Below are positions 1 through 64,000 of a stretch of DNA of 64,000 nt, in pieces. Numbering within the stretch: the stretch's first letter is position 1; every line of letters begins with the position of its first letter. This DNA is from Halospina denitrificans (lineage in GTDB: Bacteria; Pseudomonadota; Gammaproteobacteria; Pseudomonadales; Oleiphilaceae), in contig NZ_SOAX01000008.1 of assembly GCF_004364635.1 (NCBI RefSeq), positions 131,196-195,195 on the forward strand, in the 5' to 3' direction. A program made the translations under genes and the position numbers. The notes under the pieces are model-generated. The model was given only the letters and a program-made list of their open reading frames with translations, made no database searches and had not been told where the DNA came from.

Positions 1-1488
1 TTCGACACGGATAAACCGGGGCAGGACAATGCCCTGTACCGTTTGCTGAACTGGCTCAATGTGCCGACCTGGGATTCGGCACTGGCGTCACAGCTGGTGT
101 TTTCCGAGGGCGATTATTACAGCCAGGACGACCTGTCCGAGTCGGAGCGTATCCTCAGAAGTCGACGGTATCTAACGGCAGCCTGGGTCAGCCCGATCCG
201 GGTCTGTGGCGACCAGGTGGATGTGTCGGTTCTGGCCCGGGATACCTGGACGCTGTTCCCCAGCCTTGGGGTGTCGCGTTCGGGGGGTGAAAATACGGCG
301 ACCGTGGGAGTTTCAGATCCCAATTTCCTCGGTTCCGGCAAGAGCCTTTCCATCTCCCGGACCCGGGATGCGGATCGCAGCACCACCAGCTTCGTTGCTC
401 ATGATCCGAACCTTCTGGGGTCGCGCTGGGAAGCGCGCCTGGGGTACGCGGATCGCAGTGATGGTCGGGGCCGCAACCTGTCCATCGAGCGTCCCTTCTA
501 CAGCGAACAGGCTTTGTGGTCATTCGGAATTCAGGCTGCGGAGGATCGGCGTGAGGATGCGTTGTTTTTTGGCGGTGACAAGGTAAGCCATTTCGAGCGC
601 GACAGCTCCAGCGCGTCCATCTCCTATGGGACGGCGCTGAGTCGCAGCGGGATGACTCAACCCCGTCTGTTGGCCGGTTACCGTTATGAAGAACAACGCT
701 TCAGCCCCGTTGAGGGGCGTGTGGCACCCGATCCCTTTCCCGACGACCGCGTTCTGAGTTACCCATGGATCGGGTTCCAGTGGCGGCAGAACCGGTTCCA
801 CGAGACGGTCAACCTGACCCAGCTCCAGCGGGTTGAGGACGTACGCGACGGAATCGATTTCCGAACCGAGTTTGGCTATTCCGCCGAGGGGTTGGGCGCG
901 AGTGAAGACCGGATCGTGGTGCAGCACCATTTCAGCGATTCCATTGTCGCAACACGCCGGAGTTTTGCGGATTACCGGTTCAGCCAGTCCGGCCATTACC
1001 GGCTTGACGAGGATCGGGTGGAGAATCTGACCGCTACTCTGCAGGGGCGATTTTTCTATGGGGGCGTCGATCGCTGGAGCAGCTGGTACAGCGTGCTTGA
1101 GTTTAGCGCGGCGCGGAACCTGACGGCCGATCAACAAATGACGCTGGGCGGTGACAACGGGCTGCGCGGTTATCCACGCCATTATCAGCAGGGCAATCGG
1201 CGTTTCCTGGGTACTCTTGAACGCCGCTATTTCCCGGACTGGCACCCATTCAGCCTGTTCCGTATCGGCGGTGTCGCCTTTTTGGACGTGGGCAGGGCCT
1301 GGTTTGACGACGGACGCCGTAACGGACCGGACGAAGGGGTTCTGACGGACCTGGGCGTTGGGCTGCGCCTGGCGTCCAGCCGGATCGAGGTGGATCGCAT
1401 GCTGCACCTGGATTTTGCGGTTCCCCTGGATGGGGATGACAGGATTGACGGGTTCCAGGTGCTATTGAGGGGCCGGACGCGTTTCTGA
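1..1488 (+). CDS. Omp85/BamA-superfamily outer-membrane protein, 5'-truncated by the window edge
   Basis: The reading frame is open from base 1, so the gene starts before the window; 495 residues are visible. The visible N-terminus looks like the end of a POTRA-type domain (LVFSEGDYYSQDDLSESERI, then RSRRYLTAAWVSP). The rest has the alternating pattern of an outer-membrane beta-barrel, with a strand pair around LGGDNGLRGYPRHY and GGVAFLDVGRAW, as in Omp85 surface-antigen barrels. The last residue is Phe, typical of BAM-inserted proteins. It probably sits in the outer membrane as an assembly or translocation pore. Its substrate cannot be read, and BamA itself is unlikely because the barrel motifs diverge. 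It is convergent with the next gene, with a 19-bp gap. Confidence 0.7.
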   Translation, partial: FDTDKPGQDNALYRLLNWLNVPTWDSALASQLVFSEGDYYSQDDLSESERILRSRRYLTAAWVSPIRVCGDQVDVSVLARDTWTLFPSLGVSRSGGENTATVGVSDPNFLGSGKSLSISRTRDADRSTTSFVAHDPNLLGSRWEARLGYADRSDGRGRNLSIERPFYSEQALWSFGIQAAEDRREDALFFGGDKVSHFERDSSSASISYGTALSRSGMTQPRLLAGYRYEEQRFSPVEGRVAPDPFPDDRVLSYPWIGFQWRQNRFHETVNLTQLQRVEDVRDGIDFRTEFGYSAEGLGASEDRIVVQHHFSDSIVATRRSFADYRFSQSGHYRLDEDRVENLTATLQGRFFYGGVDRWSSWYSVLEFSAARNLTADQQMTLGGDNGLRGYPRHYQQGNRRFLGTLERRYFPDWHPFSLFRIGGVAFLDVGRAWFDDGRRNGPDEGVLTDLGVGLRLASSRIEVDRMLHLDFAVPLDGDDRIDGFQVLLRGRTRF

Positions 1489-1507
1489 TCCGGATCCGAC
1501 AAAGCCA

Positions 1508-2452
1508 TTATTGGGCTTCTTCCGCGACCTCACGTATCAGGTCGGCGGTTCGCTCGGGCGCTTCGAGCATGGGGACATGGCCGATACCCTCAAGAATTTC
1601 CAGGCGCGAGTTGGGCAGGGCCTCCGCTACCAGTGACGCGTTTCGGACGCTGATGACCCGGTCTTCCGAGCCCCAGAGGACGAGGGTGGGAACCTTGATT
1701 CCAGACAGCATGCCGGCGAAATCCACCTCGGCGTCCTTACGGATATCGTTGAAGATCCTGGCGTTGATCTCGCGGTTGCCCACCGCCTTACGGGCCATGA
1801 CTGAACTGATCGGCCAGGGAATGAAAGGCCGTTCTTCCATGACAAAATCCAGGAGCTCGTCATAGTCCGCGTGATTTTTGACGATCAGTGGGTTTTCACC
1901 CTTCTCGAGCAGGCCGTCGAGCCTGGAGGGGTGTTCGTGGATGCCGGCGGTATCGATCAGCCCGAGGCTCTGCACCTGCTCCGGGTACTCGGCCGCGAAC
2001 ACGGCCGCCACCGCGCCGCCCATTGAATTGCCCGCCACATGAGCCTGTTCAATATCGAGTTTTTCCATAATGGCGTCGAGGCGTCTGGCCTGCTCGGGAA
2101 TGCGGTAGGAGAGGTCCGGATCCTGGACGCTGTCGCCGTGTCCCGGAAGATCCGGTGCGACAATGTAGAAGTCCTCATGGAGGTACTGGGAGAGGCGCAG
2201 CCAATTGGTGTTGTTGGCGCCAAAGCCGTGCACCAGCACGAGCGTTTCCCGGCCCTGGCTGTTGTCCCCGCGCAGCAGTGCAATCCGGCCTTCTTCAATC
2301 TCGATATGGTCCCGTTCCAGACCGGCCTTGCTTATTTCGCGGTTCATGGCGGCGTCGTGCAGTGATTGCTGCAGCCCTGAACAACCACTTAGCATTAAGG
2401 CCAACAGCAGGATGAGAGTGGGGTAGGCTGTTGGTTTCCGGCGTTCCATCAT
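1508..2452 (-). CDS. Alpha/beta-hydrolase lipoprotein
   Basis: A 314-residue serine hydrolase anchored as a lipoprotein. The frame stays open further upstream, but ATG 2452 is preceded by AAGGA at 8 bases and directly begins a lipoprotein signal peptide with lipobox LSGC (Cys24), so this start is preferred. Visible catalytic elements are the oxyanion motif LVHGFG (73-78), the nucleophile elbow GNSMGG (Ser143), a late Asp in WGSEDRV and the His in GIGHVPML. Esterases and C-C hydrolases of this fold share these motifs, so the substrate is open. It is a single gene, divergent from the saccharopine-dehydrogenase-like gene. Confidence 0.88.
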   Translation of the reverse strand: MMERRKPTAYPTLILLLALMLSGCSGLQQSLHDAAMNREISKAGLERDHIEIEEGRIALLRGDNSQGRETLVLVHGFGANNTNWLRLSQYLHEDFYIVAPDLPGHGDSVQDPDLSYRIPEQARRLDAIMEKLDIEQAHVAGNSMGGAVAAVFAAEYPEQVQSLGLIDTAGIHEHPSRLDGLLEKGENPLIVKNHADYDELLDFVMEERPFIPWPISSVMARKAVGNREINARIFNDIRKDAEVDFAGMLSGIKVPTLVLWGSEDRVISVRNASLVAEALPNSRLEILEGIGHVPMLEAPERTADLIREVAEEAQ

Positions 2453-2610
2453 GCACTCTGTCCTTCTGGTGACCTCAGCGGGAAAGCGAACGGGCGCCAG
2501 CATATCGGGTTGCTGGACTGTAATCCAGTGCACCCGGCCCGTATCATCGAGCGCACCGGGAAGATCCCGCCGTTTTTGGGAACAGTTAATCATTCGGGGA
2601 AGGAAAAATT

Positions 2611-3846
2611 ATGAACGAGAATGGATACGACCTTGTTGTCTTCGGCGCCACCAGTTTTGTGGGCCGGCTTCTGGCGGACTATCTGCTGCGCACCTATGGC
2701 GTCGGCCAGGAGCTGACCTGGGCGATTGCCGGGCGGTCCGAAAGTCGCCTGGAGTCTCTCAGGAAGGATCTTGGAACGGCCGCGCAGGACCTTCCGGTCA
2801 TGGTGGCGGACGCCTCCGACGAGGCTGCCCTCAAAACAATGTGTGACCAGACGCGCGTGGTCATCTCCACAGTGGGACCTTACGCGCTTTTCGGTGAACC
2901 GCTGATCAGGGTCTGCGCCGAGACAGGCACGGATTACTGCGACCTGACCGGTGAAGTCCAGTGGTTGCGTGAGATGATCCATAAGTACCAGGCAACGGCG
3001 GAGTCCTCCGGGGCGCGCATCGTTAACTGCTGCGGCTTTGATTCCATTCCCTCGGACCTGGGCGTGTACTTCATCCAGCAGGAGGCCCAGGTTCGTTTCG
3101 GTCAGCCCCTGACGCGTCTCAAGATGCGGGTGAAAGCCGCCAAGGGTGAGTTTTCCGGCGGCACTGTTGCCAGCCTGCTGAACGTGGTCAAGGAAGCCTC
3201 CAGCAACCCGGAGCTGCGCAAGGAGCTGGCCAATCCCTATTCCGTCTGCCCGCCCAATCACGGCTTTACAGCACGTCAGCCCAACGTTAAATCGGCGGAG
3301 TATGACCGGGATTTCCAGGCCTGGACGGCGCCCTTCGTCATGGCCGCCATCAACACACGGGTTGTGCATCGCTCCAATGCCCTGTCGGGTAAAGCCTATG
3401 GCGCCGATTTCCGTTATGACGAGGCCATGATGACTGGCCGCGGCCTCAAGGGGCGTGCCGCGGCCCTGGGTGTTACCGGCGCCCTGGGTGGCTTCATGGT
3501 GGGAGCCGCGGTTCGTCCCACCCGCTGGTTGCTGGAACGCTTTGTTGTGCCGAAGCCCGGTGAAGGCCCCTCTCCAGAGGCGCAGGAGAAGGGTTTTTTC
3601 GACCTGCGATTCTTTGGTGAGACCCGGGATGGCGAGTCGCTGCGGGCGAAGGTCACCGGCGATCGGGATCCAGGGTACGGTTCCACCTCGAAGATGCTTG
3701 GACAGGCCGGGGTCTGTCTTGCCAAGGACCTGAAGGGTGAAGAGCTCCAGGGGGGATTCTGGACGCCGTCGACCGCCATGGATGGGCAGCTCCTGGAGCG
3801 TCTGCGGACCTATTCCGGTCTGGCGTTTGAATTGCTCGATGACTGA
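2611..3846 (+). CDS. Saccharopine dehydrogenase-like NAD(P)-binding reductase (trans-acting enoyl reductase type)
   Basis: 411 residues, with an AAGGAA ribosome site just before ATG 2611. The N-terminus YDLVVFGATSFVGRLLADYL is a Rossmann dinucleotide-binding motif, followed by AGRSESRLESL. NCCGFDSIPSDLG (about 136-148) is the hallmark of the saccharopine-dehydrogenase-like oxidoreductase family, which includes mycobacterial trans-acting enoyl reductases and eukaryotic SCCPDH. Family members reduce lipid-linked substrates. No lysine-pathway neighbour is present, so a lipid or quinone role is more likely than saccharopine metabolism. It stands alone between two minus-strand genes. Confidence 0.82.
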   Translation: MNENGYDLVVFGATSFVGRLLADYLLRTYGVGQELTWAIAGRSESRLESLRKDLGTAAQDLPVMVADASDEAALKTMCDQTRVVISTVGPYALFGEPLIRVCAETGTDYCDLTGEVQWLREMIHKYQATAESSGARIVNCCGFDSIPSDLGVYFIQQEAQVRFGQPLTRLKMRVKAAKGEFSGGTVASLLNVVKEASSNPELRKELANPYSVCPPNHGFTARQPNVKSAEYDRDFQAWTAPFVMAAINTRVVHRSNALSGKAYGADFRYDEAMMTGRGLKGRAAALGVTGALGGFMVGAAVRPTRWLLERFVVPKPGEGPSPEAQEKGFFDLRFFGETRDGESLRAKVTGDRDPGYGSTSKMLGQAGVCLAKDLKGEELQGGFWTPSTAMDGQLLERLRTYSGLAFELLDD

Positions 3847-3858
3847 CCGCGGGGTTGG

Positions 3859-5766
3859 TCAGGTGGTATCAACCTGCCTCAATAACTGACCGAGCATCCC
3901 CTCGGCCGCCTCGATGGGTGCGCGCCATTGCTCGTAGCTGCGCACCATCGAGGGCTCATGGGGTATTGGCGGTGTTTCCGCGCTGGCATCGGCCTGGTTG
4001 GCGGAATCCGCGATGAACGCCAGACGCTCGGGGTTGGCGCCGTAATTGTCCACCAGAAATTTGCTGATGGGCTCCTCCAGCGGCATGCGATAGATCTTGG
4101 TGAGGCGCAGGGCAATCAGTTCGGCTGCCGGCCCCAGGTCGTCCTTCAGTTCCTTGACCACGGCGTTGCCCAGGCCCGCCTTGGCGTCAGCGCTGAAGCC
4201 CATCTCAAGCCCTTCGAGATAGGCGCCCCGGCTGCTCTCGACGGCTCTCTGCACACTCGGGTTATCCAGGCCGATCAGGGGCTGCAGTATCAGGACCACC
4301 CGTATTGCCAGATGCTTGGCGTGCTGGGTGGAGAGGGGCAGGTCATGCCTGAGGACGCCTTTGGGCCCCTCTGAGAAACTGTGATCAGTCAGGTAGCGGA
4401 CAAACTGGGCGGCAAAGTCCAGCTTCTGCTCGTCGCTGAGGGCAATCGTGTTCTCGCGGATTCGCAGGCCAGTCCCCCGACGCCTGGGACCGGAATCCTC
4501 GAGCAGGCGTTCGCGCATCAGGGTCCAACGCTCCAGAGCCCTGACATAGCGCACATAGCTTTCCTCGAGACGCGCAATCGCCTGTCGGGTCAGCTTCGCA
4601 TAGCGCAGCGCCATTTTCAGGTTCCTCTGCGCGCCGGGGAGCTGATTCAGTTCGCTCTGGCCGGACCATTTCAACCGGCCAACAAGCCGGGTCAGGGCGG
4701 TGCTGGTTTCCTGGAGAAGGGTGTCGGTGTCTTTGTCCAGAACGGACATGGTCAGTGGTGTCAGGCGGCTGCTCACCAGGAAGTGCGCCAGTTCCCGCAG
4801 GTAGAGGACGGCCGAGGCCTTTACCTGGCGGTAGGCATTGTGGTGGCGCTCCAGCTCATCCAGGGTTTTGGCGAGTTGCCAGTCCCCTTCGTAGTCAATG
4901 ATCAGGCGCGTGATTTCACGACCGCTCAACAACTCAAACGCCAGGCCGAGCACGTCCTCCACGTTGTCCAGGTCCATCAGTGACAGGTCTTCCTGATGGG
5001 CTGCAGCGTAGGTCTGGGTGATGAACTGATCGCCCCGGGTCAGGCCCTCATCCTGGGACGGGGCGATGCCCTGAAGCCGGTACTCCAGCAATTCCGCAAT
5101 TTCCCCGGAATAACTCTTGAGCTGCTCCATGGCTGCCTCAATGTGTTCACTGAACTTATCGTTCAGGTCCCTGATCCGGCTGAACATGCCCGCCCTTCGA
5201 AATACTTCGATTTCCTCGGCAATGCTGGCGAGCGTGGCATCGTTGGTCAGATCCACCACGGCAACCGAGATCGCTGTTGAACCCAGATCCTGTTTGCGGA
5301 GCAGGATGGCAGCCGCGTCCTGTTGGCGTTGTGGTTTGGTCAGGGTGCTCAGGTGCAGGTCCCTGGCGGTGAAGATCAGGTCCGGAATCATGTCCAGGGT
5401 CCGGGTGATGTTGTTCCGGGCGCGGCCTTCCTTTCGCCCCCTTATGGTCTTGGCCATGATCCGAGCAATCAGTGCGATCAGTGCGGCAAGAATGACGTAG
5501 ACAGCGAAGAACAGGTAGGTCTTGAACCCCACGGGCTCGCCGTAACCCAGAAGAGACCCTCCCTGGAGTGCCAGGAAGGTAACTGGACCGGCCGTCCACA
5601 GAAGCTGGGCGAAAGTGAGCACCCAGGGGACCTCGCGGGCACTGGAGACCAGGTCTTCAATGCGTGTGCGGCCCACCCGTTCCAGGTTGATGGATGACAG
5701 GTCCTTCGTGGCGCCCTGGTCTTCCACCTTTTTTTTATCGTTCAGGCGGTTCAGAAGCTGGTACAA
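3859..5766 (-). CDS. Large two-helix membrane protein of unknown function
   Basis: A 635-residue protein I do not recognise. After a charged N-terminal 45 residues come two hydrophobic segments (about 49-66 and 80-103), then a long helical cytoplasmic region rich in Leu, Glu and Arg with coiled-coil-like stretches and no catalytic motif I can identify. The frame begins at TTG 5766 with a weak upstream site; an in-frame TAG lies 14 codons further upstream and no ATG occurs before the membrane segments, so TTG (or GTG at 5727) is probably the real start. It ends 12 bp from the convergent reductase gene and begins 65 bp after the PH-domain pair, so it is probably a separate unit. Confidence 0.6.
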   Translation of the reverse strand: MYQLLNRLNDKKKVEDQGATKDLSSINLERVGRTRIEDLVSSAREVPWVLTFAQLLWTAGPVTFLALQGGSLLGYGEPVGFKTYLFFAVYVILAALIALIARIMAKTIRGRKEGRARNNITRTLDMIPDLIFTARDLHLSTLTKPQRQQDAAAILLRKQDLGSTAISVAVVDLTNDATLASIAEEIEVFRRAGMFSRIRDLNDKFSEHIEAAMEQLKSYSGEIAELLEYRLQGIAPSQDEGLTRGDQFITQTYAAAHQEDLSLMDLDNVEDVLGLAFELLSGREITRLIIDYEGDWQLAKTLDELERHHNAYRQVKASAVLYLRELAHFLVSSRLTPLTMSVLDKDTDTLLQETSTALTRLVGRLKWSGQSELNQLPGAQRNLKMALRYAKLTRQAIARLEESYVRYVRALERWTLMRERLLEDSGPRRRGTGLRIRENTIALSDEQKLDFAAQFVRYLTDHSFSEGPKGVLRHDLPLSTQHAKHLAIRVVLILQPLIGLDNPSVQRAVESSRGAYLEGLEMGFSADAKAGLGNAVVKELKDDLGPAAELIALRLTKIYRMPLEEPISKFLVDNYGANPERLAFIADSANQADASAETPPIPHEPSMVRSYEQWRAPIEAAEGMLGQLLRQVDTT

Positions 5767-5831
5767 GGCCGGTCCCGATACTGGTTTGTGTTGGTTTATC
5801 GCATTCTAGCAGTCAGCGGGCTGTGGTGCGG

Positions 5832-7328
5832 TTACAGCCAGGGCGCGTTGCTGGTTTCCATCCGGTAAAGCAGTTCGTCCATCAGCATTTCGGCCTCTGG
5901 CCTACGGATGAACGGCAGGAGGAAAGCGCCCGAGCCCAGTCGAGTGGCCAGGTTGGCAAGGCCCGCCCGCCGCTGGAGGGGGGAGTCATAGACGCGCACC
6001 TTCTGGGCACGGAACCCGGCGAATACCGTGTAATGACAGCCAAACAGACCTCCTCTGAGAATCAGGTATTCGCCATTGAGACACCACCCCTGGCGACGCC
6101 AGTTCAGCCAGATCAGCGCCGGCGGAAGTGGAGCGGTTGCCAGTATCCAGACGCTGGCGTCCTGGTACAGCGCGCCCAGTACGGCAGCCAGCCAGAGTCC
6201 GCCCCAGAACGCCAGCCGGGGCAGCATGTAACGCCAGCTCACACCGTTGAAACTCAATGCCTGCCAGGGTAACCCCGGCAGGAGGTGCGCCAGGAGTTGC
6301 CGCTGTTCCTCCGGGGTCAGGGCAGGGGCCATCAGGCGGTTACCACCGCCTTCGGGCTGATCCGGCTGCATCATCCCGATCTGGTGGCATGTCAGGTGAT
6401 GACGCCCGAAAAGGCGGGCCACGAGACTCTGGGCAAGCCGGACATGCTGGATGCGGTACTGGCGCAGGCCCTGTTCACGCCGCGTAATGAGTCCGGAGTG
6501 GAGGCGGTAGCGATCCCCCGCCTTTTCCAGGCGGTACCCGTGATAGCGAACCAGCGCCATCACAACGGAGAACAGCGTCATGACGCCGAGGAGCATGATA
6601 ATGCCGGCGACCACCAACCACGCCGGTGACACCGAATCCGGAAGTTGTTCGGCCAGTGCGCGCAGTGGTTCAAGATCGCTTCCCGCCTCCTCCACGCGGC
6701 GCGCGACCGCCCCCAGTACGGATGCCAGAATGGCCCCGCCCCAGAGTATGGCCGGACTGCTGATGCCATAGATCACCAGGTCCGAGGGGCGCCGGGACAG
6801 CAGGTGCTGCGGCACACTCTCGCCCTCCGCTTGCCTCCCGGAATCCTCGTCGGCATCCATGTCACCATGGGAGGCGAGTGCCCTGTCCCGGAGGATCTCC
6901 GCGTGTGCCGTCGGGATGCCGGGCAGGTGTACCTCTTCACTGCTTGAGCCGGCGGACTCGATGCTGAGTCGGGCGAGGCCAAAGGGGCGGAGGTAGAGCG
7001 GCGTTTCAATGCGGACATTCTGGATGCGGTCGAACTCCAGGGTCAGGTTCTGACGGGTAAAGACGCCCTGTTGCACCTGTATGGTGTCGGCGGAAACCCG
7101 ATACTGGAAGCGGAGCCAGGCGAGCACCAGAAGTGCGAGGCCGGCCGCCAGCAGGGTTACGGCTGTGGTTGCCAGCATAAGCGGCGAGCGCTGGGCAAAC
7201 GCGTAGGCCCCGGCCAGCAGGCCCAGAAGCGGCCCGGGGTTGGTGCCCGCGAGCTGGCGGATGAACGCAATGCCCTGGTGGATCATCGACAGCGGAGAGA
7301 CCCGGGACCAGTCACTCACTTCATGCAT
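5832..7328 (-). CDS. PH-domain membrane protein, YdbT-like
   Basis: 498 residues from ATG 7328, which overlaps the upstream stop in ATGCATGA and has GGAGGGA about 10 bases before it; the open frame extends further upstream but inside the partner gene. Repeated bacterial PH (bPH2) modules are visible, each following transmembrane helices: RVSADTIQVQQGVFTRQNLTLEF with DRIQNVRIETPLYLRPFGLA, and later YRLHSGLITRREQGLRQYRIQHVRL, with a third degenerate one near the C-terminus. Bacillus YdbT pairs with YdbS, the arrangement seen here. The pair acts at the cytoplasmic membrane; YdbS/YdbT have been linked to bacteriocin resistance in Bacillus, but the biochemical role is unknown. Confidence 0.8.
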   Translation of the reverse strand: MHEVSDWSRVSPLSMIHQGIAFIRQLAGTNPGPLLGLLAGAYAFAQRSPLMLATTAVTLLAAGLALLVLAWLRFQYRVSADTIQVQQGVFTRQNLTLEFDRIQNVRIETPLYLRPFGLARLSIESAGSSSEEVHLPGIPTAHAEILRDRALASHGDMDADEDSGRQAEGESVPQHLLSRRPSDLVIYGISSPAILWGGAILASVLGAVARRVEEAGSDLEPLRALAEQLPDSVSPAWLVVAGIIMLLGVMTLFSVVMALVRYHGYRLEKAGDRYRLHSGLITRREQGLRQYRIQHVRLAQSLVARLFGRHHLTCHQIGMMQPDQPEGGGNRLMAPALTPEEQRQLLAHLLPGLPWQALSFNGVSWRYMLPRLAFWGGLWLAAVLGALYQDASVWILATAPLPPALIWLNWRRQGWCLNGEYLILRGGLFGCHYTVFAGFRAQKVRVYDSPLQRRAGLANLATRLGSGAFLLPFIRRPEAEMLMDELLYRMETSNAPWL

Positions 7329-7887
7329 CCCCGTCGTCTCCCTCCGTACCTGCGTCATCATCGGCCTGTTGATCAAGCAGGTGCTGGCGCAGTCGCTCGC
7401 CAAGCGCCTCGTTCAATCCCGGTATTACAAGATCGGCCTGTTGGCCGCCAGCGCCATAGCATTTAAGCGTCACGAGGCCGAACCACCGTTCCAGTGGGCC
7501 GTTTTCCGTTTCGATATGCTGTATGCGATTGCGGGGGATGACGGTTGTGCTTTTCCATAGCAATCCCTCGTGGAAAAGAAGATCCTGTTCCCGGACGGCG
7601 TAGCGCTTGACCCTGGCACTGGGATAGCCAAGAAAGGTGGGGATGCCCAATACAAGCCACAGGCCAAGAACCAGCGCAGGCTGCAGTGGTATGACGCCTG
7701 CCAGGGCCAGCGCAAGGCCCACAACGCCGGCGAACAGCCAGAAACCGGCACCGGAAATAAGGACCATGCGGGGGTAGGCCGGGTCGAGTGGTTGCCAGTG
7801 AACGTCGCGGACACTGGGCAGGTCATCGTTTGAGAGCGTATCGTTACTGAACAGGGCTATCGCTCCATTATCCGGTCTGGTCGTCAT
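7321..7887 (-). CDS. PH-domain membrane protein, YdbS-like
   Basis: 188 residues. Two hydrophobic segments (about 41-63 and 68-87) precede a single bPH2 module with YAVREQDLLFHEGLLWKSTT, the turn VIPRNRIQHIETENGPLERWFGL and the final strand LVIPGLNEALGERLRQHLL, as in YdbS. It overlaps the YdbT-like gene by 8 bp and is almost certainly co-translated with it. Only 18 bp separate its ATG from the start of the divergent gene at 7906, so the two promoters must overlap neighbouring coding or leader DNA. No good Shine-Dalgarno sequence is visible on this strand. Confidence 0.78.
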   Translation of the reverse strand: MTTRPDNGAIALFSNDTLSNDDLPSVRDVHWQPLDPAYPRMVLISGAGFWLFAGVVGLALALAGVIPLQPALVLGLWLVLGIPTFLGYPSARVKRYAVREQDLLFHEGLLWKSTTVIPRNRIQHIETENGPLERWFGLVTLKCYGAGGQQADLVIPGLNEALGERLRQHLLDQQADDDAGTEGDDGDA

Positions 7888-7905
7888 GGCTCAGGAGGCA
7901 GTATC

Positions 7906-8733
7906 GTGGGCACCCGTCGCTGCTTGCAAGTCATTATCCTTATTCTGGGATTCTCCCTGGTTGGATCAGTCCTGGCCAGCGGCGCCATTGTCCGCCAGCA
8001 ATGGCAGGATTATGACTGGCCGGTTCCCGCGAGTTCCAGTGCGCAACTGGTAAGCCGGGCCCAGACGGCCGTGGCCTGGGTTGCAGAGGGCATCCCCGCG
8101 AGGCCCGCCTTCCACTACGATTACCAGCCCCTGCGCATCCGTTCCGGTGATCCCGCGCATAACGGTCACCTGCACAGGCTCTCGGTCGGTGTAGAGGGAG
8201 ACATGGACCAATGGCAGCTGCAGGGTCGCATTGGCCTGCACGGCACCTCGAACATCTACAAATACCGGGAACCACATCGCGAGGCGGTGGTGGGGAAAGT
8301 GGTGCTCTGGCGACAGCTCGAAAACGCGGCTGTGCAGGCAATCGGGATTGGCGGAGATCATCGTTTCGGCCACTTCAGGTGGCTCCCCCGTCTTCTCTGG
8401 GAGCGGTCAATCTCCGGACATCAGCTTCGTCTGGATCTGCCCCGCGGGCTCTACTGGCAAGGACCCAGCAGGCGCTGGCAGTTCCGGGCCGAGAGACTGG
8501 GCGATAAATGGGGCGCGCTGAATGCTGACCGTGACTTCAAGAGTGCCATCTACCTGGAGGAATGGCAGCTTGTGCTCAGTCGCCGGTTTCCGGTGTTCAA
8601 CCAGGGGTGGTTTGTAAAGCTGGGGCTGGGCATGAGCCTGGATACCCGGGTGCGATACCGGGAGAAGGACCGCCGCGAAGTGCGCCGGGATCTCGGTAAT
8701 GCAGGCTTCGGGCTGGTCCAGCTGCAGTGGTGA
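7906..8733 (+). CDS. Exported protein of unknown function, possible small outer-membrane barrel
   Basis: 275 residues starting at GTG 7906 with a textbook AGGAGG seven bases upstream. Residues 1-25 form a signal peptide (RCLQVIILILGFSLVGSVLA, then SGA). The mature part is rich in alternating polar/hydrophobic strands and in Trp, Arg and Tyr, and ends in LVQLQW, an aromatic C-terminus typical of outer-membrane proteins. I recognise no family. It is divergent from the PH-domain pair and is followed after 93 bp by fadH. Confidence 0.6.
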   Translation: MGTRRCLQVIILILGFSLVGSVLASGAIVRQQWQDYDWPVPASSSAQLVSRAQTAVAWVAEGIPARPAFHYDYQPLRIRSGDPAHNGHLHRLSVGVEGDMDQWQLQGRIGLHGTSNIYKYREPHREAVVGKVVLWRQLENAAVQAIGIGGDHRFGHFRWLPRLLWERSISGHQLRLDLPRGLYWQGPSRRWQFRAERLGDKWGALNADRDFKSAIYLEEWQLVLSRRFPVFNQGWFVKLGLGMSLDTRVRYREKDRREVRRDLGNAGFGLVQLQW

Positions 8734-8820
8734 TCCATACTGGCAGGCAATGGACGGTTCCGACTGGGTCGATGTGGTAGACTCCCCTGCATTCATTCAC
8801 GGTTTAATGGTGGAGTCTGA

Positions 8821-10878
<2,058 letters not shown>

Positions 10879-10900
10879 CGAGACCCGTCATTCCCTCATT

Positions 10901-10923
10901 AAAAAGGGGGCCCGAAGGCCCCC
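10901..10923 (-). terminator. Rho-independent terminator of the TonB-dependent receptor gene
   Basis: A perfect 7-bp GC stem (GGGGGCC/GGCCCCC) with a CGAA tetraloop (TTCG on the minus strand). On the minus strand it is followed by five T residues. It lies 46 bp beyond the receptor stop and also 22 bp beyond the fadH stop, so it may work in both directions, although the plus side lacks a T-run. Confidence 0.85.
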
Positions 10924-10968
10924 TGAGGATGTGACGTCCCTGTCATGCCATGACCCTGAAGGGTCAGT

Positions 10969-13290
10969 TCAGAAATCCACTTCGATACCGGCCCAGTAGG
11001 TGCGCGGCTTGCCGGGACGAGCACCCGCGGGGCTCCAGGAGACGATGTATTCGTCATCCGTGGCGTTCTCCACGCTGGCGATACCGCTGACCTGGTCTGT
11101 GAACGCATAGCGCCCCGAGACATCCACCACGAAGCGGGATTCGATCTCCTCGTCCGCCGGGATGGAGCCACTGCCGGCCTGTGAACGGGCATCGCTGACG
11201 TAGTTGCCGGTAATGTCGCCGGACCAGGGACCGGTTTCAATGCCGGCTCCCAGGGTCAGCTGGTGCTCCGGAATGTCCGGGAGTTCGTCACCATTCTGCG
11301 CGTTGCCCCAGGAGGCGAATTGCCGGTCAATGTTGTCACTGCTGAACTCGGACTCCGTATAGGTGTAGACCGCGCTGAGTGGCAGACTGACGCCCAGTTG
11401 CTGCGCTGCACCCAGGTCATAGAGAGCCGTTGCTTCCAGGCCGCGGATCTCGACTTCGCCGCCGTTGAAGGTCTGGCCATCGTCGACCTGGGCCTGGCTG
11501 CAGCCACTGGCGTTGGTGCAGGTTGCCAGAAGGTTGTCGTAGTCGTTGTAGAAGGCAACCAGCTCTGAAGAGAATGCGCCGTCATTGTAACGGCCTCCCA
11601 GTTCATAGTTGACGCTGGTCTCTTCTTCGGCATCGGGGTCGGAACCGGATGGTGAGAAGCCACGGTGAACGCCGCCCAGCAGTGTCAGTGCGTCACTGAC
11701 CTGGTACGTCGCTCCGATACCGGGGGTCACCACGTCATAGCTGTTCTCGCGGCCGCCGGTTACGTTCGTGCGGGCCACGTCGCCGTATTCGGTGCGGTCC
11801 AGGTCGATGGATTCGTAGCGAACGCCCGGCATGACCTGCCAGTTCCCGAAGGTCATGGTGTCTAGGATGTAGCCGGCAATGGCATCCGCCTCGGTCTTGC
11901 GGTTCGAACCGGTGCGAGGGCCGCCGCTTGTACCGGTGAACACCATGGAGCCTGTCTCGCTCATGCCGTACTGGTCATCCCACTCATGCCGGTCGATTTC
12001 GTCCTCGTGAACCCGCAGGCCGACATCGACGTCGTGCTGGACATCACCCGTTGTGAACCGATACCCCAGCTCCGTCTGTATGCCTTGGGCGTAGTACTTG
12101 CGGTTGCCGGCATCAACATTGGCTTGCAGGCCCGGGTTGCCCTGACCCTGGTAGGCGTCGCCGGTGGCCGGGTTGCCCTTGAGCCAGCTCAGAAGGTCAG
12201 GGTTGCCGTCGGGGTTTGTGATGATTTCGGAGTGGCTGGTGCCATCAACGTTGCCGAGCTTGTACCAGTTGCGCTCAAAGTTGTTCCGGTAGAGCGTCGT
12301 GGTCAGGTCCAGGTCCCCGGAGAACTCGATGTAGTGGGTCAGACTGTACTGCTCGCGCTCACTGTGGAACCGATCCTGGGCCGAGCCCGCGTAGCGGCGG
12401 TAGGGATCCTTCTGGAAGTCCTCAAGCGTCTGGCCTATGTAGCTTTCATTGGCATCGCGTTCGCCCATGCCTACCTTGAGATCCACCTGCTGGTAGAGGT
12501 CGGCTTCCGGGGCGGAGTGCCAGCGTAGTTTGCCCACGAACTCGCGGCGCTCAAAGCCGGTGTCCGGCTCGCTGCGGTTTTCAGTGGAAAGGCCCTGCAC
12601 ATCACGCGGGGTGTCCAGATCACGGAAACCATCAGAGCCGTCGGTGTAGCCCTCGATCATCCAGCCCCACTGCCCGGAGGATCCGCCCATATGCGCGTGG
12701 TGGCGCTCGCCGCCGTTGGAACCGAGCATGGACTGGATCCGGCCACCGAACTCCTCGGAGGGAATCGGTGTCGAGATCATATTCAGTGCGCCGCCGTTGG
12801 TATAGGGGCCGTACTTGATGGAGCTGGAGCCCTTGCGGACCTCAACGTTGTGCATCCGGCCGATGGGCGGGAAATAGTAAGCCGAGGGTGCTGCATAGGG
12901 GGCCGGGGCCGCCAGGACGCCATCCTCCATGAGGGTGATCTTGCCGCTTCGACCCGTTGAGGTGCCTCGCATGCCGATGTTGGGGAAAAGCCCGAACCCA
13001 TCCTCCTCGCGGATATTCACGCCGGGGATCTGTCTGAGTACACGGTTTGGATCGTTGTAGTTGTGCTGATCCAACCCGTCTTCGTCGATAACGTGGGCGG
13101 ACCCCGGCACATTGCTGATGCGCTCCGGGCCACCGGTAATGGTCAGCTGGTCCAGCGTGAAGTCGTTCTGTGCGGCGCCGGTTTCGGCTTCCTGCGCCAT
13201 AACGGGGGCACTGCCAAGAATTGACACTGCGATGGCGACCGAGAGGGTATTTTTTCGTGCTGCAGGAGGCAGCGGGAATCCTGTTGTCAT
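10969..13290 (-). CDS. TonB-dependent siderophore receptor (FecA-like)
   Basis: 773 residues with AAGGAG six bases before ATG 13290. A signal peptide ends near PVMAQ (about 33). The plug follows with TonB-box-like DQLTITGG, then IPGVNIREEDGFGLFPNIGMRG and VEVRKGSSSIKYGPYTNGGALNM. The remainder is a 22-strand-type barrel ending in YWAGIEVDF. IPGVNIREEDG and the overall layout resemble FecA-type iron(III)-chelate receptors. There is no N-terminal signalling domain and no adjacent sigma/anti-sigma pair. A Fur-like box precedes it, so iron-repressed uptake of a ferric chelate across the outer membrane is the likely role. The ligand is unknown. Confidence 0.9.
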   Translation of the reverse strand: MTTGFPLPPAARKNTLSVAIAVSILGSAPVMAQEAETGAAQNDFTLDQLTITGGPERISNVPGSAHVIDEDGLDQHNYNDPNRVLRQIPGVNIREEDGFGLFPNIGMRGTSTGRSGKITLMEDGVLAAPAPYAAPSAYYFPPIGRMHNVEVRKGSSSIKYGPYTNGGALNMISTPIPSEEFGGRIQSMLGSNGGERHHAHMGGSSGQWGWMIEGYTDGSDGFRDLDTPRDVQGLSTENRSEPDTGFERREFVGKLRWHSAPEADLYQQVDLKVGMGERDANESYIGQTLEDFQKDPYRRYAGSAQDRFHSEREQYSLTHYIEFSGDLDLTTTLYRNNFERNWYKLGNVDGTSHSEIITNPDGNPDLLSWLKGNPATGDAYQGQGNPGLQANVDAGNRKYYAQGIQTELGYRFTTGDVQHDVDVGLRVHEDEIDRHEWDDQYGMSETGSMVFTGTSGGPRTGSNRKTEADAIAGYILDTMTFGNWQVMPGVRYESIDLDRTEYGDVARTNVTGGRENSYDVVTPGIGATYQVSDALTLLGGVHRGFSPSGSDPDAEEETSVNYELGGRYNDGAFSSELVAFYNDYDNLLATCTNASGCSQAQVDDGQTFNGGEVEIRGLEATALYDLGAAQQLGVSLPLSAVYTYTESEFSSDNIDRQFASWGNAQNGDELPDIPEHQLTLGAGIETGPWSGDITGNYVSDARSQAGSGSIPADEEIESRFVVDVSGRYAFTDQVSGIASVENATDDEYIVSWSPAGARPGKPRTYWAGIEVDF

Positions 13291-13323
13291 TGAGTACTCC
13301 TTACTGCTTTTGTGAATAGTAAA

Positions 13324-13342
13324 CTAAATGAGAATCATTGTT
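13324..13342 (-). promoter_or_regulatory. Fur box upstream of the receptor gene
   Basis: The interval contains the perfect dyad AATGA-GAA-TCATT (13327-13339), which matches the hexamer pattern of the Fur consensus. It lies about 35 bp upstream of the receptor ATG, in an AT-rich promoter-sized gap. Iron-dependent repression is inferred from the match. Confidence 0.75.
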
Positions 13343-13428
13343 GTGCGCAGTAAAGTATTATTAGCGTTAACGGATGTCAATGCTGGCTACAGGAATTTTA
13401 AGGTGCAGCGGGAAGCCAGAATGCCGGA

Positions 13429-14457
13429 TCAGGGGGTATCGGCGCCGGCGCCTGAGGGCAGAAAGCGTGAGCGGTAGCTGCCTGGTGTCATGCCTGTCCT
13501 GGATCGAAACAGGCGTGAGAATGAGCTTACGTCATCGTACCCAACCCGCTCGGTCACCTGTGACAGCCGTAGCTGCGGGTCCTCCAGCAGCTTCCTGGCG
13601 TACTCGACGCGCAGTGACTGGAGGTAATTCAGGGGCGTCTCCCCAGTGGCCGCTCGGAAGCGGCGCTTGAAGGTGCGCGGGGTCAGGTTGAAACGTTCGG
13701 CGAGTGCATCCATCCGGATCGGGGCTGCCAGGTTCTGGTCCAGCCATGCCTGCACGGCCAGGATGGTCTGGTCCTGATGGTAACGGCGGGCATGGACGCT
13801 GGCATAGGCGGCCTGGTTCTGTCGCCCCATATCCAGAACAAAGGCCTTGGCCAGGGTCCGGGCCACCTCCACACCGCAATAGCGCTCCACCAGGAAGAGC
13901 CCCAGGTCGAACCAGGCCATGCCGCCGCCAGCGCAGAAGATGGTGTCATTGGCGGTGATCAGCTGGTGCGGACGAAGGGTGACGCGCGGGTAGCGCTGCC
14001 GGAAGAGGTCGCAGTAGCCCCAGTGCGTCGTGGCGTCCCGGTGGTTCAGAAGGCCCGCTTCGGCCAACAGGAAGGCGCCGGTACAGTTGCTGGCAATATC
14101 GACGCCCGCGTTGTGCCAATGCTGTAACAGGGCCTGTAATTCATGGTTTCCGGCCAGGGTCCGGTCAATCTCACCCCCGATAGTGGGAACCATGACAACA
14201 TCCGGCGATCCGAGGCTTTCCCAGCTACAATGGGCCTGCAGGGTCAGGCCGTTGACGCAGCGGCAGGGTCGTCCGCCGGGCGTGGCCAGAATCACCTCGA
14301 AGCGGGGTTCCGGCTGCTGCTCATGGATACGGGCCCAGGTGACCCCCGCCATGCGGAACAGATCCATGATGCCGGTGATTGCCGTGGCGAGCGCCTGATC
14401 GAAGCCAATAATGGCAACCTTTTTCAGTCCTGGCGGGACGGTATTGTCACGGCGCAT
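13429..14457 (-). CDS. GlxA-family transcriptional regulator (DJ-1/PfpI domain plus AraC HTH)
   Basis: 342 residues. The N-terminal half is a DJ-1/PfpI-like fold (KKVAIIGFDQAL at the start, DIASNCTGAFLLAEAGLL around 134-151 with the Cys at the nucleophile position). The C-terminal 120 residues are an AraC/XylS double helix-turn-helix: MDALAERFNLTPRTFKRRFR, then LSQVTERVGYDDVSSFSRLF. Family members (GlxA, GbdR, CdhR) control catabolism of amines or amino acids such as glycine betaine, carnitine or arginine. It is divergent from an acyl-CoA dehydrogenase/crotonase pair, which it may activate; the ligand is unknown. Confidence 0.9.
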   Translation of the reverse strand: MRRDNTVPPGLKKVAIIGFDQALATAITGIMDLFRMAGVTWARIHEQQPEPRFEVILATPGGRPCRCVNGLTLQAHCSWESLGSPDVVMVPTIGGEIDRTLAGNHELQALLQHWHNAGVDIASNCTGAFLLAEAGLLNHRDATTHWGYCDLFRQRYPRVTLRPHQLITANDTIFCAGGGMAWFDLGLFLVERYCGVEVARTLAKAFVLDMGRQNQAAYASVHARRYHQDQTILAVQAWLDQNLAAPIRMDALAERFNLTPRTFKRRFRAATGETPLNYLQSLRVEYARKLLEDPQLRLSQVTERVGYDDVSSFSRLFRSRTGMTPGSYRSRFLPSGAGADTP

Positions 14458-14490
14458 GGTTTGTCTCAGTGTCGTGAATGGCCAAGATTA

Positions 14491-14504
14491 TGTCAGTTGT
14501 GACA
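14491..14504. promoter_or_regulatory. Inverted repeat in the GlxA-regulator/acyl-CoA dehydrogenase gap
   Basis: TGTCA-GTTG-TGACA is a perfect dyad in the 114-bp divergent intergenic region. It could be an operator for the neighbouring AraC-type regulator or for another dimeric regulator. Its position is the only support. Confidence 0.3.
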
Positions 14505-14571
14505 GTGGGCGGCCAGGTCACCCTGTGGCATGGTCATGGGTACGTTTCCAAACAGTGATGGGGTAAGGTTC

Positions 14572-16374
14572 ATGTCAGATACGCTGCTCAACCGCCGGGA
14601 TCTGGACTTTCAGCTCTACGAGGCCCTGGATACCGAATCGCTCTGCGAGCGGGAGCGCTTTGCCGAGCACAGCCGCGAGACGTTCAGTGCCGTGATCGAC
14701 ACAGCGGATAGGATCGCCCGCGAGCAGTTCGCGCCCCACAACAGTGTGGCGGACAAGGAAGAACCCCGTTTTGAGGACGGCAAGGTCACCATGCGCCCCG
14801 AGGTGAAAACTGCCATGGATGCCTATGCTGAGGCAGGCTTCATTGCCGGGCGCTATGATTACGAGCTGGGTGGGATGCAGCTGCCCGAGACGGTGATGAC
14901 CGCCTGCAACGGCTTCTTCATGGCCGCCAACCCGAGCACCGCGGGTTACCCCTTCCTGACCACGGCGGCGGCGAACGTCATCCGTACCTTCGGCTCATCC
15001 GAGCAGCAGCAACAGTTCCTGGAGCCGATGCTGGCCGGGCGCTTTACCGGCACCATGGCACTGACTGAGCCCCAGGCCGGCTCCTCGCTCGCGGACCTGC
15101 GGACCACGGCGACGCCCACGGATGAGGGCCACTACCTGATCAAGGGTGCCAAGATCTATATCTCCGGCGGTGAGCACGAACTCAGCGATAACATCGTCAA
15201 CCTGGTGCTGGCGCGGATTCGTGGCGCGCCGGCGGGTGTGAAGGGCATCTCCATGTTCATCGTGCCCAAGTACCGGTTGGATGCCGAGGGCAATCCCGGT
15301 GAGCGTAACGGGGTGGAGCTGGCCGGGCTGATCCACAAGCTTGGCTACCGGGGCACCACCTCAACGGCGCTCAGCTTCGGCTCCGACAACGAGTGCCACG
15401 GGTACCTGGTGGGCGAGCCACACGAGGGGCTGAAGTACATGTTCCAGATGATGAATGAGGCACGTCTGGGCGTGGGCTTCGGGGCAACGGCAATCGGTTA
15501 CCGGGGCTACCTGCACAGCCTGGAATACGCCCGGGACCGCCGCCAGGGTCGTCATCCGTCAGACAAGGATCCATCCAGCGAGCCCATTGCGATTATTGAG
15601 CACGCGGACGTGCGACGCATGCTGCTGGCCCAGAAATCCTGGATGGAGGGTGCCTTTGCTCTCTGCATGTACGGGGCGCGCCTGATGGATGACAGCCATA
15701 CGGCGCCGGGTGAGCAGCAGCGCCACGAGGCGCGCCAGATGCTGGATCTGTTGACGCCGGTGATCAAGGCCTGGCCCTCCGAGTACGGGCCCAGGGCCAA
15801 TGACCTGGCGATCCAGGTCTACGGCGGTGCTGGTTATACCCGGGAATACCCGGTCGAGCAGTGCTGGCGCGATAATCGGCTCAACCCCATCCACGAGGGG
15901 ACCAATGGCATCCAGGCCATGGATCTGCTCGGGCGCAAGGTCTGGCAGGGCAGCGGGGAAGCCATCCAGTTGCTGTTTGGCGCCATTCAGCGCGACCTGG
16001 AGGCGGCCGAAGGCGAGCAGTGCCAGCAATGGGCCTATTCCCTGAGTGAGACGCTGCAGCAGGCCGGGCAGGTGACCCAGGTGCTGGGCAAGGCGTTGGG
16101 GCAGGAGTCCCCGGAGAAGGCCCTGGCGAACGCGTCCGTGTACCTGCGCCTGTTTGGGCACATCACCGTCGCCTGGATGTGGCTGCGCCAGGCCAACGCG
16201 GCCACCGCGGGGCTGACCCGGGACCCTGAAGGCGACGATGCGGCCTTCTACCGGGGCAAGCTGCAGGCGGCGCAGTACTTCTTCCACTGGGAACTGCCGA
16301 CCGTGGCCCAGGACCTGGTGATTCTGCGCAACATGGATGATACCTGCTTCAACATGCGGGATGAGTGGTTCTGA
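14572..16374 (+). CDS. Acyl-CoA dehydrogenase family protein (DmdC/AcdA-like long form)
   Basis: 600 residues from ATG 14572; the frame is open from 14530, but GGTAAGG precedes the later ATG. The FAD/substrate motif FTGTMALTEPQAGSSLADLR lies in the N-terminal half. YGGAGYTREYPVEQCWRDNR is followed by IHEGTNGIQAMDLLGRK with candidate catalytic Glu442. The extended C-terminus of about 130 residues is typical of the roughly 600-residue acyl-CoA dehydrogenases such as 3-methylmercaptopropionyl-CoA dehydrogenase DmdC. The same architecture serves long-chain acyl-CoA, so DMSP use cannot be concluded. The next gene, a crotonase, begins 27 bp later and is probably co-transcribed. Confidence 0.88.
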   Translation: MSDTLLNRRDLDFQLYEALDTESLCERERFAEHSRETFSAVIDTADRIAREQFAPHNSVADKEEPRFEDGKVTMRPEVKTAMDAYAEAGFIAGRYDYELGGMQLPETVMTACNGFFMAANPSTAGYPFLTTAAANVIRTFGSSEQQQQFLEPMLAGRFTGTMALTEPQAGSSLADLRTTATPTDEGHYLIKGAKIYISGGEHELSDNIVNLVLARIRGAPAGVKGISMFIVPKYRLDAEGNPGERNGVELAGLIHKLGYRGTTSTALSFGSDNECHGYLVGEPHEGLKYMFQMMNEARLGVGFGATAIGYRGYLHSLEYARDRRQGRHPSDKDPSSEPIAIIEHADVRRMLLAQKSWMEGAFALCMYGARLMDDSHTAPGEQQRHEARQMLDLLTPVIKAWPSEYGPRANDLAIQVYGGAGYTREYPVEQCWRDNRLNPIHEGTNGIQAMDLLGRKVWQGSGEAIQLLFGAIQRDLEAAEGEQCQQWAYSLSETLQQAGQVTQVLGKALGQESPEKALANASVYLRLFGHITVAWMWLRQANAATAGLTRDPEGDDAAFYRGKLQAAQYFFHWELPTVAQDLVILRNMDDTCFNMRDEWF

Positions 16375-16401
16375 CAGACAGATTGCGAGGGAGAGAAGCT
16401 G

Positions 16402-17181
16402 ATGGCACTGGTTAATGTGGAAGCAAGGGGGCATGTGCTGCTGATCGGGCTGAATCGACCCGAGAAGATGAATGCCGTGAACCGGGAAATGTACCACCTC
16501 ATTGCCGGGGCCTACGGGCGCCTCAATCGCGATCCGGAGCTGCGCGTGGGGTTGGTTTATGCAGAAGGCGATCATTTTACAGCCGGCCTGCAGCTCGACG
16601 ACTGGGCGGATGTGTTCGCCACTGGTGAAGGATTCCCGCTTGAGGAAGGCGAGGTGGACCCGTTCTTTATCAACGGCCCACCCATGGACAAGCCCATTGT
16701 TTATGCAACGCAGGGCATATGCTTCACCTGTGGCGTTGAAATGATGCTGAATGCCGATATCCGGGTTGCGGCCAACAATACCCGCTATGCCCAGCTTGAG
16801 GTCAAGCGTGGGATCTACGCCTGCGGTGGTGCCACCATGCGCCTGCAGGAGGAAATCGGTTGGGCCAATGCCCAGCGTTATCTGCTGACTGGCGACGAAT
16901 GGACGGCACAGCAGGCCTGTGACTGGGGGCTGGTCCAGGAACTGGTGGAGCCCGGCCAACAGTTTGATCGCGCCCTTGAACTGGCGGAGAAGGTGGTCAA
17001 TGCGGCACCGCTGGGCGTTCAGGGCAGCCTGAAGTCCTCCCGGATTGCGCGTCTTGAGGGGCACGATGCCGCCAAGCAGCGGGTTTTCCGGGATCTGGCG
17101 CCGGTCATGGCGAGTGAGGACGTGCAGGAGGGCATCCAATCCTTCCTGGAGCGCCGTGATGCAGTCTTTAAAGGCCGTTAA
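16402..17181 (+). CDS. Enoyl-CoA hydratase/isomerase family protein
   Basis: 259 residues, a crotonase fold of standard length. The oxyanion-hole segments are FTAGLQLDDW (residues about 58-67) and GICFTCGVEMMLNADIRVAA (about 108-127). GGATMRLQEEIGWANAQRYLLTG follows in the region that normally carries the catalytic acid. The usual Gly-Gly of the second motif is CG here. GGGAGAG lies before ATG 16402. Together with the upstream acyl-CoA dehydrogenase it would catalyse consecutive steps of an acyl-CoA oxidation pathway in the cytoplasm. Confidence 0.88.
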   Translation: MALVNVEARGHVLLIGLNRPEKMNAVNREMYHLIAGAYGRLNRDPELRVGLVYAEGDHFTAGLQLDDWADVFATGEGFPLEEGEVDPFFINGPPMDKPIVYATQGICFTCGVEMMLNADIRVAANNTRYAQLEVKRGIYACGGATMRLQEEIGWANAQRYLLTGDEWTAQQACDWGLVQELVEPGQQFDRALELAEKVVNAAPLGVQGSLKSSRIARLEGHDAAKQRVFRDLAPVMASEDVQEGIQSFLERRDAVFKGR

Positions 17182-17208
17182 AGTTTTCTGTCAGACAGGA
17201 TTGTTCTG

Positions 17209-17237
17209 TTGATTCCCGTCAGGCGGATCGATATTCT
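17209..17237 (+). promoter_or_regulatory. Candidate sigma70 promoter for the 102-residue gene
   Basis: TTGATT (17209-17214) and TATTCT (17232-17237) are separated by exactly 17 bp, 43 bp before ATG 17280. This is a reasonable match by eye. Confidence 0.45.
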
Positions 17238-17279
17238 GCGAATCTGAGCAGGCAGAAATTCCCGCAAGAGACCGTCCTG

Positions 17280-17588
17280 ATGGATGATTGGCAGATTGAC
17301 GTGGCGGCGCAGACAGCCCACCACAGCAGCGGTCTTCAACTGAGCTTTGAAGGCAAACCCCGGACCAAGCACTTTTCCGGTACTCCTATCCGTGTGCCTG
17401 ATGGCATGCAGTCCCTAGAGCTTGTGCGACTGATCCGGGAGGGTTATCAGGCGTTCGAGAATGCCTGGCCCGATGAAGATGATGACACTGTGGCAAAGGC
17501 GTCCGGCAAGGCCGAGCAGGAAGAGAGCAACGGGGTGCAGGTGCGCCACCGGCGGCCCCGGCGGCGCCTTTCCCGCAGCGATTCCTGA
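17280..17588 (+). CDS. Small uncharacterised protein
   Basis: 102 residues, no family recognised. The first 65 residues look folded (GLQLSFEGKPRTKHFSGTPI, then SLELVRLIREGYQAFENAW). The C-terminal third is low-complexity acidic and then Arg-rich (RHRRPRRRLSRSDS). It has no signal peptide or membrane segment. A plausible promoter precedes it and the gene fits between its neighbours without overlap. The ribosome site is weak, so coding status is likely rather than certain. Confidence 0.55.
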   Translation: MDDWQIDVAAQTAHHSSGLQLSFEGKPRTKHFSGTPIRVPDGMQSLELVRLIREGYQAFENAWPDEDDDTVAKASGKAEQEESNGVQVRHRRPRRRLSRSDS

Positions 17589-17593
17589 AGCAC

Positions 17594-18259
17594 CTACCAG
17601 GGTAATTCGGACCCGTCCGAGTGCCGGAAGGTGCCGGATTTCTCCAGGTCGAGTTCGTCCGCACGCTGAATCAGTCGCTCCGCAGCTTCCGCGGGGGTAA
17701 TGTGGCCGGTGTGGCCGGTCATGTCGGTCTGAACATAGCCCGGGTGGAAGATCCCGACCGGTATGCCGCGCGGTTTCAGATCCAGGGCCAGGGATTTGGC
17801 GGCGGCATTAAGGGCTGCCTTGGTCAGCCGGTAGCCGTAACGTCCGCCGGAATCATTGTCCCCAATGGAGCCCATCCGCGAGGTCATCACGATGATCTTG
17901 CCGCCATCGGGAATCAGGTCCAGGAGCGCGTTGGTCATCTTCAGGGGGCCCAGTGTATTCACCTCGAACTGCGTCTGTATGCGGTCCCAGTTCATGTCCG
18001 AGAGATTCTCGTCGGTGAGCAGGCCTGCGTTGTTGTAGAGCAGATCGATCCGCTGGCCTTCCAGGTTGCGTCTTGCCTTGCCAATGCTGATGTCATCGGT
18101 GACATCCACGCCTTCGATGACATTCACTCCAAGCGCCCTGAGATCGTCCGAGGCCGCCCGGCAGATGGCGGTGACAGTATCCCCGCGTTGCTGCCACTGG
18201 CGGGCAAGTTCGAGTCCGATGCCGCGGTTGGCGCCGGTAATGACAATGTGCTGCGTCAT
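17594..18259 (-). CDS. Short-chain dehydrogenase/reductase (SDR)
   Basis: 221 residues with GGAGGAG before ATG 18259. Classical SDR elements are visible: cofactor motif TGANRGIG (7-14), NNAG, catalytic Ser in VMTSRMGSI and YGYRLTKAA with the Tyr-x3-Lys pair, then HPGYVQTDM. The sequence resembles the C-factor/carbonyl-reductase-like group acting on small carbonyls; the substrate is unknown. It is divergent from the DUF481 gene (93 bp) and convergent with the small gene at 17280, leaving 5 bp. Confidence 0.9.
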   Translation of the reverse strand: MTQHIVITGANRGIGLELARQWQQRGDTVTAICRAASDDLRALGVNVIEGVDVTDDISIGKARRNLEGQRIDLLYNNAGLLTDENLSDMNWDRIQTQFEVNTLGPLKMTNALLDLIPDGGKIIVMTSRMGSIGDNDSGGRYGYRLTKAALNAAAKSLALDLKPRGIPVGIFHPGYVQTDMTGHTGHITPAEAAERLIQRADELDLEKSGTFRHSDGSELPW

Positions 18260-18352
18260 GGTCTACTCCTCCATTCAGGCTGTGATATGGACGCTGATCT
18301 GATAGCCTGCGTTTCTTCAACACCCTATAACGAATGTCCGGAGGAAGAAATA

Positions 18353-19084
18353 GTGGTTAAGCGAATTAGGGCCCTGGCGGGGGCTTTGCTTATGATGGGG
18401 ATGACCCTCCCGGCGGTTGCCCAGGAAGGTTGGTCCGGTGATGTTGAGGGAGGACTGGTAACGACATCGGGTAATACCGATGAAACGTCAATATCCGGGG
18501 AGGCGGATATAACCCGTGACTGGATGGACTGGCGTCAGAATGTGCTTCTCCAGTCGCGTTACACCGAGCAGAACGATGAACGCTCGGCAGAGCGCTATAC
18601 AGCGAGCACGCAGCTGGATTACAAGTTCAATCCCAATGACTTTGTCTTTATCCGCGCCCGCTACGACAATGATGATTTCAGCGGCTATCAGTTCCAGGCG
18701 AGTACCACAGCCGGTTACGGGCGTCGGATCTGGGAGCAAGGGGGAAGTCACTTCGATACCTCGGTGGGCGCTGGTTACCGGTACAGCAAGTTTGAGCAGC
18801 GCGATCCCGAGCAGGGATCAAAGCGGGAGGAACCCATTGCACGACTGGCAGTGGACTTCCTGTATGAGCTTTCAGAGACGGCCAAGTTCCGGGAGGAGCT
18901 TGAATCCGAGATCGGCGTTGATGAGGGGGACTCTGTATCCCGCTCGGTAACCTCGCTTCAGGCCAACATCAACAGCTCGGTCGCCATGCGGTTTTCGTAC
19001 ACTGTGGAACATGATTCCAACCCACCGTCTGATTCAAAGAACACGGATACCATCAGTGCGGTGACTGTGCTGTACAATTTCTGA
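18353..19084 (+). CDS. DUF481 outer-membrane protein
   Basis: 243 residues from GTG 18353, preceded by GGAGGAA at seven bases; the long upstream extension of this frame crosses the SDR gene antisense and is rejected. A signal peptide ends at PAVAQ. WSGDVEGGLVTTSGNTDETSISGEADITRD is the DUF481 opening (the 'SGNT' signature). The rest is a small beta-barrel ending in DTISAVTVLYNF with terminal Phe. DUF481 proteins such as E. coli YdiY are outer-membrane or periplasmic-facing barrels, sometimes acid- or salt-induced, with unknown function. Confidence 0.87.
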   Translation: MVKRIRALAGALLMMGMTLPAVAQEGWSGDVEGGLVTTSGNTDETSISGEADITRDWMDWRQNVLLQSRYTEQNDERSAERYTASTQLDYKFNPNDFVFIRARYDNDDFSGYQFQASTTAGYGRRIWEQGGSHFDTSVGAGYRYSKFEQRDPEQGSKREEPIARLAVDFLYELSETAKFREELESEIGVDEGDSVSRSVTSLQANINSSVAMRFSYTVEHDSNPPSDSKNTDTISAVTVLYNF

Positions 19085-19104
19085 ATGAATTCCGGGGGAG
19101 GGAG

Positions 19105-19126
19105 GGCCCCACCGAAGGGTGGGGCC
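19105..19126 (+). terminator. Hairpin downstream of the DUF481 gene
   Basis: A perfect 9-bp stem GGCCCCACC/GGTGGGGCC with loop GAAG, 20 bp after the stop codon, followed by TGTTTG. It lies between two convergent genes and could serve both. The T-tract is poor. Confidence 0.65.
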
Positions 19127-19154
19127 TGTTTGAGGTGGGCCTTGTCCGTCAGAC

Positions 19155-19646
19155 TCAGCTGTCGGACAGTTCGTCAACCCGCTCCTGAATCTCGGGGTTG
19201 GAGTTATAGGCCACGGCAATGGCGTTGTATTCCTCAACGGACATCCCCTGGTCCTCAATGACCTTCACCATCTCGCTCTGAGCTTCCTGCTGGAGCTTAC
19301 GCGCTTTTTCCTCGGATTCCGCGGATTCAATCTTGGAGACGTAGTCTTCGCGAACATCTCCGATCTTGTCCTGGAGTTCAACAAAGTTCTTGAGTTCCTT
19401 GTCGGAGAAATCGGCGGACTTCGCCTGCTCAGCGCCGCCCATACCCTGACCTTGGCCCTGGCCCTGGCCCTGGCCCTGGCCCTGGCCCTGGCCCTGGCCC
19501 TGGCCCTGGCCCTGCTGGGATTGACCCTGTTGGGACTGACCCTGGCCTTCTGCACCACCACCGCTGCTGTAATCCTGGGCTACTGCCTGCATGCCAGCGG
19601 TACTGAGTGCGAATGTGATCGCTACGGCAATTGTCTTCAGTTGCAT
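19155..19646 (-). CDS. Secreted DUF4168 protein with a Gln-Gly repeat
   Basis: 163 residues from ATG 19646; an ATG two codons earlier lies too close (2 bases) to the GGAGG site, which is 8 bases from this one. A signal peptide ends near AVAQ. A Ser/Gly/Gln linker with about eleven Gln-Gly pairs follows, then an acidic helical DUF4168 domain (DFSDKELKNFVELQDKIGDV, later MSVEEYNAIAVAYNSNPEIQ). It is a paralogue of the next gene: the domains share NAIAVAYNSNP and LQQEAQS. Predicted periplasmic or extracellular. A sigma54-like promoter and an operator shared with the neighbouring kinase/regulator region lie upstream, so stress-induced expression is inferred. Biochemical role unknown. Confidence 0.85.
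   Translation of the reverse strand: MQLKTIAVAITFALSTAGMQAVAQDYSSGGGAEGQGQSQQGQSQQGQGQGQGQGQGQGQGQGQGQGQGMGGAEQAKSADFSDKELKNFVELQDKIGDVREDYVSKIESAESEEKARKLQQEAQSEMVKVIEDQGMSVEEYNAIAVAYNSNPEIQERVDELSDS
19455..19514. repeat. Ten exact tandem copies of the hexamer GCCCTG inside the DUF4168 gene
   Basis: Ten uninterrupted GCCCTG units (60 bp) encode a Gln-Gly run on the minus strand. A six-base unit keeps the frame, so slippage would change linker length rather than switch the gene off. Confidence 0.95.
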
Positions 19647-19696
19647 CGTCATATCCTCCGGTCTTATGGAAGTTGATTGGTTGACATCTGGTGGGT

Positions 19697-19712
19697 ATCA
19701 ACAGTCGTGCCA
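19697..19712 (-). promoter_or_regulatory. Sigma54-type (-24/-12) promoter of the Gln-Gly DUF4168 gene
   Basis: The minus-strand sequence TGGCACGACTGTTGAT matches the consensus TGGCACG-N4-TTGCW at every defined base except the -12 C, which is A. It lies 51 bp upstream of the ATG, nearly the same distance as the equivalent element of the paralogue. The changed GC dinucleotide is the weak point. Confidence 0.6.
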
Positions 19713-19811
19713 GAAAACAGCATAAACGTTTAAAAACAATAAGATAAGAGTGTTTTTTGTGAACACCAAAACGGTCAGAGCTGAAAGGTAGCCGGTTCAG
19801 GCAGGGTCTGG

Positions 19812-19828
19812 TGTGGCCCATTGCCACA
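19812..19828. promoter_or_regulatory. 17-bp dyad, predicted upstream activator site
   Basis: TGTGGC-N5-GCCACA is a perfect palindrome. It is 17 bp long with TGTG and CACA nine bases apart, as in the two dyads at 20457 and 20487. Its centre is about 116 bp upstream of the -24/-12 element at 19697-19712, a normal position for a sigma54 activator site. Confidence 0.6.
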
Positions 19829-19871
19829 AGAACGGAGGCGTCGGATTCCCGGAATCTAACGCAGACGTAAT

Positions 19872-19896
19872 AAAAACGCCTCCGCAAGGGAGGCGT
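19872..19896 (-). terminator. Rho-independent terminator of the second DUF4168 gene
   Basis: An 8-bp stem (ACGCCTCC/GGAGGCGT) with a 5-nt loop. On the minus strand it is followed by a TTTTTA run (T-run shared with the stem base). It lies 29 bp beyond the stop codon at 19925 and insulates the two paralogues from each other. Confidence 0.8.
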
Positions 19897-19924
19897 GGGT
19901 AATCCGGATGACTAACCGGAAAGG

Positions 19925-20314
19925 TTATTCGTCGGCCATCTCATCCACCCGCTCCTGGACATCAGGATTCGAGTTGTAGGCAACCGCGATAGCATTGTAG
20001 TCCTGCACCGACATACCGGCTGCTTCAATGGCGCTCACCATTGCGGACTGCGCTTCCTGCTGGAGCTCACGAGCTTTGTCCTCGGAGTCCGCATTCTCGA
20101 TCTTGCTGACGTATTCTTCCCGGATGTCGCCGATTTCGCTCTGCAGATCCACGAACTGCTGCAGATCCTCATCGGAGAAGTCCGCCGCTTGCTGCTGGGA
20201 TTGGGCCATGCCCTGATCCTGGTTCTCGTTGTCGCCATATTCCTGCGCGAGGGCTTGGGAGCTGCCGAGGGCCAACGCCATGATAAGTGCCAGGCCTGTT
20301 ATTCGAAATGTCAT
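19925..20314 (-). CDS. Secreted DUF4168 protein
   Basis: 129 residues with AAGGAG before ATG 20314. A signal peptide ends near QALAQ. A short Gln/Asn-rich linker follows, then a DUF4168 domain (DFSDEDLQQFVDLQSEIGDI, later MSVQDYNAIAVAYNSNPDVQ). It is the shorter paralogue of the adjacent gene and lacks the long Gln-Gly run. It is probably a periplasmic helical protein. It is divergent from the sensor kinase gene; the 216-bp gap holds a near-consensus sigma54 promoter for this gene and two operator dyads. Small periplasmic proteins placed this way (for example ZraP beside zraSR) often act in envelope stress or feedback on the kinase. Confidence 0.87.
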   Translation of the reverse strand: MTFRITGLALIMALALGSSQALAQEYGDNENQDQGMAQSQQQAADFSDEDLQQFVDLQSEIGDIREEYVSKIENADSEDKARELQQEAQSAMVSAIEAAGMSVQDYNAIAVAYNSNPDVQERVDEMADE

Positions 20315-20360
20315 TGCTGTCTCCTTTTTGATTGGCGTCTGTGGACGTCAACCAATTCCA

Positions 20361-20376
20361 AGCAGGGGGCGTGCCA
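20361..20376 (-). promoter_or_regulatory. Sigma54 (-24/-12) promoter of the DUF4168 gene
   Basis: The minus-strand sequence TGGCACGCCCCCTGCT fits TGGCACG-N4-TTGCW at all but one base, with correct GG-to-GC spacing. It lies 47 bp upstream of ATG 20314, which predicts a leader of about 35 nt. A sigma54-activator gene starts 1.7 kb away and its putative binding sites are 97 and 127 bp upstream. Confidence 0.8.
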
Positions 20377-20456
20377 TTAACTCAAATGGCGATGAAAGTT
20401 GCTGATTGTTAACCAGAACATGGAGAGCGTAAACCTCGGGGGAGCAATAAGCGGGG

Positions 20457-20473
20457 TGTGGCATAATGACACA
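20457..20473. promoter_or_regulatory. Operator dyad 1 of the kinase/DUF4168 gap
   Basis: A palindrome of form TGTG-N-CAT-N-ATG-N-CACA, perfect at all defined positions. Its centre is 30 bp (three helical turns) from dyad 2 and about 97 bp upstream of the sigma54 element at 20361-20376. It is probably an upstream activator site for the neighbouring NtrC-type regulator. Confidence 0.7.
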
Positions 20474-20486
20474 TGGGACTCGTTTG

Positions 20487-20503
20487 TGTGACATTGTGCC
20501 ACC
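20487..20503. promoter_or_regulatory. Operator dyad 2 of the kinase/DUF4168 gap
   Basis: It matches TGTG-N-CAT-N-ATG-N-CACA at 12 of 14 defined positions. Aligned in opposite orientation with dyad 1, a 15-bp stretch agrees at 13 positions. It ends 27 bp before the kinase ATG, so it could also mediate autoregulation of the kinase/regulator operon. Confidence 0.65.
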
Positions 20504-20530
20504 CTGTTCCCTGAAACGTTACCTTTGTTG

Positions 20531-22042
20531 ATGGCCATGATGCGAACGCCAAGACTTGCGAATCTTCACCTGACGCTGATTATGACGATTGTGCTGCCGT
20601 TGCTCGTAATCAGCGGCATTGGTGTTTACTGGGGCTTGAGTGTGATGCAGCGCCAGGATGAAGCCCAGTTGAAGGAGGACCTGGCGCTGATGGCCCAGGC
20701 CACCAAGTACCCACTCTCCCGTGCCCTGCAGACGGGTGATTATGTGCAGGTCAATGACATCACCACGTCCCTCTTCAGCTCCGGGCGGGTATATGGAGCC
20801 TCCGTCTACGACAAGCGTGGTGATCGCATTTCCCAGGTTGGAGTGGTCGATACCAATATCAACGAAAGCCGAAGCGCTGCGGACGCGGTTGCCAGGGGCG
20901 ATGAACTGGGCACCTATCGCGAAATCGAGGGAGAGGATGTTTTTTCCCACTTTACGCCGCTTTTCAGCCAGGATGGCCGCATTATCGGGCTCCTTCAGAT
21001 CACCCGCCGGCGCAGTGACTTCGATCAGCGGTTAAGCGACCTGCGTGCCAATGCCTGGTGGATCTGGAGCATCATCGGCGGCGCCATCCTCGTCGTGGCC
21101 ATTGCGGGCCATTACGGCGGCGTGGGTCGTCACGTCGAGCATCTGCAGACAACCATGGACCGGGTCCGTGGCGGTGATCGTCGGGCCAGGGCCCCGCTCA
21201 AGGGACCCAGGGAGATACAGCAGATTGCCATCGCGCTTAACGATATGCTCGCCAGTATCGAACAGACGGAGCAGGCCATGCATGCCCAGAAGGCCCGCGA
21301 GGCCCGCCTGAATCAACGCCTCCAGCACCAGGAGAAAATGGCGATGATAGGTCGGGTGGCAGGCGGTGTGGCTCATGAGCTTGGGGCACCGCTGAGTGTG
21401 ATTGATGGTCGTGCCCGGATACTGGAACGTCGTGGTGGCGATGAGCGCACAACGCGTAACCTGGGAGAGATACGCGACCAGGTCCAGCGCATGACCCGTA
21501 TTATCCGTCAGCTTCTTGATTGTTTCCGGCATTCGCCGCGGGTCGAGGAAGACAGTCTGACCATGACGGAACTGGTCAACGGCGTACTGGATTCCCACGA
21601 GAGCGAAGCGGCGGAGCGGGGGATTGCACTGGAAGTCGACAATCAGGCGCCGGACGCCGAAATCCGGGGGGATCGTACGCGCCTGGAACTCGCGGTCACC
21701 AACCTGCTCCGCAATGCGATCCAGGCGGCCTCCGGTAAGGTTCTGCTGTCAGTCAGGGCCGGTCCCCAGGCAACGGCCCTGACGGTGGAGGATGACGGCC
21801 CGGGGATCTCAGCGGCGGACCGTGAATCGGTTTTTGAGCCGTTCTTCACCACTAAGCCGGCCGGGGAGGGGACTGGCCTGGGTCTGGCGGTAGTCCGCAG
21901 TGTGATGCAGGAGCATGGTGGCGGCATCATCATCGGCACCAGTCGCTGGGGAGGTTGTGCCGTGGTCCTTCAATGGCCCCGCTCCAGCTCGGATCAGTGG
22001 GCAGAAGCAGGCAGTACTGTCCATGGAGGGTCTGAACGATGA
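20531..22042 (+). CDS. Membrane sensor histidine kinase, partner of the sigma54 response regulator
   Basis: 503 residues from ATG 20531; ATGs at 20543 and 20546 are alternatives and no clear ribosome site helps. A transmembrane helix near 15-37 is followed by a periplasmic sensor of about 140 residues, a second helix near 175-198 and a HAMP-like region with a coiled coil. The DHp motif GRVAGGVAHELGAPLSVI carries phospho-acceptor His282. The ATPase has N-, G1- and G2-boxes (NLLRNAIQAA, DDGPGIS, GTGLGLAVV). It is an NtrB/ZraS-type kinase whose gene overlaps the regulator gene by 4 bp (ATGA). The signal is unknown; its position beside periplasmic DUF4168 genes suggests envelope stress. Confidence 0.92.
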   Translation: MAMMRTPRLANLHLTLIMTIVLPLLVISGIGVYWGLSVMQRQDEAQLKEDLALMAQATKYPLSRALQTGDYVQVNDITTSLFSSGRVYGASVYDKRGDRISQVGVVDTNINESRSAADAVARGDELGTYREIEGEDVFSHFTPLFSQDGRIIGLLQITRRRSDFDQRLSDLRANAWWIWSIIGGAILVVAIAGHYGGVGRHVEHLQTTMDRVRGGDRRARAPLKGPREIQQIAIALNDMLASIEQTEQAMHAQKAREARLNQRLQHQEKMAMIGRVAGGVAHELGAPLSVIDGRARILERRGGDERTTRNLGEIRDQVQRMTRIIRQLLDCFRHSPRVEEDSLTMTELVNGVLDSHESEAAERGIALEVDNQAPDAEIRGDRTRLELAVTNLLRNAIQAASGKVLLSVRAGPQATALTVEDDGPGISAADRESVFEPFFTTKPAGEGTGLGLAVVRSVMQEHGGGIIIGTSRWGGCAVVLQWPRSSSDQWAEAGSTVHGGSER

Positions 22043-23421
22043 GTGTGCGCATCCTGGTGGTGGAAGACGATCGCAGTCTGGCGGATCTGCTTCAGGAAGA
22101 GCTTGAGCAGGAAGGCTACGAGGTCCGGGTTGCCAATGACTGTGCTGGTGGTATTGCGCTGTGCGATGAGTGGGAACCGGTGCTCGTGCTGTCCGACCTG
22201 CGCCTGCCGGACGACGATGGCATGGCGCTGCTGCGCTTTACCCGCAACCAGCCCGACCCACCCCTGTTTCTGCTGGTAACCGCCTTCGGTACCGTTGATC
22301 AGGCGGTTGAAGCGCTCAAGGCCGGGGCGGATGAATTCCTCACCAAACCACTGTCCATGGATCATCTTCTGCTCATGGTTCGGCGGCTGCTCGAGCAGCG
22401 CGAACTCAGGCGGGAAGTGTCCGTCTACAGGGCCTCGCAGGGGCAGGGGAGTTTTCACGGGCTGATCGGTGGAAGCGCCGTGATGCACGGGCTTTTTGGC
22501 GAGATCCGGCAGGTTGCCCAGGGCAGTATGCCCGTGTTGGTGCTGGGTGAAAGTGGCGTCGGGAAGGAACTGGTGGCGAGGGCAATTCACAATGAGAGTC
22601 CGCGCGCGGAGCGCGCCTTTGTTGCTGTGAACTGCGCAGGTATCCCTGCTGATCTGATGGAGAGTGAATTCTTTGGTCACTCCAAGGGGGCCTTTACCGG
22701 GGCGGATCGCGCACGTCCGGGTCTGTTCGCCCAGGCGGACGGTGGCACGCTGCTCCTGGATGAAATCGCCGAGATGCCCCTGCAGCTTCAGGCCAAGCTC
22801 CTGCGTGCGCTGCAGGAAGGGACCATCAAGGCGGTAGGCTCGGACCGGGAACAGAGTGTGGACGTGCGGATTATTGCCTCGACCCATCAGGATCTGCAGG
22901 GCCGGGTCGCGCGGGGGGAGTTCCGGGAGGATCTCTATTATCGACTCGAAACCCTGGCCATCCAGGTGCCGCCGCTGCGTGAGCGCTCCGACGATATCGA
23001 GCGCCTGGCCATGTACTTTATGGAACAGTCGGCGGCGCGTAACGGGAAACAGGGATTACGCTTTGACGATGCGGCACTGGAGTGCCTCAGGCATTACGAG
23101 TATCCGGGAAATATCCGGGAGCTGGCCAATACCGTCGAGCGCGCCGTCACCTTCTGCAATGGAGACCGGATACTGGTTGAACACCTTCCCCCGCGTGTTC
23201 AGCAGGCCAGTGGTGCGTCGGTGGCTTCCGCCGCCGCACCGCATGCTGGGGTAGGGCTTCTGAATCCGGGTGAATCACTCCCAACGCTGGAAACCCTGCA
23301 GCAGCGTTACGTGGAGTATGTCCTCTCGCAGGTGAACGGGAATAAACGCCAGGCCGCGCAGATTCTGGGGGTCAACAGGCGGACCCTTTACCGTTGGCTT
23401 TCGCCCGAGGATGAGGACTGA
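22039..23421 (+). CDS. NtrC-family sigma54-dependent response regulator
   Basis: 460 residues. The receiver domain (1-120) has acidic pocket VVEDD, phospho-acceptor Asp53 in VLSDLRLP and a late Lys in LTKPLS. The AAA+ domain has Walker A GESGVGKE (about 170-177), the sigma54-contacting loop GAFTGA (217-222), Walker B GGTLLLDEIAEM and the R-finger region. The Fis-type helix-turn-helix at the C-terminus reads NGNKRQAAQILGVNRRTLYRWL. All parts needed to activate sigma54 promoters are intact. Predicted targets are the two -24/-12 promoters of the DUF4168 genes through the TGTG-N9-CACA dyads. Its 3' end overlaps the convergent mnhG by 34 bp. Confidence 0.95.
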   Translation: MSVRILVVEDDRSLADLLQEELEQEGYEVRVANDCAGGIALCDEWEPVLVLSDLRLPDDDGMALLRFTRNQPDPPLFLLVTAFGTVDQAVEALKAGADEFLTKPLSMDHLLLMVRRLLEQRELRREVSVYRASQGQGSFHGLIGGSAVMHGLFGEIRQVAQGSMPVLVLGESGVGKELVARAIHNESPRAERAFVAVNCAGIPADLMESEFFGHSKGAFTGADRARPGLFAQADGGTLLLDEIAEMPLQLQAKLLRALQEGTIKAVGSDREQSVDVRIIASTHQDLQGRVARGEFREDLYYRLETLAIQVPPLRERSDDIERLAMYFMEQSAARNGKQGLRFDDAALECLRHYEYPGNIRELANTVERAVTFCNGDRILVEHLPPRVQQASGASVASAAAPHAGVGLLNPGESLPTLETLQQRYVEYVLSQVNGNKRQAAQILGVNRRTLYRWLSPEDED

Positions 23422-23783
23422 GCGGCCCGGCCGGAGAGCCTGTCCATTTCGTCCCAGGGCTGACCGTTGGTCTTTTCCTGGCAGCCGACTCGCCGGTGGA
23501 GGGCGGCCCGGCCCATCATGTGGGCGCTGACCGGCGCCGTAGCGAACAGGAAGACGGTAATCAGTATTTCCTGGACACTGACGCTTCCCTGCGCCGTACT
23601 GAACCACAGCATGGAACCCACCAGTGTCGCGCCAACACCCAGCGTACTGGCCTTGGTGGGACCGTGCAGGCGCATGTAGAAGTCCGGCATACGCGCCAGG
23701 CCGAGTGAGCCGATAGTGGCGACTAGGGCGCCGGCAAGGATAAGTGCTGCGACAATGGCATCAAGCCAGAGTGGCATTTCCAT
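23388..23783 (-). CDS. mnhG: Monovalent cation/H+ antiporter subunit G
   Basis: 131 residues with AAGGAGG six bases before ATG 23783. Three transmembrane segments and the MnhG signature GLARMPDFYMRLHGPTKAST are visible. Last gene of the Mrp operon, 9 bp after mnhF. The hydrophilic C-terminal tail of about 40 residues is longer than usual and is encoded across the 3' end of the convergent regulator gene. The multi-subunit complex exports Na+ in exchange for protons at the inner membrane. Confidence 0.9.
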   Translation of the reverse strand: MEMPLWLDAIVAALILAGALVATIGSLGLARMPDFYMRLHGPTKASTLGVGATLVGSMLWFSTAQGSVSVQEILITVFLFATAPVSAHMMGRAALHRRVGCQEKTNGQPWDEMDRLSGRAAQSSSSGESQR

Positions 23784-23792
23784 GGTTCCTCC

Positions 23793-24062
23793 TTATTCGA
23801 TCACGTCGCCGCGGACCAGGTATTTGGTCATGGCAACCGTGCCCACGAACCCCATCAGCGCAATCAGCAGTGCGGCCTCGAAGATCAGCGATGAGTTCAT
23901 GTAGATACCGCCGAGCACAATCACTGCAATGGCATTAACGTTGAGTGTGTCGAGCCCCAGTATGCGGTCAATAATGTCCGGGCCGCGCAGCACCCGATAG
24001 AGATTAAGCAGCAGGCTGACACTGAAGAGCGCGAGCGCGACGGGCAGGATGGCTTCGGTCAT
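23793..24062 (-). CDS. mnhF: Monovalent cation/H+ antiporter subunit F
   Basis: 89 residues, three transmembrane helices. The motif RVLRGPDIIDRILGLDTLNV is diagnostic of MnhF/MrpF. The start overlaps the mnhE stop by 4 bp (ATGA), so translation is coupled. Confidence 0.92.
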   Translation of the reverse strand: MTEAILPVALALFSVSLLLNLYRVLRGPDIIDRILGLDTLNVNAIAVIVLGGIYMNSSLIFEAALLIALMGFVGTVAMTKYLVRGDVIE

Positions 24063-24562
24063 TCCAGGATCTCCTTCAGCGGCTGCTCGTAGCGGTTGCG
24101 GATGTGCTCGATCAGCTCCTGTTCGTCGGTAACGTGAAGCACATGCACCAGGAGCATACTCCGATCGGGACTCAGGCCAGCGGATACGGTCCCGGGCGTC
24201 AGGGAAATACTGCTGGCCAGCACCGTAATGGCGAATTCGTCCGTCAGCGTGAGGGGGAATCGGATGAACGCGGGCTGCAGGCTGTCCGGGTTGCGCAGGA
24301 TCAGTCTGGCAACGGTAAGGTTGGATTCAAGGATATCCTTCAACAGTCGCAGCAGATACAGGAGGAGTCGACCTGCGTTGTGAAGGTGAGGCCTTTCGGG
24401 CCAGAACTGCTGGGTCGAGAAGGGAATCAGCCAGCCAAGGACCGCCCCGATCAGAATCTGGCCGGGGCTGATGCTGTTCACCAGAAGAAGCCAGAGCACA
24501 AGCAGGAAGATCGAGAAGCGGGGTCTCGGCCACCAGTACTGCTGCTGGGGAAACAGTTTCAT
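24059..24562 (-). CDS. mnhE: Monovalent cation/H+ antiporter subunit E
   Basis: 167 residues. N-terminal hydrophobic helices are followed by LLYLLRLLKDILESNLTVAR and the cytoplasmic segment with SISLTPGTVSAGL, typical of MnhE/MrpE. One base separates it from the mnhD stop, and it overlaps mnhF. Confidence 0.92.
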   Translation of the reverse strand: MKLFPQQQYWWPRPRFSIFLLVLWLLLVNSISPGQILIGAVLGWLIPFSTQQFWPERPHLHNAGRLLLYLLRLLKDILESNLTVARLILRNPDSLQPAFIRFPLTLTDEFAITVLASSISLTPGTVSAGLSPDRSMLLVHVLHVTDEQELIEHIRNRYEQPLKEILE

Positions 24563-24563
24563 C

Positions 24564-26084
24564 TCAGTGTGCCTCCTTCAGCGAGCGCGTGGTGTTCATC
24601 ACCGTCTCCACATACTGGCCCGGGTCCTGGAGGCTTGCCGCGGTTGCGCTCAGGTAATCCATCAAGGGTTGGGCCTGAATGGACAGTGCCACACTGGTCA
24701 GGAGCATGACACAGACCACCCCAAAGCGGACCCGGTCCGCCCTGAGTTCGTGCGGGCGTTCCCCGGATTGACGCCAGAAGAACTTGCTGCCGGCGCGGCT
24801 CAGGGCAATGAGCATCAGCAGGCCTGCGCCCAGGAGTATGGGCCAGAGGCTGCCGGAAGCCCCTTCAGCCAGACTGGATTCGAGAATCCAGATCTTGCTG
24901 ATGAAACCGCTGAAGGGTGGAAGTCCGGCGAAGGCAATGGCTCCGAGAAAGAACAGTATGCCCAGGGTGCGCCTGTCCTTCATGGCCGATGTGACCACCA
25001 TATGGTCGCCCGCCTCGCCCCGCTGGCGTGCGATAAGGTCGGCAAACAGGAAGAAGGCGGCCGTCATCAGGGTGCTGTGGACAAGGTAGAAAAGCCCGGC
25101 GGCGATCGCCTGGGATGATCCCAGCGCCAGGGTGGCCATCAGCGTGCCGGCGGAGACAATTACCATATAGGCCGTCATGTTGCGCAGGCTGGTGGCGCCC
25201 AGAACGCCAATGCCACCCAGAACCAGCGTCGCCAGGGCCAGGGGCCAGAGCCACTGCCAGGCCAGGGTGTCCACCAGGGGCGTATTCAGGGCAAAGACCA
25301 GCGGGAAGACCCGCAGCATGGCGTATACGCCCACCTTGGTCATGATGGCAAAAAGTGCCGCGACGGGTGCTGCCGCCACGGTATAGGCGCGCGGCAGCCA
25401 GAACAGCAATGGCAGTAGTGCGGCCTTGACGCCGAAAACCACCAGAAAGATCAGTGAGGCGGCCTGGATAAGGGGAAGGTCGGCCGGCGGCGCTTCACTG
25501 ATGCGCACCGCCAGGTCCGCCATGTTCAGTGTGCCAGTGACGCCATAGAGGATACCTACCGCAATGATGAAAAGCGCCGAACCGATCAGATTCAGGATGA
25601 CGTAGTGAAGCCCCGCACGGCTGCGGGCGGGGCCACCCCCGTGCAGAAGCAGCGCATAGGAGGCGATGAGCAGCACTTCGAAAAAGACAAAGAGGTTGAA
25701 CAGGTCGCCCGTTAGAAAGGCGCCGTTGAGCCCCATGAGCTGGAACTGGAAGAGCGCGTGGAAATGGGCACCGGCCTCATCATCATTGCGGCTGGCGTAG
25801 ATGACCGCAAAGAGCGCGAGCACGGCCGTCAGTGTCAGCATCAGGACGCTCAGCCGATCGGGAACCAGCACAATGCCGAAGGGAGGTGCCCAACTGCCAA
25901 GGGCGTACACCAGGTGTCCCGCTTCACCAACTCGGGAACCAAGCGCAAGTGCCAGCCCCAGAAGGCTCAGGGTGCTGGCGATGCTGATCACCCGCTGGAG
26001 CCAGAGGGGTAGATCGTAGAGCAGTATCAGCAGGGCGCCGGCGATGAGCGGGATGAGTATGGGCAGAACCGGTAAATGAGTCAT
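24564..26084 (-). CDS. mnhD: Monovalent cation/H+ antiporter subunit D (NuoN/L-like)
   Basis: 506 residues, about 14 predicted transmembrane helices. It belongs to the proton-conducting family shared with complex I subunits: FQLMGLNGAFLTGDLFNLFVFFE carries the conserved Glu, GVKAALLPLLFWLPRAYTVA the conserved Lys, and AGLPPFSGFISKIWIL is present. It overlaps mnhC by 4 bp. It is one of the two large antiporter-like subunits of the Mrp complex. Confidence 0.93.
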   Translation of the reverse strand: MTHLPVLPILIPLIAGALLILLYDLPLWLQRVISIASTLSLLGLALALGSRVGEAGHLVYALGSWAPPFGIVLVPDRLSVLMLTLTAVLALFAVIYASRNDDEAGAHFHALFQFQLMGLNGAFLTGDLFNLFVFFEVLLIASYALLLHGGGPARSRAGLHYVILNLIGSALFIIAVGILYGVTGTLNMADLAVRISEAPPADLPLIQAASLIFLVVFGVKAALLPLLFWLPRAYTVAAAPVAALFAIMTKVGVYAMLRVFPLVFALNTPLVDTLAWQWLWPLALATLVLGGIGVLGATSLRNMTAYMVIVSAGTLMATLALGSSQAIAAGLFYLVHSTLMTAAFFLFADLIARQRGEAGDHMVVTSAMKDRRTLGILFFLGAIAFAGLPPFSGFISKIWILESSLAEGASGSLWPILLGAGLLMLIALSRAGSKFFWRQSGERPHELRADRVRFGVVCVMLLTSVALSIQAQPLMDYLSATAASLQDPGQYVETVMNTTRSLKEAH

Positions 26085-26421
26085 GGGCGCCAGTCCTCGT
26101 CCGGATCCACGCCATCAACATGGTCATTGCGCAGCTCCACCACGGCTCTCAGTGCCAGCACAACCACAAAGGCCGTCATGGCAAAGCCGATCACGATGGC
26201 GGTGAGTACCAGGGCCTGAGGCAGTGGGTCCGTGTAGGTCTCGGACTGACCAATGACGGCCGGAGCCCTCAGGGCCAGCCGCCCGGTGGCGAAAAGAAAC
26301 AGGTTGACCGCGTGGGAGATCAGGGTCAGCCCCATGATCACGGGAAAGGTCCGGGCTCGCAGCACGAGGTAGATGCCGCAGGCCATAAGTACACCGACGG
26401 TTGCCGCGTAGAGCGCTTCCA

Positions 26422-26425
<4 letters not shown>
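26081..26425 (-). CDS. mnhC: Monovalent cation/H+ antiporter subunit C (NuoK-like)
   Basis: 114 residues, three transmembrane helices, related to Nuo[25 protein letters not shown] and [20 protein letters not shown] are the family motifs, the second with the [12 protein letters not shown] run. It overlaps both neighbours by 4 bp. Confidence 0.93.
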
Positions 26426-29217
<2,792 letters not shown>

Positions 29218-29260
29218 GGGAGTCGATGTCCCGTTGTGTATGGCGTTTGAAGATGAACGA

Positions 29261-29290
29261 ATCCTACAGAAAGTTTCAGTGGATTGTCAT
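29261..29290 (-). promoter_or_regulatory. Candidate sigma70 promoter of the Mrp operon
   Basis: On the minus strand, ATGACA (29285-29290) and TAGGAT (29261-29266) are separated by 18 bp, 43 bp before the mnhA ATG. The match is moderate. Confidence 0.3.
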
Positions 29291-29319
29291 TGCCTCATTC
29301 GGGGTATAGGGTTCAGAGC

Positions 29320-29784
29320 ATGATTGAGAGAGGCGCAATTTCAACGGACAGGGAGCATTACCGTGCAACGCTCGAGCGGTTGCGGCGTTTCGCGCGCCTT
29401 ACGGATTCGCGTTTCCGCATACCCTTTACCTCCATCCGTTTCGGCGTGGGTCCCATACTGGGGGTTATTCCCGTAGTGGGTGATCTGGCGGGGCTCGCTC
29501 TGTCCGGCTATGTGATTCTGGAGGCCCGCCGTGTCCAGGCACCGGGATTGCTTCAGCTGAGAATGCTGGGTAATGGTGTCGTTGATGCGCTGGGCGGCGT
29601 GATTCCTTTTGTGGGTGACGTCTTCGACGTCTGGTTCAAGGCGAACGACCGCAATGTTGAGCTGCTCACCCGCTATCTGGAACAACAACTTGCTCCACCA
29701 CCCTCAACGGGTTGGAGATGGCTGCCCCTGGTCATCGCCGCCCTGGGGACTGCATTCCTCATCGTTCTGTTCCTTGCCCTTTAG
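29320..29784 (+). CDS. DUF4112 membrane protein
   Basis: 154 residues from ATG 29320 (the frame is open 12 codons upstream without a better ribosome site). DUF4112 features are clear: FGVGPILGVIPVVGDLAGLALS and the paired motif GGVIPFVGDVFDVWFKANDRNVELL, with a C-terminal transmembrane helix (about 133-153). The family is widespread in bacteria and archaea, membrane-associated and of unknown function. It is divergent from the Mrp operon. Confidence 0.85.
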   Translation: MIERGAISTDREHYRATLERLRRFARLTDSRFRIPFTSIRFGVGPILGVIPVVGDLAGLALSGYVILEARRVQAPGLLQLRMLGNGVVDALGGVIPFVGDVFDVWFKANDRNVELLTRYLEQQLAPPPSTGWRWLPLVIAALGTAFLIVLFLAL

Positions 29785-29882
29785 TCCCTGAATCGGGCGG
29801 GTTTTGCAACAAACCGCTTGCATCCTGTGTTCATAAAGCGACACTGGCCGGTAACCTATCGGAAAAGCGAGTATCGCCCTCT

Positions 29883-31886
29883 ATGCCCGGATCGGCCTCA
29901 CAGGAAACAACGGTTATCAGTGATCAGGCAAGCCGTATTGTGGCAAGCCTGGATTCCGCCCTGGAGAAGCTTGCCTCCACACCGGACTACGCCAAGGGCA
30001 ATCATGTGGGTTGGGTGCTGGATCAGGCCCGCAAACTGCTTGGTTACCCCGAGGGGCCGGGCTTGCTGTTCGAGCGCGCCGGACGTCTCGACACGGCCGG
30101 GCTTTTTGCCGGCACGGACTGGGAATCGCCGGATACCCTGCAGGCCCGTTTTGTTCCCGTGACCTTTGAAGAGGGCGATGCACGCCTGATTGCTCTCGAA
30201 TGTCTGAGCGAGTTGCGGATGCTGGCCGTTGCCGTGGGCACCTATTTCCACCCTCGCCTGTCGGCGGAGCAGGCAGAGCATTTTCTGACCCAGGTCCTCG
30301 CTTTCAATCTACAGTCGCTGTTCGGTATCAGCGATGAGGCTTCTCGATCGCGGCCCGTGAATGTGCAACGGATGCTGGATTACCACCTGCGGTACGTCGC
30401 CAGCCACATCGGTTTCGATAACATGCTGGATCACGTGGTGACCGAGGTCTGGCGCCTTCTGCGCCAGCGCCCGATCCAGATCACCAATATCCGCCAGATG
30501 GTGGATCGTATTGCGGTCTGCCTCTTTGATCCGTCAGTAGGTTTGGGGACAGCCGCCCGGGGGGCTGAACAGCTGGTCAGCGCGCTTTACGGCCCAACAC
30601 AGCATTCCCGGGAGGATCCCGGTCTGTCCGTCTACGAGCAGCGGCTGTCCGGGCTGGATGATATGGCGCTGGATGCCGAGGCGGGGAGTTTCTCCCGGGC
30701 TATGCACGATTCCGGACTGGTCTCACCCTACCATGCCACTTTCCTGCGGTTTGCCCTTGAACGGGATGACGCCGAGCTGACGGTGCGCTGCCTGGGACTC
30801 AGCAGTACCGGCCGGGACTGCCTTCTGTGCTACCGCAGCCTGATGATGGAGCTGGCGAAGTATTCTGTGTTTCCGGAAAACTGTCAGGCGGTCTACGGTC
30901 TCGCGTGTCTGCTGGAGCGGGGGATTCTCTACCAGGGCAGCATCGCGGCAGCACTGTGGCGGCAGATGAAGACACCACTGCATGCGGACGTAGTCGCGCT
31001 GTTGTCCGGGCTCTATGGTGATGCCCACGACCCGGGAGCCTTTCTGATGGGCGGCATCATCAGCGCACTGGGTCTGCCCCTGGGGCTGGGGCAGGGCAAC
31101 AACCCGGCCTGCCAGTCCACCCGCGCCCTGTCCATGTGGTCCTACACGGACCCGGCCTACCTGCTGCAGCTGGTGCGTTGGGCCTCGCGGGACAATCAGG
31201 TGGTTATGGAGTTCGAGGGCGAGTCCCTGAACTCGGCGTACCTCTATGGCGGTGTGGTCAGCCAGTGGAACCTGGACCTGGACCCGCTGTCACTGGTTCT
31301 GGTGCCGCACCTGGACCGGATCTACCTGGAAATGGGCCGGCGTTCGGCCGGGCGTGGCGAGGACCCGCACCGCTGGATCAACCCGGAATTTCACGGCTGG
31401 TGGGTGCATCGCGGCTTTGCCATTGCGGTGGATATCCATACCGGCAAGCTCCAGGACATTGAAGGCTACATCCGGACCTTCTATTCCCTGTACAACCCGC
31501 TGTACAACGGCAACACGCCTGTGGTGCATCCCCAGCCTGCGGGTATCGCCGTCACCGACAGCCAGGCCCGGTTCGTGGGCTGGCACGCCATTGCCATACT
31601 CCGGGTCGCGTTTGACCAGGAAGAGGTCATGCGCGTCTACTTCTACAACCCCAACAACGACAGCGGCCAGGATTGGGGCAACGGCGTCAAGGTCTCAACC
31701 GAGGGCTACGGCGAGCAGCATGGCGAGTCATCGCTTCCCATCGACGAATTTACCTCGCGCATCTACATCTTCCATTACGATGTCACGGACTGGCAGCTCC
31801 ACACCGTGGAAGTGCCCGAAGACGAGATCATGAAGGTGCGACAGCTTGTCGAACAGAGCTGGGGCCGCAACCGGCTCCAGGCCTAG
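29883..31886 (+). CDS. Large soluble protein of unknown function
   Basis: 667 residues from ATG 29883; the frame extends upstream over the end of the DUF4112 gene and that part is rejected. No signal peptide or membrane segment. The N-terminal 300 residues are mostly helical. The C-terminal 200 contain a conserved-looking block with many aromatic residues (EFHGWWVHRGFAIAVDIHTG, FYSLYNPLYNGNTPVVHP, MRVYFYNPNNDSGQDWGNG). Two Cys-containing segments (CLGLSSTGRDCLLCYRS) are present, but I see no recognised catalytic triad. It overlaps the convergent crotonase gene by 4 bp at the stop codons. Confidence 0.6.
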   Translation: MPGSASQETTVISDQASRIVASLDSALEKLASTPDYAKGNHVGWVLDQARKLLGYPEGPGLLFERAGRLDTAGLFAGTDWESPDTLQARFVPVTFEEGDARLIALECLSELRMLAVAVGTYFHPRLSAEQAEHFLTQVLAFNLQSLFGISDEASRSRPVNVQRMLDYHLRYVASHIGFDNMLDHVVTEVWRLLRQRPIQITNIRQMVDRIAVCLFDPSVGLGTAARGAEQLVSALYGPTQHSREDPGLSVYEQRLSGLDDMALDAEAGSFSRAMHDSGLVSPYHATFLRFALERDDAELTVRCLGLSSTGRDCLLCYRSLMMELAKYSVFPENCQAVYGLACLLERGILYQGSIAAALWRQMKTPLHADVVALLSGLYGDAHDPGAFLMGGIISALGLPLGLGQGNNPACQSTRALSMWSYTDPAYLLQLVRWASRDNQVVMEFEGESLNSAYLYGGVVSQWNLDLDPLSLVLVPHLDRIYLEMGRRSAGRGEDPHRWINPEFHGWWVHRGFAIAVDIHTGKLQDIEGYIRTFYSLYNPLYNGNTPVVHPQPAGIAVTDSQARFVGWHAIAILRVAFDQEEVMRVYFYNPNNDSGQDWGNGVKVSTEGYGEQHGESSLPIDEFTSRIYIFHYDVTDWQLHTVEVPEDEIMKVRQLVEQSWGRNRLQA

Positions 31887-32683
31887 AACTTACGGCGCAC
31901 TCCAAAGCTCTTTTCCGGCTTGCCGGTATTGCGCGCCACCGCAGTACGCTGGTTGGCGCGGCCGATGATCTTCTTCTGAAGCCGCGTCTCCCAGTCCAGA
32001 GCCGTCTTATCGTCCGCCTGCCAGGCCCGATTGAACAACAGTTTGTTACCCGCAACCGCGTCCGGCGACTTCTCCTTCAGCTCATCGATAAATGCCAGCG
32101 CATCTTCCAGCGGCTGCTCGCTGACATGGGTCACCATACCCAGGGCACCTGCCTGCTTCCCGCTGATCACACGCCCCGTCATCGCCAGCTCTTTTGCCTT
32201 ATCAATGGGCATCAGCTCGGACAGCGTGGTGGTCAGGCTCATATCCGGAATCAGCCCCCACTTAGCCTCCATGATGGAAAACTCGCAATCCGGCGTCGAA
32301 TACCGGAAGTCCGCCCCCAGCGCAATCTGCAGGCCACCGCCGTAACAGACCCCATGAGTCACCGCGATCACCGGCGCCGGCACTTCCCGCCAAAGGTACC
32401 CCACATCCTGGGCCAGATTGCTGATCTTCCGCCCCGGCTTGAACAGCAACTTCGCAAAGTTCACCGGATTCGCCGACACACTCTTCACATCCAGCCCGGA
32501 GCAGAAAACCTTCCCCGCCCCCTGCAGAATCACGGCCCGAACGGACGTATCCTTCTTCAACTGCTTCGCCGTCGCACTGATGGCATCAAACATGGCCATA
32601 TCCAGACCATTGTACTTTTCCGGCCGATTCAGGGTGACGTAGGCGATTTCATCTTCGATCACAAGGGTGACACGGTCTGTCAT
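31883..32683 (-). CDS. Enoyl-CoA hydratase/isomerase (crotonase) family protein
   Basis: 266 residues. Oxyanion motifs are KVFCSGLDVKS (about 58-68) and HGVCYGGGLQIALGADFRYS (about 110-129). The following EFSIMEAKWGLIPDMSLTTTL has Glu and Asp at positions resembling dienoyl-CoA isomerase/ECI-type enzymes rather than the classical two-Glu hydratase. Length fits. It stands alone, preceded by 326 bp holding two copies of the palindromic repeat. It would act on enoyl- or dienoyl-CoA intermediates in the cytoplasm, complementing FadH. Confidence 0.88.
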   Translation of the reverse strand: MTDRVTLVIEDEIAYVTLNRPEKYNGLDMAMFDAISATAKQLKKDTSVRAVILQGAGKVFCSGLDVKSVSANPVNFAKLLFKPGRKISNLAQDVGYLWREVPAPVIAVTHGVCYGGGLQIALGADFRYSTPDCEFSIMEAKWGLIPDMSLTTTLSELMPIDKAKELAMTGRVISGKQAGALGMVTHVSEQPLEDALAFIDELKEKSPDAVAGNKLLFNRAWQADDKTALDWETRLQKKIIGRANQRTAVARNTGKPEKSFGVRRKF

Positions 32684-32710
32684 GGGGCAGTCTCCGTTGT
32701 TGAACAGACG

Positions 32711-32823
32711 GGGTCAGGGCGGGGACTGCTAATCGGGAAACGCTGTGAATACATCCCTGTACGCTTGCCTCCGCCATCCATGGCTCCGGACATTCCCGAT
32801 TAGCAGTCCCCGCCCTGACCCCT
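32711..32823 (-). repeat. Armed palindromic repeat, copy 1 (minus orientation)
   Basis: Perfect 30-bp inverted arms (32711-32740 and 32794-32823) enclose a 53-bp core (32741-32793). The core, read on the minus strand, is identical to that of copy 2 at 51 of 53 positions, although the arms differ. It contains hairpin GCCATGGATGGC and the 12-mer GTACAGGGATGT (32763-32752). It lies upstream of the crotonase ATG, downstream of copA, with its GGA-containing strand in the direction of transcription of both genes. Confidence 0.92.
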
Positions 32824-32886
32824 GATTCACTGCAGGGTTTGATGTTCCAGCAATCAAAAGGGTCGGATACACGCAAAATCTCTGAG

Positions 32887-32997
32887 CACAGCGGCAGGCA
32901 GTGGCTGTTGGGAATGTCCGGAGCCATGGATGGCGGAGGCAAGCGTACACGGACGTATTCACAGCGTTTCCCAACAGCCACTGCCTGCCGCTGTGCC
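32887..32997 (+). repeat. Armed palindromic repeat, copy 2 (plus orientation)
   Basis: Perfect 29-bp inverted arms (32887-32915, 32969-32997) around a 53-bp core. It is separated from copy 1 by 63 bp and inverted with respect to it, so the two cores form a large inverted pair. Hairpin loops: GCCATGGATGGC at 32924-32935 and GTACACGGACGT at 32946-32957. It ends 12 bp before the copA stop codon. Together with copy 1 it fills most of the 326-bp gene-free gap 32684-33009. Confidence 0.92.
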
Positions 32998-33009
32998 CCG
33001 TAGAGTCTA

Positions 33010-35484
33010 TCAGGCTGGGGACGATTGCATAGGGGCCTGATACCGCCGCAGTCTCAATGCATTGGTCAGAACACAAACACTCGAGGCCGCCATCGCCAGC
33101 GCAGCGAACATCGGCGACAACAACACCCCGATGAAGGGATAGAGCACACCAGCGGCGACCGGAATCAGCAGCGTATTGTACCCAAAGGCCCAGAACAGAT
33201 TCTGCTTGATGTTGCGAATGGTCGCCCGGGAAAGACTGATCGCATTGGGCACATTGCGCAGATCACCCGACATCAGCACCACCTCAGCGGATTCAATCGC
33301 AATATCCGTCCCCGTGCCAATGGCAATGCCAACATCCGCCTGTGCCAGCGCCGGCGCATCATTGATGCCATCGCCCACAAAGGCCACGGCCCGGTCATCC
33401 CCCTGAAGGGCCTTGACCGCATCCACCTTGCCATCCGGCAGCACCTCCGCGCGCACCTCGTCGATGCCGCATTGGCGTGCAATGGCGTTGGCGGTGTGTT
33501 CGTTATCCCCGGTGATCATTGCCACGCGAAGGCCCTCGCCATGCAGTGCCTTGATGGCGTCAACAGTGGTCTCCTTGAGCGGGTCGGCAATAGCGATCAG
33601 CGCTGCAAGCTCACGATCCACGGCGGCGTAGAGCGGTGTCTTGCCATCCTCACCCAGCGCCTGGGCATCCCTGGCGACGGCGCTGACGTCCAGCCCCAGT
33701 TCCTGCATGTAGCCGGCGCCGCCGAGTGCCACTTCCTGCCCATTAACCCGGGCCAGAACACCCTTGCCGGTATCGGTCGAGAAGTCCGTGGGATTGCTCA
33801 GTTCAAGCCCCTTTGCCTGGGCCGCATCCACAATGGCCCGGGCTATGGGGTGCTCAGAAGCGCTCTCCACGCTGGCGATCAACGCAAGCAGTTGGTCGTT
33901 CTCAAAGTTGCCCATTACTTCCAGGTTGGTCAGCTCTGGTTGGCCTTTGGTCAGGGTGCCCGTCTTGTCGAGGGCCACGACCTCGGTGTTACGCAGGCGC
34001 TGGAGTGCATCACCCCGCCGGAACAGGATGCCCATTTCCGCACCCTTGCCGGTGCCCACCATGATGGAAGTTGGCGTTGCCAGGCCCATGGCGCAGGGGC
34101 AGGCGATGATGAGCACGGCCACGGCATTGATGAGGGCGAAGCTCAGGGCCGGTTCCGGCCCGAACAGCATCCAGATGCCGAAGGTCAGGGCGGACATCAG
34201 CATGACGATTGGCACGAATACACCGGCGACCCGGTCCACCAGGGCCTGGATGGGCAGCTTGGAGCCCTGGGCTTCCTCCACCATGCGGACAATCTGCTGC
34301 AGGGTGGTGTCGCCGCCCACGCGGGTAGCGGTGAAGGTCAGGCTGCCGGATTGGTTGATGGTGCCGCCGACGACCTCATCGCCCTCGCTTTTCTGAACGG
34401 GTACAGGCTCACCCGTAATCATGGACTCATCAATCCAGGAGCTGCCGCCGGTTACGGTGCCGTCCACCGGGATCTTCTCGCCGGGCCGCACCTGGACGGT
34501 ATCCTCCTCGGCAACGTCTTCAATCGGCACTTCCTGGGCATCGCCTTCACGGATCACCCTGGCCGTACGCGCCTGCAGTGTCAGCAGGCGCTTGATGGCT
34601 TCGCCGGTGCGGCCCTTGGCACGGGCCTCCAGATACCGGCCCACCAGGATCAGTGTCACGATCACGGCGGCAGCCTCGTAATACACCTGCACCTGGCCTT
34701 CGGGAAGCACCGAGGGCAGGAAGGTGGCGACCACGGAGTATCCCCAGGCGGCGGTGGCGCCCAGCATCACCAGGGTGTTCATGTCCGGTCCGCCGCGCAG
34801 CAGCGCCGGCAGCCCCTGGCGGAAGAAGCGCAGTCCGGGGCCGAACAGCACGACACTGGCCAATACGAAGAACAGGTAAAAGAGCGTCTGCTGGCCAATG
34901 GCCTGCATCTGCCACTCCTGGAAGGCGGGAATGAAGTGGGCGCCCATGTCGAGGATGAACACCGGCAAGGTGAACAGGGCAGCAACGGCCACCGAGCGTT
35001 TCAGTTTGCGGGCCTCCTGTGCCTGGCTGTCTTCAGCGGGCTCGCTGCCGGTTTGTTCCTCGATGGGGGCGGCCTGATAGCCTGTCTCGCTGATGGCCTG
35101 CGCCAGTTCATCGGCGCTGACGGTTCCGGCAACGACCTCCACGGTGGCTTTCTCGGTGGCGAGATTGACGCTGGCGTTGACCACGCCGGAGACGTTCCGG
35201 GCTGCTTCCTCCACGCGGCTGACACAGGAGCCGCAGTGCATCCCGGTTATCTGGAAACGGAAGGTTTCCGTGGCCACGTCGAAGCCGGCCTGCTGAACTG
35301 CCTCTTTCAGGGCGCCAAGGGAGACGGATTCCCCGGCCTGGACACGGGCTTTGCTGGTGGCGAGGTTCACACTGGCCTCGCTGACGCCGTCCACGCCATT
35401 CAGGGCCTTCTCTGTCTTGCTGACGCAGCCGCCGCAGTTCAGGCCTTCAATGGTGAGGTTGTATTCGCGGTCTGTTGTGCTCAT
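33010..35484 (-). CDS. copA: Copper-exporting P1B-type ATPase
   Basis: 824 residues with AGGAGG before ATG 35484. Two N-terminal heavy-metal-associated domains have C17-x2-C20 and C84-x2-C87. Eight membrane helices include the transport motif [11 protein letters not shown]. Also present are the phosphorylation loop [12 protein letters not shown], the SEHPIARAI nucleotide-binding His-Pro and the hinge [10 protein letters not shown]. It pumps Cu(I) from cytoplasm to periplasm. It is divergent from a MerR/CueR-like regulator, with a MerR-type operator in the 124-bp gap, so copper induction is expected. Confidence 0.96.
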
Positions 35485-35557
35485 GGGCGCTCCTCCTGCC
35501 GCCTGATCTGGCGGTCGAGATCCTTGTTATAAACCTTTGGGTTACGGTATACAATCA

Positions 35558-35588
35558 AGGTAAATGCCGTACCATGGTACGGAGTCAA
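35558..35588 (-). promoter_or_regulatory. MerR-type elongated promoter/operator for copA
   Basis: On the minus strand, TTGACT (35588-35583) and TTACCT (35563-35558) are 19 bp apart, the long spacing used by MerR-family activators. The spacer contains the perfect 16-bp palindrome CCGTACCATGGTACGG (35567-35582). It resembles operators of the mer/pbr/cue type with GTAC half-sites. Control by the adjacent regulator is inferred. Confidence 0.8.
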
Positions 35589-35608
35589 GTCCAGGATTCG
35601 GGAGAACC

Positions 35609-35989
35609 ATGCTTACCATCGGAAAACTTGCTGCTGCCTGTGATGTGGGGGTGGAAACGGTTCGCTTCTACCAGCGCAAAGAGTTGCTTGATACCCCGGC
35701 GAGTGAGGGTGGCGTACGCCAGTACGGGAACGAGGACCTGCGCCGGCTCCGGTTTATCCGCAAGGCGCAGGCAGCGGGCTTTTCACTCGCAGAGATCCGG
35801 GAGTTGATTGGCCTGGATGCCAGTCATGATCATCACCGGGCGCGCGAGCTTGCCCGGACCCGGGTCGAGGCCCTGGACGCCAGAATCCTGGAGCTGCAGC
35901 AGGCCCGCGATTCCCTGAAACAGCTTGCGGCGGACTGCGAAGCGGACGATTCGGGGCCCTGTCCGATCCTGGAGTCATTCGGGGTATAG
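35609..35989 (+). CDS. cueR: MerR-family copper-responsive regulator (CueR-like)
   Basis: 126 residues from ATG 35609, with GGGAGA before it; the open frame upstream runs through the operator and is rejected. N-terminal winged HTH is MLTIGKLAAACDVGVETVRFYQRKELL, followed by RFIRKAQAAGFSLAEIREL and a dimerisation helix. The C-terminal metal site has two Cys separated by seven residues (DCEADDSGPCPIL), the CueR spacing. Divergent from copA, whose promoter it should distort and activate with Cu(I). The two Cys also fit other MerR subfamilies, so the metal is inferred mainly from the copA neighbour. Confidence 0.85.
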   Translation: MLTIGKLAAACDVGVETVRFYQRKELLDTPASEGGVRQYGNEDLRRLRFIRKAQAAGFSLAEIRELIGLDASHDHHRARELARTRVEALDARILELQQARDSLKQLAADCEADDSGPCPILESFGV

Positions 35990-35995
35990 CGGGCC

Positions 35996-36301
35996 TCAGT
36001 GATTGGTTGATGCATCACTGTGGCCAAGCGAGCGCTCCGGGCTGATCCGGTCCCGGACCAGTTGCTTGAGGGCCTTGATCTCAGGGAAGCCACCGTCGTC
36101 TTTCCGGGACCAGAGTCGTGTCCCGTCAAGCCAGATTTCAAAGATGCCGCCCGAGCCCGGCTGAAGGCTGACTTCGTCAATATCACCGTCGAAAGTCGTC
36201 AACAGCTCCTGCGCGAGCCAGGTGGCTCGCAGCATCCAGCGACAGCCCGAACAGTACTTGATGGCAATGCTGTGTTGAGGGTCGTTCTCTGAATCCATCA
36301 T
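35996..36301 (-). CDS. SelT/SelW/SelH-family (Rdx) thioredoxin-like protein
   Basis: 101 residues with AAGGGA before the paired ATGs at 36301/36298. IKYCSGCRWMLRATWLAQELL has the C17-x2-C20 redox motif at the start of a thioredoxin-like fold, and GSGGIFEIWLDGTRLWSRKDDGGFPEIKALKQLV is the family C-terminal half. It is a cysteine homologue of selenoprotein W; no in-frame TGA is present. A small cytoplasmic redox protein, substrate unknown. It ends 6 bp from the regulator gene (convergent). Confidence 0.87.
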   Translation of the reverse strand: MMDSENDPQHSIAIKYCSGCRWMLRATWLAQELLTTFDGDIDEVSLQPGSGGIFEIWLDGTRLWSRKDDGGFPEIKALKQLVRDRISPERSLGHSDASTNH

Positions 36302-36324
36302 GGTCCCTTCATTCCGGTGTTGGC

Positions 36325-37080
36325 TCAGCCGACCCTGAGATCGCCAAGCATGGGCTCAAAGACAAAGCCCAGCAGGAAGGCGAGGAGCGCAGCTCCACCG
36401 CCCATGGCAAGCGTCTCCATGCCGGCCCGGAAGCGGCTCATGCCGAGCACAAGGCCCTTGACCCAGCCAATGCCAAAGAGCGAGATTACGGCCGCGATGC
36501 CACTGACGATAAACATGTCCATACCCGCCAGGAAAGGCGCAATGAAAGGTAACAACGGAATGAGCCCCACGCCGATAAAGACCGCAAAGGTCGCGGTTGC
36601 TGCTTTCCAGGGAGAGGGGCCCGAGAGGGGATGGCCGAACTCCTCCTGGATCATGGTGTTAACCCATAGGCGGTGATTCGCGCTGATGGTTTCCACGATC
36701 TTATCGAGCGTCTGGCCTTCAAACCCTTTCTGCCCGAAGATCTGGCGGATCTCTTCCCTTTCCCCCTCGGGATCTAGCTCGATGTGTCGCTCTTCCTGTT
36801 CACGCAACCGGTCGCGGGCATCGTCATCGCTTTTGACGGCCTGATAGTTGCTGACGCCCATGCTGAAGGCATCGGCGATGAGGCTTGCAATGCCGAGCAC
36901 GAAAGCAATCATGCCGGGCAGCCCGGCACCGGCGACACTGGCGATGACCGCCACGGTGGTGACGCAACCATCGATCCCCCCGAGGATGGCATCGCGCAGG
37001 TAGCTTGGGTTCGGATCCTCGGCCAGCCGTTGCCGGATGTCTTCCGGGTCGTGGCTGTGTTCAAGACGGTTCCAGCCCAT
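36325..37080 (-). CDS. VIT1/CCC1-family iron/manganese transporter
   Basis: 251 residues from ATG 37080, with AAGGA five bases upstream; a longer open frame (to 37194) lacks support. DAILGGIDGCVTTVAVIASVAGAGL and LIADAFSMGVSNYQAVKSD are the first two membrane segments with the conserved Gly/Asp/Met pattern. A Glu-rich cytoplasmic metal-binding helix follows (REQEERHIELDPEGEREEIRQIF), then three more membrane segments. The family moves Fe2+ or Mn2+ out of the cytosol by H+ exchange. It is next to copper and redox genes, probably as a separate 2-gene unit with the SelT-like gene 23 bp downstream. Confidence 0.87.
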   Translation of the reverse strand: MGWNRLEHSHDPEDIRQRLAEDPNPSYLRDAILGGIDGCVTTVAVIASVAGAGLPGMIAFVLGIASLIADAFSMGVSNYQAVKSDDDARDRLREQEERHIELDPEGEREEIRQIFGQKGFEGQTLDKIVETISANHRLWVNTMIQEEFGHPLSGPSPWKAATATFAVFIGVGLIPLLPFIAPFLAGMDMFIVSGIAAVISLFGIGWVKGLVLGMSRFRAGMETLAMGGGAALLAFLLGFVFEPMLGDLRVG

Positions 37081-37192
37081 GTCAGTCCTTATGGAGCGGT
37101 TGGTGCAATATTTTTCTGAGCAGCCACTAATGGAAACTAGATAAATGTGGTCTGCATTGCCAGTTTGCCTATGATCCCAATAAACTGCCGCC

Positions 37193-37804
37193 ATGGATAC
37201 CCAGACCAGCGCCCTCCACGAAGTACGTCTTGACCACGTTACCTCGCTACTGCGTGGCAGTGGGGCGCGAACGGTCCTGGATCTTGGCTGTGGTTCCGGC
37301 GCCCTGTTGCAGCGTCTGCTCGAGTCCGGCGTGTTTGATGAAGTGGCAGGCCTGGAGTCCTCCGGGGTATCCCTCCGTAATGCCCGGGACAGGCTGGCTC
37401 ACTGGTTGGGCATGTCGCCGCCGCCTGTCCGCCTGCTCAGGGGCTCGTTCCAGGACGCGAACGAGGCCTGCAAGGGCTTTGATGCCGCCGCCATGGTGGA
37501 AGTCATCGAACACGTGCCCCCGCGTGAGCTGTCCACGGTTGAGCGGGCCGTTTTTGAACTCTATCGACCCGGCATCGTTGTTATCACGACTCCGAACGCT
37601 GAATACAACCCCCTGTTCGATCTGGCCCCGGGCGAGTTCCGCGATCCCGACCACCGGTTTGAGTGGAACCGGGACAAGTTCCGCCAATGGGTTGGCGGGA
37701 TAGCCAGCCGCAATGGATACCGCGTAAGGACGGGCGGGATTGGTCAGGCGGACCCCGAGCTTGGGACACCGACCCAGACTGCCTGGTTTGAACGCCTCGA
37801 TTGA
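37193..37804 (+). CDS. Hen1-like SAM-dependent RNA methyltransferase, stand-alone
   Basis: 203 residues. SAM motif I VLDLGCGSG (28-36). The metal-ligand set typical of Hen1 2'-O-methyltransferases is complete: E103-x2-E106-H107 in EVIEHV, and His154 in DPDHRFEW. TTPNAEYNPLF follows the acidic block, as in Hen1. Bacterial Hen1 methylates the 3'-terminal ribose of RNA in the Pnkp/Hen1 repair system, but no Pnkp gene is in the window and the usual N-terminal Hen1 domain is absent. It starts 112 bp from the divergent transporter ATG; no clear ribosome site. Confidence 0.8.
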   Translation: MDTQTSALHEVRLDHVTSLLRGSGARTVLDLGCGSGALLQRLLESGVFDEVAGLESSGVSLRNARDRLAHWLGMSPPPVRLLRGSFQDANEACKGFDAAAMVEVIEHVPPRELSTVERAVFELYRPGIVVITTPNAEYNPLFDLAPGEFRDPDHRFEWNRDKFRQWVGGIASRNGYRVRTGGIGQADPELGTPTQTAWFERLD

Positions 37805-37854
37805 TGGTTCACATTCCGACCGCGTGCGAAATTGCAAAAGGTCAATCCTGATAG

Positions 37855-37883
37855 TTGCAGGATGCAGGGAAGCGGACCATACT
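37855..37883 (+). promoter_or_regulatory. Candidate sigma70 promoter of the TraT-like gene
   Basis: TTGCAG (37855-37860) and CATACT (37878-37883) with a 17-bp spacer, 60 bp before ATG 37944. The match is moderate. Confidence 0.35.
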
Positions 37884-37943
37884 TTTCCGGCATTACCCGG
37901 AGTTAATCCGGAAACTGGGACTGATATTGAAGGGAGTAGAAGG

Positions 37944-38768
37944 ATGAATACATTAAGGATTTCCGTAGTTTTCCTGGTCATTTTCAGCATGCTGTCGGGC
38001 TGCACCACCGTCTCCCGCCAACTGGGAAGCGTTACGGCGAACAAGTACGCCGAGCCCCGGAGCGGTACGGTCTGGGTCGTCCCCCCACCGCAGCTTGAAC
38101 CACCGCGTCCCGATGAACGCACCGTCTACATTTCCTATCGCAACATCAGCGATGCCACCCTTGATGTTGGGGCGCTTCTGAAAGAAGCCGCGCAGAATCA
38201 GGGCTGGGAAGTGGTCAATGATCCAACCCTCGCGCATTATCGCCTCAGAACGTCCACTCGTTTTTTTGGTGAAGTGGAGCCTGAATCCGGGGGCGCCAGT
38301 ATGGGGAAGGGCATGGGCGCCATTGCCGGCGCTGCCACGGGGATCGGTGTGGGTGTCGCAACTTCCAGGGCAACGGATAGCGGACTTGCCGGGGCAGCAG
38401 CTGGTATCGGAGCTGGGGGGCTGGCCGGCATCGGCATCTCAAACGCCTCCAAGCCGCGAGAGTGGGCCCTGATCATGGATGTTGTGCTTGAGGAGCGCCA
38501 GGGGCAGCCGATCGAGGTCGAGGTCAGCACCGGCAGTGAGAGCGCGTCGGCTTCGGTTTCCGGGACAGGCAACAGCCGGACAGCTTCCGGCGGCGCGACC
38601 ACCCAGTCAAACAGCAGTTCTGCAACCACAACGAAAAAGACCCAATATTTCCCGCACGGTATCCGCCTTTCTGTATGGGCAAACCAGATGAACATGCAGC
38701 AGGAGGAGGCAATGCCGTTGATCCGGGAGCGCACTCAAAAAGTAGTCACCAGAATGCTGCCGATGTGA
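37944..38768 (+). CDS. TraT-family outer-membrane lipoprotein (chromosomal)
   Basis: 274 residues from ATG 37944 with AGGGAG seven bases upstream. Signal peptide with lipobox MLSGC (Cys20). The fold follows plasmid TraT: DERTVYISYRNISDATLDVGALLKE, then a Gly/Ala-rich membrane-like region (GMGAIAGAATGIGVGVATSR, GLAGAAAGIGAGGLAGIG) and REWALIMDVVLEER. A Ser/Thr/Ala-rich insertion (about 195-225) replaces part of the TraT C-terminal domain. TraT mediates surface exclusion and serum resistance on F-like plasmids. No conjugation gene is nearby, so a general surface role is more likely. Confidence 0.85.
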   Translation: MNTLRISVVFLVIFSMLSGCTTVSRQLGSVTANKYAEPRSGTVWVVPPPQLEPPRPDERTVYISYRNISDATLDVGALLKEAAQNQGWEVVNDPTLAHYRLRTSTRFFGEVEPESGGASMGKGMGAIAGAATGIGVGVATSRATDSGLAGAAAGIGAGGLAGIGISNASKPREWALIMDVVLEERQGQPIEVEVSTGSESASASVSGTGNSRTASGGATTQSNSSSATTTKKTQYFPHGIRLSVWANQMNMQQEEAMPLIRERTQKVVTRMLPM

Positions 38769-38780
38769 ATCGGCCCTGTC

Positions 38781-38802
38781 GGCGGGGTGGTTGCACCCCG
38801 CC
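38781..38802 (+). terminator. GC-rich hairpin after the TraT-like gene
   Basis: A perfect 9-bp stem GGCGGGGTG/CACCCCGCC with loop GTTG, 12 bp beyond the stop codon. No T-run follows, so it may be only a stabilising hairpin or part of a Rho-dependent end. Confidence 0.5.
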
Positions 38803-38936
38803 TGCAACCCACCCCTACCGCAATATTGCGAAGACCGTAACATTTACACTTCCGGTCAGGTGACCTGTCCCACAGCTTGCCCCCTTGTCAGTTGATAGAC
38901 TCCATGCTGCCCTGACAGAGATTCCGGAGCGTGGGA

Positions 38937-39983
38937 ATGAAAGCCGTCCGGCAACTGACCCTGGTCATATTGTCCGCACTACCCCTGATGGCCAGCGCCG
39001 AATCGCTGGATGCCGCGAAGGCGGCGCTGGATGCAGGCACTCCTGCCGAAGCCGAGTCCATCCTTGCCGGTGTCAGCCGGGAAGAGGAGCGGGACGAGCT
39101 TTTTTATCTGCTGGCGGAGACGGCCCGGCAGTACGGTCATTACAGCGAAGCGGGCAATCAACTCAACCGTATTGACGACCCCGTCTGGGCGGCCATGGGA
39201 TATTTCAATCTTGCCATGTCCCACTTCATGGAGGAGTCATTCAGTCGCGCGCGTACCGCCCTTCGGGTAACGCGTTCGCTGGCTGGACCAGCTTCGAATC
39301 CGGCGGCTTCTGAAATGGGCAATCGCGCTCGCCTGGTTGAAGGGCTGCTGGCCTTGCGCGGTGGAAACCCCACGACGGCGAAGGCGTCCTTTGCTGCCAT
39401 CAAAACCGACAGCGTAATGGTGCCCCAGGGGCTCTATCTGCTTGGGATCGCCCGGGCGCGTACTGGTGAGCTGCACCGTGCCGTCCAGACATGGAAGCGG
39501 ATTGAAAGTTTCCCGGCGGCCCTGCCGGGGGTGGTGGAGGCCCGGGTCGCCCGGGTGTGGGCCCATCGGGAGCAGCAACAGTATCGTCAGGCTCTGAGTA
39601 CCACTGAATCGAACCGGAGCTACCTGGATAAGGTCATCGCGGACCTCAATGAGCTTCGCGACCGTGTCAGACGCGACGGTCTTGAAACGGTGGTGCGCAG
39701 CGAAGTGAACGGAAACGAGGACCTTGTGGATTTTCTGCGAGCAGGCCGTAATATCGCGCGCTCCAGCCCCATGGCCTGGTTTTTCCGCTTCCTGGAAACC
39801 GGCGGGACCATTGATGGGAGTGAGCGCCAGTTGAATGAGGCCTTTCTTGCGTTTCTGGGTGAGCAGGAGACGCTACTGCAGCAGTTCCAGGACCGTACGC
39901 TGCAGCAGCAGGCTACACTGTTCGAACGCATCGCACTGGAGCAGGCCGATGAGCGCCCAATGCAGCGGGGTGGCTGGGAATGA
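38937..39983 (+). CDS. Exported TPR-like protein, first gene of the ExbB/ExbD/AgmX operon
   Basis: 348 residues from ATG 38937 with GGAG seven bases before it (a GTG lies two codons upstream). Signal peptide ends near LMASA. The mature part is built of helical repeat pairs of TPR type (SLDAAKAALDAGTPAEAESIL, LYLLGIARARTGELHRAVQTW). A coiled-coil C-terminus is rich in Gln (QETLLQQFQDRTLQQQATLF). Probably periplasmic. It overlaps the next gene by 4 bp. Its role is inferred from the operon: a structural partner of a proton-driven envelope complex. Confidence 0.75.
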   Translation: MKAVRQLTLVILSALPLMASAESLDAAKAALDAGTPAEAESILAGVSREEERDELFYLLAETARQYGHYSEAGNQLNRIDDPVWAAMGYFNLAMSHFMEESFSRARTALRVTRSLAGPASNPAASEMGNRARLVEGLLALRGGNPTTAKASFAAIKTDSVMVPQGLYLLGIARARTGELHRAVQTWKRIESFPAALPGVVEARVARVWAHREQQQYRQALSTTESNRSYLDKVIADLNELRDRVRRDGLETVVRSEVNGNEDLVDFLRAGRNIARSSPMAWFFRFLETGGTIDGSERQLNEAFLAFLGEQETLLQQFQDRTLQQQATLFERIALEQADERPMQRGGWE

Positions 39984-42769
39984 AGCGCCGTCTCCCGCCC
40001 CTTATTCTTATTTTGGTGATGGTTCCGCTGACCGCTGTTGCCAGCGTCAAGCTGCAGGAGGGCGCGGAAACCCTGGGCGATCTGCGTCCCCTCGTTATCC
40101 GCATCGACGACCGGCCATTGCCTGATATTGCGCTTGAGGACGCCGTGCAGCGCTACGTTGCCGTTTTCGAGAGCATGTCGGACCCCGAGACCCGCATCGC
40201 CGTCCTCAACCGCATCCAGAACCTGCAGTTCCGCTTTGGTGACAACCTGGGACTGAGTGAGGCAGAGAGTCAGCGCTTGCACCGGAAAGCCCTGCCGGAC
40301 TTTGAAACGCTGCTGGCGGAGAATGACATGGCGCCAGGTGAGCGTGACCGGCTGCTTTATGAAGCCGCCCGGGCCAGTGATATTGCGGGCGAGCCGTCAT
40401 CATCCATCAATTACCTGGAAACGCTCATGGCGGATCATCCGGACTCCGGGCTCGTGCCCGAAGCGGCATTCCGGGTGGGGGAATACCGCTTCAGCGGTGG
40501 CCAGCATCACGCCGCCGTCGACGCCTTCCACAAAGCGGTGGACACCGCGGAAGATGCCGGTTTCCGCGAGCGGGCGACCTATATGCTGGGCTGGAGCCAG
40601 TTCCTGGACGAGCGGCGCGAGGCGGCCAGTGACACTTTTATTGGTTTTCTGGATACCCACCATAACGAAGATTCCGGGTTTGATCACCTGACCGGTAAGG
40701 CTCGCGAGCAGGTGGATGACAGCATGCGGGTCCTGAGCCTGATCGCCGCCTACGGAGAGGGACCGCCATCCATGGCGCGCATGATCCAGCGGCAGGGGGG
40801 GCGCCCCTATGAGGCACAGCTTTTCCATCGGCTCATGCGATTCTATCGTGACAACAGCCGATATCAGGACAGCGTTGATACGGCCCGCTATTTTCTGGAG
40901 CGTAACCCCGGGCATACCGCTGCGCCCTTGATGGCAGATGAGATCGTCCGGTCGTGGACTGTGGGTGGCTACCCTGGCAAGGCCAGAGAGGCCAAGGCGA
41001 CATTCATAGAGGATTACGGAGACGCCCGGGAAATGGCCGCGCTGGATGGCCAGCGGCGCAACCGCCTCATGGGATTTCTCAAGGAACTCGGTGTCTGGCA
41101 TTACCGTCAGGGCCAGTCCGGCACCGGGAGCGCCAGGGAAGCGTTTGGGCAGGCCTCCCGGTACCTCGAGCAGTGGGCTGATCATCAGCAGCGCTTCTCC
41201 GTTGGCAATCGGTTTGAAACGCCGGGCCTGATGCTGCTGCTGGCCGGGGATGCAAGCCAGCAGGCGGGTGAGTCTGCCAGGGCGATAGAGCTTTATCAGC
41301 GCGCGGCCTATGAAGCACCTCCCTTTCCGGCGGCGCGGGAAGCGGGCTACGCGCTCGTGCAGCTTCGCCATGACCGTTGGCGTGGACAGGGTGACAGAGA
41401 GTCGTTGCTCAACCAGCTGGTTGCTGACGCGGACCGGTTTGTCGCGACTTTCCCGGAGAGCCCCCGTATCCCCTCGGTACGGCATGAACTGGCCAATATT
41501 CTCTACGACAATGACCGTCTCGAGAATGCGGAACGTGTTGCCAGGGCGTTGGTTGAGGCAGACGGTGGGGGCAAACATGAGCGGGCAGGCTGGATCGTGA
41601 TCGGCCATGTGGCTCTCGAGCGTGGGGCGTATCCACGGGCGGAGAAAGCCTGGAATGAAACGCTTGCGCTGACAGCGGCAGACGATGATCGCCGGCCTGA
41701 TTTCAAACGACGCCTGGCCGTGTCGGTTTATCGCCAGGGCGAGGCAGCCCGGGAAGCGGGTGAGATGGAGGAGGCCCTGCGCCATTACGACCGGGTTTCC
41801 CGGGTTGCGCCGGAAACGGAAACCGCTATCAGGGCCAGTTTCGACTATGGCGGCCTCCTGCTTGAGCTGGAGCGTTGGGATGAAGCAATTATGGCTCTGT
41901 CGACATTCCGGGATGAGTATCCGGAGCATCGGCTGAGCGGGCGGATTTCGGAAAGGCTGGTGTTTGCCCACCTGGAGTCCGGGGATCCGGGTCAGGCAGC
42001 TGATGAGATGCTGGCCCATGAGCCGGCGGAACTCTCGGGCTCAGAACTCTGGGAATATCGACTGGAAGCGGCCGGCCATTATCGGGATGCGGACCGGCTT
42101 TTTGACGCCGCATCGCTTTATGAGTCCTTCCTCGCCGAAGGCAGCCGCGCCCTGGGTGATCATGAGTTCCACCAGGAGCGCCGCCACGATCTTATCCGGA
42201 TCTCCGCAGAGCTTGATCGCAGCGGTGCACTGGCTGATTGGCACAGTCGACTCCTGGAGGCGGAACGCAATGGGCCGGGGACCGATCGCAGCGAGTACCT
42301 GGCCAGCCAGAGTGCCCTCTGGCTGGGGCGTCGCGCGGCTGATGAATTTGAAGCCATAGGCCTGAAGGCCCCTCTGAAGGAATCGCTGCCGCGCAAACGC
42401 GATGCGATGGAAGTCGCCGTGAATTATTTCCAGGAAGCCGAGAAATATGGTTTTGCCGAAACCGCCACCGAGAGCACCTACCGGTTGGCCGAGCTCTATC
42501 GACAGCTGGCCGAGGACGTGATGGATTCGGATCGTCCCCAGGGGTTGACCGACCTTCAGGCCGACCAGTATGAAATGCTCCTGGAGGAACAGGCGTATCC
42601 CTTCGAGGAAAAGGCCATCGAACTGCATCAACGCAACCAGGAGCGTATCGCTGAGGGCCACTGGACGCCATGGGTCAGTCAAAGCCTGAGCACCCTCGCT
42701 GAAATGTTCCCGGCCCGTTATCAACGGAAGTCCCTCTGGATGGAGGCGCGTAATGAAAGCGGTCGCTAG
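39980..42769 (+). CDS. Large exported TPR-repeat protein
   Basis: 929 residues. Signal peptide ends near TAVAS. Almost the whole protein is a TPR/Sel1-like solenoid: LLYEAARASDIAGEPSSSI, FRVGEYRFSGGQHHAAVDAF, YMLGWSQFLDERREAASDTF, PSVRHELANILYDNDRLENA, FDYGGLLLELERWDEAIMAL. Such solenoids bind partner proteins; this one should lie in the periplasm. It resembles in type the large TPR proteins of the Myxococcus Glt complex (GltI class), though only at the level of architecture. It overlaps both neighbours (ATGA at the start, 17 bp at the end). Confidence 0.8.
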   Translation: MKRRLPPLILILVMVPLTAVASVKLQEGAETLGDLRPLVIRIDDRPLPDIALEDAVQRYVAVFESMSDPETRIAVLNRIQNLQFRFGDNLGLSEAESQRLHRKALPDFETLLAENDMAPGERDRLLYEAARASDIAGEPSSSINYLETLMADHPDSGLVPEAAFRVGEYRFSGGQHHAAVDAFHKAVDTAEDAGFRERATYMLGWSQFLDERREAASDTFIGFLDTHHNEDSGFDHLTGKAREQVDDSMRVLSLIAAYGEGPPSMARMIQRQGGRPYEAQLFHRLMRFYRDNSRYQDSVDTARYFLERNPGHTAAPLMADEIVRSWTVGGYPGKAREAKATFIEDYGDAREMAALDGQRRNRLMGFLKELGVWHYRQGQSGTGSAREAFGQASRYLEQWADHQQRFSVGNRFETPGLMLLLAGDASQQAGESARAIELYQRAAYEAPPFPAAREAGYALVQLRHDRWRGQGDRESLLNQLVADADRFVATFPESPRIPSVRHELANILYDNDRLENAERVARALVEADGGGKHERAGWIVIGHVALERGAYPRAEKAWNETLALTAADDDRRPDFKRRLAVSVYRQGEAAREAGEMEEALRHYDRVSRVAPETETAIRASFDYGGLLLELERWDEAIMALSTFRDEYPEHRLSGRISERLVFAHLESGDPGQAADEMLAHEPAELSGSELWEYRLEAAGHYRDADRLFDAASLYESFLAEGSRALGDHEFHQERRHDLIRISAELDRSGALADWHSRLLEAERNGPGTDRSEYLASQSALWLGRRAADEFEAIGLKAPLKESLPRKRDAMEVAVNYFQEAEKYGFAETATESTYRLAELYRQLAEDVMDSDRPQGLTDLQADQYEMLLEEQAYPFEEKAIELHQRNQERIAEGHWTPWVSQSLSTLAEMFPARYQRKSLWMEARNESGR

Positions 42770-43355
42770 GGCGGTGGGAATGGCGTTGTTTGCCCTGGCT
42801 ACCGGTTGTGGCAGCCTTATGCAGGCACCGGATCAGGGTTATGAGCCGCCGGGGGCTGATGTGCCCCTGGTGCGTGTCCCTCTGGACGACGAAGCGCAGC
42901 GCCTGGTTTCACGGGCACGGGATTCGCTGGCCCGGGACAACCCCGGGCGGGTCCGGGATTATCTGGCGCGCATTGACGGCCGTTACCGTTATGAGCCCGA
43001 CGTGTTGCTGGTTCATGGGATGGTTGATCGCATGACCGAACAGCCCCAAAAGGCGATGGTCCACTATGAAACCCTTCTGCAGGTAGAGCCGACCCACCCC
43101 GGTGCGGCCAATGATCTGGCGCTGCTCTACCGTGAGGAGGGGCGGATCCAGGAGGCGAAGGGGCTTCTATCCACTGCGCTTGAGGCGCATCCGGACCGGC
43201 CGCGACTGCATTACAATCTGGCCGTTCTGTACGAGCTCTATCTGGTCGACCTGGAGCAGGCGCTGGTCCATTACCGGGAATACCAGGCGCACTCGGACGG
43301 TGAGGACGAGAAAGTAGCGCGCTGGATCAAGGACCTTGAGAGGAGGGTGGAATGA
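42753..43355 (+). CDS. TPR lipoprotein
   Basis: 200 residues. A short signal peptide with lipobox LATGC (Cys19) predicts lipidation. The mature protein has three or four TPR units: RYEPDVLLVHGMVDRMTEQPQKAMVHYETLL, PGAANDLALLYREEGRIQEA, RLHYNLAVLYELYLVDLEQA. Probably anchored to the outer membrane, where it could link the inner-membrane motor to the envelope. It overlaps the next gene by 4 bp (ATGA). Confidence 0.82.
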   Translation: MKAVARAVGMALFALATGCGSLMQAPDQGYEPPGADVPLVRVPLDDEAQRLVSRARDSLARDNPGRVRDYLARIDGRYRYEPDVLLVHGMVDRMTEQPQKAMVHYETLLQVEPTHPGAANDLALLYREEGRIQEAKGLLSTALEAHPDRPRLHYNLAVLYELYLVDLEQALVHYREYQAHSDGEDEKVARWIKDLERRVE

Positions 43356-43639
43356 TCAGGGTGACTGGCGTCACAATCGCAACCGTTCTGCTGCTTCTGC
43401 CCTTGGTGGGCTATGGCCAGGAGGACAGGGGAATTGAAATCCGGGGCGTGGATGAGCGTCCCGGCGTGCTGCATCTGGTCCCGTGGCAGCTTCCTGAGGA
43501 CGATCTCCCCGAGGCACCGCGGGTGGATGGGTCCCGGTTTGAACGCATTATCGAACCCGTGGATGATCGAGTCCACCGGCGCCACATGCAATTTCGCCAG
43601 AATCCGGCAGCGCTTCTTGAAGCGCTGTCGACCGATTAA
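43352..43639 (+). CDS. Small exported protein of the TPR/ExbB operon
   Basis: 95 residues. Signal peptide ends near VGYG. The mature part (about 73 residues) is charged and proline-rich with no recognised domain (VLHLVPWQLPEDDLPEAPRV). Its translational overlap with the lipoprotein gene and its place in the operon indicate a real gene. 51 bp separate it from the ExbB gene, where GGAG sites reappear. Confidence 0.7.
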   Translation: MIRVTGVTIATVLLLLPLVGYGQEDRGIEIRGVDERPGVLHLVPWQLPEDDLPEAPRVDGSRFERIIEPVDDRVHRRHMQFRQNPAALLEALSTD

Positions 43640-43690
43640 GACACCTGATCACTGATAACGCATAACAACCGCAACGGAGTTTTGGAGCCA

Positions 43691-44356
43691 ATGGAAACCG
43701 CAATCAACTTTTTCCAGCAGGGTGGTCCCTTTATGTACCCGATCGCCCTGATCCTGCTGCTCGGCCTTATAATCGTGCTTGAGCGGTTCATCTACCTGCA
43801 GGTGGCTCGGCGACGTAACCGCGTCGCGTTTGAGCAGGGCATCTGGCCATTGCTGAAAAAAGGTGATTTCAAGCAGGCGGCCCAGACCGCACGGGAATCA
43901 GGGGTGGAAATCGGGCTCATGCTTGAGGCCGGGCTGGCCCGTTATCGCAACAACCAGTCCCGGGGGGATGTGGAATACGCCATGGAAGAAGGGCTGATGG
44001 AGGTGCTGCCCCGGCTTGAAAAGCGCACGCCCTACCTGGCCACACTTGCCAATGTGGCAACGCTGCTCGGGCTCCTGGGCACTATCATCGGTCTTATTTC
44101 CGCCTTCACGGCGGTGGCGGACGCGGAGCCTTCAGAGAAGGCGGAGATGCTGTCCCAGAGTATTTCCGTTGCGATGAATACCACGGCTTTCGGACTCATG
44201 TCTGCGATCCCGCTGCTGCTGGCCCACGCCTACCTGCAGACGCGGACCAACGAGATGGTGGACAGCCTGGAAATGGCGAGCGTCAAGCTGCTGAACCTGA
44301 TTTCGGAGACCGAAACAGGCAGTCAGGCAAGGGGCGGCGCGACAGGCCGGGGGTAA
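43691..44356 (+). CDS. MotA/TolQ/ExbB proton-channel family protein
   Basis: 221 residues from ATG 43691. N-terminal helix GGPFMYPIALILLLGLIIVLERFIYLQ. A cytoplasmic stretch with LARYRNNQSRGDVEYAMEEGLMEVLPRLEKRTPYLATLANVATLLGLLGTIIGLISAF is the TolQ/ExbB/MotA core, followed by SISVAMNTTAFGLMSAIPLLLAHAYLQ with the conserved Thr/Pro of the channel. It forms the pentameric inner-membrane channel around ExbD-type helices. Two ExbD genes follow at once, as with AglR-AglQ-AglS of Myxococcus. Confidence 0.93.
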   Translation: METAINFFQQGGPFMYPIALILLLGLIIVLERFIYLQVARRRNRVAFEQGIWPLLKKGDFKQAAQTARESGVEIGLMLEAGLARYRNNQSRGDVEYAMEEGLMEVLPRLEKRTPYLATLANVATLLGLLGTIIGLISAFTAVADAEPSEKAEMLSQSISVAMNTTAFGLMSAIPLLLAHAYLQTRTNEMVDSLEMASVKLLNLISETETGSQARGGATGRG

Positions 44357-44360
44357 CCGT

Positions 44361-44879
44361 ATGAGACGGCGACACCGTAAACAGACCTCGGAAGTGGATC
44401 TGAATATCACGCCCTTTCTCAACCTGATGATTGTGCTGGTGCCGGTACTGCTTCTGAGCATGGTTTTCACGCAGACGCGAATCATGGAGCTGAGTTTTTC
44501 CGACTCCGACGGGGCGGCCGCCCTCGAGGATCAGGAAGACCTGTCGCTCTACGTGGTTCTGCGCGATGGAACCCTCGAAGTGGGAGATAGTAAACGGGGC
44601 CCGCTGAAGCGCTTCGACCCGGTCAGCGGCGGCGACCCGGATTTTGAGGCCATGCGCGAGCTGCTTCGCGAGATCAAGAAGCGGTTCCCGGACAAGCGCG
44701 ATATCCGATTGCTGGCAAGCCCCGGCACGAACTACCAGACACTGGTGAGCGCCATGGATCATATCCGCGGGTATCCGGAGGTGGTTGCGGCGAATGTGGT
44801 GACGGCCGAGCTCTTCCCGGATATCGCCCTTGGCGATGCACCGTCGCGTAGCGGCGACAGCAATGGAGAGGGCTCATGA
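44361..44879 (+). CDS. ExbD/TolR-family protein with Asn at the proton-site position
   Basis: 172 residues. One N-terminal transmembrane helix in LNITPFLNLMIVLVPVLLLSM and a periplasmic domain with ExbD-like ending (DIRLLASPGTNYQTLVSAMDHIRG). In ExbD, TolR and the sister gene, the helix has Asp at the position after T-x3; here it is Asn21, so this subunit cannot carry the transported proton at that site. It overlaps the second exbD by 4 bp. A mixed ExbD dimer with one active Asp is the natural reading. Confidence 0.9.
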   Translation: MRRRHRKQTSEVDLNITPFLNLMIVLVPVLLLSMVFTQTRIMELSFSDSDGAAALEDQEDLSLYVVLRDGTLEVGDSKRGPLKRFDPVSGGDPDFEAMRELLREIKKRFPDKRDIRLLASPGTNYQTLVSAMDHIRGYPEVVAANVVTAELFPDIALGDAPSRSGDSNGEGS

Positions 44880-45379
44880 AGGAATCACGCAGGGCCCGCC
44901 GCATGCAGCGCCACTACCGGCGCATGAGCAAGCCGGGTGGCCTGAATCTCACGGCGCTGATGGATATCTTCACCATCCTGGTGTTCTTTCTCATGGTGAA
45001 TTCCTCGGATGTCCGTGTACTGCAGCAGGAGAAGGACATCACCCTGCCTGAGTCCAGGGCCGATACGGTGCCGGAGGACGTGCTGCGCGTTGTTGTGGCG
45101 GGTGGCAGTATCCTGATCAGCGGTCGCGAAGTTGCGCAGGTTACCGGTGATGCCTGGCCCAGCGATGATGAGGAGCGGGTCGAGGGGCTCTACGAAGCCC
45201 TGTCACAGCGTGTTGGCGATCGGGAAGTGCCCGAGAGGGGGCTGCCCGCGATGATCGTCGCCGACCGTGATATGGAATATGCCGTGCTGCGCCCGATCAT
45301 GCGCACTGCCGTGGAAGCGGGGTTCCGCCAGCTTCATCTCGCTGTGGAGAAACAACCAGGGGAGGCGACTGGTGAGTAG
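44876..45379 (+). CDS. ExbD/TolR-family protein with intact membrane Asp
   Basis: 167 residues. Basic N-terminus, then GGLNLTALMDIFTILVFFLMVNSS with Asp30 at the proton-carrying position, and a periplasmic domain ending with LPAMIVADRDMEYAVLRPIMRTAVEAGFRQLHLAV, the ExbD signature region. Its stop overlaps the GTG of the AgmX-like gene by 8 bp. It should form the active half of the ExbB-ExbD motor. Confidence 0.92.
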   Translation: MKESRRARRMQRHYRRMSKPGGLNLTALMDIFTILVFFLMVNSSDVRVLQQEKDITLPESRADTVPEDVLRVVVAGGSILISGREVAQVTGDAWPSDDEERVEGLYEALSQRVGDREVPERGLPAMIVADRDMEYAVLRPIMRTAVEAGFRQLHLAVEKQPGEATGE

Positions 45380-46274
45380 AGAAGACTCCTCCGGACTCCC
45401 CTGGGGCGGCAGTGGTACCGAGGATCGCCTGCTGGGGCTGATTACGCTGGTACTCCTGGTGTTCTTCCTGCCGGTGGCGGTTCTGATTCCGATGCTGGAC
45501 GTACCCGAGCCCACTCCGGAAGAGCGTGAAGAGGTTCCGCCGCAGATGGCCCGGATGGTGGATGAGCCCGAACCCGTGGAGCCCGAGGAACCCGAGCCTG
45601 AACCGGAGCAGGAGGCGCCCGAGCCCGCTGAAGAGCCTGAACCGGAACCCGAGCCACAGCCCGAGCCGGACCCCGAGGCCGTGGAGGAAGCGCGGGAAGT
45701 TGCGAGCGAGTCGGGTCTTGTGGGGATGAAGGACCAGCTTTCCGACCTTCGGGAGCTGGCGGATTCCGGACCGACCGAGCTGCGCTCCCCGGACGCCGAG
45801 GCGGCGGCCTCCGATGACTCGGCCCAATCGTCGGGGCCGGACCGGGAAGAGGTGCTGGCGGATTCCGGCGGTGCCGAAACCCTGTCAGAGGGGCAAACGG
45901 AAGAGGGCGAACTTGCCCGTCGCGAGGCGCGGGAACTTGAAGGGGGACAACAGGCGTCCCAGCAGGCTGAGACCGAGCCGGATGAACGTCCCATGGCGAA
46001 TATCCGCGAAACCTTCGAGAACAACAAATCGGCCCTGTTCTCCATCTACAACCGCGCCCGCCGCCGCAACCCGCTGCTGGAAGGCGAACTGGTCCTGGAG
46101 CTTCGCATCGCCCCGAACGGGCGCGTTAACGACGTCAGCATCGTCGACTCGGAGCTGGAAAACTCGGACCTGGAGCAGCGAATCGTCCAGCGAGTCACCC
46201 TGTTCAACTTCGGCGCGATGGACGTTCCCGAACGAACAGTCCGCTTCCCCGTGGATTTTGCACCACCCTCCTGA
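45372..46274 (+). CDS. AgmX/TonB-like energy transducer
   Basis: 300 residues from GTG 45372, with GGGGAGG seven bases before it. A single transmembrane helix (about 21-40) follows a short cytoplasmic tail. A long Pro/Glu-rich segment (about 45-105) can span the periplasm as in TonB. After an acidic linker comes a C-terminal AgmX/PglI-type domain (FENNKSALFSIYNRARRRNP, then LEGELVLELRIAPNGRVNDVSIVDSEL and a final FNFGAMD). Last gene of the operon. It should carry the force of the ExbB/ExbD motor to an outer-membrane or periplasmic partner such as the TPR proteins. The C-terminus is nearer AgmX/GltJ than TonB. Confidence 0.87.
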   Translation: MSREDSSGLPWGGSGTEDRLLGLITLVLLVFFLPVAVLIPMLDVPEPTPEEREEVPPQMARMVDEPEPVEPEEPEPEPEQEAPEPAEEPEPEPEPQPEPDPEAVEEAREVASESGLVGMKDQLSDLRELADSGPTELRSPDAEAAASDDSAQSSGPDREEVLADSGGAETLSEGQTEEGELARREARELEGGQQASQQAETEPDERPMANIRETFENNKSALFSIYNRARRRNPLLEGELVLELRIAPNGRVNDVSIVDSELENSDLEQRIVQRVTLFNFGAMDVPERTVRFPVDFAPPS

Positions 46275-46294
46275 CAGTGCTGTCTCGCGCACTG
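46275..46294. terminator. Hairpin between the AgmX-like gene and plsC
   Basis: A 6-bp stem CAGTGC/GCACTG with an 8-nt loop fills the 31-bp gap between convergent genes. No T-run. It is weak evidence of a terminator. Confidence 0.3.
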
Positions 46295-46305
46295 CCGGAG
46301 GGAGA

Positions 46306-47052
46306 TCAGGCAACCTGCTGTTCGTGCCCCTCGTCGGTGACCGGTGACTCACCGTTAAGGTCGGTCAGGTGTTGAATCATCAATGCCCGGCAACGGGCCA
46401 TCAGATCCGGCACATCCTTTATGCCCAGATGTTCAGTGGGAATGGGCGGCAGGACCCGGACGGTGACTGTGTGCGGACCATGGGGGCTCTGCTCATAAGC
46501 TTTCAGATAATCGCTAAAGCAGATCAGCGTGATCGGTGCCCCAGTCATCACCGCCGTCTGAAAGGCACCCTTGCGAAAGGGCAGGAGACCCCGTCCCCGG
46601 CTGCGCGTGCCCTCCGGCAGGATCCACACCGACTGCCCCCGGCAAGCAATCGCCTGGTTCGCCGCGTTCATCGCCGTCATCGCCTTCTGCCGATGACGCC
46701 TTTGAATCAACACGTTGCCACCCAGCCAGAAAATCTGCCCGAAAAACGGAATCCACCCCAGACTCTTCTTACCCACCACCACCGCATTCTCCGGCGTGAT
46801 CTGCCCATAGAAATACAGATCCAGATTGGACTGATGATTCGCCACCATCACATGCGGCCGCTCCGCCGGCATATGCTGCCAACCCTCCAGGCGCACACGT
46901 GTATTCAGAACCCTAAGTCCACCCCAGGCGTACATACGTGCGCAGGCCTTGTTGTTACCACGGTGAAAGGGCCGGGCTACACAAAGGATAAACCCGGCAA
47001 AAGTAGCCGGAACAGCAGCTATAAAAAGCCCGATTTTCTGAGCCCAGTTCAT
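46306..47052 (-). CDS. plsC: 1-acyl-sn-glycerol-3-phosphate acyltransferase
   Basis: 248 residues from ATG 47052 with GAGGG before it; five further codons upstream are open. An N-terminal hydrophobic helix (about 7-25) is followed by the acyltransferase motifs H73-x4-D78 in NHQSNLD, GNVLIQRR, LPEGTRSRG and GAPITLICF. It adds the second acyl chain to lysophosphatidate at the inner membrane. Other members of this family act on other lysolipids, but the motifs fit PlsC well. Upstream lies palindromic repeat copy 3. Confidence 0.88.
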   Translation of the reverse strand: MNWAQKIGLFIAAVPATFAGFILCVARPFHRGNNKACARMYAWGGLRVLNTRVRLEGWQHMPAERPHVMVANHQSNLDLYFYGQITPENAVVVGKKSLGWIPFFGQIFWLGGNVLIQRRHRQKAMTAMNAANQAIACRGQSVWILPEGTRSRGRGLLPFRKGAFQTAVMTGAPITLICFSDYLKAYEQSPHGPHTVTVRVLPPIPTEHLGIKDVPDLMARCRALMIQHLTDLNGESPVTDEGHEQQVA

Positions 47053-47164
47053 GACACCCTCGCACACTTGTTTGTGATTTCAGTGTACGACTGTTCCGGT
47101 TTTTGGTCACGAAGGTTATTGTGCAGGTATGTAACAAACCTGGATTGACTACTGCACGAAGGGA

Positions 47165-47275
47165 GAGCGTTGGCGGGGATGGCTTTCCGGGAATCTCCGG
47201 AGCCATGGATGGCGGAGGGAAGCGTACAGGGATGTATTCACAGCGTTTCCCGGAAAGCCATCCCCGCCAACGCTC
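47165..47275 (+). repeat. Armed palindromic repeat, copy 3
   Basis: Perfect 29-bp inverted arms (47165-47193, 47247-47275) around a 53-bp core of the same type as copies 1 and 2. Hairpin GCCATGGATGGC at 47202-47213 and the 12-mer GTACAGGGATGT at 47224-47235. It lies in the 250-bp gap between the plsC start and the tandem-HAD stop, antisense to both flanking genes. Confidence 0.92.
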
Positions 47276-47302
47276 GGGAGGCAGGGATAATAGCTTTAGG
47301 AA

Positions 47303-48979
47303 TCACTCCATACAGGCCAGAACCAACGCCCAGAACTCCGAGAAATCATTAACAACAACATCCGGCTTATACGGATACTTCTCATTCCCCGGAAAAATCG
47401 TATTCAGCCATCGCAGATCCCACTGCGCCCCGTTGAAGAAAACCGCCGTCTGCCCGGCCCGCGCCGCCGCAATCACATCCGTGGTACTGTCCCCCACATA
47501 CCAGATGCCCCCATCCGACGACTCCCCAAGCCGCTCCGCCGCCAACAGCAACTGGTCCGGATGCGGCTTGCGCTGTGACACATCATCCCCGCAGATTGTC
47601 AGCTCAAAAAACCCGCTCCAGTCATCACCGTCCACCCGCCTGAGCTCCTCCTCGAAAAACTCCCGGTCCCGGTTGGTGATCACCCCGAGCCTCAAGGGCA
47701 GACGATTGAGCGCCACAAGCAGGTTGCGGACCTGCGGCTCGAAGGCCTTGGCTGTGCCGAAGTGTTTCCGGTAGTGATGGGTGAACACCTCATGGGCCCG
47801 CGCCTTCGCCTCGGCATCCTCCCCGAAAAGCACCTCGAAGATGTCCGTGCGCGATATCTTGCGGTCCGCGCGCACCTTCGGGTGAAGCTGGGCATGATCG
47901 CGCACATACTCCACCAGCCGGGCGTCTTCCGGGGAGCGGGCTTCTTCCGGTTCAATGACGTTGTCCATCAGGCCCATCCCCTTGAGTTCCGGAAGCATGT
48001 CATCCACGGCGTGGTACATGGCATCCAGCGTATCCACCAGCGTCGCATGCCAGTCGAAAAGGAGGGTTCGGGGGCGTGCCAGATTGACCACCGAGGGGTG
48101 CCAGTCGGGCTCAATGCGCGGCTCGGGTGGTTTGGGCCCAGGGTAGGGGGCTGGCCGGTTGTCCGCGAGTGCACTTTGTGCGCCGGAACCCTCGGGCAGT
48201 GCGGCGTCAATGAGGTCGGTAAGTTCCTCGAAGGAGGCCGCAATGGCATCCGGCCGGTGGTCCGGGTCTCCGGCGAATCGCCGCTCAATGTAGCTCGGCT
48301 CCCACTGCCCGCCATTGAAGAACACCGCCGTAACCGGGGCATTCTTGCCGGTGACCATATCCACCGTACTGTCACCCACGTACCAGACGTTGGGGCCCGC
48401 CTCCAGTCCTGCAGCGTGAGCCGCATTCAGGAGCACTTCCGGGTCAGGCTTGTAGGCAGTGACGTCTCCGGCACAGATGGTCACGTTAAAGAGGGACTGC
48501 CAGCGCCCCCCGTCGACAATCTCCAGTTCATGATCCAGGAATTCCCGGTTGCGGTTGGTGGCCACGCCCAACTGGATGCCGGCCGCACGAATCGCGCCCA
48601 GATACTCCGCCAGGCCATCCTGGAAAGGCTTAACCTCCCCGAAATGGCGGCGGTAACAGGCGTTGTAGGCTTCGTGGGCAACCTGCTTGGCGTCGGTATT
48701 GTCACCGAAAATGGCATTGAAGATGTCCGTGCGCGAGACGCGGCGCTCGGCCAGGATCTGTGGATGCAGGCGGCGGAAGATGCGGATGTAGCGTACGAGC
48801 TTGGCGTCGTCCGCGGTCTTGCACTCACTTTCCGGGAGAAGCTCCTCGACCAGCCCCAGGTCCTCGAGCTGGGGCAGCATCTCCTCCATGGCAGAGAACA
48901 TGGCGTCATGGGTATCCACCAGTGTTCCGTGCCAGTCGAACAGGATCAGGTGAGGCGTTGCGAGCCGTGGTTCCGCCAT
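47303..48979 (-). CDS. Tandem-HAD hydrolase-like protein with DWH active-site motifs
   Basis: 558 residues from ATG 48979, with GAGGCGG upstream, 10 bp after ettA. Two homologous HAD modules (about 8-265 and 305-555) share LFDWH(G/A)TLVDT, VSRTDIF/ISRTDIF, GVATNRNREF/GVITNRDREF and VWYVGDSTVDM/IWYVGDSTTDV. The Asp nucleophile is present in both, but the usual second Asp two residues later is His (Asp15-Trp-His17). This is unlike phosphatases (DxD) and may mean altered chemistry. The final GDST motif and late Asp are intact. Internal duplication is clear. Likely co-transcribed with ettA. Substrate unknown. Confidence 0.8.
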   Translation of the reverse strand: MAEPRLATPHLILFDWHGTLVDTHDAMFSAMEEMLPQLEDLGLVEELLPESECKTADDAKLVRYIRIFRRLHPQILAERRVSRTDIFNAIFGDNTDAKQVAHEAYNACYRRHFGEVKPFQDGLAEYLGAIRAAGIQLGVATNRNREFLDHELEIVDGGRWQSLFNVTICAGDVTAYKPDPEVLLNAAHAAGLEAGPNVWYVGDSTVDMVTGKNAPVTAVFFNGGQWEPSYIERRFAGDPDHRPDAIAASFEELTDLIDAALPEGSGAQSALADNRPAPYPGPKPPEPRIEPDWHPSVVNLARPRTLLFDWHATLVDTLDAMYHAVDDMLPELKGMGLMDNVIEPEEARSPEDARLVEYVRDHAQLHPKVRADRKISRTDIFEVLFGEDAEAKARAHEVFTHHYRKHFGTAKAFEPQVRNLLVALNRLPLRLGVITNRDREFFEEELRRVDGDDWSGFFELTICGDDVSQRKPHPDQLLLAAERLGESSDGGIWYVGDSTTDVIAAARAGQTAVFFNGAQWDLRWLNTIFPGNEKYPYKPDVVVNDFSEFWALVLACME

Positions 48980-48989
48980 GGAAACCGCC

Positions 48990-50651
48990 TCAGGCGAGTT
49001 TCTTGTGCTTGACCCGCTTGGGCACCCAGGCATCATCGCCCTTGCGGGACCGGAGGTCGGCATCGTACTCGGAGAAGTTGCCCTCGAAGAAGATCACCTC
49101 GCTGTCGCCTTCGTAAGCCAGGATGTGGGTCGCGACGCGATCAAGGAACCAGCGGTCGTGTGAGATCACGATGGCGCAGCCCGGGAACGCCAACAGCGCT
49201 TCCTCGAGAGCACGCAGTGTTTCCACGTCCAGGTCGTTGGTGGGCTCGTCCATAAGCAGCACGTTGCCGCCCTCCTGCAGGAGCTTGGCCAGATGGATCC
49301 GGTTGCGCTCACCGCCTGAGAGTTCCTTGATGCGCTTCTGCTGTTCCGCGCCCTTGAAGTTGAACCGGCCCACATAGGCGCGGGACTGGGTCTGGTATTG
49401 GCCAACCTGGATGATGTCCTGGCCGCCGCTGATTTCTTCCCAGACGGTGTTGTCCTCGTTCAGTTCCCGCATCTGGTCCACGTAGGCCAGCTGCACGGAT
49501 TCGCCGACGCGGATCTCGCCCTCATCCGGGGTTTCAGAGCCGATGATCATGCGGAAAAGTGTCGATTTACCCGCGCCGTTGCCACCGATGACGCCCACGA
49601 TGCTGGTCGGTGGGATGTTGAACGTCAGGTTTTCAAACAACACCGTGTCACCGTAGCTTTTGGTGACATTGTCCACTTCAATAACCTTGTCCCCCAGCCT
49701 TGGCCCCGGCGGGATGTACAGCTCGTTGGTCTCATTGCGCTTCTGGAATTCCTGGGAATTGAGCTCTTCGAAGCGCTTGAGTCGGGCTTTGTTCTTGGTC
49801 TGCTGGCCCTTGGCATTGCTGCGCACCCACTCCAGCTCCTGCTGAACCGCCTTGCGGTGTGAGGATTCCTGGCGGGCCTCCTGTTCCAGGCGCTTTTCCT
49901 TGTGCTCCAGCCACTGGCTGTAGTTGCCCTGGAAGGGGATGCCCTGGCCACGGTCAAGCTCCAGGATCCAGCCGGCGACGTTGTCCAGGAAGTAGCGGTC
50001 GTGAGTAATGGCAACCACGGTGCCGCTGTAGTCGTGCAGGAAACGCTCCAGCCAGCCCACGCTTTCAGCGTCCAGGTGGTTGGTGGGCTCGTCCAGCAGC
50101 AGCATGTCCGGCGTGGACAGCAGCAGGCGGCACAGGGCCACTCGGCGGCGTTCGCCCCCGGAAAGGTGTTCCACGCTGGCGTCCCAGGGCGGCAGTCGCA
50201 GGGCGTCGGCCGCCACTTCCATACGGCGCTCAATGTCATGGCCCTCTGAAGCCTGGATGAAGTTCTCCAGTTCTCCCTGCTCCTTCGCCAGGGCATCAAA
50301 GTCCGCATCCGGTTCCGCGTAGGCGGCATAGATCTCGTCGAGCCGCGCCAGCGCCTTGTTAACGCCTTCCACGGATTCCTCGACGATCTCCTTCACGGTC
50401 TTGCTCGGATCCAGCTCAGGCTCCTGGGGCAGGTAGCCGATATTGAGTCCCGGCAACGGCCGTGCCTCACCGACGTAATCCGTTTCCACCCCAGCCATGA
50501 TCCGCAGCAGTGTGGACTTACCCGCGCCGTTCAACCCCAGGACGCCGATCTTGGCCCCGGGAAAGAAGCTGAGATTGATGTCTTTTAGGATTTCCTTCTT
50601 GGGGGGAACGACCTTGCCGAGGCCGTTCATGGTGAATACGTACTGAGCCAT
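48990..50651 (-). CDS. ettA: Energy-dependent translational throttle protein EttA (ABC-F)
   Basis: 553 residues with CGGAG before ATG 50651. Two ABC-F ATPase cassettes: Walker A GLNGAGKST and GGNGAGKST, signatures LSGGERRRV and LSGGERNRI, Walker B LLLDEPTNHLDAES and LLMDEPTNDLDVET. The opening MAQYVFTMNGLGKVVPPKKEIL and the arm/linker region match EttA. It binds the ribosomal E site and gates entry into elongation according to ATP/ADP level. It is followed after 10 bp by the tandem-HAD gene. Confidence 0.95.
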   Translation of the reverse strand: MAQYVFTMNGLGKVVPPKKEILKDINLSFFPGAKIGVLGLNGAGKSTLLRIMAGVETDYVGEARPLPGLNIGYLPQEPELDPSKTVKEIVEESVEGVNKALARLDEIYAAYAEPDADFDALAKEQGELENFIQASEGHDIERRMEVAADALRLPPWDASVEHLSGGERRRVALCRLLLSTPDMLLLDEPTNHLDAESVGWLERFLHDYSGTVVAITHDRYFLDNVAGWILELDRGQGIPFQGNYSQWLEHKEKRLEQEARQESSHRKAVQQELEWVRSNAKGQQTKNKARLKRFEELNSQEFQKRNETNELYIPPGPRLGDKVIEVDNVTKSYGDTVLFENLTFNIPPTSIVGVIGGNGAGKSTLFRMIIGSETPDEGEIRVGESVQLAYVDQMRELNEDNTVWEEISGGQDIIQVGQYQTQSRAYVGRFNFKGAEQQKRIKELSGGERNRIHLAKLLQEGGNVLLMDEPTNDLDVETLRALEEALLAFPGCAIVISHDRWFLDRVATHILAYEGDSEVIFFEGNFSEYDADLRSRKGDDAWVPKRVKHKKLA

Positions 50652-50689
50652 GGAATCTCCGCGTTAATGAGGCTTACTCGTAATCTGAG

Positions 50690-50801
50690 GCGGGGAAGCG
50701 GGGAGGGTCTCCCGGGAAGCTCTTTCGCCATGGATGGCGAAAGCGCAGCGTCCAGGGATGGATTCATAGCGATTCCCGGGAGACCCTCCCCGCTTCCCCG
50801 C
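50690..50801 (+). repeat. Armed palindromic repeat, copy 4
   Basis: Perfect 29-bp inverted arms (50690-50718, 50773-50801) around a 54-bp core of a second subtype: 20-nt perfect hairpin TTTCGCCATGGATGGCGAAA (50723-50742) and stem-loop GTCCAGGGATGG (50750-50761). In the second hairpin the stem has changed on both sides compared with copies 1 and 3 (TACA/TGTA to TCCA/TGGA). It lies between divergent ettA and glyA, 38 bp upstream of the ettA ATG. Confidence 0.92.
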
Positions 50802-51034
50802 GCACCCTGTGCCTAAGATGTTCGTACAGTAACCAATAGCGGTTTTTGAGGCAATAAAAGTCCCGTCTGGCGCGGGTTTGCGCCCGGTTTCCGGATGCAG
50901 GATGCTATTCGGCCGCTCTTTCGGTAGAATAGCCCAACCTTTTCGATCTGACCCCGAAAGTTCATCATCCGACCATTTTACTGGCAGGACGTTCCTCGGG
51001 GTGCGTCTGTTTGCCAGCACACAAGAGGCTGACA
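50802..51034 (+). other. Leader/promoter region of glyA
   Basis: 233 gene-free bases. A TAGAAT -10-like hexamer at 50925-50930 has no good -35 partner. A 7-bp inverted repeat GCTATTC/GAATAGC (50904-50910, 50927-50933) and a small GGCGC/GCGCC stem precede it. I recognise no riboswitch. With copy 4 this fills the 383-bp gap between ettA and glyA. Confidence 0.3.
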
Positions 51035-52294
51035 ATGTTTAAGAAAGATATGACCATCGCCGGTTACGACGACGAGATCTGGAACGCCATGGAGGCGGAA
51101 GTCAAGCGCCAGGAAGAGCATATCGAGCTGATCGCGTCCGAGAACTACACCAGCCCGCGCGTTATGGAAGCGCAGGGTTCGGCGCTGACCAACAAGTACG
51201 CCGAAGGCTACCCGGGTAAGCGCTACTACGGCGGCTGTGAGCATGTCGATGTGGTTGAGAGCATTGCCATTGAGCGCGCCAAGAAGCTCTTCGGCGCCGA
51301 TTACGCCAACGTCCAGCCACACTCCGGCTCCTCTGCCAACAATGCCGTCTACATGGCGCTGATGAAGCCCGGTGAGACGGTCCTGGGCATGAGCTTGGAC
51401 GCCGGTGGGCACCTGACCCACGGCGCCAAGGTCAACTTCTCCGGCAAGATCTACAACTCGGTCCAGTACGGCCTGGATGAGGAAACCGGCCTGCTGGACT
51501 ACGACGAGATCGAGCGGCTCGCCGTTGAGCACAAGCCGAAGGTGGTTCTCGCTGGCTTCTCCGCCTACTCCCAGGAACTGGACTTCAAGCGCTTCCGCGA
51601 GATCGCGGACAAGGTGGGCGCCTACCTGTTCGTGGACATGGCGCACTTCGCCGGCCTGGTTGCTGCCGGCGTCTATCCGAGTCCGATCCCCTATGCCGAT
51701 GTTGTAACAACGACCACGCATAAGACTCTGCGTGGCCCGCGTAGCGGCCTGATTCTTGCGAAGGGGGCTGGCGAGGATCTGCAGAAGAAACTGAACTCGG
51801 CGGTCTTCCCCGGAAGCCAGGGCGGCCCCCTGATGCACGCCATCGCCGGCAAGGCGGTGTGCTTCAAGGAAGCCATGCAGGACGACTTCAAGGAATACCA
51901 GCAGCGCGTGGTCAAGAACGCCCAGGCCATGGCCGAGGTGTTCCAGAAGCGCGGCTTCGATATCATCTCCGGTGGCACCAAGAACCATCTCTTCCTGCTG
52001 AGCCTGATCAAGCAGGACATCACCGGCAAGGACGCGGACGCCGCGTTGGGCCGTGCCAACATCACGGTCAACAAGAACGCCGTGCCCAACGATCCACGCT
52101 CGCCCTTTGTCACGTCCGGGCTGCGTATCGGTACACCGGCCATGACCACGCGTGGTTTCGGCGAATCCGAGGCACGGGACCTGGCCGGCTGGATGTGTGA
52201 TATCCTTGATGACCTTGAAAATGAAGACACCATTGAGCGGGTCCGCAAGGACGTTCAGGAGCTGTGCCGGAAATTCCCGGTCTACGCTGACTGA
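51035..52294 (+). CDS. glyA: Serine hydroxymethyltransferase
   Basis: 419 residues from ATG 51035 with GAGG before it; the eight upstream codons of the open frame are not needed. [50 protein letters not shown] and the PLP-lysine motif [14 protein letters not shown] are all present at usual spacing. It interconverts serine and glycine with tetrahydrofolate in the cytoplasm. It is followed by nrdR after 36 bp, an order common in Gammaproteobacteria. Confidence 0.97.
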
Positions 52295-52330
52295 TCCCCT
52301 GAAGCCCGCTCTCCGGAGGGACATGTAACC

Positions 52331-52849
52331 ATGCATTGCCCGTTTTGCGGTGAGGCGGACACCAAAGTGATTGACTCGCGCCTGGCGGCGGAAGGCGACC
52401 AGGTGCGACGTCGACGCGAGTGTCTGTCCTGCAGGGAACGCTTTACCACCTTTGAGGGCGCGGAGCTGGTCATGCCGCGGATCGTGAAACAGGACGGTTC
52501 GCGGGTGCCCTTTGACGAGAACAAGATGCGCCAGGGCCTGATGAAGGCGCTGGAGAAACGTCCGGTCGGCATCGAGGAAATCGAGGCCGCGCTGAACCGC
52601 ATCAAGTTCCGCCTGCGCGCCACCGGCGAGCGGGAAATCAAGTCGCTGATGGTGGGCGAGGAAGTGATGTACGAGCTGCGACAGCTCGACAAGGTGGCCT
52701 ATGTGCGCTTTGCCTCAGTCTACCGCAGCTTCCAGGACATCAATGAATTCAAGGAAGAGATCGAACGCCTTACCCTCAACGGCGACACCGGGGACGAGTC
52801 CCCGGTAACCGTTGCCGCGAGGGCACTCAGGGAATCCGTGGAAAAATAA
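52331..52849 (+). CDS. nrdR: Transcriptional repressor NrdR
   Basis: 172 residues, GGAGGG upstream. N-terminal zinc ribbon with C3-x2-C6 and C31-x2-C34, then an ATP-cone domain ([25 protein letters not shown]). It represses ribonucleotide reductase genes according to dATP/ATP. First gene of the nrdR-rib-nusB cluster; ribD begins 22 bp later. Confidence 0.96.
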
Positions 52850-52871
52850 CCGCACGACGGAGCCAGCCTCC

Positions 52872-53996
52872 TTGAGCCTGACCGACGATACCCACTACAT
52901 GAGCCTCGCCCTCCAGCTTGCGGAGCGTGGCCTCTACAGCACACACCCCAACCCCAGGGTGGGTTGTGTTGTCGTGCGTGACGGGGAAGTGGTTGGGCAG
53001 GGCTGGCACCGATGCGCGGGCGAGCCCCACGCGGAGGTCAACGCACTCAACGAGGCCGGCGACCGCGCGCAGGGCGCCACCGCCTATGTCACCCTCGAGC
53101 CCTGCAGCCATCACGGCCAAACGCCCCCCTGTGCCGATGCCCTGATCGACGCTGGCGTGGCCCGGGTCGTGATCGCGGTTACGGACACCAATCCAGAAGT
53201 GGCCGGCCAAGGCGTGGCCGGGCTTGAGCAGGCGGGCATCGAAGTGGTTTCCGGCATTCTCGAGAAACCTGCTCGCGAACTGAACAACGGCTTCCTGCGC
53301 CGCATGCAGGGCGGCCGCCCCTGGTGCCGGGTCAAGATGGCAGCCAGCCTGGACGGCCGCACCGCCATGGCCTCCGGCGAAAGCCAATGGATCACTGGCC
53401 CCCAGGCCCGCTCCGACGTCCAACGCCTGCGCGCCCGCTCCGCCGCCATCATCACCGGCGCCGGCACCGTGCGCGCCGACAACCCGTCACTGACAGTCCG
53501 TCCCGAGGAACTCGGCGATATCGGCCATAAGGCGCTACCAGTAGCCGAACCACTGCGCGTGGTGCTGGACCGAAACCTCACGACACCGCCGGACGCCAAG
53601 GTGATCACAGGCAGCGGCCAGGCCGTTGTCGTCACCACCGAAGACGCCATCGACGCGACAAAAGCCCAGTTACTGCGCGATAATGGCGCAGAAGTGATCA
53701 CGGTTGAACCCGACGAGCGGGGCCAGCCGCACCTGCGGGCCGTTGTGGATGAGCTTGCAAACCGGCAAATCAACGAGGTCCTCGTCGAAGCCGGCCCGGC
53801 CCTCGCCGGCGCAGCGTTGCAGTCGGGCATAGTGGATGAATTCTGGCTGTATCAGGCTCCCACGATCCTGGGAAGCAACGCCCGCCCCATGGCGGCGCTG
53901 TCACTTGATACAATGGCCCAACAGCACCGTATGGCGGTAATGGACAGACGGATTATCGGCGGAGATCAACGGATAATCCTGCAACCTCAGCATTGA
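52872..53996 (+). CDS. ribD: Riboflavin biosynthesis deaminase/reductase
   Basis: 374 residues from TTG 52872, chosen because it gives the usual eight or nine residues before MSLALQLAERG and has GGAG nine bases upstream; ATG 52899 is the alternative. Deaminase part: zinc motifs HAEVNAL and EPCSHHGQTPPC. Reductase part: KMAASLDGRTAMASGESQWIT, GAGTVRADNPSLTVR and VEAGPALAGAAL. It performs the second and third steps after GTP ring opening. The next gene is normally ribE; here a palindromic repeat and ribB follow. Confidence 0.95.
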   Translation: MSLTDDTHYMSLALQLAERGLYSTHPNPRVGCVVVRDGEVVGQGWHRCAGEPHAEVNALNEAGDRAQGATAYVTLEPCSHHGQTPPCADALIDAGVARVVIAVTDTNPEVAGQGVAGLEQAGIEVVSGILEKPARELNNGFLRRMQGGRPWCRVKMAASLDGRTAMASGESQWITGPQARSDVQRLRARSAAIITGAGTVRADNPSLTVRPEELGDIGHKALPVAEPLRVVLDRNLTTPPDAKVITGSGQAVVVTTEDAIDATKAQLLRDNGAEVITVEPDERGQPHLRAVVDELANRQINEVLVEAGPALAGAALQSGIVDEFWLYQAPTILGSNARPMAALSLDTMAQQHRMAVMDRRIIGGDQRIILQPQH

Positions 53997-54021
53997 GGTT
54001 TTGGAAGCCCACTCGTAATAG

Positions 54022-54131
54022 GGGGTGAGCGGGCCTCCCTTCCCGGGAAGCTCTTTCGCCATGGATGGCGAAAGCGCAGCGTACATGGATGTATTTATAG
54101 CGATTCCCGGGAAGGGAGGCCCGCTCACCCC
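54022..54131 (+). repeat. Armed palindromic repeat, copy 5, inside the rib operon
   Basis: Perfect 28-bp inverted arms (54022-54049, 54104-54131) around a 54-bp core of the copy-4 subtype: hairpin TTTCGCCATGGATGGCGAAA (54054-54073) and GTACATGGATGT (54081-54092). It begins 25 bp after the ribD stop and ends 27 bp before the ribB ATG, in sense with the operon. It would therefore be part of the rib mRNA and fold next to the ribB start. Confidence 0.92.
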
Positions 54132-54158
54132 GTGACAGAGCGCAAAAAGGTCGCACGC

Positions 54159-55292
54159 ATGGCACTAAACAGCATCGAGGAAATCCTCCAGGACATCCGT
54201 GAGGGCAAGATGGTTATCCTCATGGACGACGAGGATCGCGAAAACGAAGGCGACATCATCATGGCCGCCGAATGCGTGCAGCCCGAGCACATCACCTTCA
54301 TGGCCACCGAAGGGCGCGGCCTGATCTGCATGCCCATGAGCCGTGAACGCTGCGAACGCCTGAACCTGCCACTCATGGTCCAGCGTAACAGCTCCGGCTT
54401 CGGCACCAAGTTCACCGTTTCCATCGAAGCCGCGCGCGGCGTCACCACCGGTATTTCCGCAGCCGACCGCGCCAGGACTGTCCAGGTTGCCGCCGCCAGG
54501 GGCACAACTGCGGAGGATATTGTCAGCCCCGGCCATATCTTCCCGCTGATGGCGCAGCCGGGCGGCGTCCTCTCACGCGCCGGCCATACCGAGGCCGCCT
54601 GCGACCTGGCCACCATGGGTGGCTTCCAGGCCGCGGGCGTTATCTGTGAAGTGATGAATGATGACGGCACCATGGCGCGGCGCCCCCAGCTCGAGGAATT
54701 CGCCGACCGACATGGTCTGAAGATCGGCACTATTGCCGACCTGATCCACTATCGCACCATGAACGAACGAACCGTTGAGTGCGTGGATCACTACGAGATG
54801 GACACCGAGTATGGCCAGTTCCGGCTGCATACCTATCGGGATTCCATCCAGGGCGAAACCCATCTGGCCCTGACCATGGGCGAGTTCTCCCATGACGATC
54901 CGGTACTGGTGCGGGTCCATATCACGGACACGCTGCGCGATCTTCTGCATGTCCAGCATCGTGGCTCCCATGGCTGGCCGTTGCATCAGGCCATGCGCAG
55001 GGTGGCCTCGGAAGGCCGGGGGATAATCGTGCTGCTGAATAACGGCCAGGACAGCTATGCACTGGAGGATCGCATCCGCGGCTTCTTCGAGAGCCGCGCC
55101 CATGGCGAGGCATCGGAATCCGCCGGAAGTTCCGGGGTCTACCTGACGGTGGGAACCGGCTCACAGATCCTTCGCGATCTTGGCGTGGGTAAGATGAGGC
55201 TGCTCAGTGCCCCGATCAAGTTTTCCGGGATTTCCGGTTTCGATCTGGAGGTTGTGGAATACCTGCCCTACGATGAAGACACGAACCAATGA
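54159..55292 (+). CDS. ribB: 3,4-Dihydroxy-2-butanone 4-phosphate synthase with a degenerate GTP cyclohydrolase II-like domain
   Basis: 377 residues from ATG 54159, with AAGG eight bases before it; the open frame upstream runs into the repeat. The RibB half is intact: [36 protein letters not shown]. The C-terminal half follows GTP cyclohydrolase II in fold ([21 protein letters not shown]) but lacks its Cys-rich zinc motif: where a three-Cys site is expected the protein reads [14 protein letters not shown]. So it should make the four-carbon precursor but not open GTP. A separate ribA is needed elsewhere. This arrangement is known in several Gammaproteobacteria. Confidence 0.9.
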
Positions 55293-55325
55293 CCGACGGG
55301 ATAAAAGCCCGGCACGGAGACAGTA

Positions 55326-55802
55326 ATGACGAACATCCGAACCATTGAAGGGGATTTCACCAACTGTCAGGGGCGTTACGCCCTTGTGGTGGGACGATTC
55401 AACAGCTTCGTGGTCGAAAGCCTGGTGGACGCGGCCGTTGATACGCTGCAGCGCCATGGCATCGATAATGACAGCATCACCATTTACCGGGTTCCAGGCG
55501 CCTATGAAATCCCGCTTGCCGCCCAGCGTGTCGCGCGTAGTGGCAATTACGACGCGGTGCTTGCCCTGGGCGCCGTCATTCGCGGCGGTACGCCCCACTT
55601 TGACTATGTCGCAGGCGAGAGTGCCTCCGGTGTCACCAACGTGAGCCTGAACACCGACCTGCCGGTTGTCTTCGGGGTCCTGACCCTGGATACCATTGAG
55701 CAGGCGATTGAGCGGGCCGGTACCAAGGCTGGCAACAAGGGTGCGGATGCGGCCATGACCGCGCTGGAAATGGTCAGCCTGTTCCGGAAAATGGAGTCGT
55801 GA
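55326..55802 (+). CDS. ribH: 6,7-Dimethyl-8-ribityllumazine synthase
   Basis: 158 residues, GGAG before ATG 55326. [54 protein letters not shown] and [15 protein letters not shown](I)[11 protein letters not shown] are family motifs with the catalytic His in TPHFDY. It condenses the ribB and ribD products. Its stop overlaps the nusB ATG by one base. Confidence 0.96.
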
Positions 55803-56284
55803 TGGCGGAAGATACCCAGACCGCGCCTTCTTCCGAATCCGGTGGTGGCTCAAAGCCGGCCAGTCGCCGTCGTGCGCGCACGCTGGCGCTGCAGGCGCTT
55901 TACCAGCGTCAGTTCTCGGAGAGCCCGGTTTCTCAGATTGAAGCGGAGTTCATTACGGACAACGACATGGACAAGGTCGACGGTGTCTATTTCCGGGAAC
56001 TGCTCTATGGAGTGGATCGGAACCGGCAGAGTCTGGATCGGCACTTTGAGAACTTTCTGGACCGGTCCGTTGAGGAGCTTGATCCCATCGAGCTTGCAAT
56101 CCTGCGCATCGGCGCCTTCGAGCTGGAGCACCGTATTGATGTCCCCTACCGGGTCGTGGTCAATGAGGGCATTGAGCTGGCCAAGCGTTTTGGTGGAACC
56201 GATGGTCACAAGTACATCAACAGCATTCTCGACAAGCTTGCCCCACGGTTGCGGCCGGCGGAAACGCGCTCCAGGAAGACCTGA
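55802..56284 (+). CDS. nusB: Transcription antitermination factor NusB
   Basis: 160 residues from ATG 55802 (GGAG five bases upstream; GTG one codon earlier). [33 protein letters not shown] and [33 protein letters not shown] are NusB motifs. It binds boxA RNA with S10 for rRNA antitermination. The low-complexity Ser/Gly N-terminus of about 20 residues is an extension. Confidence 0.96.
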
Positions 56285-56292
56285 CCCCACCC

Positions 56293-57267
56293 ATGGATGA
56301 GATCAGCCTGATCCGACGCTTCTGGGAGCCGCTGGGCCGGGCCGTGACCCATCCGGCGGTGCGTGAGGGCATCGGGAACGACGGCGCCGTAATCCGCTGC
56401 GAGCCAGGCCAGGACGCCGTAGTGGCGGTGGATACCCTGGTTGAGGGCGTTCACTTTCCCGCCACCATCGATCCGTATGCACTGGGCTGGCGTGCCCTTG
56501 CCGTTAATCTCAGTGACCTCGCCGCCATGGGCGCGGAACCGGTGTGCTACACCCTGGCACTCACACTTCCCCGAGCCGACGAGGATTGGCTGGAGGCCTT
56601 TTCAGGAGGGCTCCGGGATCTGTCCGTGCGCCACGGCATCCAGCTGGTGGGTGGCGACACCACGCGTGGCCCGCTCACCATCACCATCCAGGTCCAGGGG
56701 CGCGTTCCATCGGGAACGGCGATGCGCCGTGGGGGCGCTGCGCCGGGTGACCGGGTCTGCGTCAGCGGTAGTCTCGGAAGTGCCGGAGAAGCACTGAAGT
56801 GGCTGGACACTTCTCCGGGTAATAATCCCGATGTCCGGGCCGTTCTGGCCCGCTACTTCTACCCGCAACCCCGGTTGGCACTGGGCGGCTGGCTCCGTGA
56901 GCGCGGGGTCGCCGCCATTGACGTCAGCGATGGGCTGGTTTCGGACCTGGGGCAGCTCCTGGGCGAGGCGGGGCGGGGCGCGCGCCTTGATTACGCGGCG
57001 TTACCGATAGCTCCTGAGCTGGCAACGCTGGCTGGCAGTCAGGCCCGCAAACTGGCTGCATCCGCCGGCGACGATTATGAGCTCTGTTTTCTCTGGCCTT
57101 TGGCCTTGGGTGAGGTTCCTGAGTCAACCGATGAGGGCGTTCCGCTGACAGTCATCGGGGAGGTCGAGGCAGAGCCGGGGGTCCGGCTGATGGACGGGAA
57201 CGACCCCGTTGAGCTGGCCTATGGCGGATACAGCCATTTTTCCGGAGGCGCCAACGATGACAGCTGA
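56293..57267 (+). CDS. thiL: Thiamine-monophosphate kinase
   Basis: 324 residues. GNDGAVI, VDTLVEGVHFP, AVNLSDLAAMGAEP, GGDTTRGPLTIT and AIDVSDGLVSDLGQLL are the ThiL nucleotide- and Mg-binding motifs, with GDDYEL near the C-terminus. It phosphorylates TMP to thiamine diphosphate. 8 bp after nusB and overlapping pgpA by 11 bp. Confidence 0.96.
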   Translation: MDEISLIRRFWEPLGRAVTHPAVREGIGNDGAVIRCEPGQDAVVAVDTLVEGVHFPATIDPYALGWRALAVNLSDLAAMGAEPVCYTLALTLPRADEDWLEAFSGGLRDLSVRHGIQLVGGDTTRGPLTITIQVQGRVPSGTAMRRGGAAPGDRVCVSGSLGSAGEALKWLDTSPGNNPDVRAVLARYFYPQPRLALGGWLRERGVAAIDVSDGLVSDLGQLLGEAGRGARLDYAALPIAPELATLAGSQARKLAASAGDDYELCFLWPLALGEVPESTDEGVPLTVIGEVEAEPGVRLMDGNDPVELAYGGYSHFSGGANDDS

Positions 57268-57751
57268 GATCCGTGTGCGATCCCCCGCAAGCCTCATGCG
57301 CGATCCCGGCCACTGCCTTTCCCTCGGACTGGGCTCGGGCTGCATGAGCCGGGCGCCGGGAACCTGGGGAACCCTGGCGGGACTTCTGGTCTATGGGCTT
57401 TTTTTCTGGGTGCCCCTACCTGTTTACCTGGTGGTGGTTGTAACGGCTTTCGTCGTCGGTATCTACCTGTGTGCGCGAACGGCCAGGGCGCTCGGGGTTC
57501 ATGACGACGGGGCAATTGTGTGGGACGAATTCGTGGGTATATGGATTGCGCTGGCCTTCCAGCCATCCGAACCGGCATGGATTGCGGCTGCCTTCGTTAT
57601 CTTCCGTTTTTTCGACATCGTCAAGCCCTGGCCCATCAGCTGGCTTGATCGCAGGGTTTCAGGAGGACTGGGGATCATGGTCGACGATGTATTGGCCGGT
57701 CTTTATGCGCTGGTCACATTGCTTGTGTTTCAGGCAATAATCCTCCCTTAA
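57257..57751 (+). CDS. pgpA: Phosphatidylglycerophosphatase A
   Basis: 164 residues from ATG 57257 with GGAGG eight bases before it. GLGSGCMSRAPGTWGTLAGL, the acidic HDDGAIVWDEFVGIWIA and FRFFDIVKPWPISWLDR, with hydrophobic helices between, are the PgpA pattern. It removes phosphate from phosphatidylglycerophosphate at the inner membrane. End of the rib/nusB/thiL/pgpA operon. Confidence 0.95.
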   Translation: MTAEIRVRSPASLMRDPGHCLSLGLGSGCMSRAPGTWGTLAGLLVYGLFFWVPLPVYLVVVVTAFVVGIYLCARTARALGVHDDGAIVWDEFVGIWIALAFQPSEPAWIAAAFVIFRFFDIVKPWPISWLDRRVSGGLGIMVDDVLAGLYALVTLLVFQAIILP

Positions 57752-57794
57752 CCGAGCGGAGGCGGTTAGCCACTGCTATCTGCCAGCCCCGGTT

Positions 57795-58064
57795 TCAGTG
57801 GTAGGACTTCTTCTCAGGCAGCATTCGAACCACGCTCAGAAAGCGTTTCAGGCCGGTTTCGGCACGCTCTCGAGTGGCGTAGGGGCCGCTGTCAAAGCCT
57901 TCACGCGTTGTGAAATACCACCTGTTGCCTACGCAGAAGAATCGATTGCTCCGGAATGGAATCGGGGCATTCTCTTCCCCCGTCCTCTGCTTTGGTTCCA
58001 TTATCGCCCCCTCTGCTGCCGGTTTGTTGTTGTTCTCAGCCGTTGCTGCTGCGCCAATCGCCAT
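57795..58064 (-). CDS. Small DUF6316-like protein
   Basis: 89 residues from ATG 58064 (GAGG eight bases upstream) or 68 residues from ATG 58001 (AGGGGG upstream); both starts are plausible. The conserved block PFRSNRFFCVGNRWYFTTREGFDSGPYATRERAETGLKRFL matches the DUF6316 type seen in pseudomonads and relatives. It is cytoplasmic, no signal peptide. Function unknown. Confidence 0.7.
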   Translation of the reverse strand: MAIGAAATAENNNKPAAEGAIMEPKQRTGEENAPIPFRSNRFFCVGNRWYFTTREGFDSGPYATRERAETGLKRFLSVVRMLPEKKSYH

Positions 58065-58148
58065 GATCCGAGCCTCAGGTTAATTGCAGTCAATTGTTAA
58101 CGATATTTGACAATTTGTCACGAATAGAAATTCAAACCGCGATTATCT

Positions 58149-59621
58149 TCACATATCGGTAGAAGAGGCGGATTGGCTGAAGTGGCCCTGGCTTTCCGCT
58201 TCTTTGGCATTTGCGGACAGCGCAGAACGTTCAATGGCGTCCAGGCTTTGCAGGATGAGTTCCGGAAGGCAGTCGCCATCAGGAATCAGGTCGGGGCAGA
58301 GGGTGAGGTTGAAATGGACGGACCCGGCATAACTCACCGCGAGAATCGCGAGGCCGGCGCCGTGGAAGAGAGGAGCACTGTTAACCTGATGCACCAGGCG
58401 TGCACCCTGCAGGTAGAGTGGAACCTGGGGGCCGGGTACGTTGGTGATGGGCAGGTTGAACGGCGGTTTGTAACGCTGTGCGATCTGGAATTCCGTGTAG
58501 AGCCGCGTTGAAAGCGCGACCATCGTCGAGGGCAGCCGCTCTGTGAGCCGGTCGGCGGCAATGGCCTCCTGGTAGTTTTCCGAGATTCTGGTGTTGTCCC
58601 GGATCAGGCGTATGCGCGCGGCAGGATCCGGTTCGTCCGTTGCCAGGTTTACCAGCATCGCCGACATCTGGTTGCCCGTGGGACGCCGCAGGCTGTTTGA
58701 GCGGACCGACAATGGCGTCAGTGCGACCAAAGGCTCTGCGGGCTGCGCGTCATGCCGCTTCAGGTAACGGGTGAGGGTTTCCGAACACAGGCCGAGCACG
58801 ACATCGTTCAGGGTGATATCCGGCCCGATCGCGGTTTTCAGGCTCTTGAGCCGTGCCAGGGATACGGCCTGGCTGAAGATGCGCCGTTTACGGGTCAGGT
58901 TCCGGTTAAAGGGCGTCCGTGGTGCGTTAAGCAGTTGCCGCGACCGGATGAAGCGCCCCATGGGGCGCTGGAGGAACTCGCTGACTGTGGCGCCAAGGGT
59001 GGCCCGGGTCAGTGACATGAACTGGAATGGCTTGCGCATCATATTGATGGAGGCGCGGGCCACCAGCTTGTCGGCGGGTGGAGGCGGTTCCGGATGCCAG
59101 TGTGCGGTTTTCACCGGAACGCCGTTGTCGGCGGAATACTCAAGCAGTTTCCCCATGACTTCTTCGCCACTGAACGCATCAATGGCGGCATGATGGACCC
59201 TGACAATGAGCGCAAAGCCGCCGCTGGGGAGCGAGTCGTCCTCGCCGAACCCGTCGACCCAGGTGACATGCCATAGGGGGCGGGAGCGCGGGAGCGTGGT
59301 GGCAAGGCGTTCCTCGGCCAGCGTCATCAGATCGGCGTGACTCCCTCCTTCCAGATTCACCGCTTCCAGGTGCTGGTCAATGTCGAATTCCGGATCATCC
59401 ACCCAATAGGGGCGGTCCAGGTTAAAGGGGAGCATCATCAGCTTCTGGCGGAAAAAGTTCGCCAGATGCAGACGCTTGTTCAGGTAAAGGCGAAAGTCCT
59501 CGAAAGTGACCCTGTCCTGGTTTTCGCCGGCATCGAAGGTATAAACGCCCCCGATGTGCATGGGTGTTGTTTCCGATTCCAGGAACAGGAAGGAAGCGTC
59601 CAGTTCATTGAGCTGGTGCAT
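58149..59621 (-). CDS. Wax ester synthase/diacylglycerol acyltransferase (WS/DGAT)
   Basis: 490 residues, typical length. MHQLNELDASFLFLESETTPMHIGG is the family start. The catalytic motif is H143-H144-A-A-I-D148-A, so the usual final Gly of HHxxxDG is Ala. The second motif NLPITNVPGPQVPLYL is intact. These enzymes join fatty acyl-CoA to fatty alcohol or diacylglycerol to make storage lipid at the membrane. Its presence supports a hydrocarbon- or lipid-storing marine relative of Marinobacter. It stands alone. Confidence 0.92.
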   Translation of the reverse strand: MHQLNELDASFLFLESETTPMHIGGVYTFDAGENQDRVTFEDFRLYLNKRLHLANFFRQKLMMLPFNLDRPYWVDDPEFDIDQHLEAVNLEGGSHADLMTLAEERLATTLPRSRPLWHVTWVDGFGEDDSLPSGGFALIVRVHHAAIDAFSGEEVMGKLLEYSADNGVPVKTAHWHPEPPPPADKLVARASINMMRKPFQFMSLTRATLGATVSEFLQRPMGRFIRSRQLLNAPRTPFNRNLTRKRRIFSQAVSLARLKSLKTAIGPDITLNDVVLGLCSETLTRYLKRHDAQPAEPLVALTPLSVRSNSLRRPTGNQMSAMLVNLATDEPDPAARIRLIRDNTRISENYQEAIAADRLTERLPSTMVALSTRLYTEFQIAQRYKPPFNLPITNVPGPQVPLYLQGARLVHQVNSAPLFHGAGLAILAVSYAGSVHFNLTLCPDLIPDGDCLPELILQSLDAIERSALSANAKEAESQGHFSQSASSTDM

Positions 59622-59684
59622 TGAGCTACATCCCGCCAGTATGATGGATTTTAGGGATTGTACGTTAAAACAAGGGGTGGGGGA

Positions 59685-60599
59685 CTAGGGTGAATCCAGC
59701 CAATTGCTGAAATAACCGGGCTGTGACAGGTAGTCCCAGAACCAGTTGAGTGCTTTGCCTTCGTCACCCTGGCGACGGGCCATACACAGCGCTACTGGCT
59801 GACGTTTCACGGGCAGCTGGAGTGTTACCAGGTCGCCCTGGTCGATTTCGTGCTCAATCTGATGATAGGGCAGCCAGCCTACGCCCAGGCCCGCCTTCTG
59901 GGCGGCGATCTTGTTCAGCATGCTGGAGACCGTGAGCGTGCGCTGGCGTGAAAAAATGCCGGCACTGCCCGCGGGCAGCTGGCGCGAGCTGTCGGCGGCA
60001 ACCACGGCGGGCCATTCGCTGATGCGGTCCTCGGACACCGGCTGGGTCTCGCTTGCCAGGGGGTGATCCCGAGCGACCGCGTAGACGAAGGGAACTTCGC
60101 CGATCGTGATCTGGTCATAGTGCCCGGGGGCCTGGATCTCGCGGGAGGCGCCGACCATCAGGTCCGCCCGCCCGGTGTGGAGCGCATCCCAGGGGCCGGT
60201 AAAGACTTCGTCCAACAGGCGTATTTCCACCGGGACGGCCATCTCGTTGAACGCCTGGATGGCCGGAAACAGGGATTGCATCGGCAGGAGGGCATCGACA
60301 GCAATGGTCAGGCGCGTCTCCCAGCCCTGGGCCACTCGGCGTGTCGTGCGTGCGAGGGTGTCCGCCGCCTCCAGGAGCTGGCGGCCTTCCTCCAGCAGAT
60401 AGTGTCCCGCATTGGTCAGGGTTGCCCGATGGCCCGTGCGGTCAAACAGGGCCACATCCAGGTCTTCCTCAAGCTTGTGAACGGTATAGCTTATGGCCGA
60501 GGGCACCCGGTGCATTTCCTCGGCGGCTGCGGCAAAACTTCCCTTGCGGGCAATGGCATCGAGGACCCGCAGGGCATCGATGGTGATGGGGTACGCCAT
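59685..60599 (-). CDS. LysR-family transcriptional regulator
   Basis: 304 residues. N-terminal HTH ALRVLDAIARKGSFAAAAEEMHRVPSAISYTVHKLEEDL and RTGHRATLTNAGHYLLEEGR, then a substrate-binding domain. It is divergent from the glutathionyl-hydroquinone reductase gene with a 102-bp gap, the usual layout of a LysR regulator and its target. Inducer unknown, perhaps an aromatic or quinone compound. Confidence 0.93.
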   Translation of the reverse strand: MAYPITIDALRVLDAIARKGSFAAAAEEMHRVPSAISYTVHKLEEDLDVALFDRTGHRATLTNAGHYLLEEGRQLLEAADTLARTTRRVAQGWETRLTIAVDALLPMQSLFPAIQAFNEMAVPVEIRLLDEVFTGPWDALHTGRADLMVGASREIQAPGHYDQITIGEVPFVYAVARDHPLASETQPVSEDRISEWPAVVAADSSRQLPAGSAGIFSRQRTLTVSSMLNKIAAQKAGLGVGWLPYHQIEHEIDQGDLVTLQLPVKRQPVALCMARRQGDEGKALNWFWDYLSQPGYFSNWLDSP

Positions 60600-60701
60600 A
60601 GGTCAAAAAATCTGAAAGGGTTGGCCAGAAATCATCGATTGAGTTGCGAGCCAGTCTAACGCAACCTGCTGGTAAAAGGGCAATCACGTTGGAGGATTTG
60701 A

Positions 60702-61718
60702 ATGGGTCTGTTGATTGAAGGCGTCTGGCACGACCAGTGGTATGACACCGCCAAGAGCCGAGGCGAGTTTGTGCGTGAGAGTGCCCAGTTCCGCAACTGG
60801 GTGACGGCGGATGGTGCCGCGGGGCCGACCGGGGAAGCCGGATTCAGGGCTGAGCCCGGGCGCTACCATCTCTACGTGTCCCTGGCCTGTCCCTGGGCCC
60901 ACCGGACCCTGATCTTCAGAAAGCTCAAGGGCCTGGAGGACAGTATCTCGCTGTCCATCGTGCACCCGGATATGCTGGAGAACGGCTGGGAATTCAGGCC
61001 GGATGAGCCCTTCCACCAGGATACGGTCAATGATGCCCGTTACATGCACCAGATCTACACGGCGGATACACCGGACTATACCGGGCGGGTGACGATCCCG
61101 TTGCTGTGGGACAAACAGCAGCAGCGCATCGTAAGCAATGAATCAGCGGATATCATCCGCATGTTCAATTCGGCATTCGATGACGTTGGCGCCACGCCCT
61201 TGGATTTCTATCCGGAGGCGTTGCGGGACGAGATCAATGCGGTCAATGAGGGCATCTACCACAACGTCAACAACGGTGTTTACAGGGCCGGGTTTGCGAC
61301 GGCCCAGGACAAGTACGAACAGGCTTTCCAGGAAGTATTCAGTACCCTAGACTGGCTGGAGGAGCGCCTTTCGGGGCAGCGTTACCTGGTGGGCAATCGG
61401 CTCACCGAGGCGGATTGGCGGTTGTTTACCACCCTGGTGCGGTTTGATGCGGTCTACTACAGCCACTTCAAGTGCAACCGTCACCAGCTTCGGGATTTTC
61501 CCAACCTGCAGGGTTACCTGAAAGACCTGTACCAGGTCCCCGGCGTGTCGGAAACGGTCAATCTGGACCAGATCAAGCGGCATTATTACCGCAGCCAGCG
61601 CACCATCAATCCCACGCAGATCGTCCCTGTGGGCCCAAAGGTTGAGCTTGCGGATGGCCATGATCGAGCCCGGCTCGGGCCCGATTTCCCGGAGGCGTGT
61701 TCAACGCAGGCCGGTTAG
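60702..61718 (+). CDS. Glutathionyl-hydroquinone reductase (Xi-class GST, YqjG/EcmB type)
   Basis: 338 residues with GGAGG six bases before ATG 60702. The catalytic motif LACPWAHRTL has Cys63. The N-terminal thioredoxin fold is followed by a helical GST domain (YHNVNNGVYRAGFATAQDKYEQAF, then VGNRLTEADWRLFTTLVRFDAVYYSHFKCN), as in E. coli YqjG. It reduces glutathionyl-hydroquinones to hydroquinones. It overlaps the convergent ispB by 4 bp. Confidence 0.93.
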   Translation: MGLLIEGVWHDQWYDTAKSRGEFVRESAQFRNWVTADGAAGPTGEAGFRAEPGRYHLYVSLACPWAHRTLIFRKLKGLEDSISLSIVHPDMLENGWEFRPDEPFHQDTVNDARYMHQIYTADTPDYTGRVTIPLLWDKQQQRIVSNESADIIRMFNSAFDDVGATPLDFYPEALRDEINAVNEGIYHNVNNGVYRAGFATAQDKYEQAFQEVFSTLDWLEERLSGQRYLVGNRLTEADWRLFTTLVRFDAVYYSHFKCNRHQLRDFPNLQGYLKDLYQVPGVSETVNLDQIKRHYYRSQRTINPTQIVPVGPKVELADGHDRARLGPDFPEACSTQAG

Positions 61719-62683
61719 GAGGCGCGGTCCACGGCAAGGTTGATCAGGCTCGACATGGCGTCGCGGTGAGGGGAGGGCGGCAGCTTTTCGAGGCTGGAGC
61801 GGGCCTTGTGGGCATGTTCCCGGGCCCTGTCCAGCGAATATTCCAATGCGCCGGTGGCCTGTACCGCTTCAAGGATGGCCGCCAGGTTATCCAGCCCGCC
61901 CTCGCGGATTGCCTTCCTGATCAGGGTTCTCTGCTCGGCGGTGCCTGTTGCCATGGCGTGGATTAGCGGCAGCGTCGCCTTGCCCTCCGCCAGGTCGTCG
62001 CCCACGTTCTTGCCCATCTCCGCCGGGTCGCCCTGGTAGTCCAGCACATCGTCGACAATCTGGAAGGCAAGGCCGAGATGGCAGCCGTAATTGCGCAGAG
62101 CTGTCTCTGTGTCGGGGTCGGCCTCCGCCAGCACACCGGCGGAGTGGGACGCGGCCTGGAACAGCATGGCAGTCTTGTTGTGGATGACCGTCATGTACTG
62201 CTCTTCGCTCAGGTCCGGGTTCCGGCTGTTGACGAGCTGCAGGACTTCGCCCTCGGCAATCACGGCCGTGGCATCCGACAGAAGCTCCATGACGCGCATG
62301 CTGCCCATCTCCACCATCATCTGGAAGGAACGGGAGTAGAGGAAGTCGCCCACCAGGACGCTGGGCGCATTACCCCAGCGGGCATTGGCGGTAGTCCGGC
62401 CACGGCGCAGTTCTGAGGTATCCACCACGTCGTCGTGGAGCAGGGTTGCGGTGTGCAGGAACTCAATAACGGCGGCCAGCTTGGCGTGCTGCTCACCCCG
62501 GTAATCCAGCGCCCCGGCACTCAGGAGTACCAGCAGCGGACGCAGGCGTTTGCCGCCGCTGTCCACGATGTAATGGCCGATGTGCTCCACGAGTGGCACA
62601 TGGGAAGTCAACTGCTCATGGATCAGCGCATTGACCTGTTCGAAGTCGGTCCGGACCGGGTTGTAGATGGATTCCATGCTCAT
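61715..62683 (-). CDS. ispB: Polyprenyl (octaprenyl-type) diphosphate synthase
   Basis: 322 residues from ATG 62683 (or 62677); the open frame upstream lacks support. GGKRLRPLLVLL, the first Asp-rich motif D84-D85-V-V-D88 in LLHDDVVDTSELRRG, and the second FQIVDDVLDYQGD with GKNVGDDLAEGKATLPLI are diagnostic. It makes the isoprenoid chain of ubiquinone. In many gammaproteobacteria it lies beside rplU/rpmA; here its neighbour is nhaC. Confidence 0.92.
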   Translation of the reverse strand: MSMESIYNPVRTDFEQVNALIHEQLTSHVPLVEHIGHYIVDSGGKRLRPLLVLLSAGALDYRGEQHAKLAAVIEFLHTATLLHDDVVDTSELRRGRTTANARWGNAPSVLVGDFLYSRSFQMMVEMGSMRVMELLSDATAVIAEGEVLQLVNSRNPDLSEEQYMTVIHNKTAMLFQAASHSAGVLAEADPDTETALRNYGCHLGLAFQIVDDVLDYQGDPAEMGKNVGDDLAEGKATLPLIHAMATGTAEQRTLIRKAIREGGLDNLAAILEAVQATGALEYSLDRAREHAHKARSSLEKLPPSPHRDAMSSLINLAVDRAS

Positions 62684-62773
62684 AGGGAAATGCCGATTGA
62701 CCCTCGAAAGAGCCCGTACATTATGGGGTGGTGCCGGGGCTGTCAACTTGATTTCTCAAGGTTTCCCGGCCTG

Positions 62774-64000
62774 TTACACCGTCAAGAAAGCCAGCAGCGT
62801 ATAGGCCAGGATGGCCAGTCCGCCGGCTACCGATGCCAGTGGCAACTGGGTTTTCACATGATCCATCAGGTCCGCGCCGGTGGCGAGTGAGGACAGCACG
62901 GTGGTATCCGAGATGGGCGAGCACTGGTCGCCATAGACGGCCCCACCCACCACGGCGCTGAAGCACAGCGTGATGAAGAATGGGTCCGGCGCAATGTGCC
63001 AGGCCAGGGGCAGGGCAATGGGGAAGACCACGGCATAGGTACCCCAGGAGGTGCCAGTCGCGAACGCGATAATCAGGCAGAGTACGACGAGCAGGCCCGG
63101 CAGGAGCACGGCGGGAAGGGCATCGCCCACCGCAGCCACCAGGTAGTCGGCGGTTCCTACCGCGTCAGTGACCTCCTTCAGGGAAACGGCCAGCGCCAGG
63201 ATGATGGCGCCGATGGTCACCCCTTTGCAGCCGTCGATAAAGCCGCCCATGACGTCCGAAAAGGCCATGCCTTTCAGCAGGGCGATTCCCATTCCGGCCA
63301 GAACAGCGAGCAGGAAGGCCTCGGCAATGAGCAGCATGGGATCCTGGTCGCCTCCGGTCCACCCCAGGAAAAAGTAGGTCACGATGTACGGAATGATGGC
63401 CACACCAAGGAGGGTGCCGATCGGACCCAGGAAGTCCAGGAGCCCCGGGGAATAGTTCGCCGGTATCCGGCTGTCGGTGAGCTCCCTGGCGGTAAGCGGG
63501 GTGGCTCCACTGCGGTCCAGTTCACCTGTGTCCCGTGCTCTGGCAATGGCGTCGCGCATGCGTCGGGTTGGGCTGAAGGGCAGCTTCTCCCATGCAAACA
63601 GCAGGGCCAGGATCAGGGCAAAGATGGCGTAGAAGTTGTAGGGCAGCGACTGGAAGAAGAACTGGATGCCATCCTGATTGGTGTCAAACAGGGGGATGGT
63701 GCCCGCGACAAGGCCGCCAATGTAGATGGGCCAGACGTTGAAGGGGATGATTGTCGCCGCCGGGGATGCCGTGGAGTCCACCATGTAGGACAGTTCTTCG
63801 TGGGAAACCCTGTGTTCATCGGCGACGGGGCGTGCGGTGGTTCCCGTCAGCACCGTGGAGATGGTGCCTCCCTGATGAAAAATGAGCCCCATTATCCAGG
63901 TAAAGAATTTCGCGGAGCGTGGCCCTTTCACCATTCTGCGGCTGGCCCACTGGGCAAACTGGAGGGCACCGCCGGTGCGCGTCCAGATCCCGATGAGCCC
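62774..64000 (-). CDS. nhaC: NhaC-family Na+/H+ antiporter, 5' end outside the window
   Basis: The frame is open to base 64000 (409 codons including stop), so the start lies beyond the window. Several membrane helices are visible, with LAFATGTSWGTYAVVFPIALPL-like transport motif in the plus-type orientation and GGAVYGDQCSPISDTTVLSSLATG, the NhaC signature near the C-terminus. It exchanges Na+ for H+ at the inner membrane. With the Mrp complex this gives two Na+ extrusion systems in 64 kb. The substrate class (NhaC or a malate/lactate-type relative) is not settled by the fragment. Confidence 0.88.
   Translation of the reverse strand, partial: GLIGIWTRTGGALQFAQWASRRMVKGPRSAKFFTWIMGLIFHQGGTISTVLTGTTARPVADEHRVSHEELSYMVDSTASPAATIIPFNVWPIYIGGLVAGTIPLFDTNQDGIQFFFQSLPYNFYAIFALILALLFAWEKLPFSPTRRMRDAIARARDTGELDRSGATPLTARELTDSRIPANYSPGLLDFLGPIGTLLGVAIIPYIVTYFFLGWTGGDQDPMLLIAEAFLLAVLAGMGIALLKGMAFSDVMGGFIDGCKGVTIGAIILALAVSLKEVTDAVGTADYLVAAVGDALPAVLLPGLLVVLCLIIAFATGTSWGTYAVVFPIALPLAWHIAPDPFFITLCFSAVVGGAVYGDQCSPISDTTVLSSLATGADLMDHVKTQLPLASVAGGLAILAYTLLAFLTV

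Follow-up and report, generated by a model that had tools for sequence, protein, structure and literature searches.

In which kind of machine, and on what load, do an ExbB-type channel, two different ExbD-type proteins, a TonB-like protein and a series of TPR proteins work together in Halospina denitrificans? The window, i.e. the whole stretch of 64,000 nucleotides analysed here (all positions refer to it), contains at positions 38937-46274 eight co-directional ORFs on the + strand, where a preliminary description of this DNA had placed them. The overlapping starts and stops mentioned there are found at five of the seven junctions (1/2, 2/3, 3/4, 6/7 and 7/8); junction 5/6 is a 4-bp gap, and junction 4/5 is the sole larger gap (42 or 51 bp, depending on the start codon of ORF5). 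The ORF types named there (TPR proteins, lipoprotein, ExbB, two ExbD proteins, AgmX-like protein) are present according to Pfam, NCBIfam and the sequence itself, and the operon indeed contains no TonB receptor or Tol-Pal gene. A promoter scan of positions 38500-46700 revealed no promoter-like site on the + strand; promoter-like counts were not clearly above those of shuffled sequences (3 vs. a mean of 1.8), and terminator-like counts were 3 vs. 5.8 in shuffles. From profile searches, gene order and phylogeny, we read the eight genes as gltC-gltD-gltE-(gltF-like)-aglR-aglQ-aglS-gltG. The operon is almost certainly a member of the Agl-Glt core complex and very probably encodes a trans-envelope motor driven by proton motive force (PMF).

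ORF5 (43691..44356, + strand; TTG at 43682 is a possible alternative start) encodes a protein of the MotA/TolQ/ExbB family (PF01618, 101.6 bits), which profile and tree identify as an AglR-like proton-channel subunit. The two channel threonines known from TolQ are retained (LLGTIIGL and NTTAFGL). Both ORF6 (44361..44879, + strand) and ORF7 (44876..45379, + strand) encode ExbD/TolR proteins (PF02472, 42.1 and 59.3 bits, respectively). The former is assigned as AglQ orthologue by its profile, with Asn replacing the transmembrane Asp, and the latter as AglS orthologue by its place in the AglS/M2S clade, with the Asp retained. In a sequence search of the PDB, ORF5 matched TolQ/ExbB, and ORF6 matched ExbD marginally only; a PDB match of ORF8 was confined to its acidic stretch and was taken as spurious.

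These assignments are based on a comparison with the myxobacterial genomes of Myxococcus eversor, Corallococcus carmarthensis and Hyalangium versicolor (found by 16S pattern), in which the names AglR/Q/S, M2 and Nfs were assigned by size, order and score, and GltG and GltE were anchored by NCBIfam models. The ORF5 family profile found AglR first (176-180 bits), followed by an AglR-type paralogue (135-159 bits), the ExbB of H. denitrificans (110 bits) and its TolQ (47 bits); the ORF6 family profile ranked six AglQ/M2Q proteins first. In the corresponding trees, ORF5-type proteins group with AglR and its paralogue in a single clade (SH-aLRT 99, 59 rows), all 21 other rows including the Tol and Exb types falling outside, and a single clade likewise unites ORF6-type and ORF7-type proteins with AglQ, AglS and the paralogues of these two (SH-aLRT 99, 70 rows). 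Within the latter, ORF7-type proteins and AglS/M2S make up a subclade (SH-aLRT 98), and ORF6 types, AglQ and M2Q fork without clear order, all of them outside the ORF7/AglS clade. Note that both trees are quick ones built from a chosen subset of loci, with some long branches; the placement of long rows may be wrong.

The presence of PF01618 and PF02472 proteins and of a TonB-like C-terminus would also fit an ordinary TonB or Tol energiser, and TonB-ExbBD and Tol-Pal do share the motor superfamily and the TonB-like C-terminal domain with the operon. This reading is contradicted by the trees, which set the operon apart from the TolQ and ExbB of the same genome; ORFs 5 to 7 do not fall inside the TolQR/ExbBD clades, and we reject it as extremely improbable. 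The kinship with the Myxococcus machine proposed in the preliminary description was borne out (ORFs 5 to 7 group with AglR, AglQ and AglS, and the ORF2 profile finds GltD), and the placement of the ExbB/ExbD proteins inside ordinary TonB systems, named there as one outcome that would speak against it, did not occur. Furthermore, the genome already has tolQR and exbBD. A PF01618 scan revealed five loci: this operon; a tolQ-tolR pair (L001) next to a ybgC-like gene; an exbB-exbD pair (L002) next to a comEC-like gene; exbB with two exbD genes (L004); and a locus (L005) next to a gene that resembles one for a BtuF-type binding protein. Neighbouring genes were identified by eye, and no MotA was recognised among these five. 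The transmembrane segment of ORF8 does not have the His of the SHLS motif described for TonB and TolA (PMC12204202, PMC4646322, both in excerpt), and no receptor gene lies within the operon. In contrast to TonB-ExbBD and Tol-Pal, the operon encodes two unlike ExbD-type proteins that have one acid between them, and a TPR chain takes the place of a receptor or TolB-Pal.

The putative chain and its possible linker are encoded by ORFs 1 to 4, whose signal peptides and lipobox were judged by eye from the sequence. ORF2 (39980..42769, + strand) encodes an exported TPR protein of 929 aa, and its profile found GltD in M. eversor with 179 bits (E 4.7e-54), the presumed NfsD with 211 bits and a paralogue in a further Glt-like cluster of this species (L128) with 286 bits. 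ORF3 (42753..43355, + strand) encodes a GltE-like TPR lipoprotein of 200 aa with a LATGC box. Its profile found GltE of M. eversor with 142 bits (E 4.9e-43); however, two TPR proteins scored higher (L127, 226 bits; L125, 2005 aa, 154 bits), and therefore position and lipobox carry part of this assignment. Against the GltE model NF033758, ORF3 scored 18.7 bits only. ORF1 (38937..39983, + strand; start ATG 38937, with GTG 38931 as a possible alternative) encodes a shortened exported TPR protein of 348 aa with weak TPR matches and an export signal read by eye. It is tentatively assigned as GltC-like by family profile and position, the profile being weak in myxobacteria (29.6-49.7 bits, the 49.7 bits belonging to a TPR protein scored far better by the ORF3 profile): the presumed NfsC reached 29.6 bits and the GltC-like protein of L128 35.4 bits. 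The latter scored 67 bits against NF033756 (cut-off 450), and the two GltC-type proteins of the present genomes that were scanned had no direct match to NF033756, the curated GltC model. ORF4 (43352..43639, + strand) encodes a small exported protein of 95 aa from a family with an EQPxVLYIVPW-type motif, for which a Pfam and NCBIfam scan at E 0.01 gave no match. In hhalign comparisons, the ORF4 family hit an L128 protein with 53% probability and this L128 protein hit GltF with 97%, the direct comparison of ORF4 with GltF giving 9%; ORF4 thus resembles GltF solely via the L128 intermediate and is a possible GltF relative.

ORF8 (45372..46274, + strand) possesses a short cytosolic LPW segment, one transmembrane helix, an acidic Pro/Glu-rich spacer and an AgmX/PglI C-terminal domain (NF033768, 58.2 bits, cut-off 40); a domain scan detected no FHA domain. 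As to the counterpart in Myxococcus, the family profile points to GltG rather than AgmX/GltJ, with 55 bits for GltG of M. eversor, 62 for the presumed NfsG, 80 for the L128 paralogue and 23.6 for the presumed GltJ (L125). The best NCBIfam equivalog of ORF8 itself is GltJ (33.4 bits), and the GltG model NF033760 gave 26.1 bits (cut-off 650). We read ORF8 as a GltG-like TonB-type transducer.

Such a gene set is not new, as it has already been named the core complex by Luciano et al. 2011 (PMC3169522, cited here and below from excerpts), who described it for gammaproteobacteria as clustered genes of unknown function. The operon shares with this complex the aglR, aglQ and aglS orthologues and the gltD, gltE and gltG homologues in a single region, together with a putative gltC, and one additional gene. 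These excerpts place gltF only in Myxococcales and Bdellovibrionales and speak of a further core gene that has no homologues in these two orders; this gene may correspond either to ORF4 or to a ninth gene described below. Homologous AglR, AglQ, AglS, GltD, GltE and GltG are also shared with two systems of Myxococcus, AglRQS-Glt for gliding and AglRQS-Nfs for the spore coat. However, the Myxococcus GltG has an FHA domain, and GltA, B and H-K are added there (PMC3169522, in excerpt). The L128 cluster, which had the highest ORF2-profile score, shows the same order of ninth-gene-like, gltC-, gltD-, gltE-, gltF- and gltG-like genes; in contrast to our operon, it contains no aglRQS and is followed by a barrel-like gene and a polysaccharide-export-type gene (TIGR03027, 115 bits, below the cut-off of 180).

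The system is real and conserved, and it belongs to a known kind. A search with the ORF2 protein found homologues in 40 of 58 genomes, the own genome included. In a sample of the class, a GltD-like match (E 1e-20 or better) was found in 90 of 370 genomes (70 of 273 genera), i.e. about a quarter of the sampled genomes carry the machine. That the sampled class is Gammaproteobacteria is based on the preliminary description, on the gene set and on the 23S probe GAM42a, which matched exactly in G000 and G022; three further genomes of the class and Myxococcus gave no exact match. Gene order was compared between the window and 80 further stretches, 40 of them from relatives and 40 from the class sample (81 loci in all); these cover a part of the ORF2 matches, those of the class sample being picked for spread over families. 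In 57 of the 81 loci, all eight genes are present, each as a gene of its own and in unchanged order, and the grouping is therefore more than chance. Contig-end cuts (L055, L063, L162, L177, L194), gene fusions or motorless modules account for 18 of the 24 non-conforming loci. Motorless modules, i.e. loci with genes 1-4 only and no motor gene recognised within the fetched stretch, were found eight times (L045, L046, L048, L059, L174, L176, L184, L187; gene 3 was not recognised in L176). Furthermore, aglS is absent from the operon in L050 and L056 and both aglQ and aglS in L062, gene 4 was not recognised in L065, and gene 1 was not recognised in L169 and L175. Plasmid carriage was rejected, as a search of 72,556 plasmid records gave zero matches.

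The standout feature of the operon is that one of its two axle proteins, ORF6 and ORF7, is without the acid that normally carries protons. At the position of TolR-D23, the ORF6 family reads NLM and ORF7 MDIF; the codons are AAC for Asn21 of ORF6 (44421..44423, + strand; the AglQ-D28 position) and GAT for Asp30 of ORF7 (44963..44965, + strand), presumably the only proton-carrying acid of the dimer. Among the 68 loci with aglQ (13 of the 81 have none; score floors dropped no recognised row), the Asn is present in 66, namely in 35/35 relatives including the window and in 31/33 of the class sample, with Asp retained in L164 and L199. The Asp of ORF7 types is found in every row of the relatives and the window and in 33/33 of the class sample. 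In myxobacteria, Asp occupies the same position in six of six AglQ-type (AglQ/M2Q) and six of six AglS-type proteins, the AglQ Asp aligning with D28 (residue 29 in the M. eversor reading). The presence of Asp in both AglQ and AglS of Myxococcus is also stated in a review (PMC9389320, in excerpt); the Asn of ORF6 is a difference from that motor, and the Asp in both axle transmembrane helices that characterizes two-acid 5:2 stators is found here in ORF7 only. A single origin of the Asn was not supported, as a careful tree with the key columns removed needs three changes; only one change is forced by well-supported branches. A D/N pair of ExbD proteins is also encoded in L004 of the own genome, and the pattern is thus not confined to the Agl family. 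The Asn was mentioned neither in the excerpts of Luciano et al. (PMC3169522) nor in those of the other papers found in the literature search.

Judging from the sequences, the Asn/Asp split would make the AglQ/AglS motor asymmetric, with a single carrier of protons. In gammaproteobacteria, the Agl motor may consist of AglQ and AglS in an obligate heterodimer that has only one proton-carrying acid, a reading that we consider as likely as not. Were it true, the motor would be a naturally occurring 5:2-type motor with one acid only, of 5:1:1 composition and with five proton steps per turn in place of ten, or else a one-sided ratchet, and proton carrying and anchoring would be divided between two ExbD-type subunits. 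Within the heterodimer reading, the fixed Asn of AglQ is nature's counterpart to the D28N substitution in Myxococcus AglQ, which paralyses NfsD foci and Nfs movement (PMC3858216, in excerpt); a one-acid AglQ/AglS motor thus fails in Myxococcus, since D28N paralyses it despite the Asp of AglS itself. This failure and the two loci that keep Asp in AglQ speak against the reading.

ExbD, TolR and MotB normally form homodimers with two acids, and the working axle could accordingly be an ORF7 (AglS) homodimer with two Asp, ORF6 being a non-conducting accessory or regulator. The removal of the proton site from nearly all ORF6 types fits this reading. Nevertheless, we regard it as improbable, as the ORF6 genes remain beside aglR with the rest of the transmembrane segment strongly conserved, and L050 and L056 keep aglQ together with aglR, aglS being the gene missing from the operon. 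The heterodimer is preferred below. According to a 2022 review (PMC9389320, in excerpt), it is not known if AglQ and AglS pair with each other or each with itself, and an AglQ Asn beside an intact AglS Asp bears directly on this question, single substitutions being a suitable test. Of the whole system, the fixation of Asn in one of the axle subunits holds the greatest interest, and it is directly testable.

The Glt proteins are tied together by gene fusions. Gene 3 is fused to gene 2 (GltD-GltE) in L164 and L166, gene 1 to gene 2 (GltC-GltD) in L167, L182 and L193, and a ninth gene to GltC in L034, which suggests a chain of the ninth-gene product, GltC, GltD and GltE. This ninth gene is located directly upstream of gltC in 70 of the 81 loci (35/41 in the first set, 35/40 in the second). 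Its product is small and exported, and the start of this protein looks like a coiled coil by eye; a Pfam and NCBIfam scan of one member gave no match, and a weak relative (19 bits) is present in L128. The window and three sister species (four species of the genus examined) differ from the core complex of Luciano et al. (PMC3169522, in excerpt) in having no ninth gene and a shortened GltC, with 348-369 aa vs. a median of 630 where the ninth gene is present. ORF1 covers positions 113-385 and 573-629 of the 630 positions of the family profile and thus misses the N-terminal 112 and about 187 internal ones. Across 75 loci, GltC is shorter where the ninth gene is absent (p 0.003, kinship uncorrected; the group without it comprises ten loci, four of them from one genus). 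Two loci have the ninth gene yet a short GltC (392 and 474 aa), and two have no ninth gene yet a long one (757 and 768 aa; the stretch of the latter, L162, may cut off its ninth gene).

We infer that the complex transmits PMF to a task in the following way. ORF5 (AglR) would form a pentameric channel that encloses ORF6 (AglQ) and ORF7 (AglS) as a dimer; the route of the protons would lead via Asp30 of ORF7, the single acid left, and the dimer would turn against the ring. The GltG-like ORF8, beside the motor, would span the periplasm and pass the force to the GltC-GltD-GltE chain (ORF1-ORF2-ORF3), which would end in an outer-membrane lipoprotein, with the GltF-like ORF4 as a periplasmic linker. 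The load would be an outer-membrane or surface polymer complex, comparable to the spore-coat polymer moved by Agl-Nfs in Myxococcus. We consider this model as a whole (Agl-Glt core complex, AglR5/AglQ/AglS motor, Glt chain and a likely outer-membrane or surface polymer load) to be reasonably probable. All eight genomes with motorless Glt loci encode AglS elsewhere, and AglS is encoded in 13 of 13 genomes tested, including G007, G021 and G031, where one operon has no aglS. In Myxococcus, one Agl motor serves both Glt and Nfs (PMC3858216, in excerpt), and the motorless modules are therefore counted in favour of the complex; as in Myxococcus, one motor would serve several Glt-type modules. Our search of the literature, read in excerpt, turned up no experiment with a gammaproteobacterial version of the complex.

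As to the load, a surface polysaccharide is our tentative choice. A surface polymer is favoured because of the Nfs precedent, the polysaccharide-export-type gene behind the L128 cluster and the co-occurrence with Poly_export, which is matched in 74 of the 90 genomes that carry the complex vs. 152 of the 280 that do not (Fisher p 1.7e-6; kinship and genome size uncorrected). This evidence is weak. A capsule link has reportedly been described by Agrebi et al. in 2015. No polysaccharide gene is present within the operon. The same kind of PMF-driven machine might instead act on a non-polysaccharide load, i.e. in the assembly or positioning of outer-membrane lipids, lipoproteins or barrels. Such a load would be in line with the 16 of 90 genomes that carry the complex without a Poly_export match and with the GltE-type lipoprotein end, which points to the outer membrane; Wartel et al. 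allow protein and lipid cargo as well, although the studied relatives Glt and Nfs act on surface polymers (PMC3858216, in excerpt). In view of these relatives and of the (uncorrected) enrichment of Poly_export alongside the complex, we hold a non-polysaccharide load to be the less likely choice, and rather unlikely.

Gliding motility, which the Agl-Glt homology and one over-cut-off roadblock match (MglB-type family) in the own genome could suggest, is a very unlikely function. The features of Myxococcus gliding searched for in the operon (FHA in GltG; GltH, I, J and K genes) were not found; a cytoskeletal-side link is unlikely because ORF8 shows no cytosolic FHA domain, and no GltI-type gene lies within the operon. 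Roadblock is absent from eight of nine gammaproteobacterial genomes tested, and the own genome has no OMP_myx_plus barrel of the nfs-adjacent kind (TIGR04565, the kind of GltA/B and NfsA/B; no match at E 0.001). According to Luciano et al. (PMC3169522, in excerpt), the core genes are insufficient for motility, and gliding is undocumented in most carriers.

Such barrels are found at a second type of locus (type B), which the non-polysaccharide reading can claim for itself, as its neighbours are OMP_myx_plus barrels, DUF3570, DUF4266 and TlpA-like genes and not sugar genes. A barrel gene is located upstream in 13 of the first 40 loci, with a DUF3570 gene in nine of the barrel-type loci, a TlpA-like gene in eight and a DUF4266 gene in four. 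Type-A loci are surrounded by vWA/MoxR-type, acyl-CoA ligase and helicase genes, which look like a conserved chromosomal neighbourhood and from which nothing was drawn. The barrel of L046 matches TIGR04565 with 173.9 bits, and the presumed NfsA and NfsB match it as well (187.5 and 73.4 bits). In 14 chosen gammaproteobacterial genomes, all five over-cut-off TIGR04565 matches lie at barrel-type loci, with weaker matches elsewhere in several of these genomes. Gene fusions and a barrel-type locus were not found in the excerpts of Luciano et al. (PMC3169522), who restrict gltA and gltB to Myxococcales and Bdellovibrionales; if family membership means homology, the OMP_myx_plus barrels described here would extend this range. 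Together with the ninth gene, the barrel-type locus provides concrete partners for testing.

The genome of Halospina denitrificans possesses a second exbB-exbD-exbD locus (G000:C1:287380-290703), in which one ExbD protein carries Asp (PLIDVV) and the other Asn (PLINVV), the same Asp/Asn pattern as in the AglQ (Asn) and AglS (Asp) pair of the operon. Because this locus also encodes an Asp/Asn pair, one-acid ExbD pairs may be more widespread than the operon's family. An over-cut-off match to the MglB-type roadblock family (Robl_LC7) is located elsewhere in the same genome (G000:C3:376618-376860), the sole carrier among the nine gammaproteobacterial genomes tested.

A TraT-like lipoprotein gene (window 38088-38768; PF05818, 106.5 bits) is located 168 bp upstream of the GltC-like ORF1; it does not belong to the set of genes whose position next to the operon proved to be conserved. 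On the other side, a 586-aa ORF (window 47303-49063) was read by eye as two tandem HAD-type phosphatase halves. In one sister species, a cluster resembling, by eye, a TonB2-type system of two ExbB, an ExbD and a TonB-like protein (locus L028, 12488-16841) lies immediately upstream of the operon.

At two loci of relatives, a gene for a large TPR protein comes after gltG (L050, 3010-4890; L056, 3305-5152), and both of these loci also lack aglS; the C-terminal end of the L050 protein resembles, by eye, an OGT-type glycosyltransferase. At two others, an exported protein of ~970 aa is encoded downstream of gltG (L053, 12997-15897; L054, 12844-15783), with PD40 and hydrazine-synthase-alpha-like matches in the L053 protein.

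Myxococcus eversor possesses a glt-like cluster without aglRQS (L128; G058:C10:247000-266990), which is adjoined by an MglA-like ORF (named by eye) and followed by a barrel-like gene and a polysaccharide-export-type gene. A Robl_LC7 match lies just outside this stretch, at 267392.
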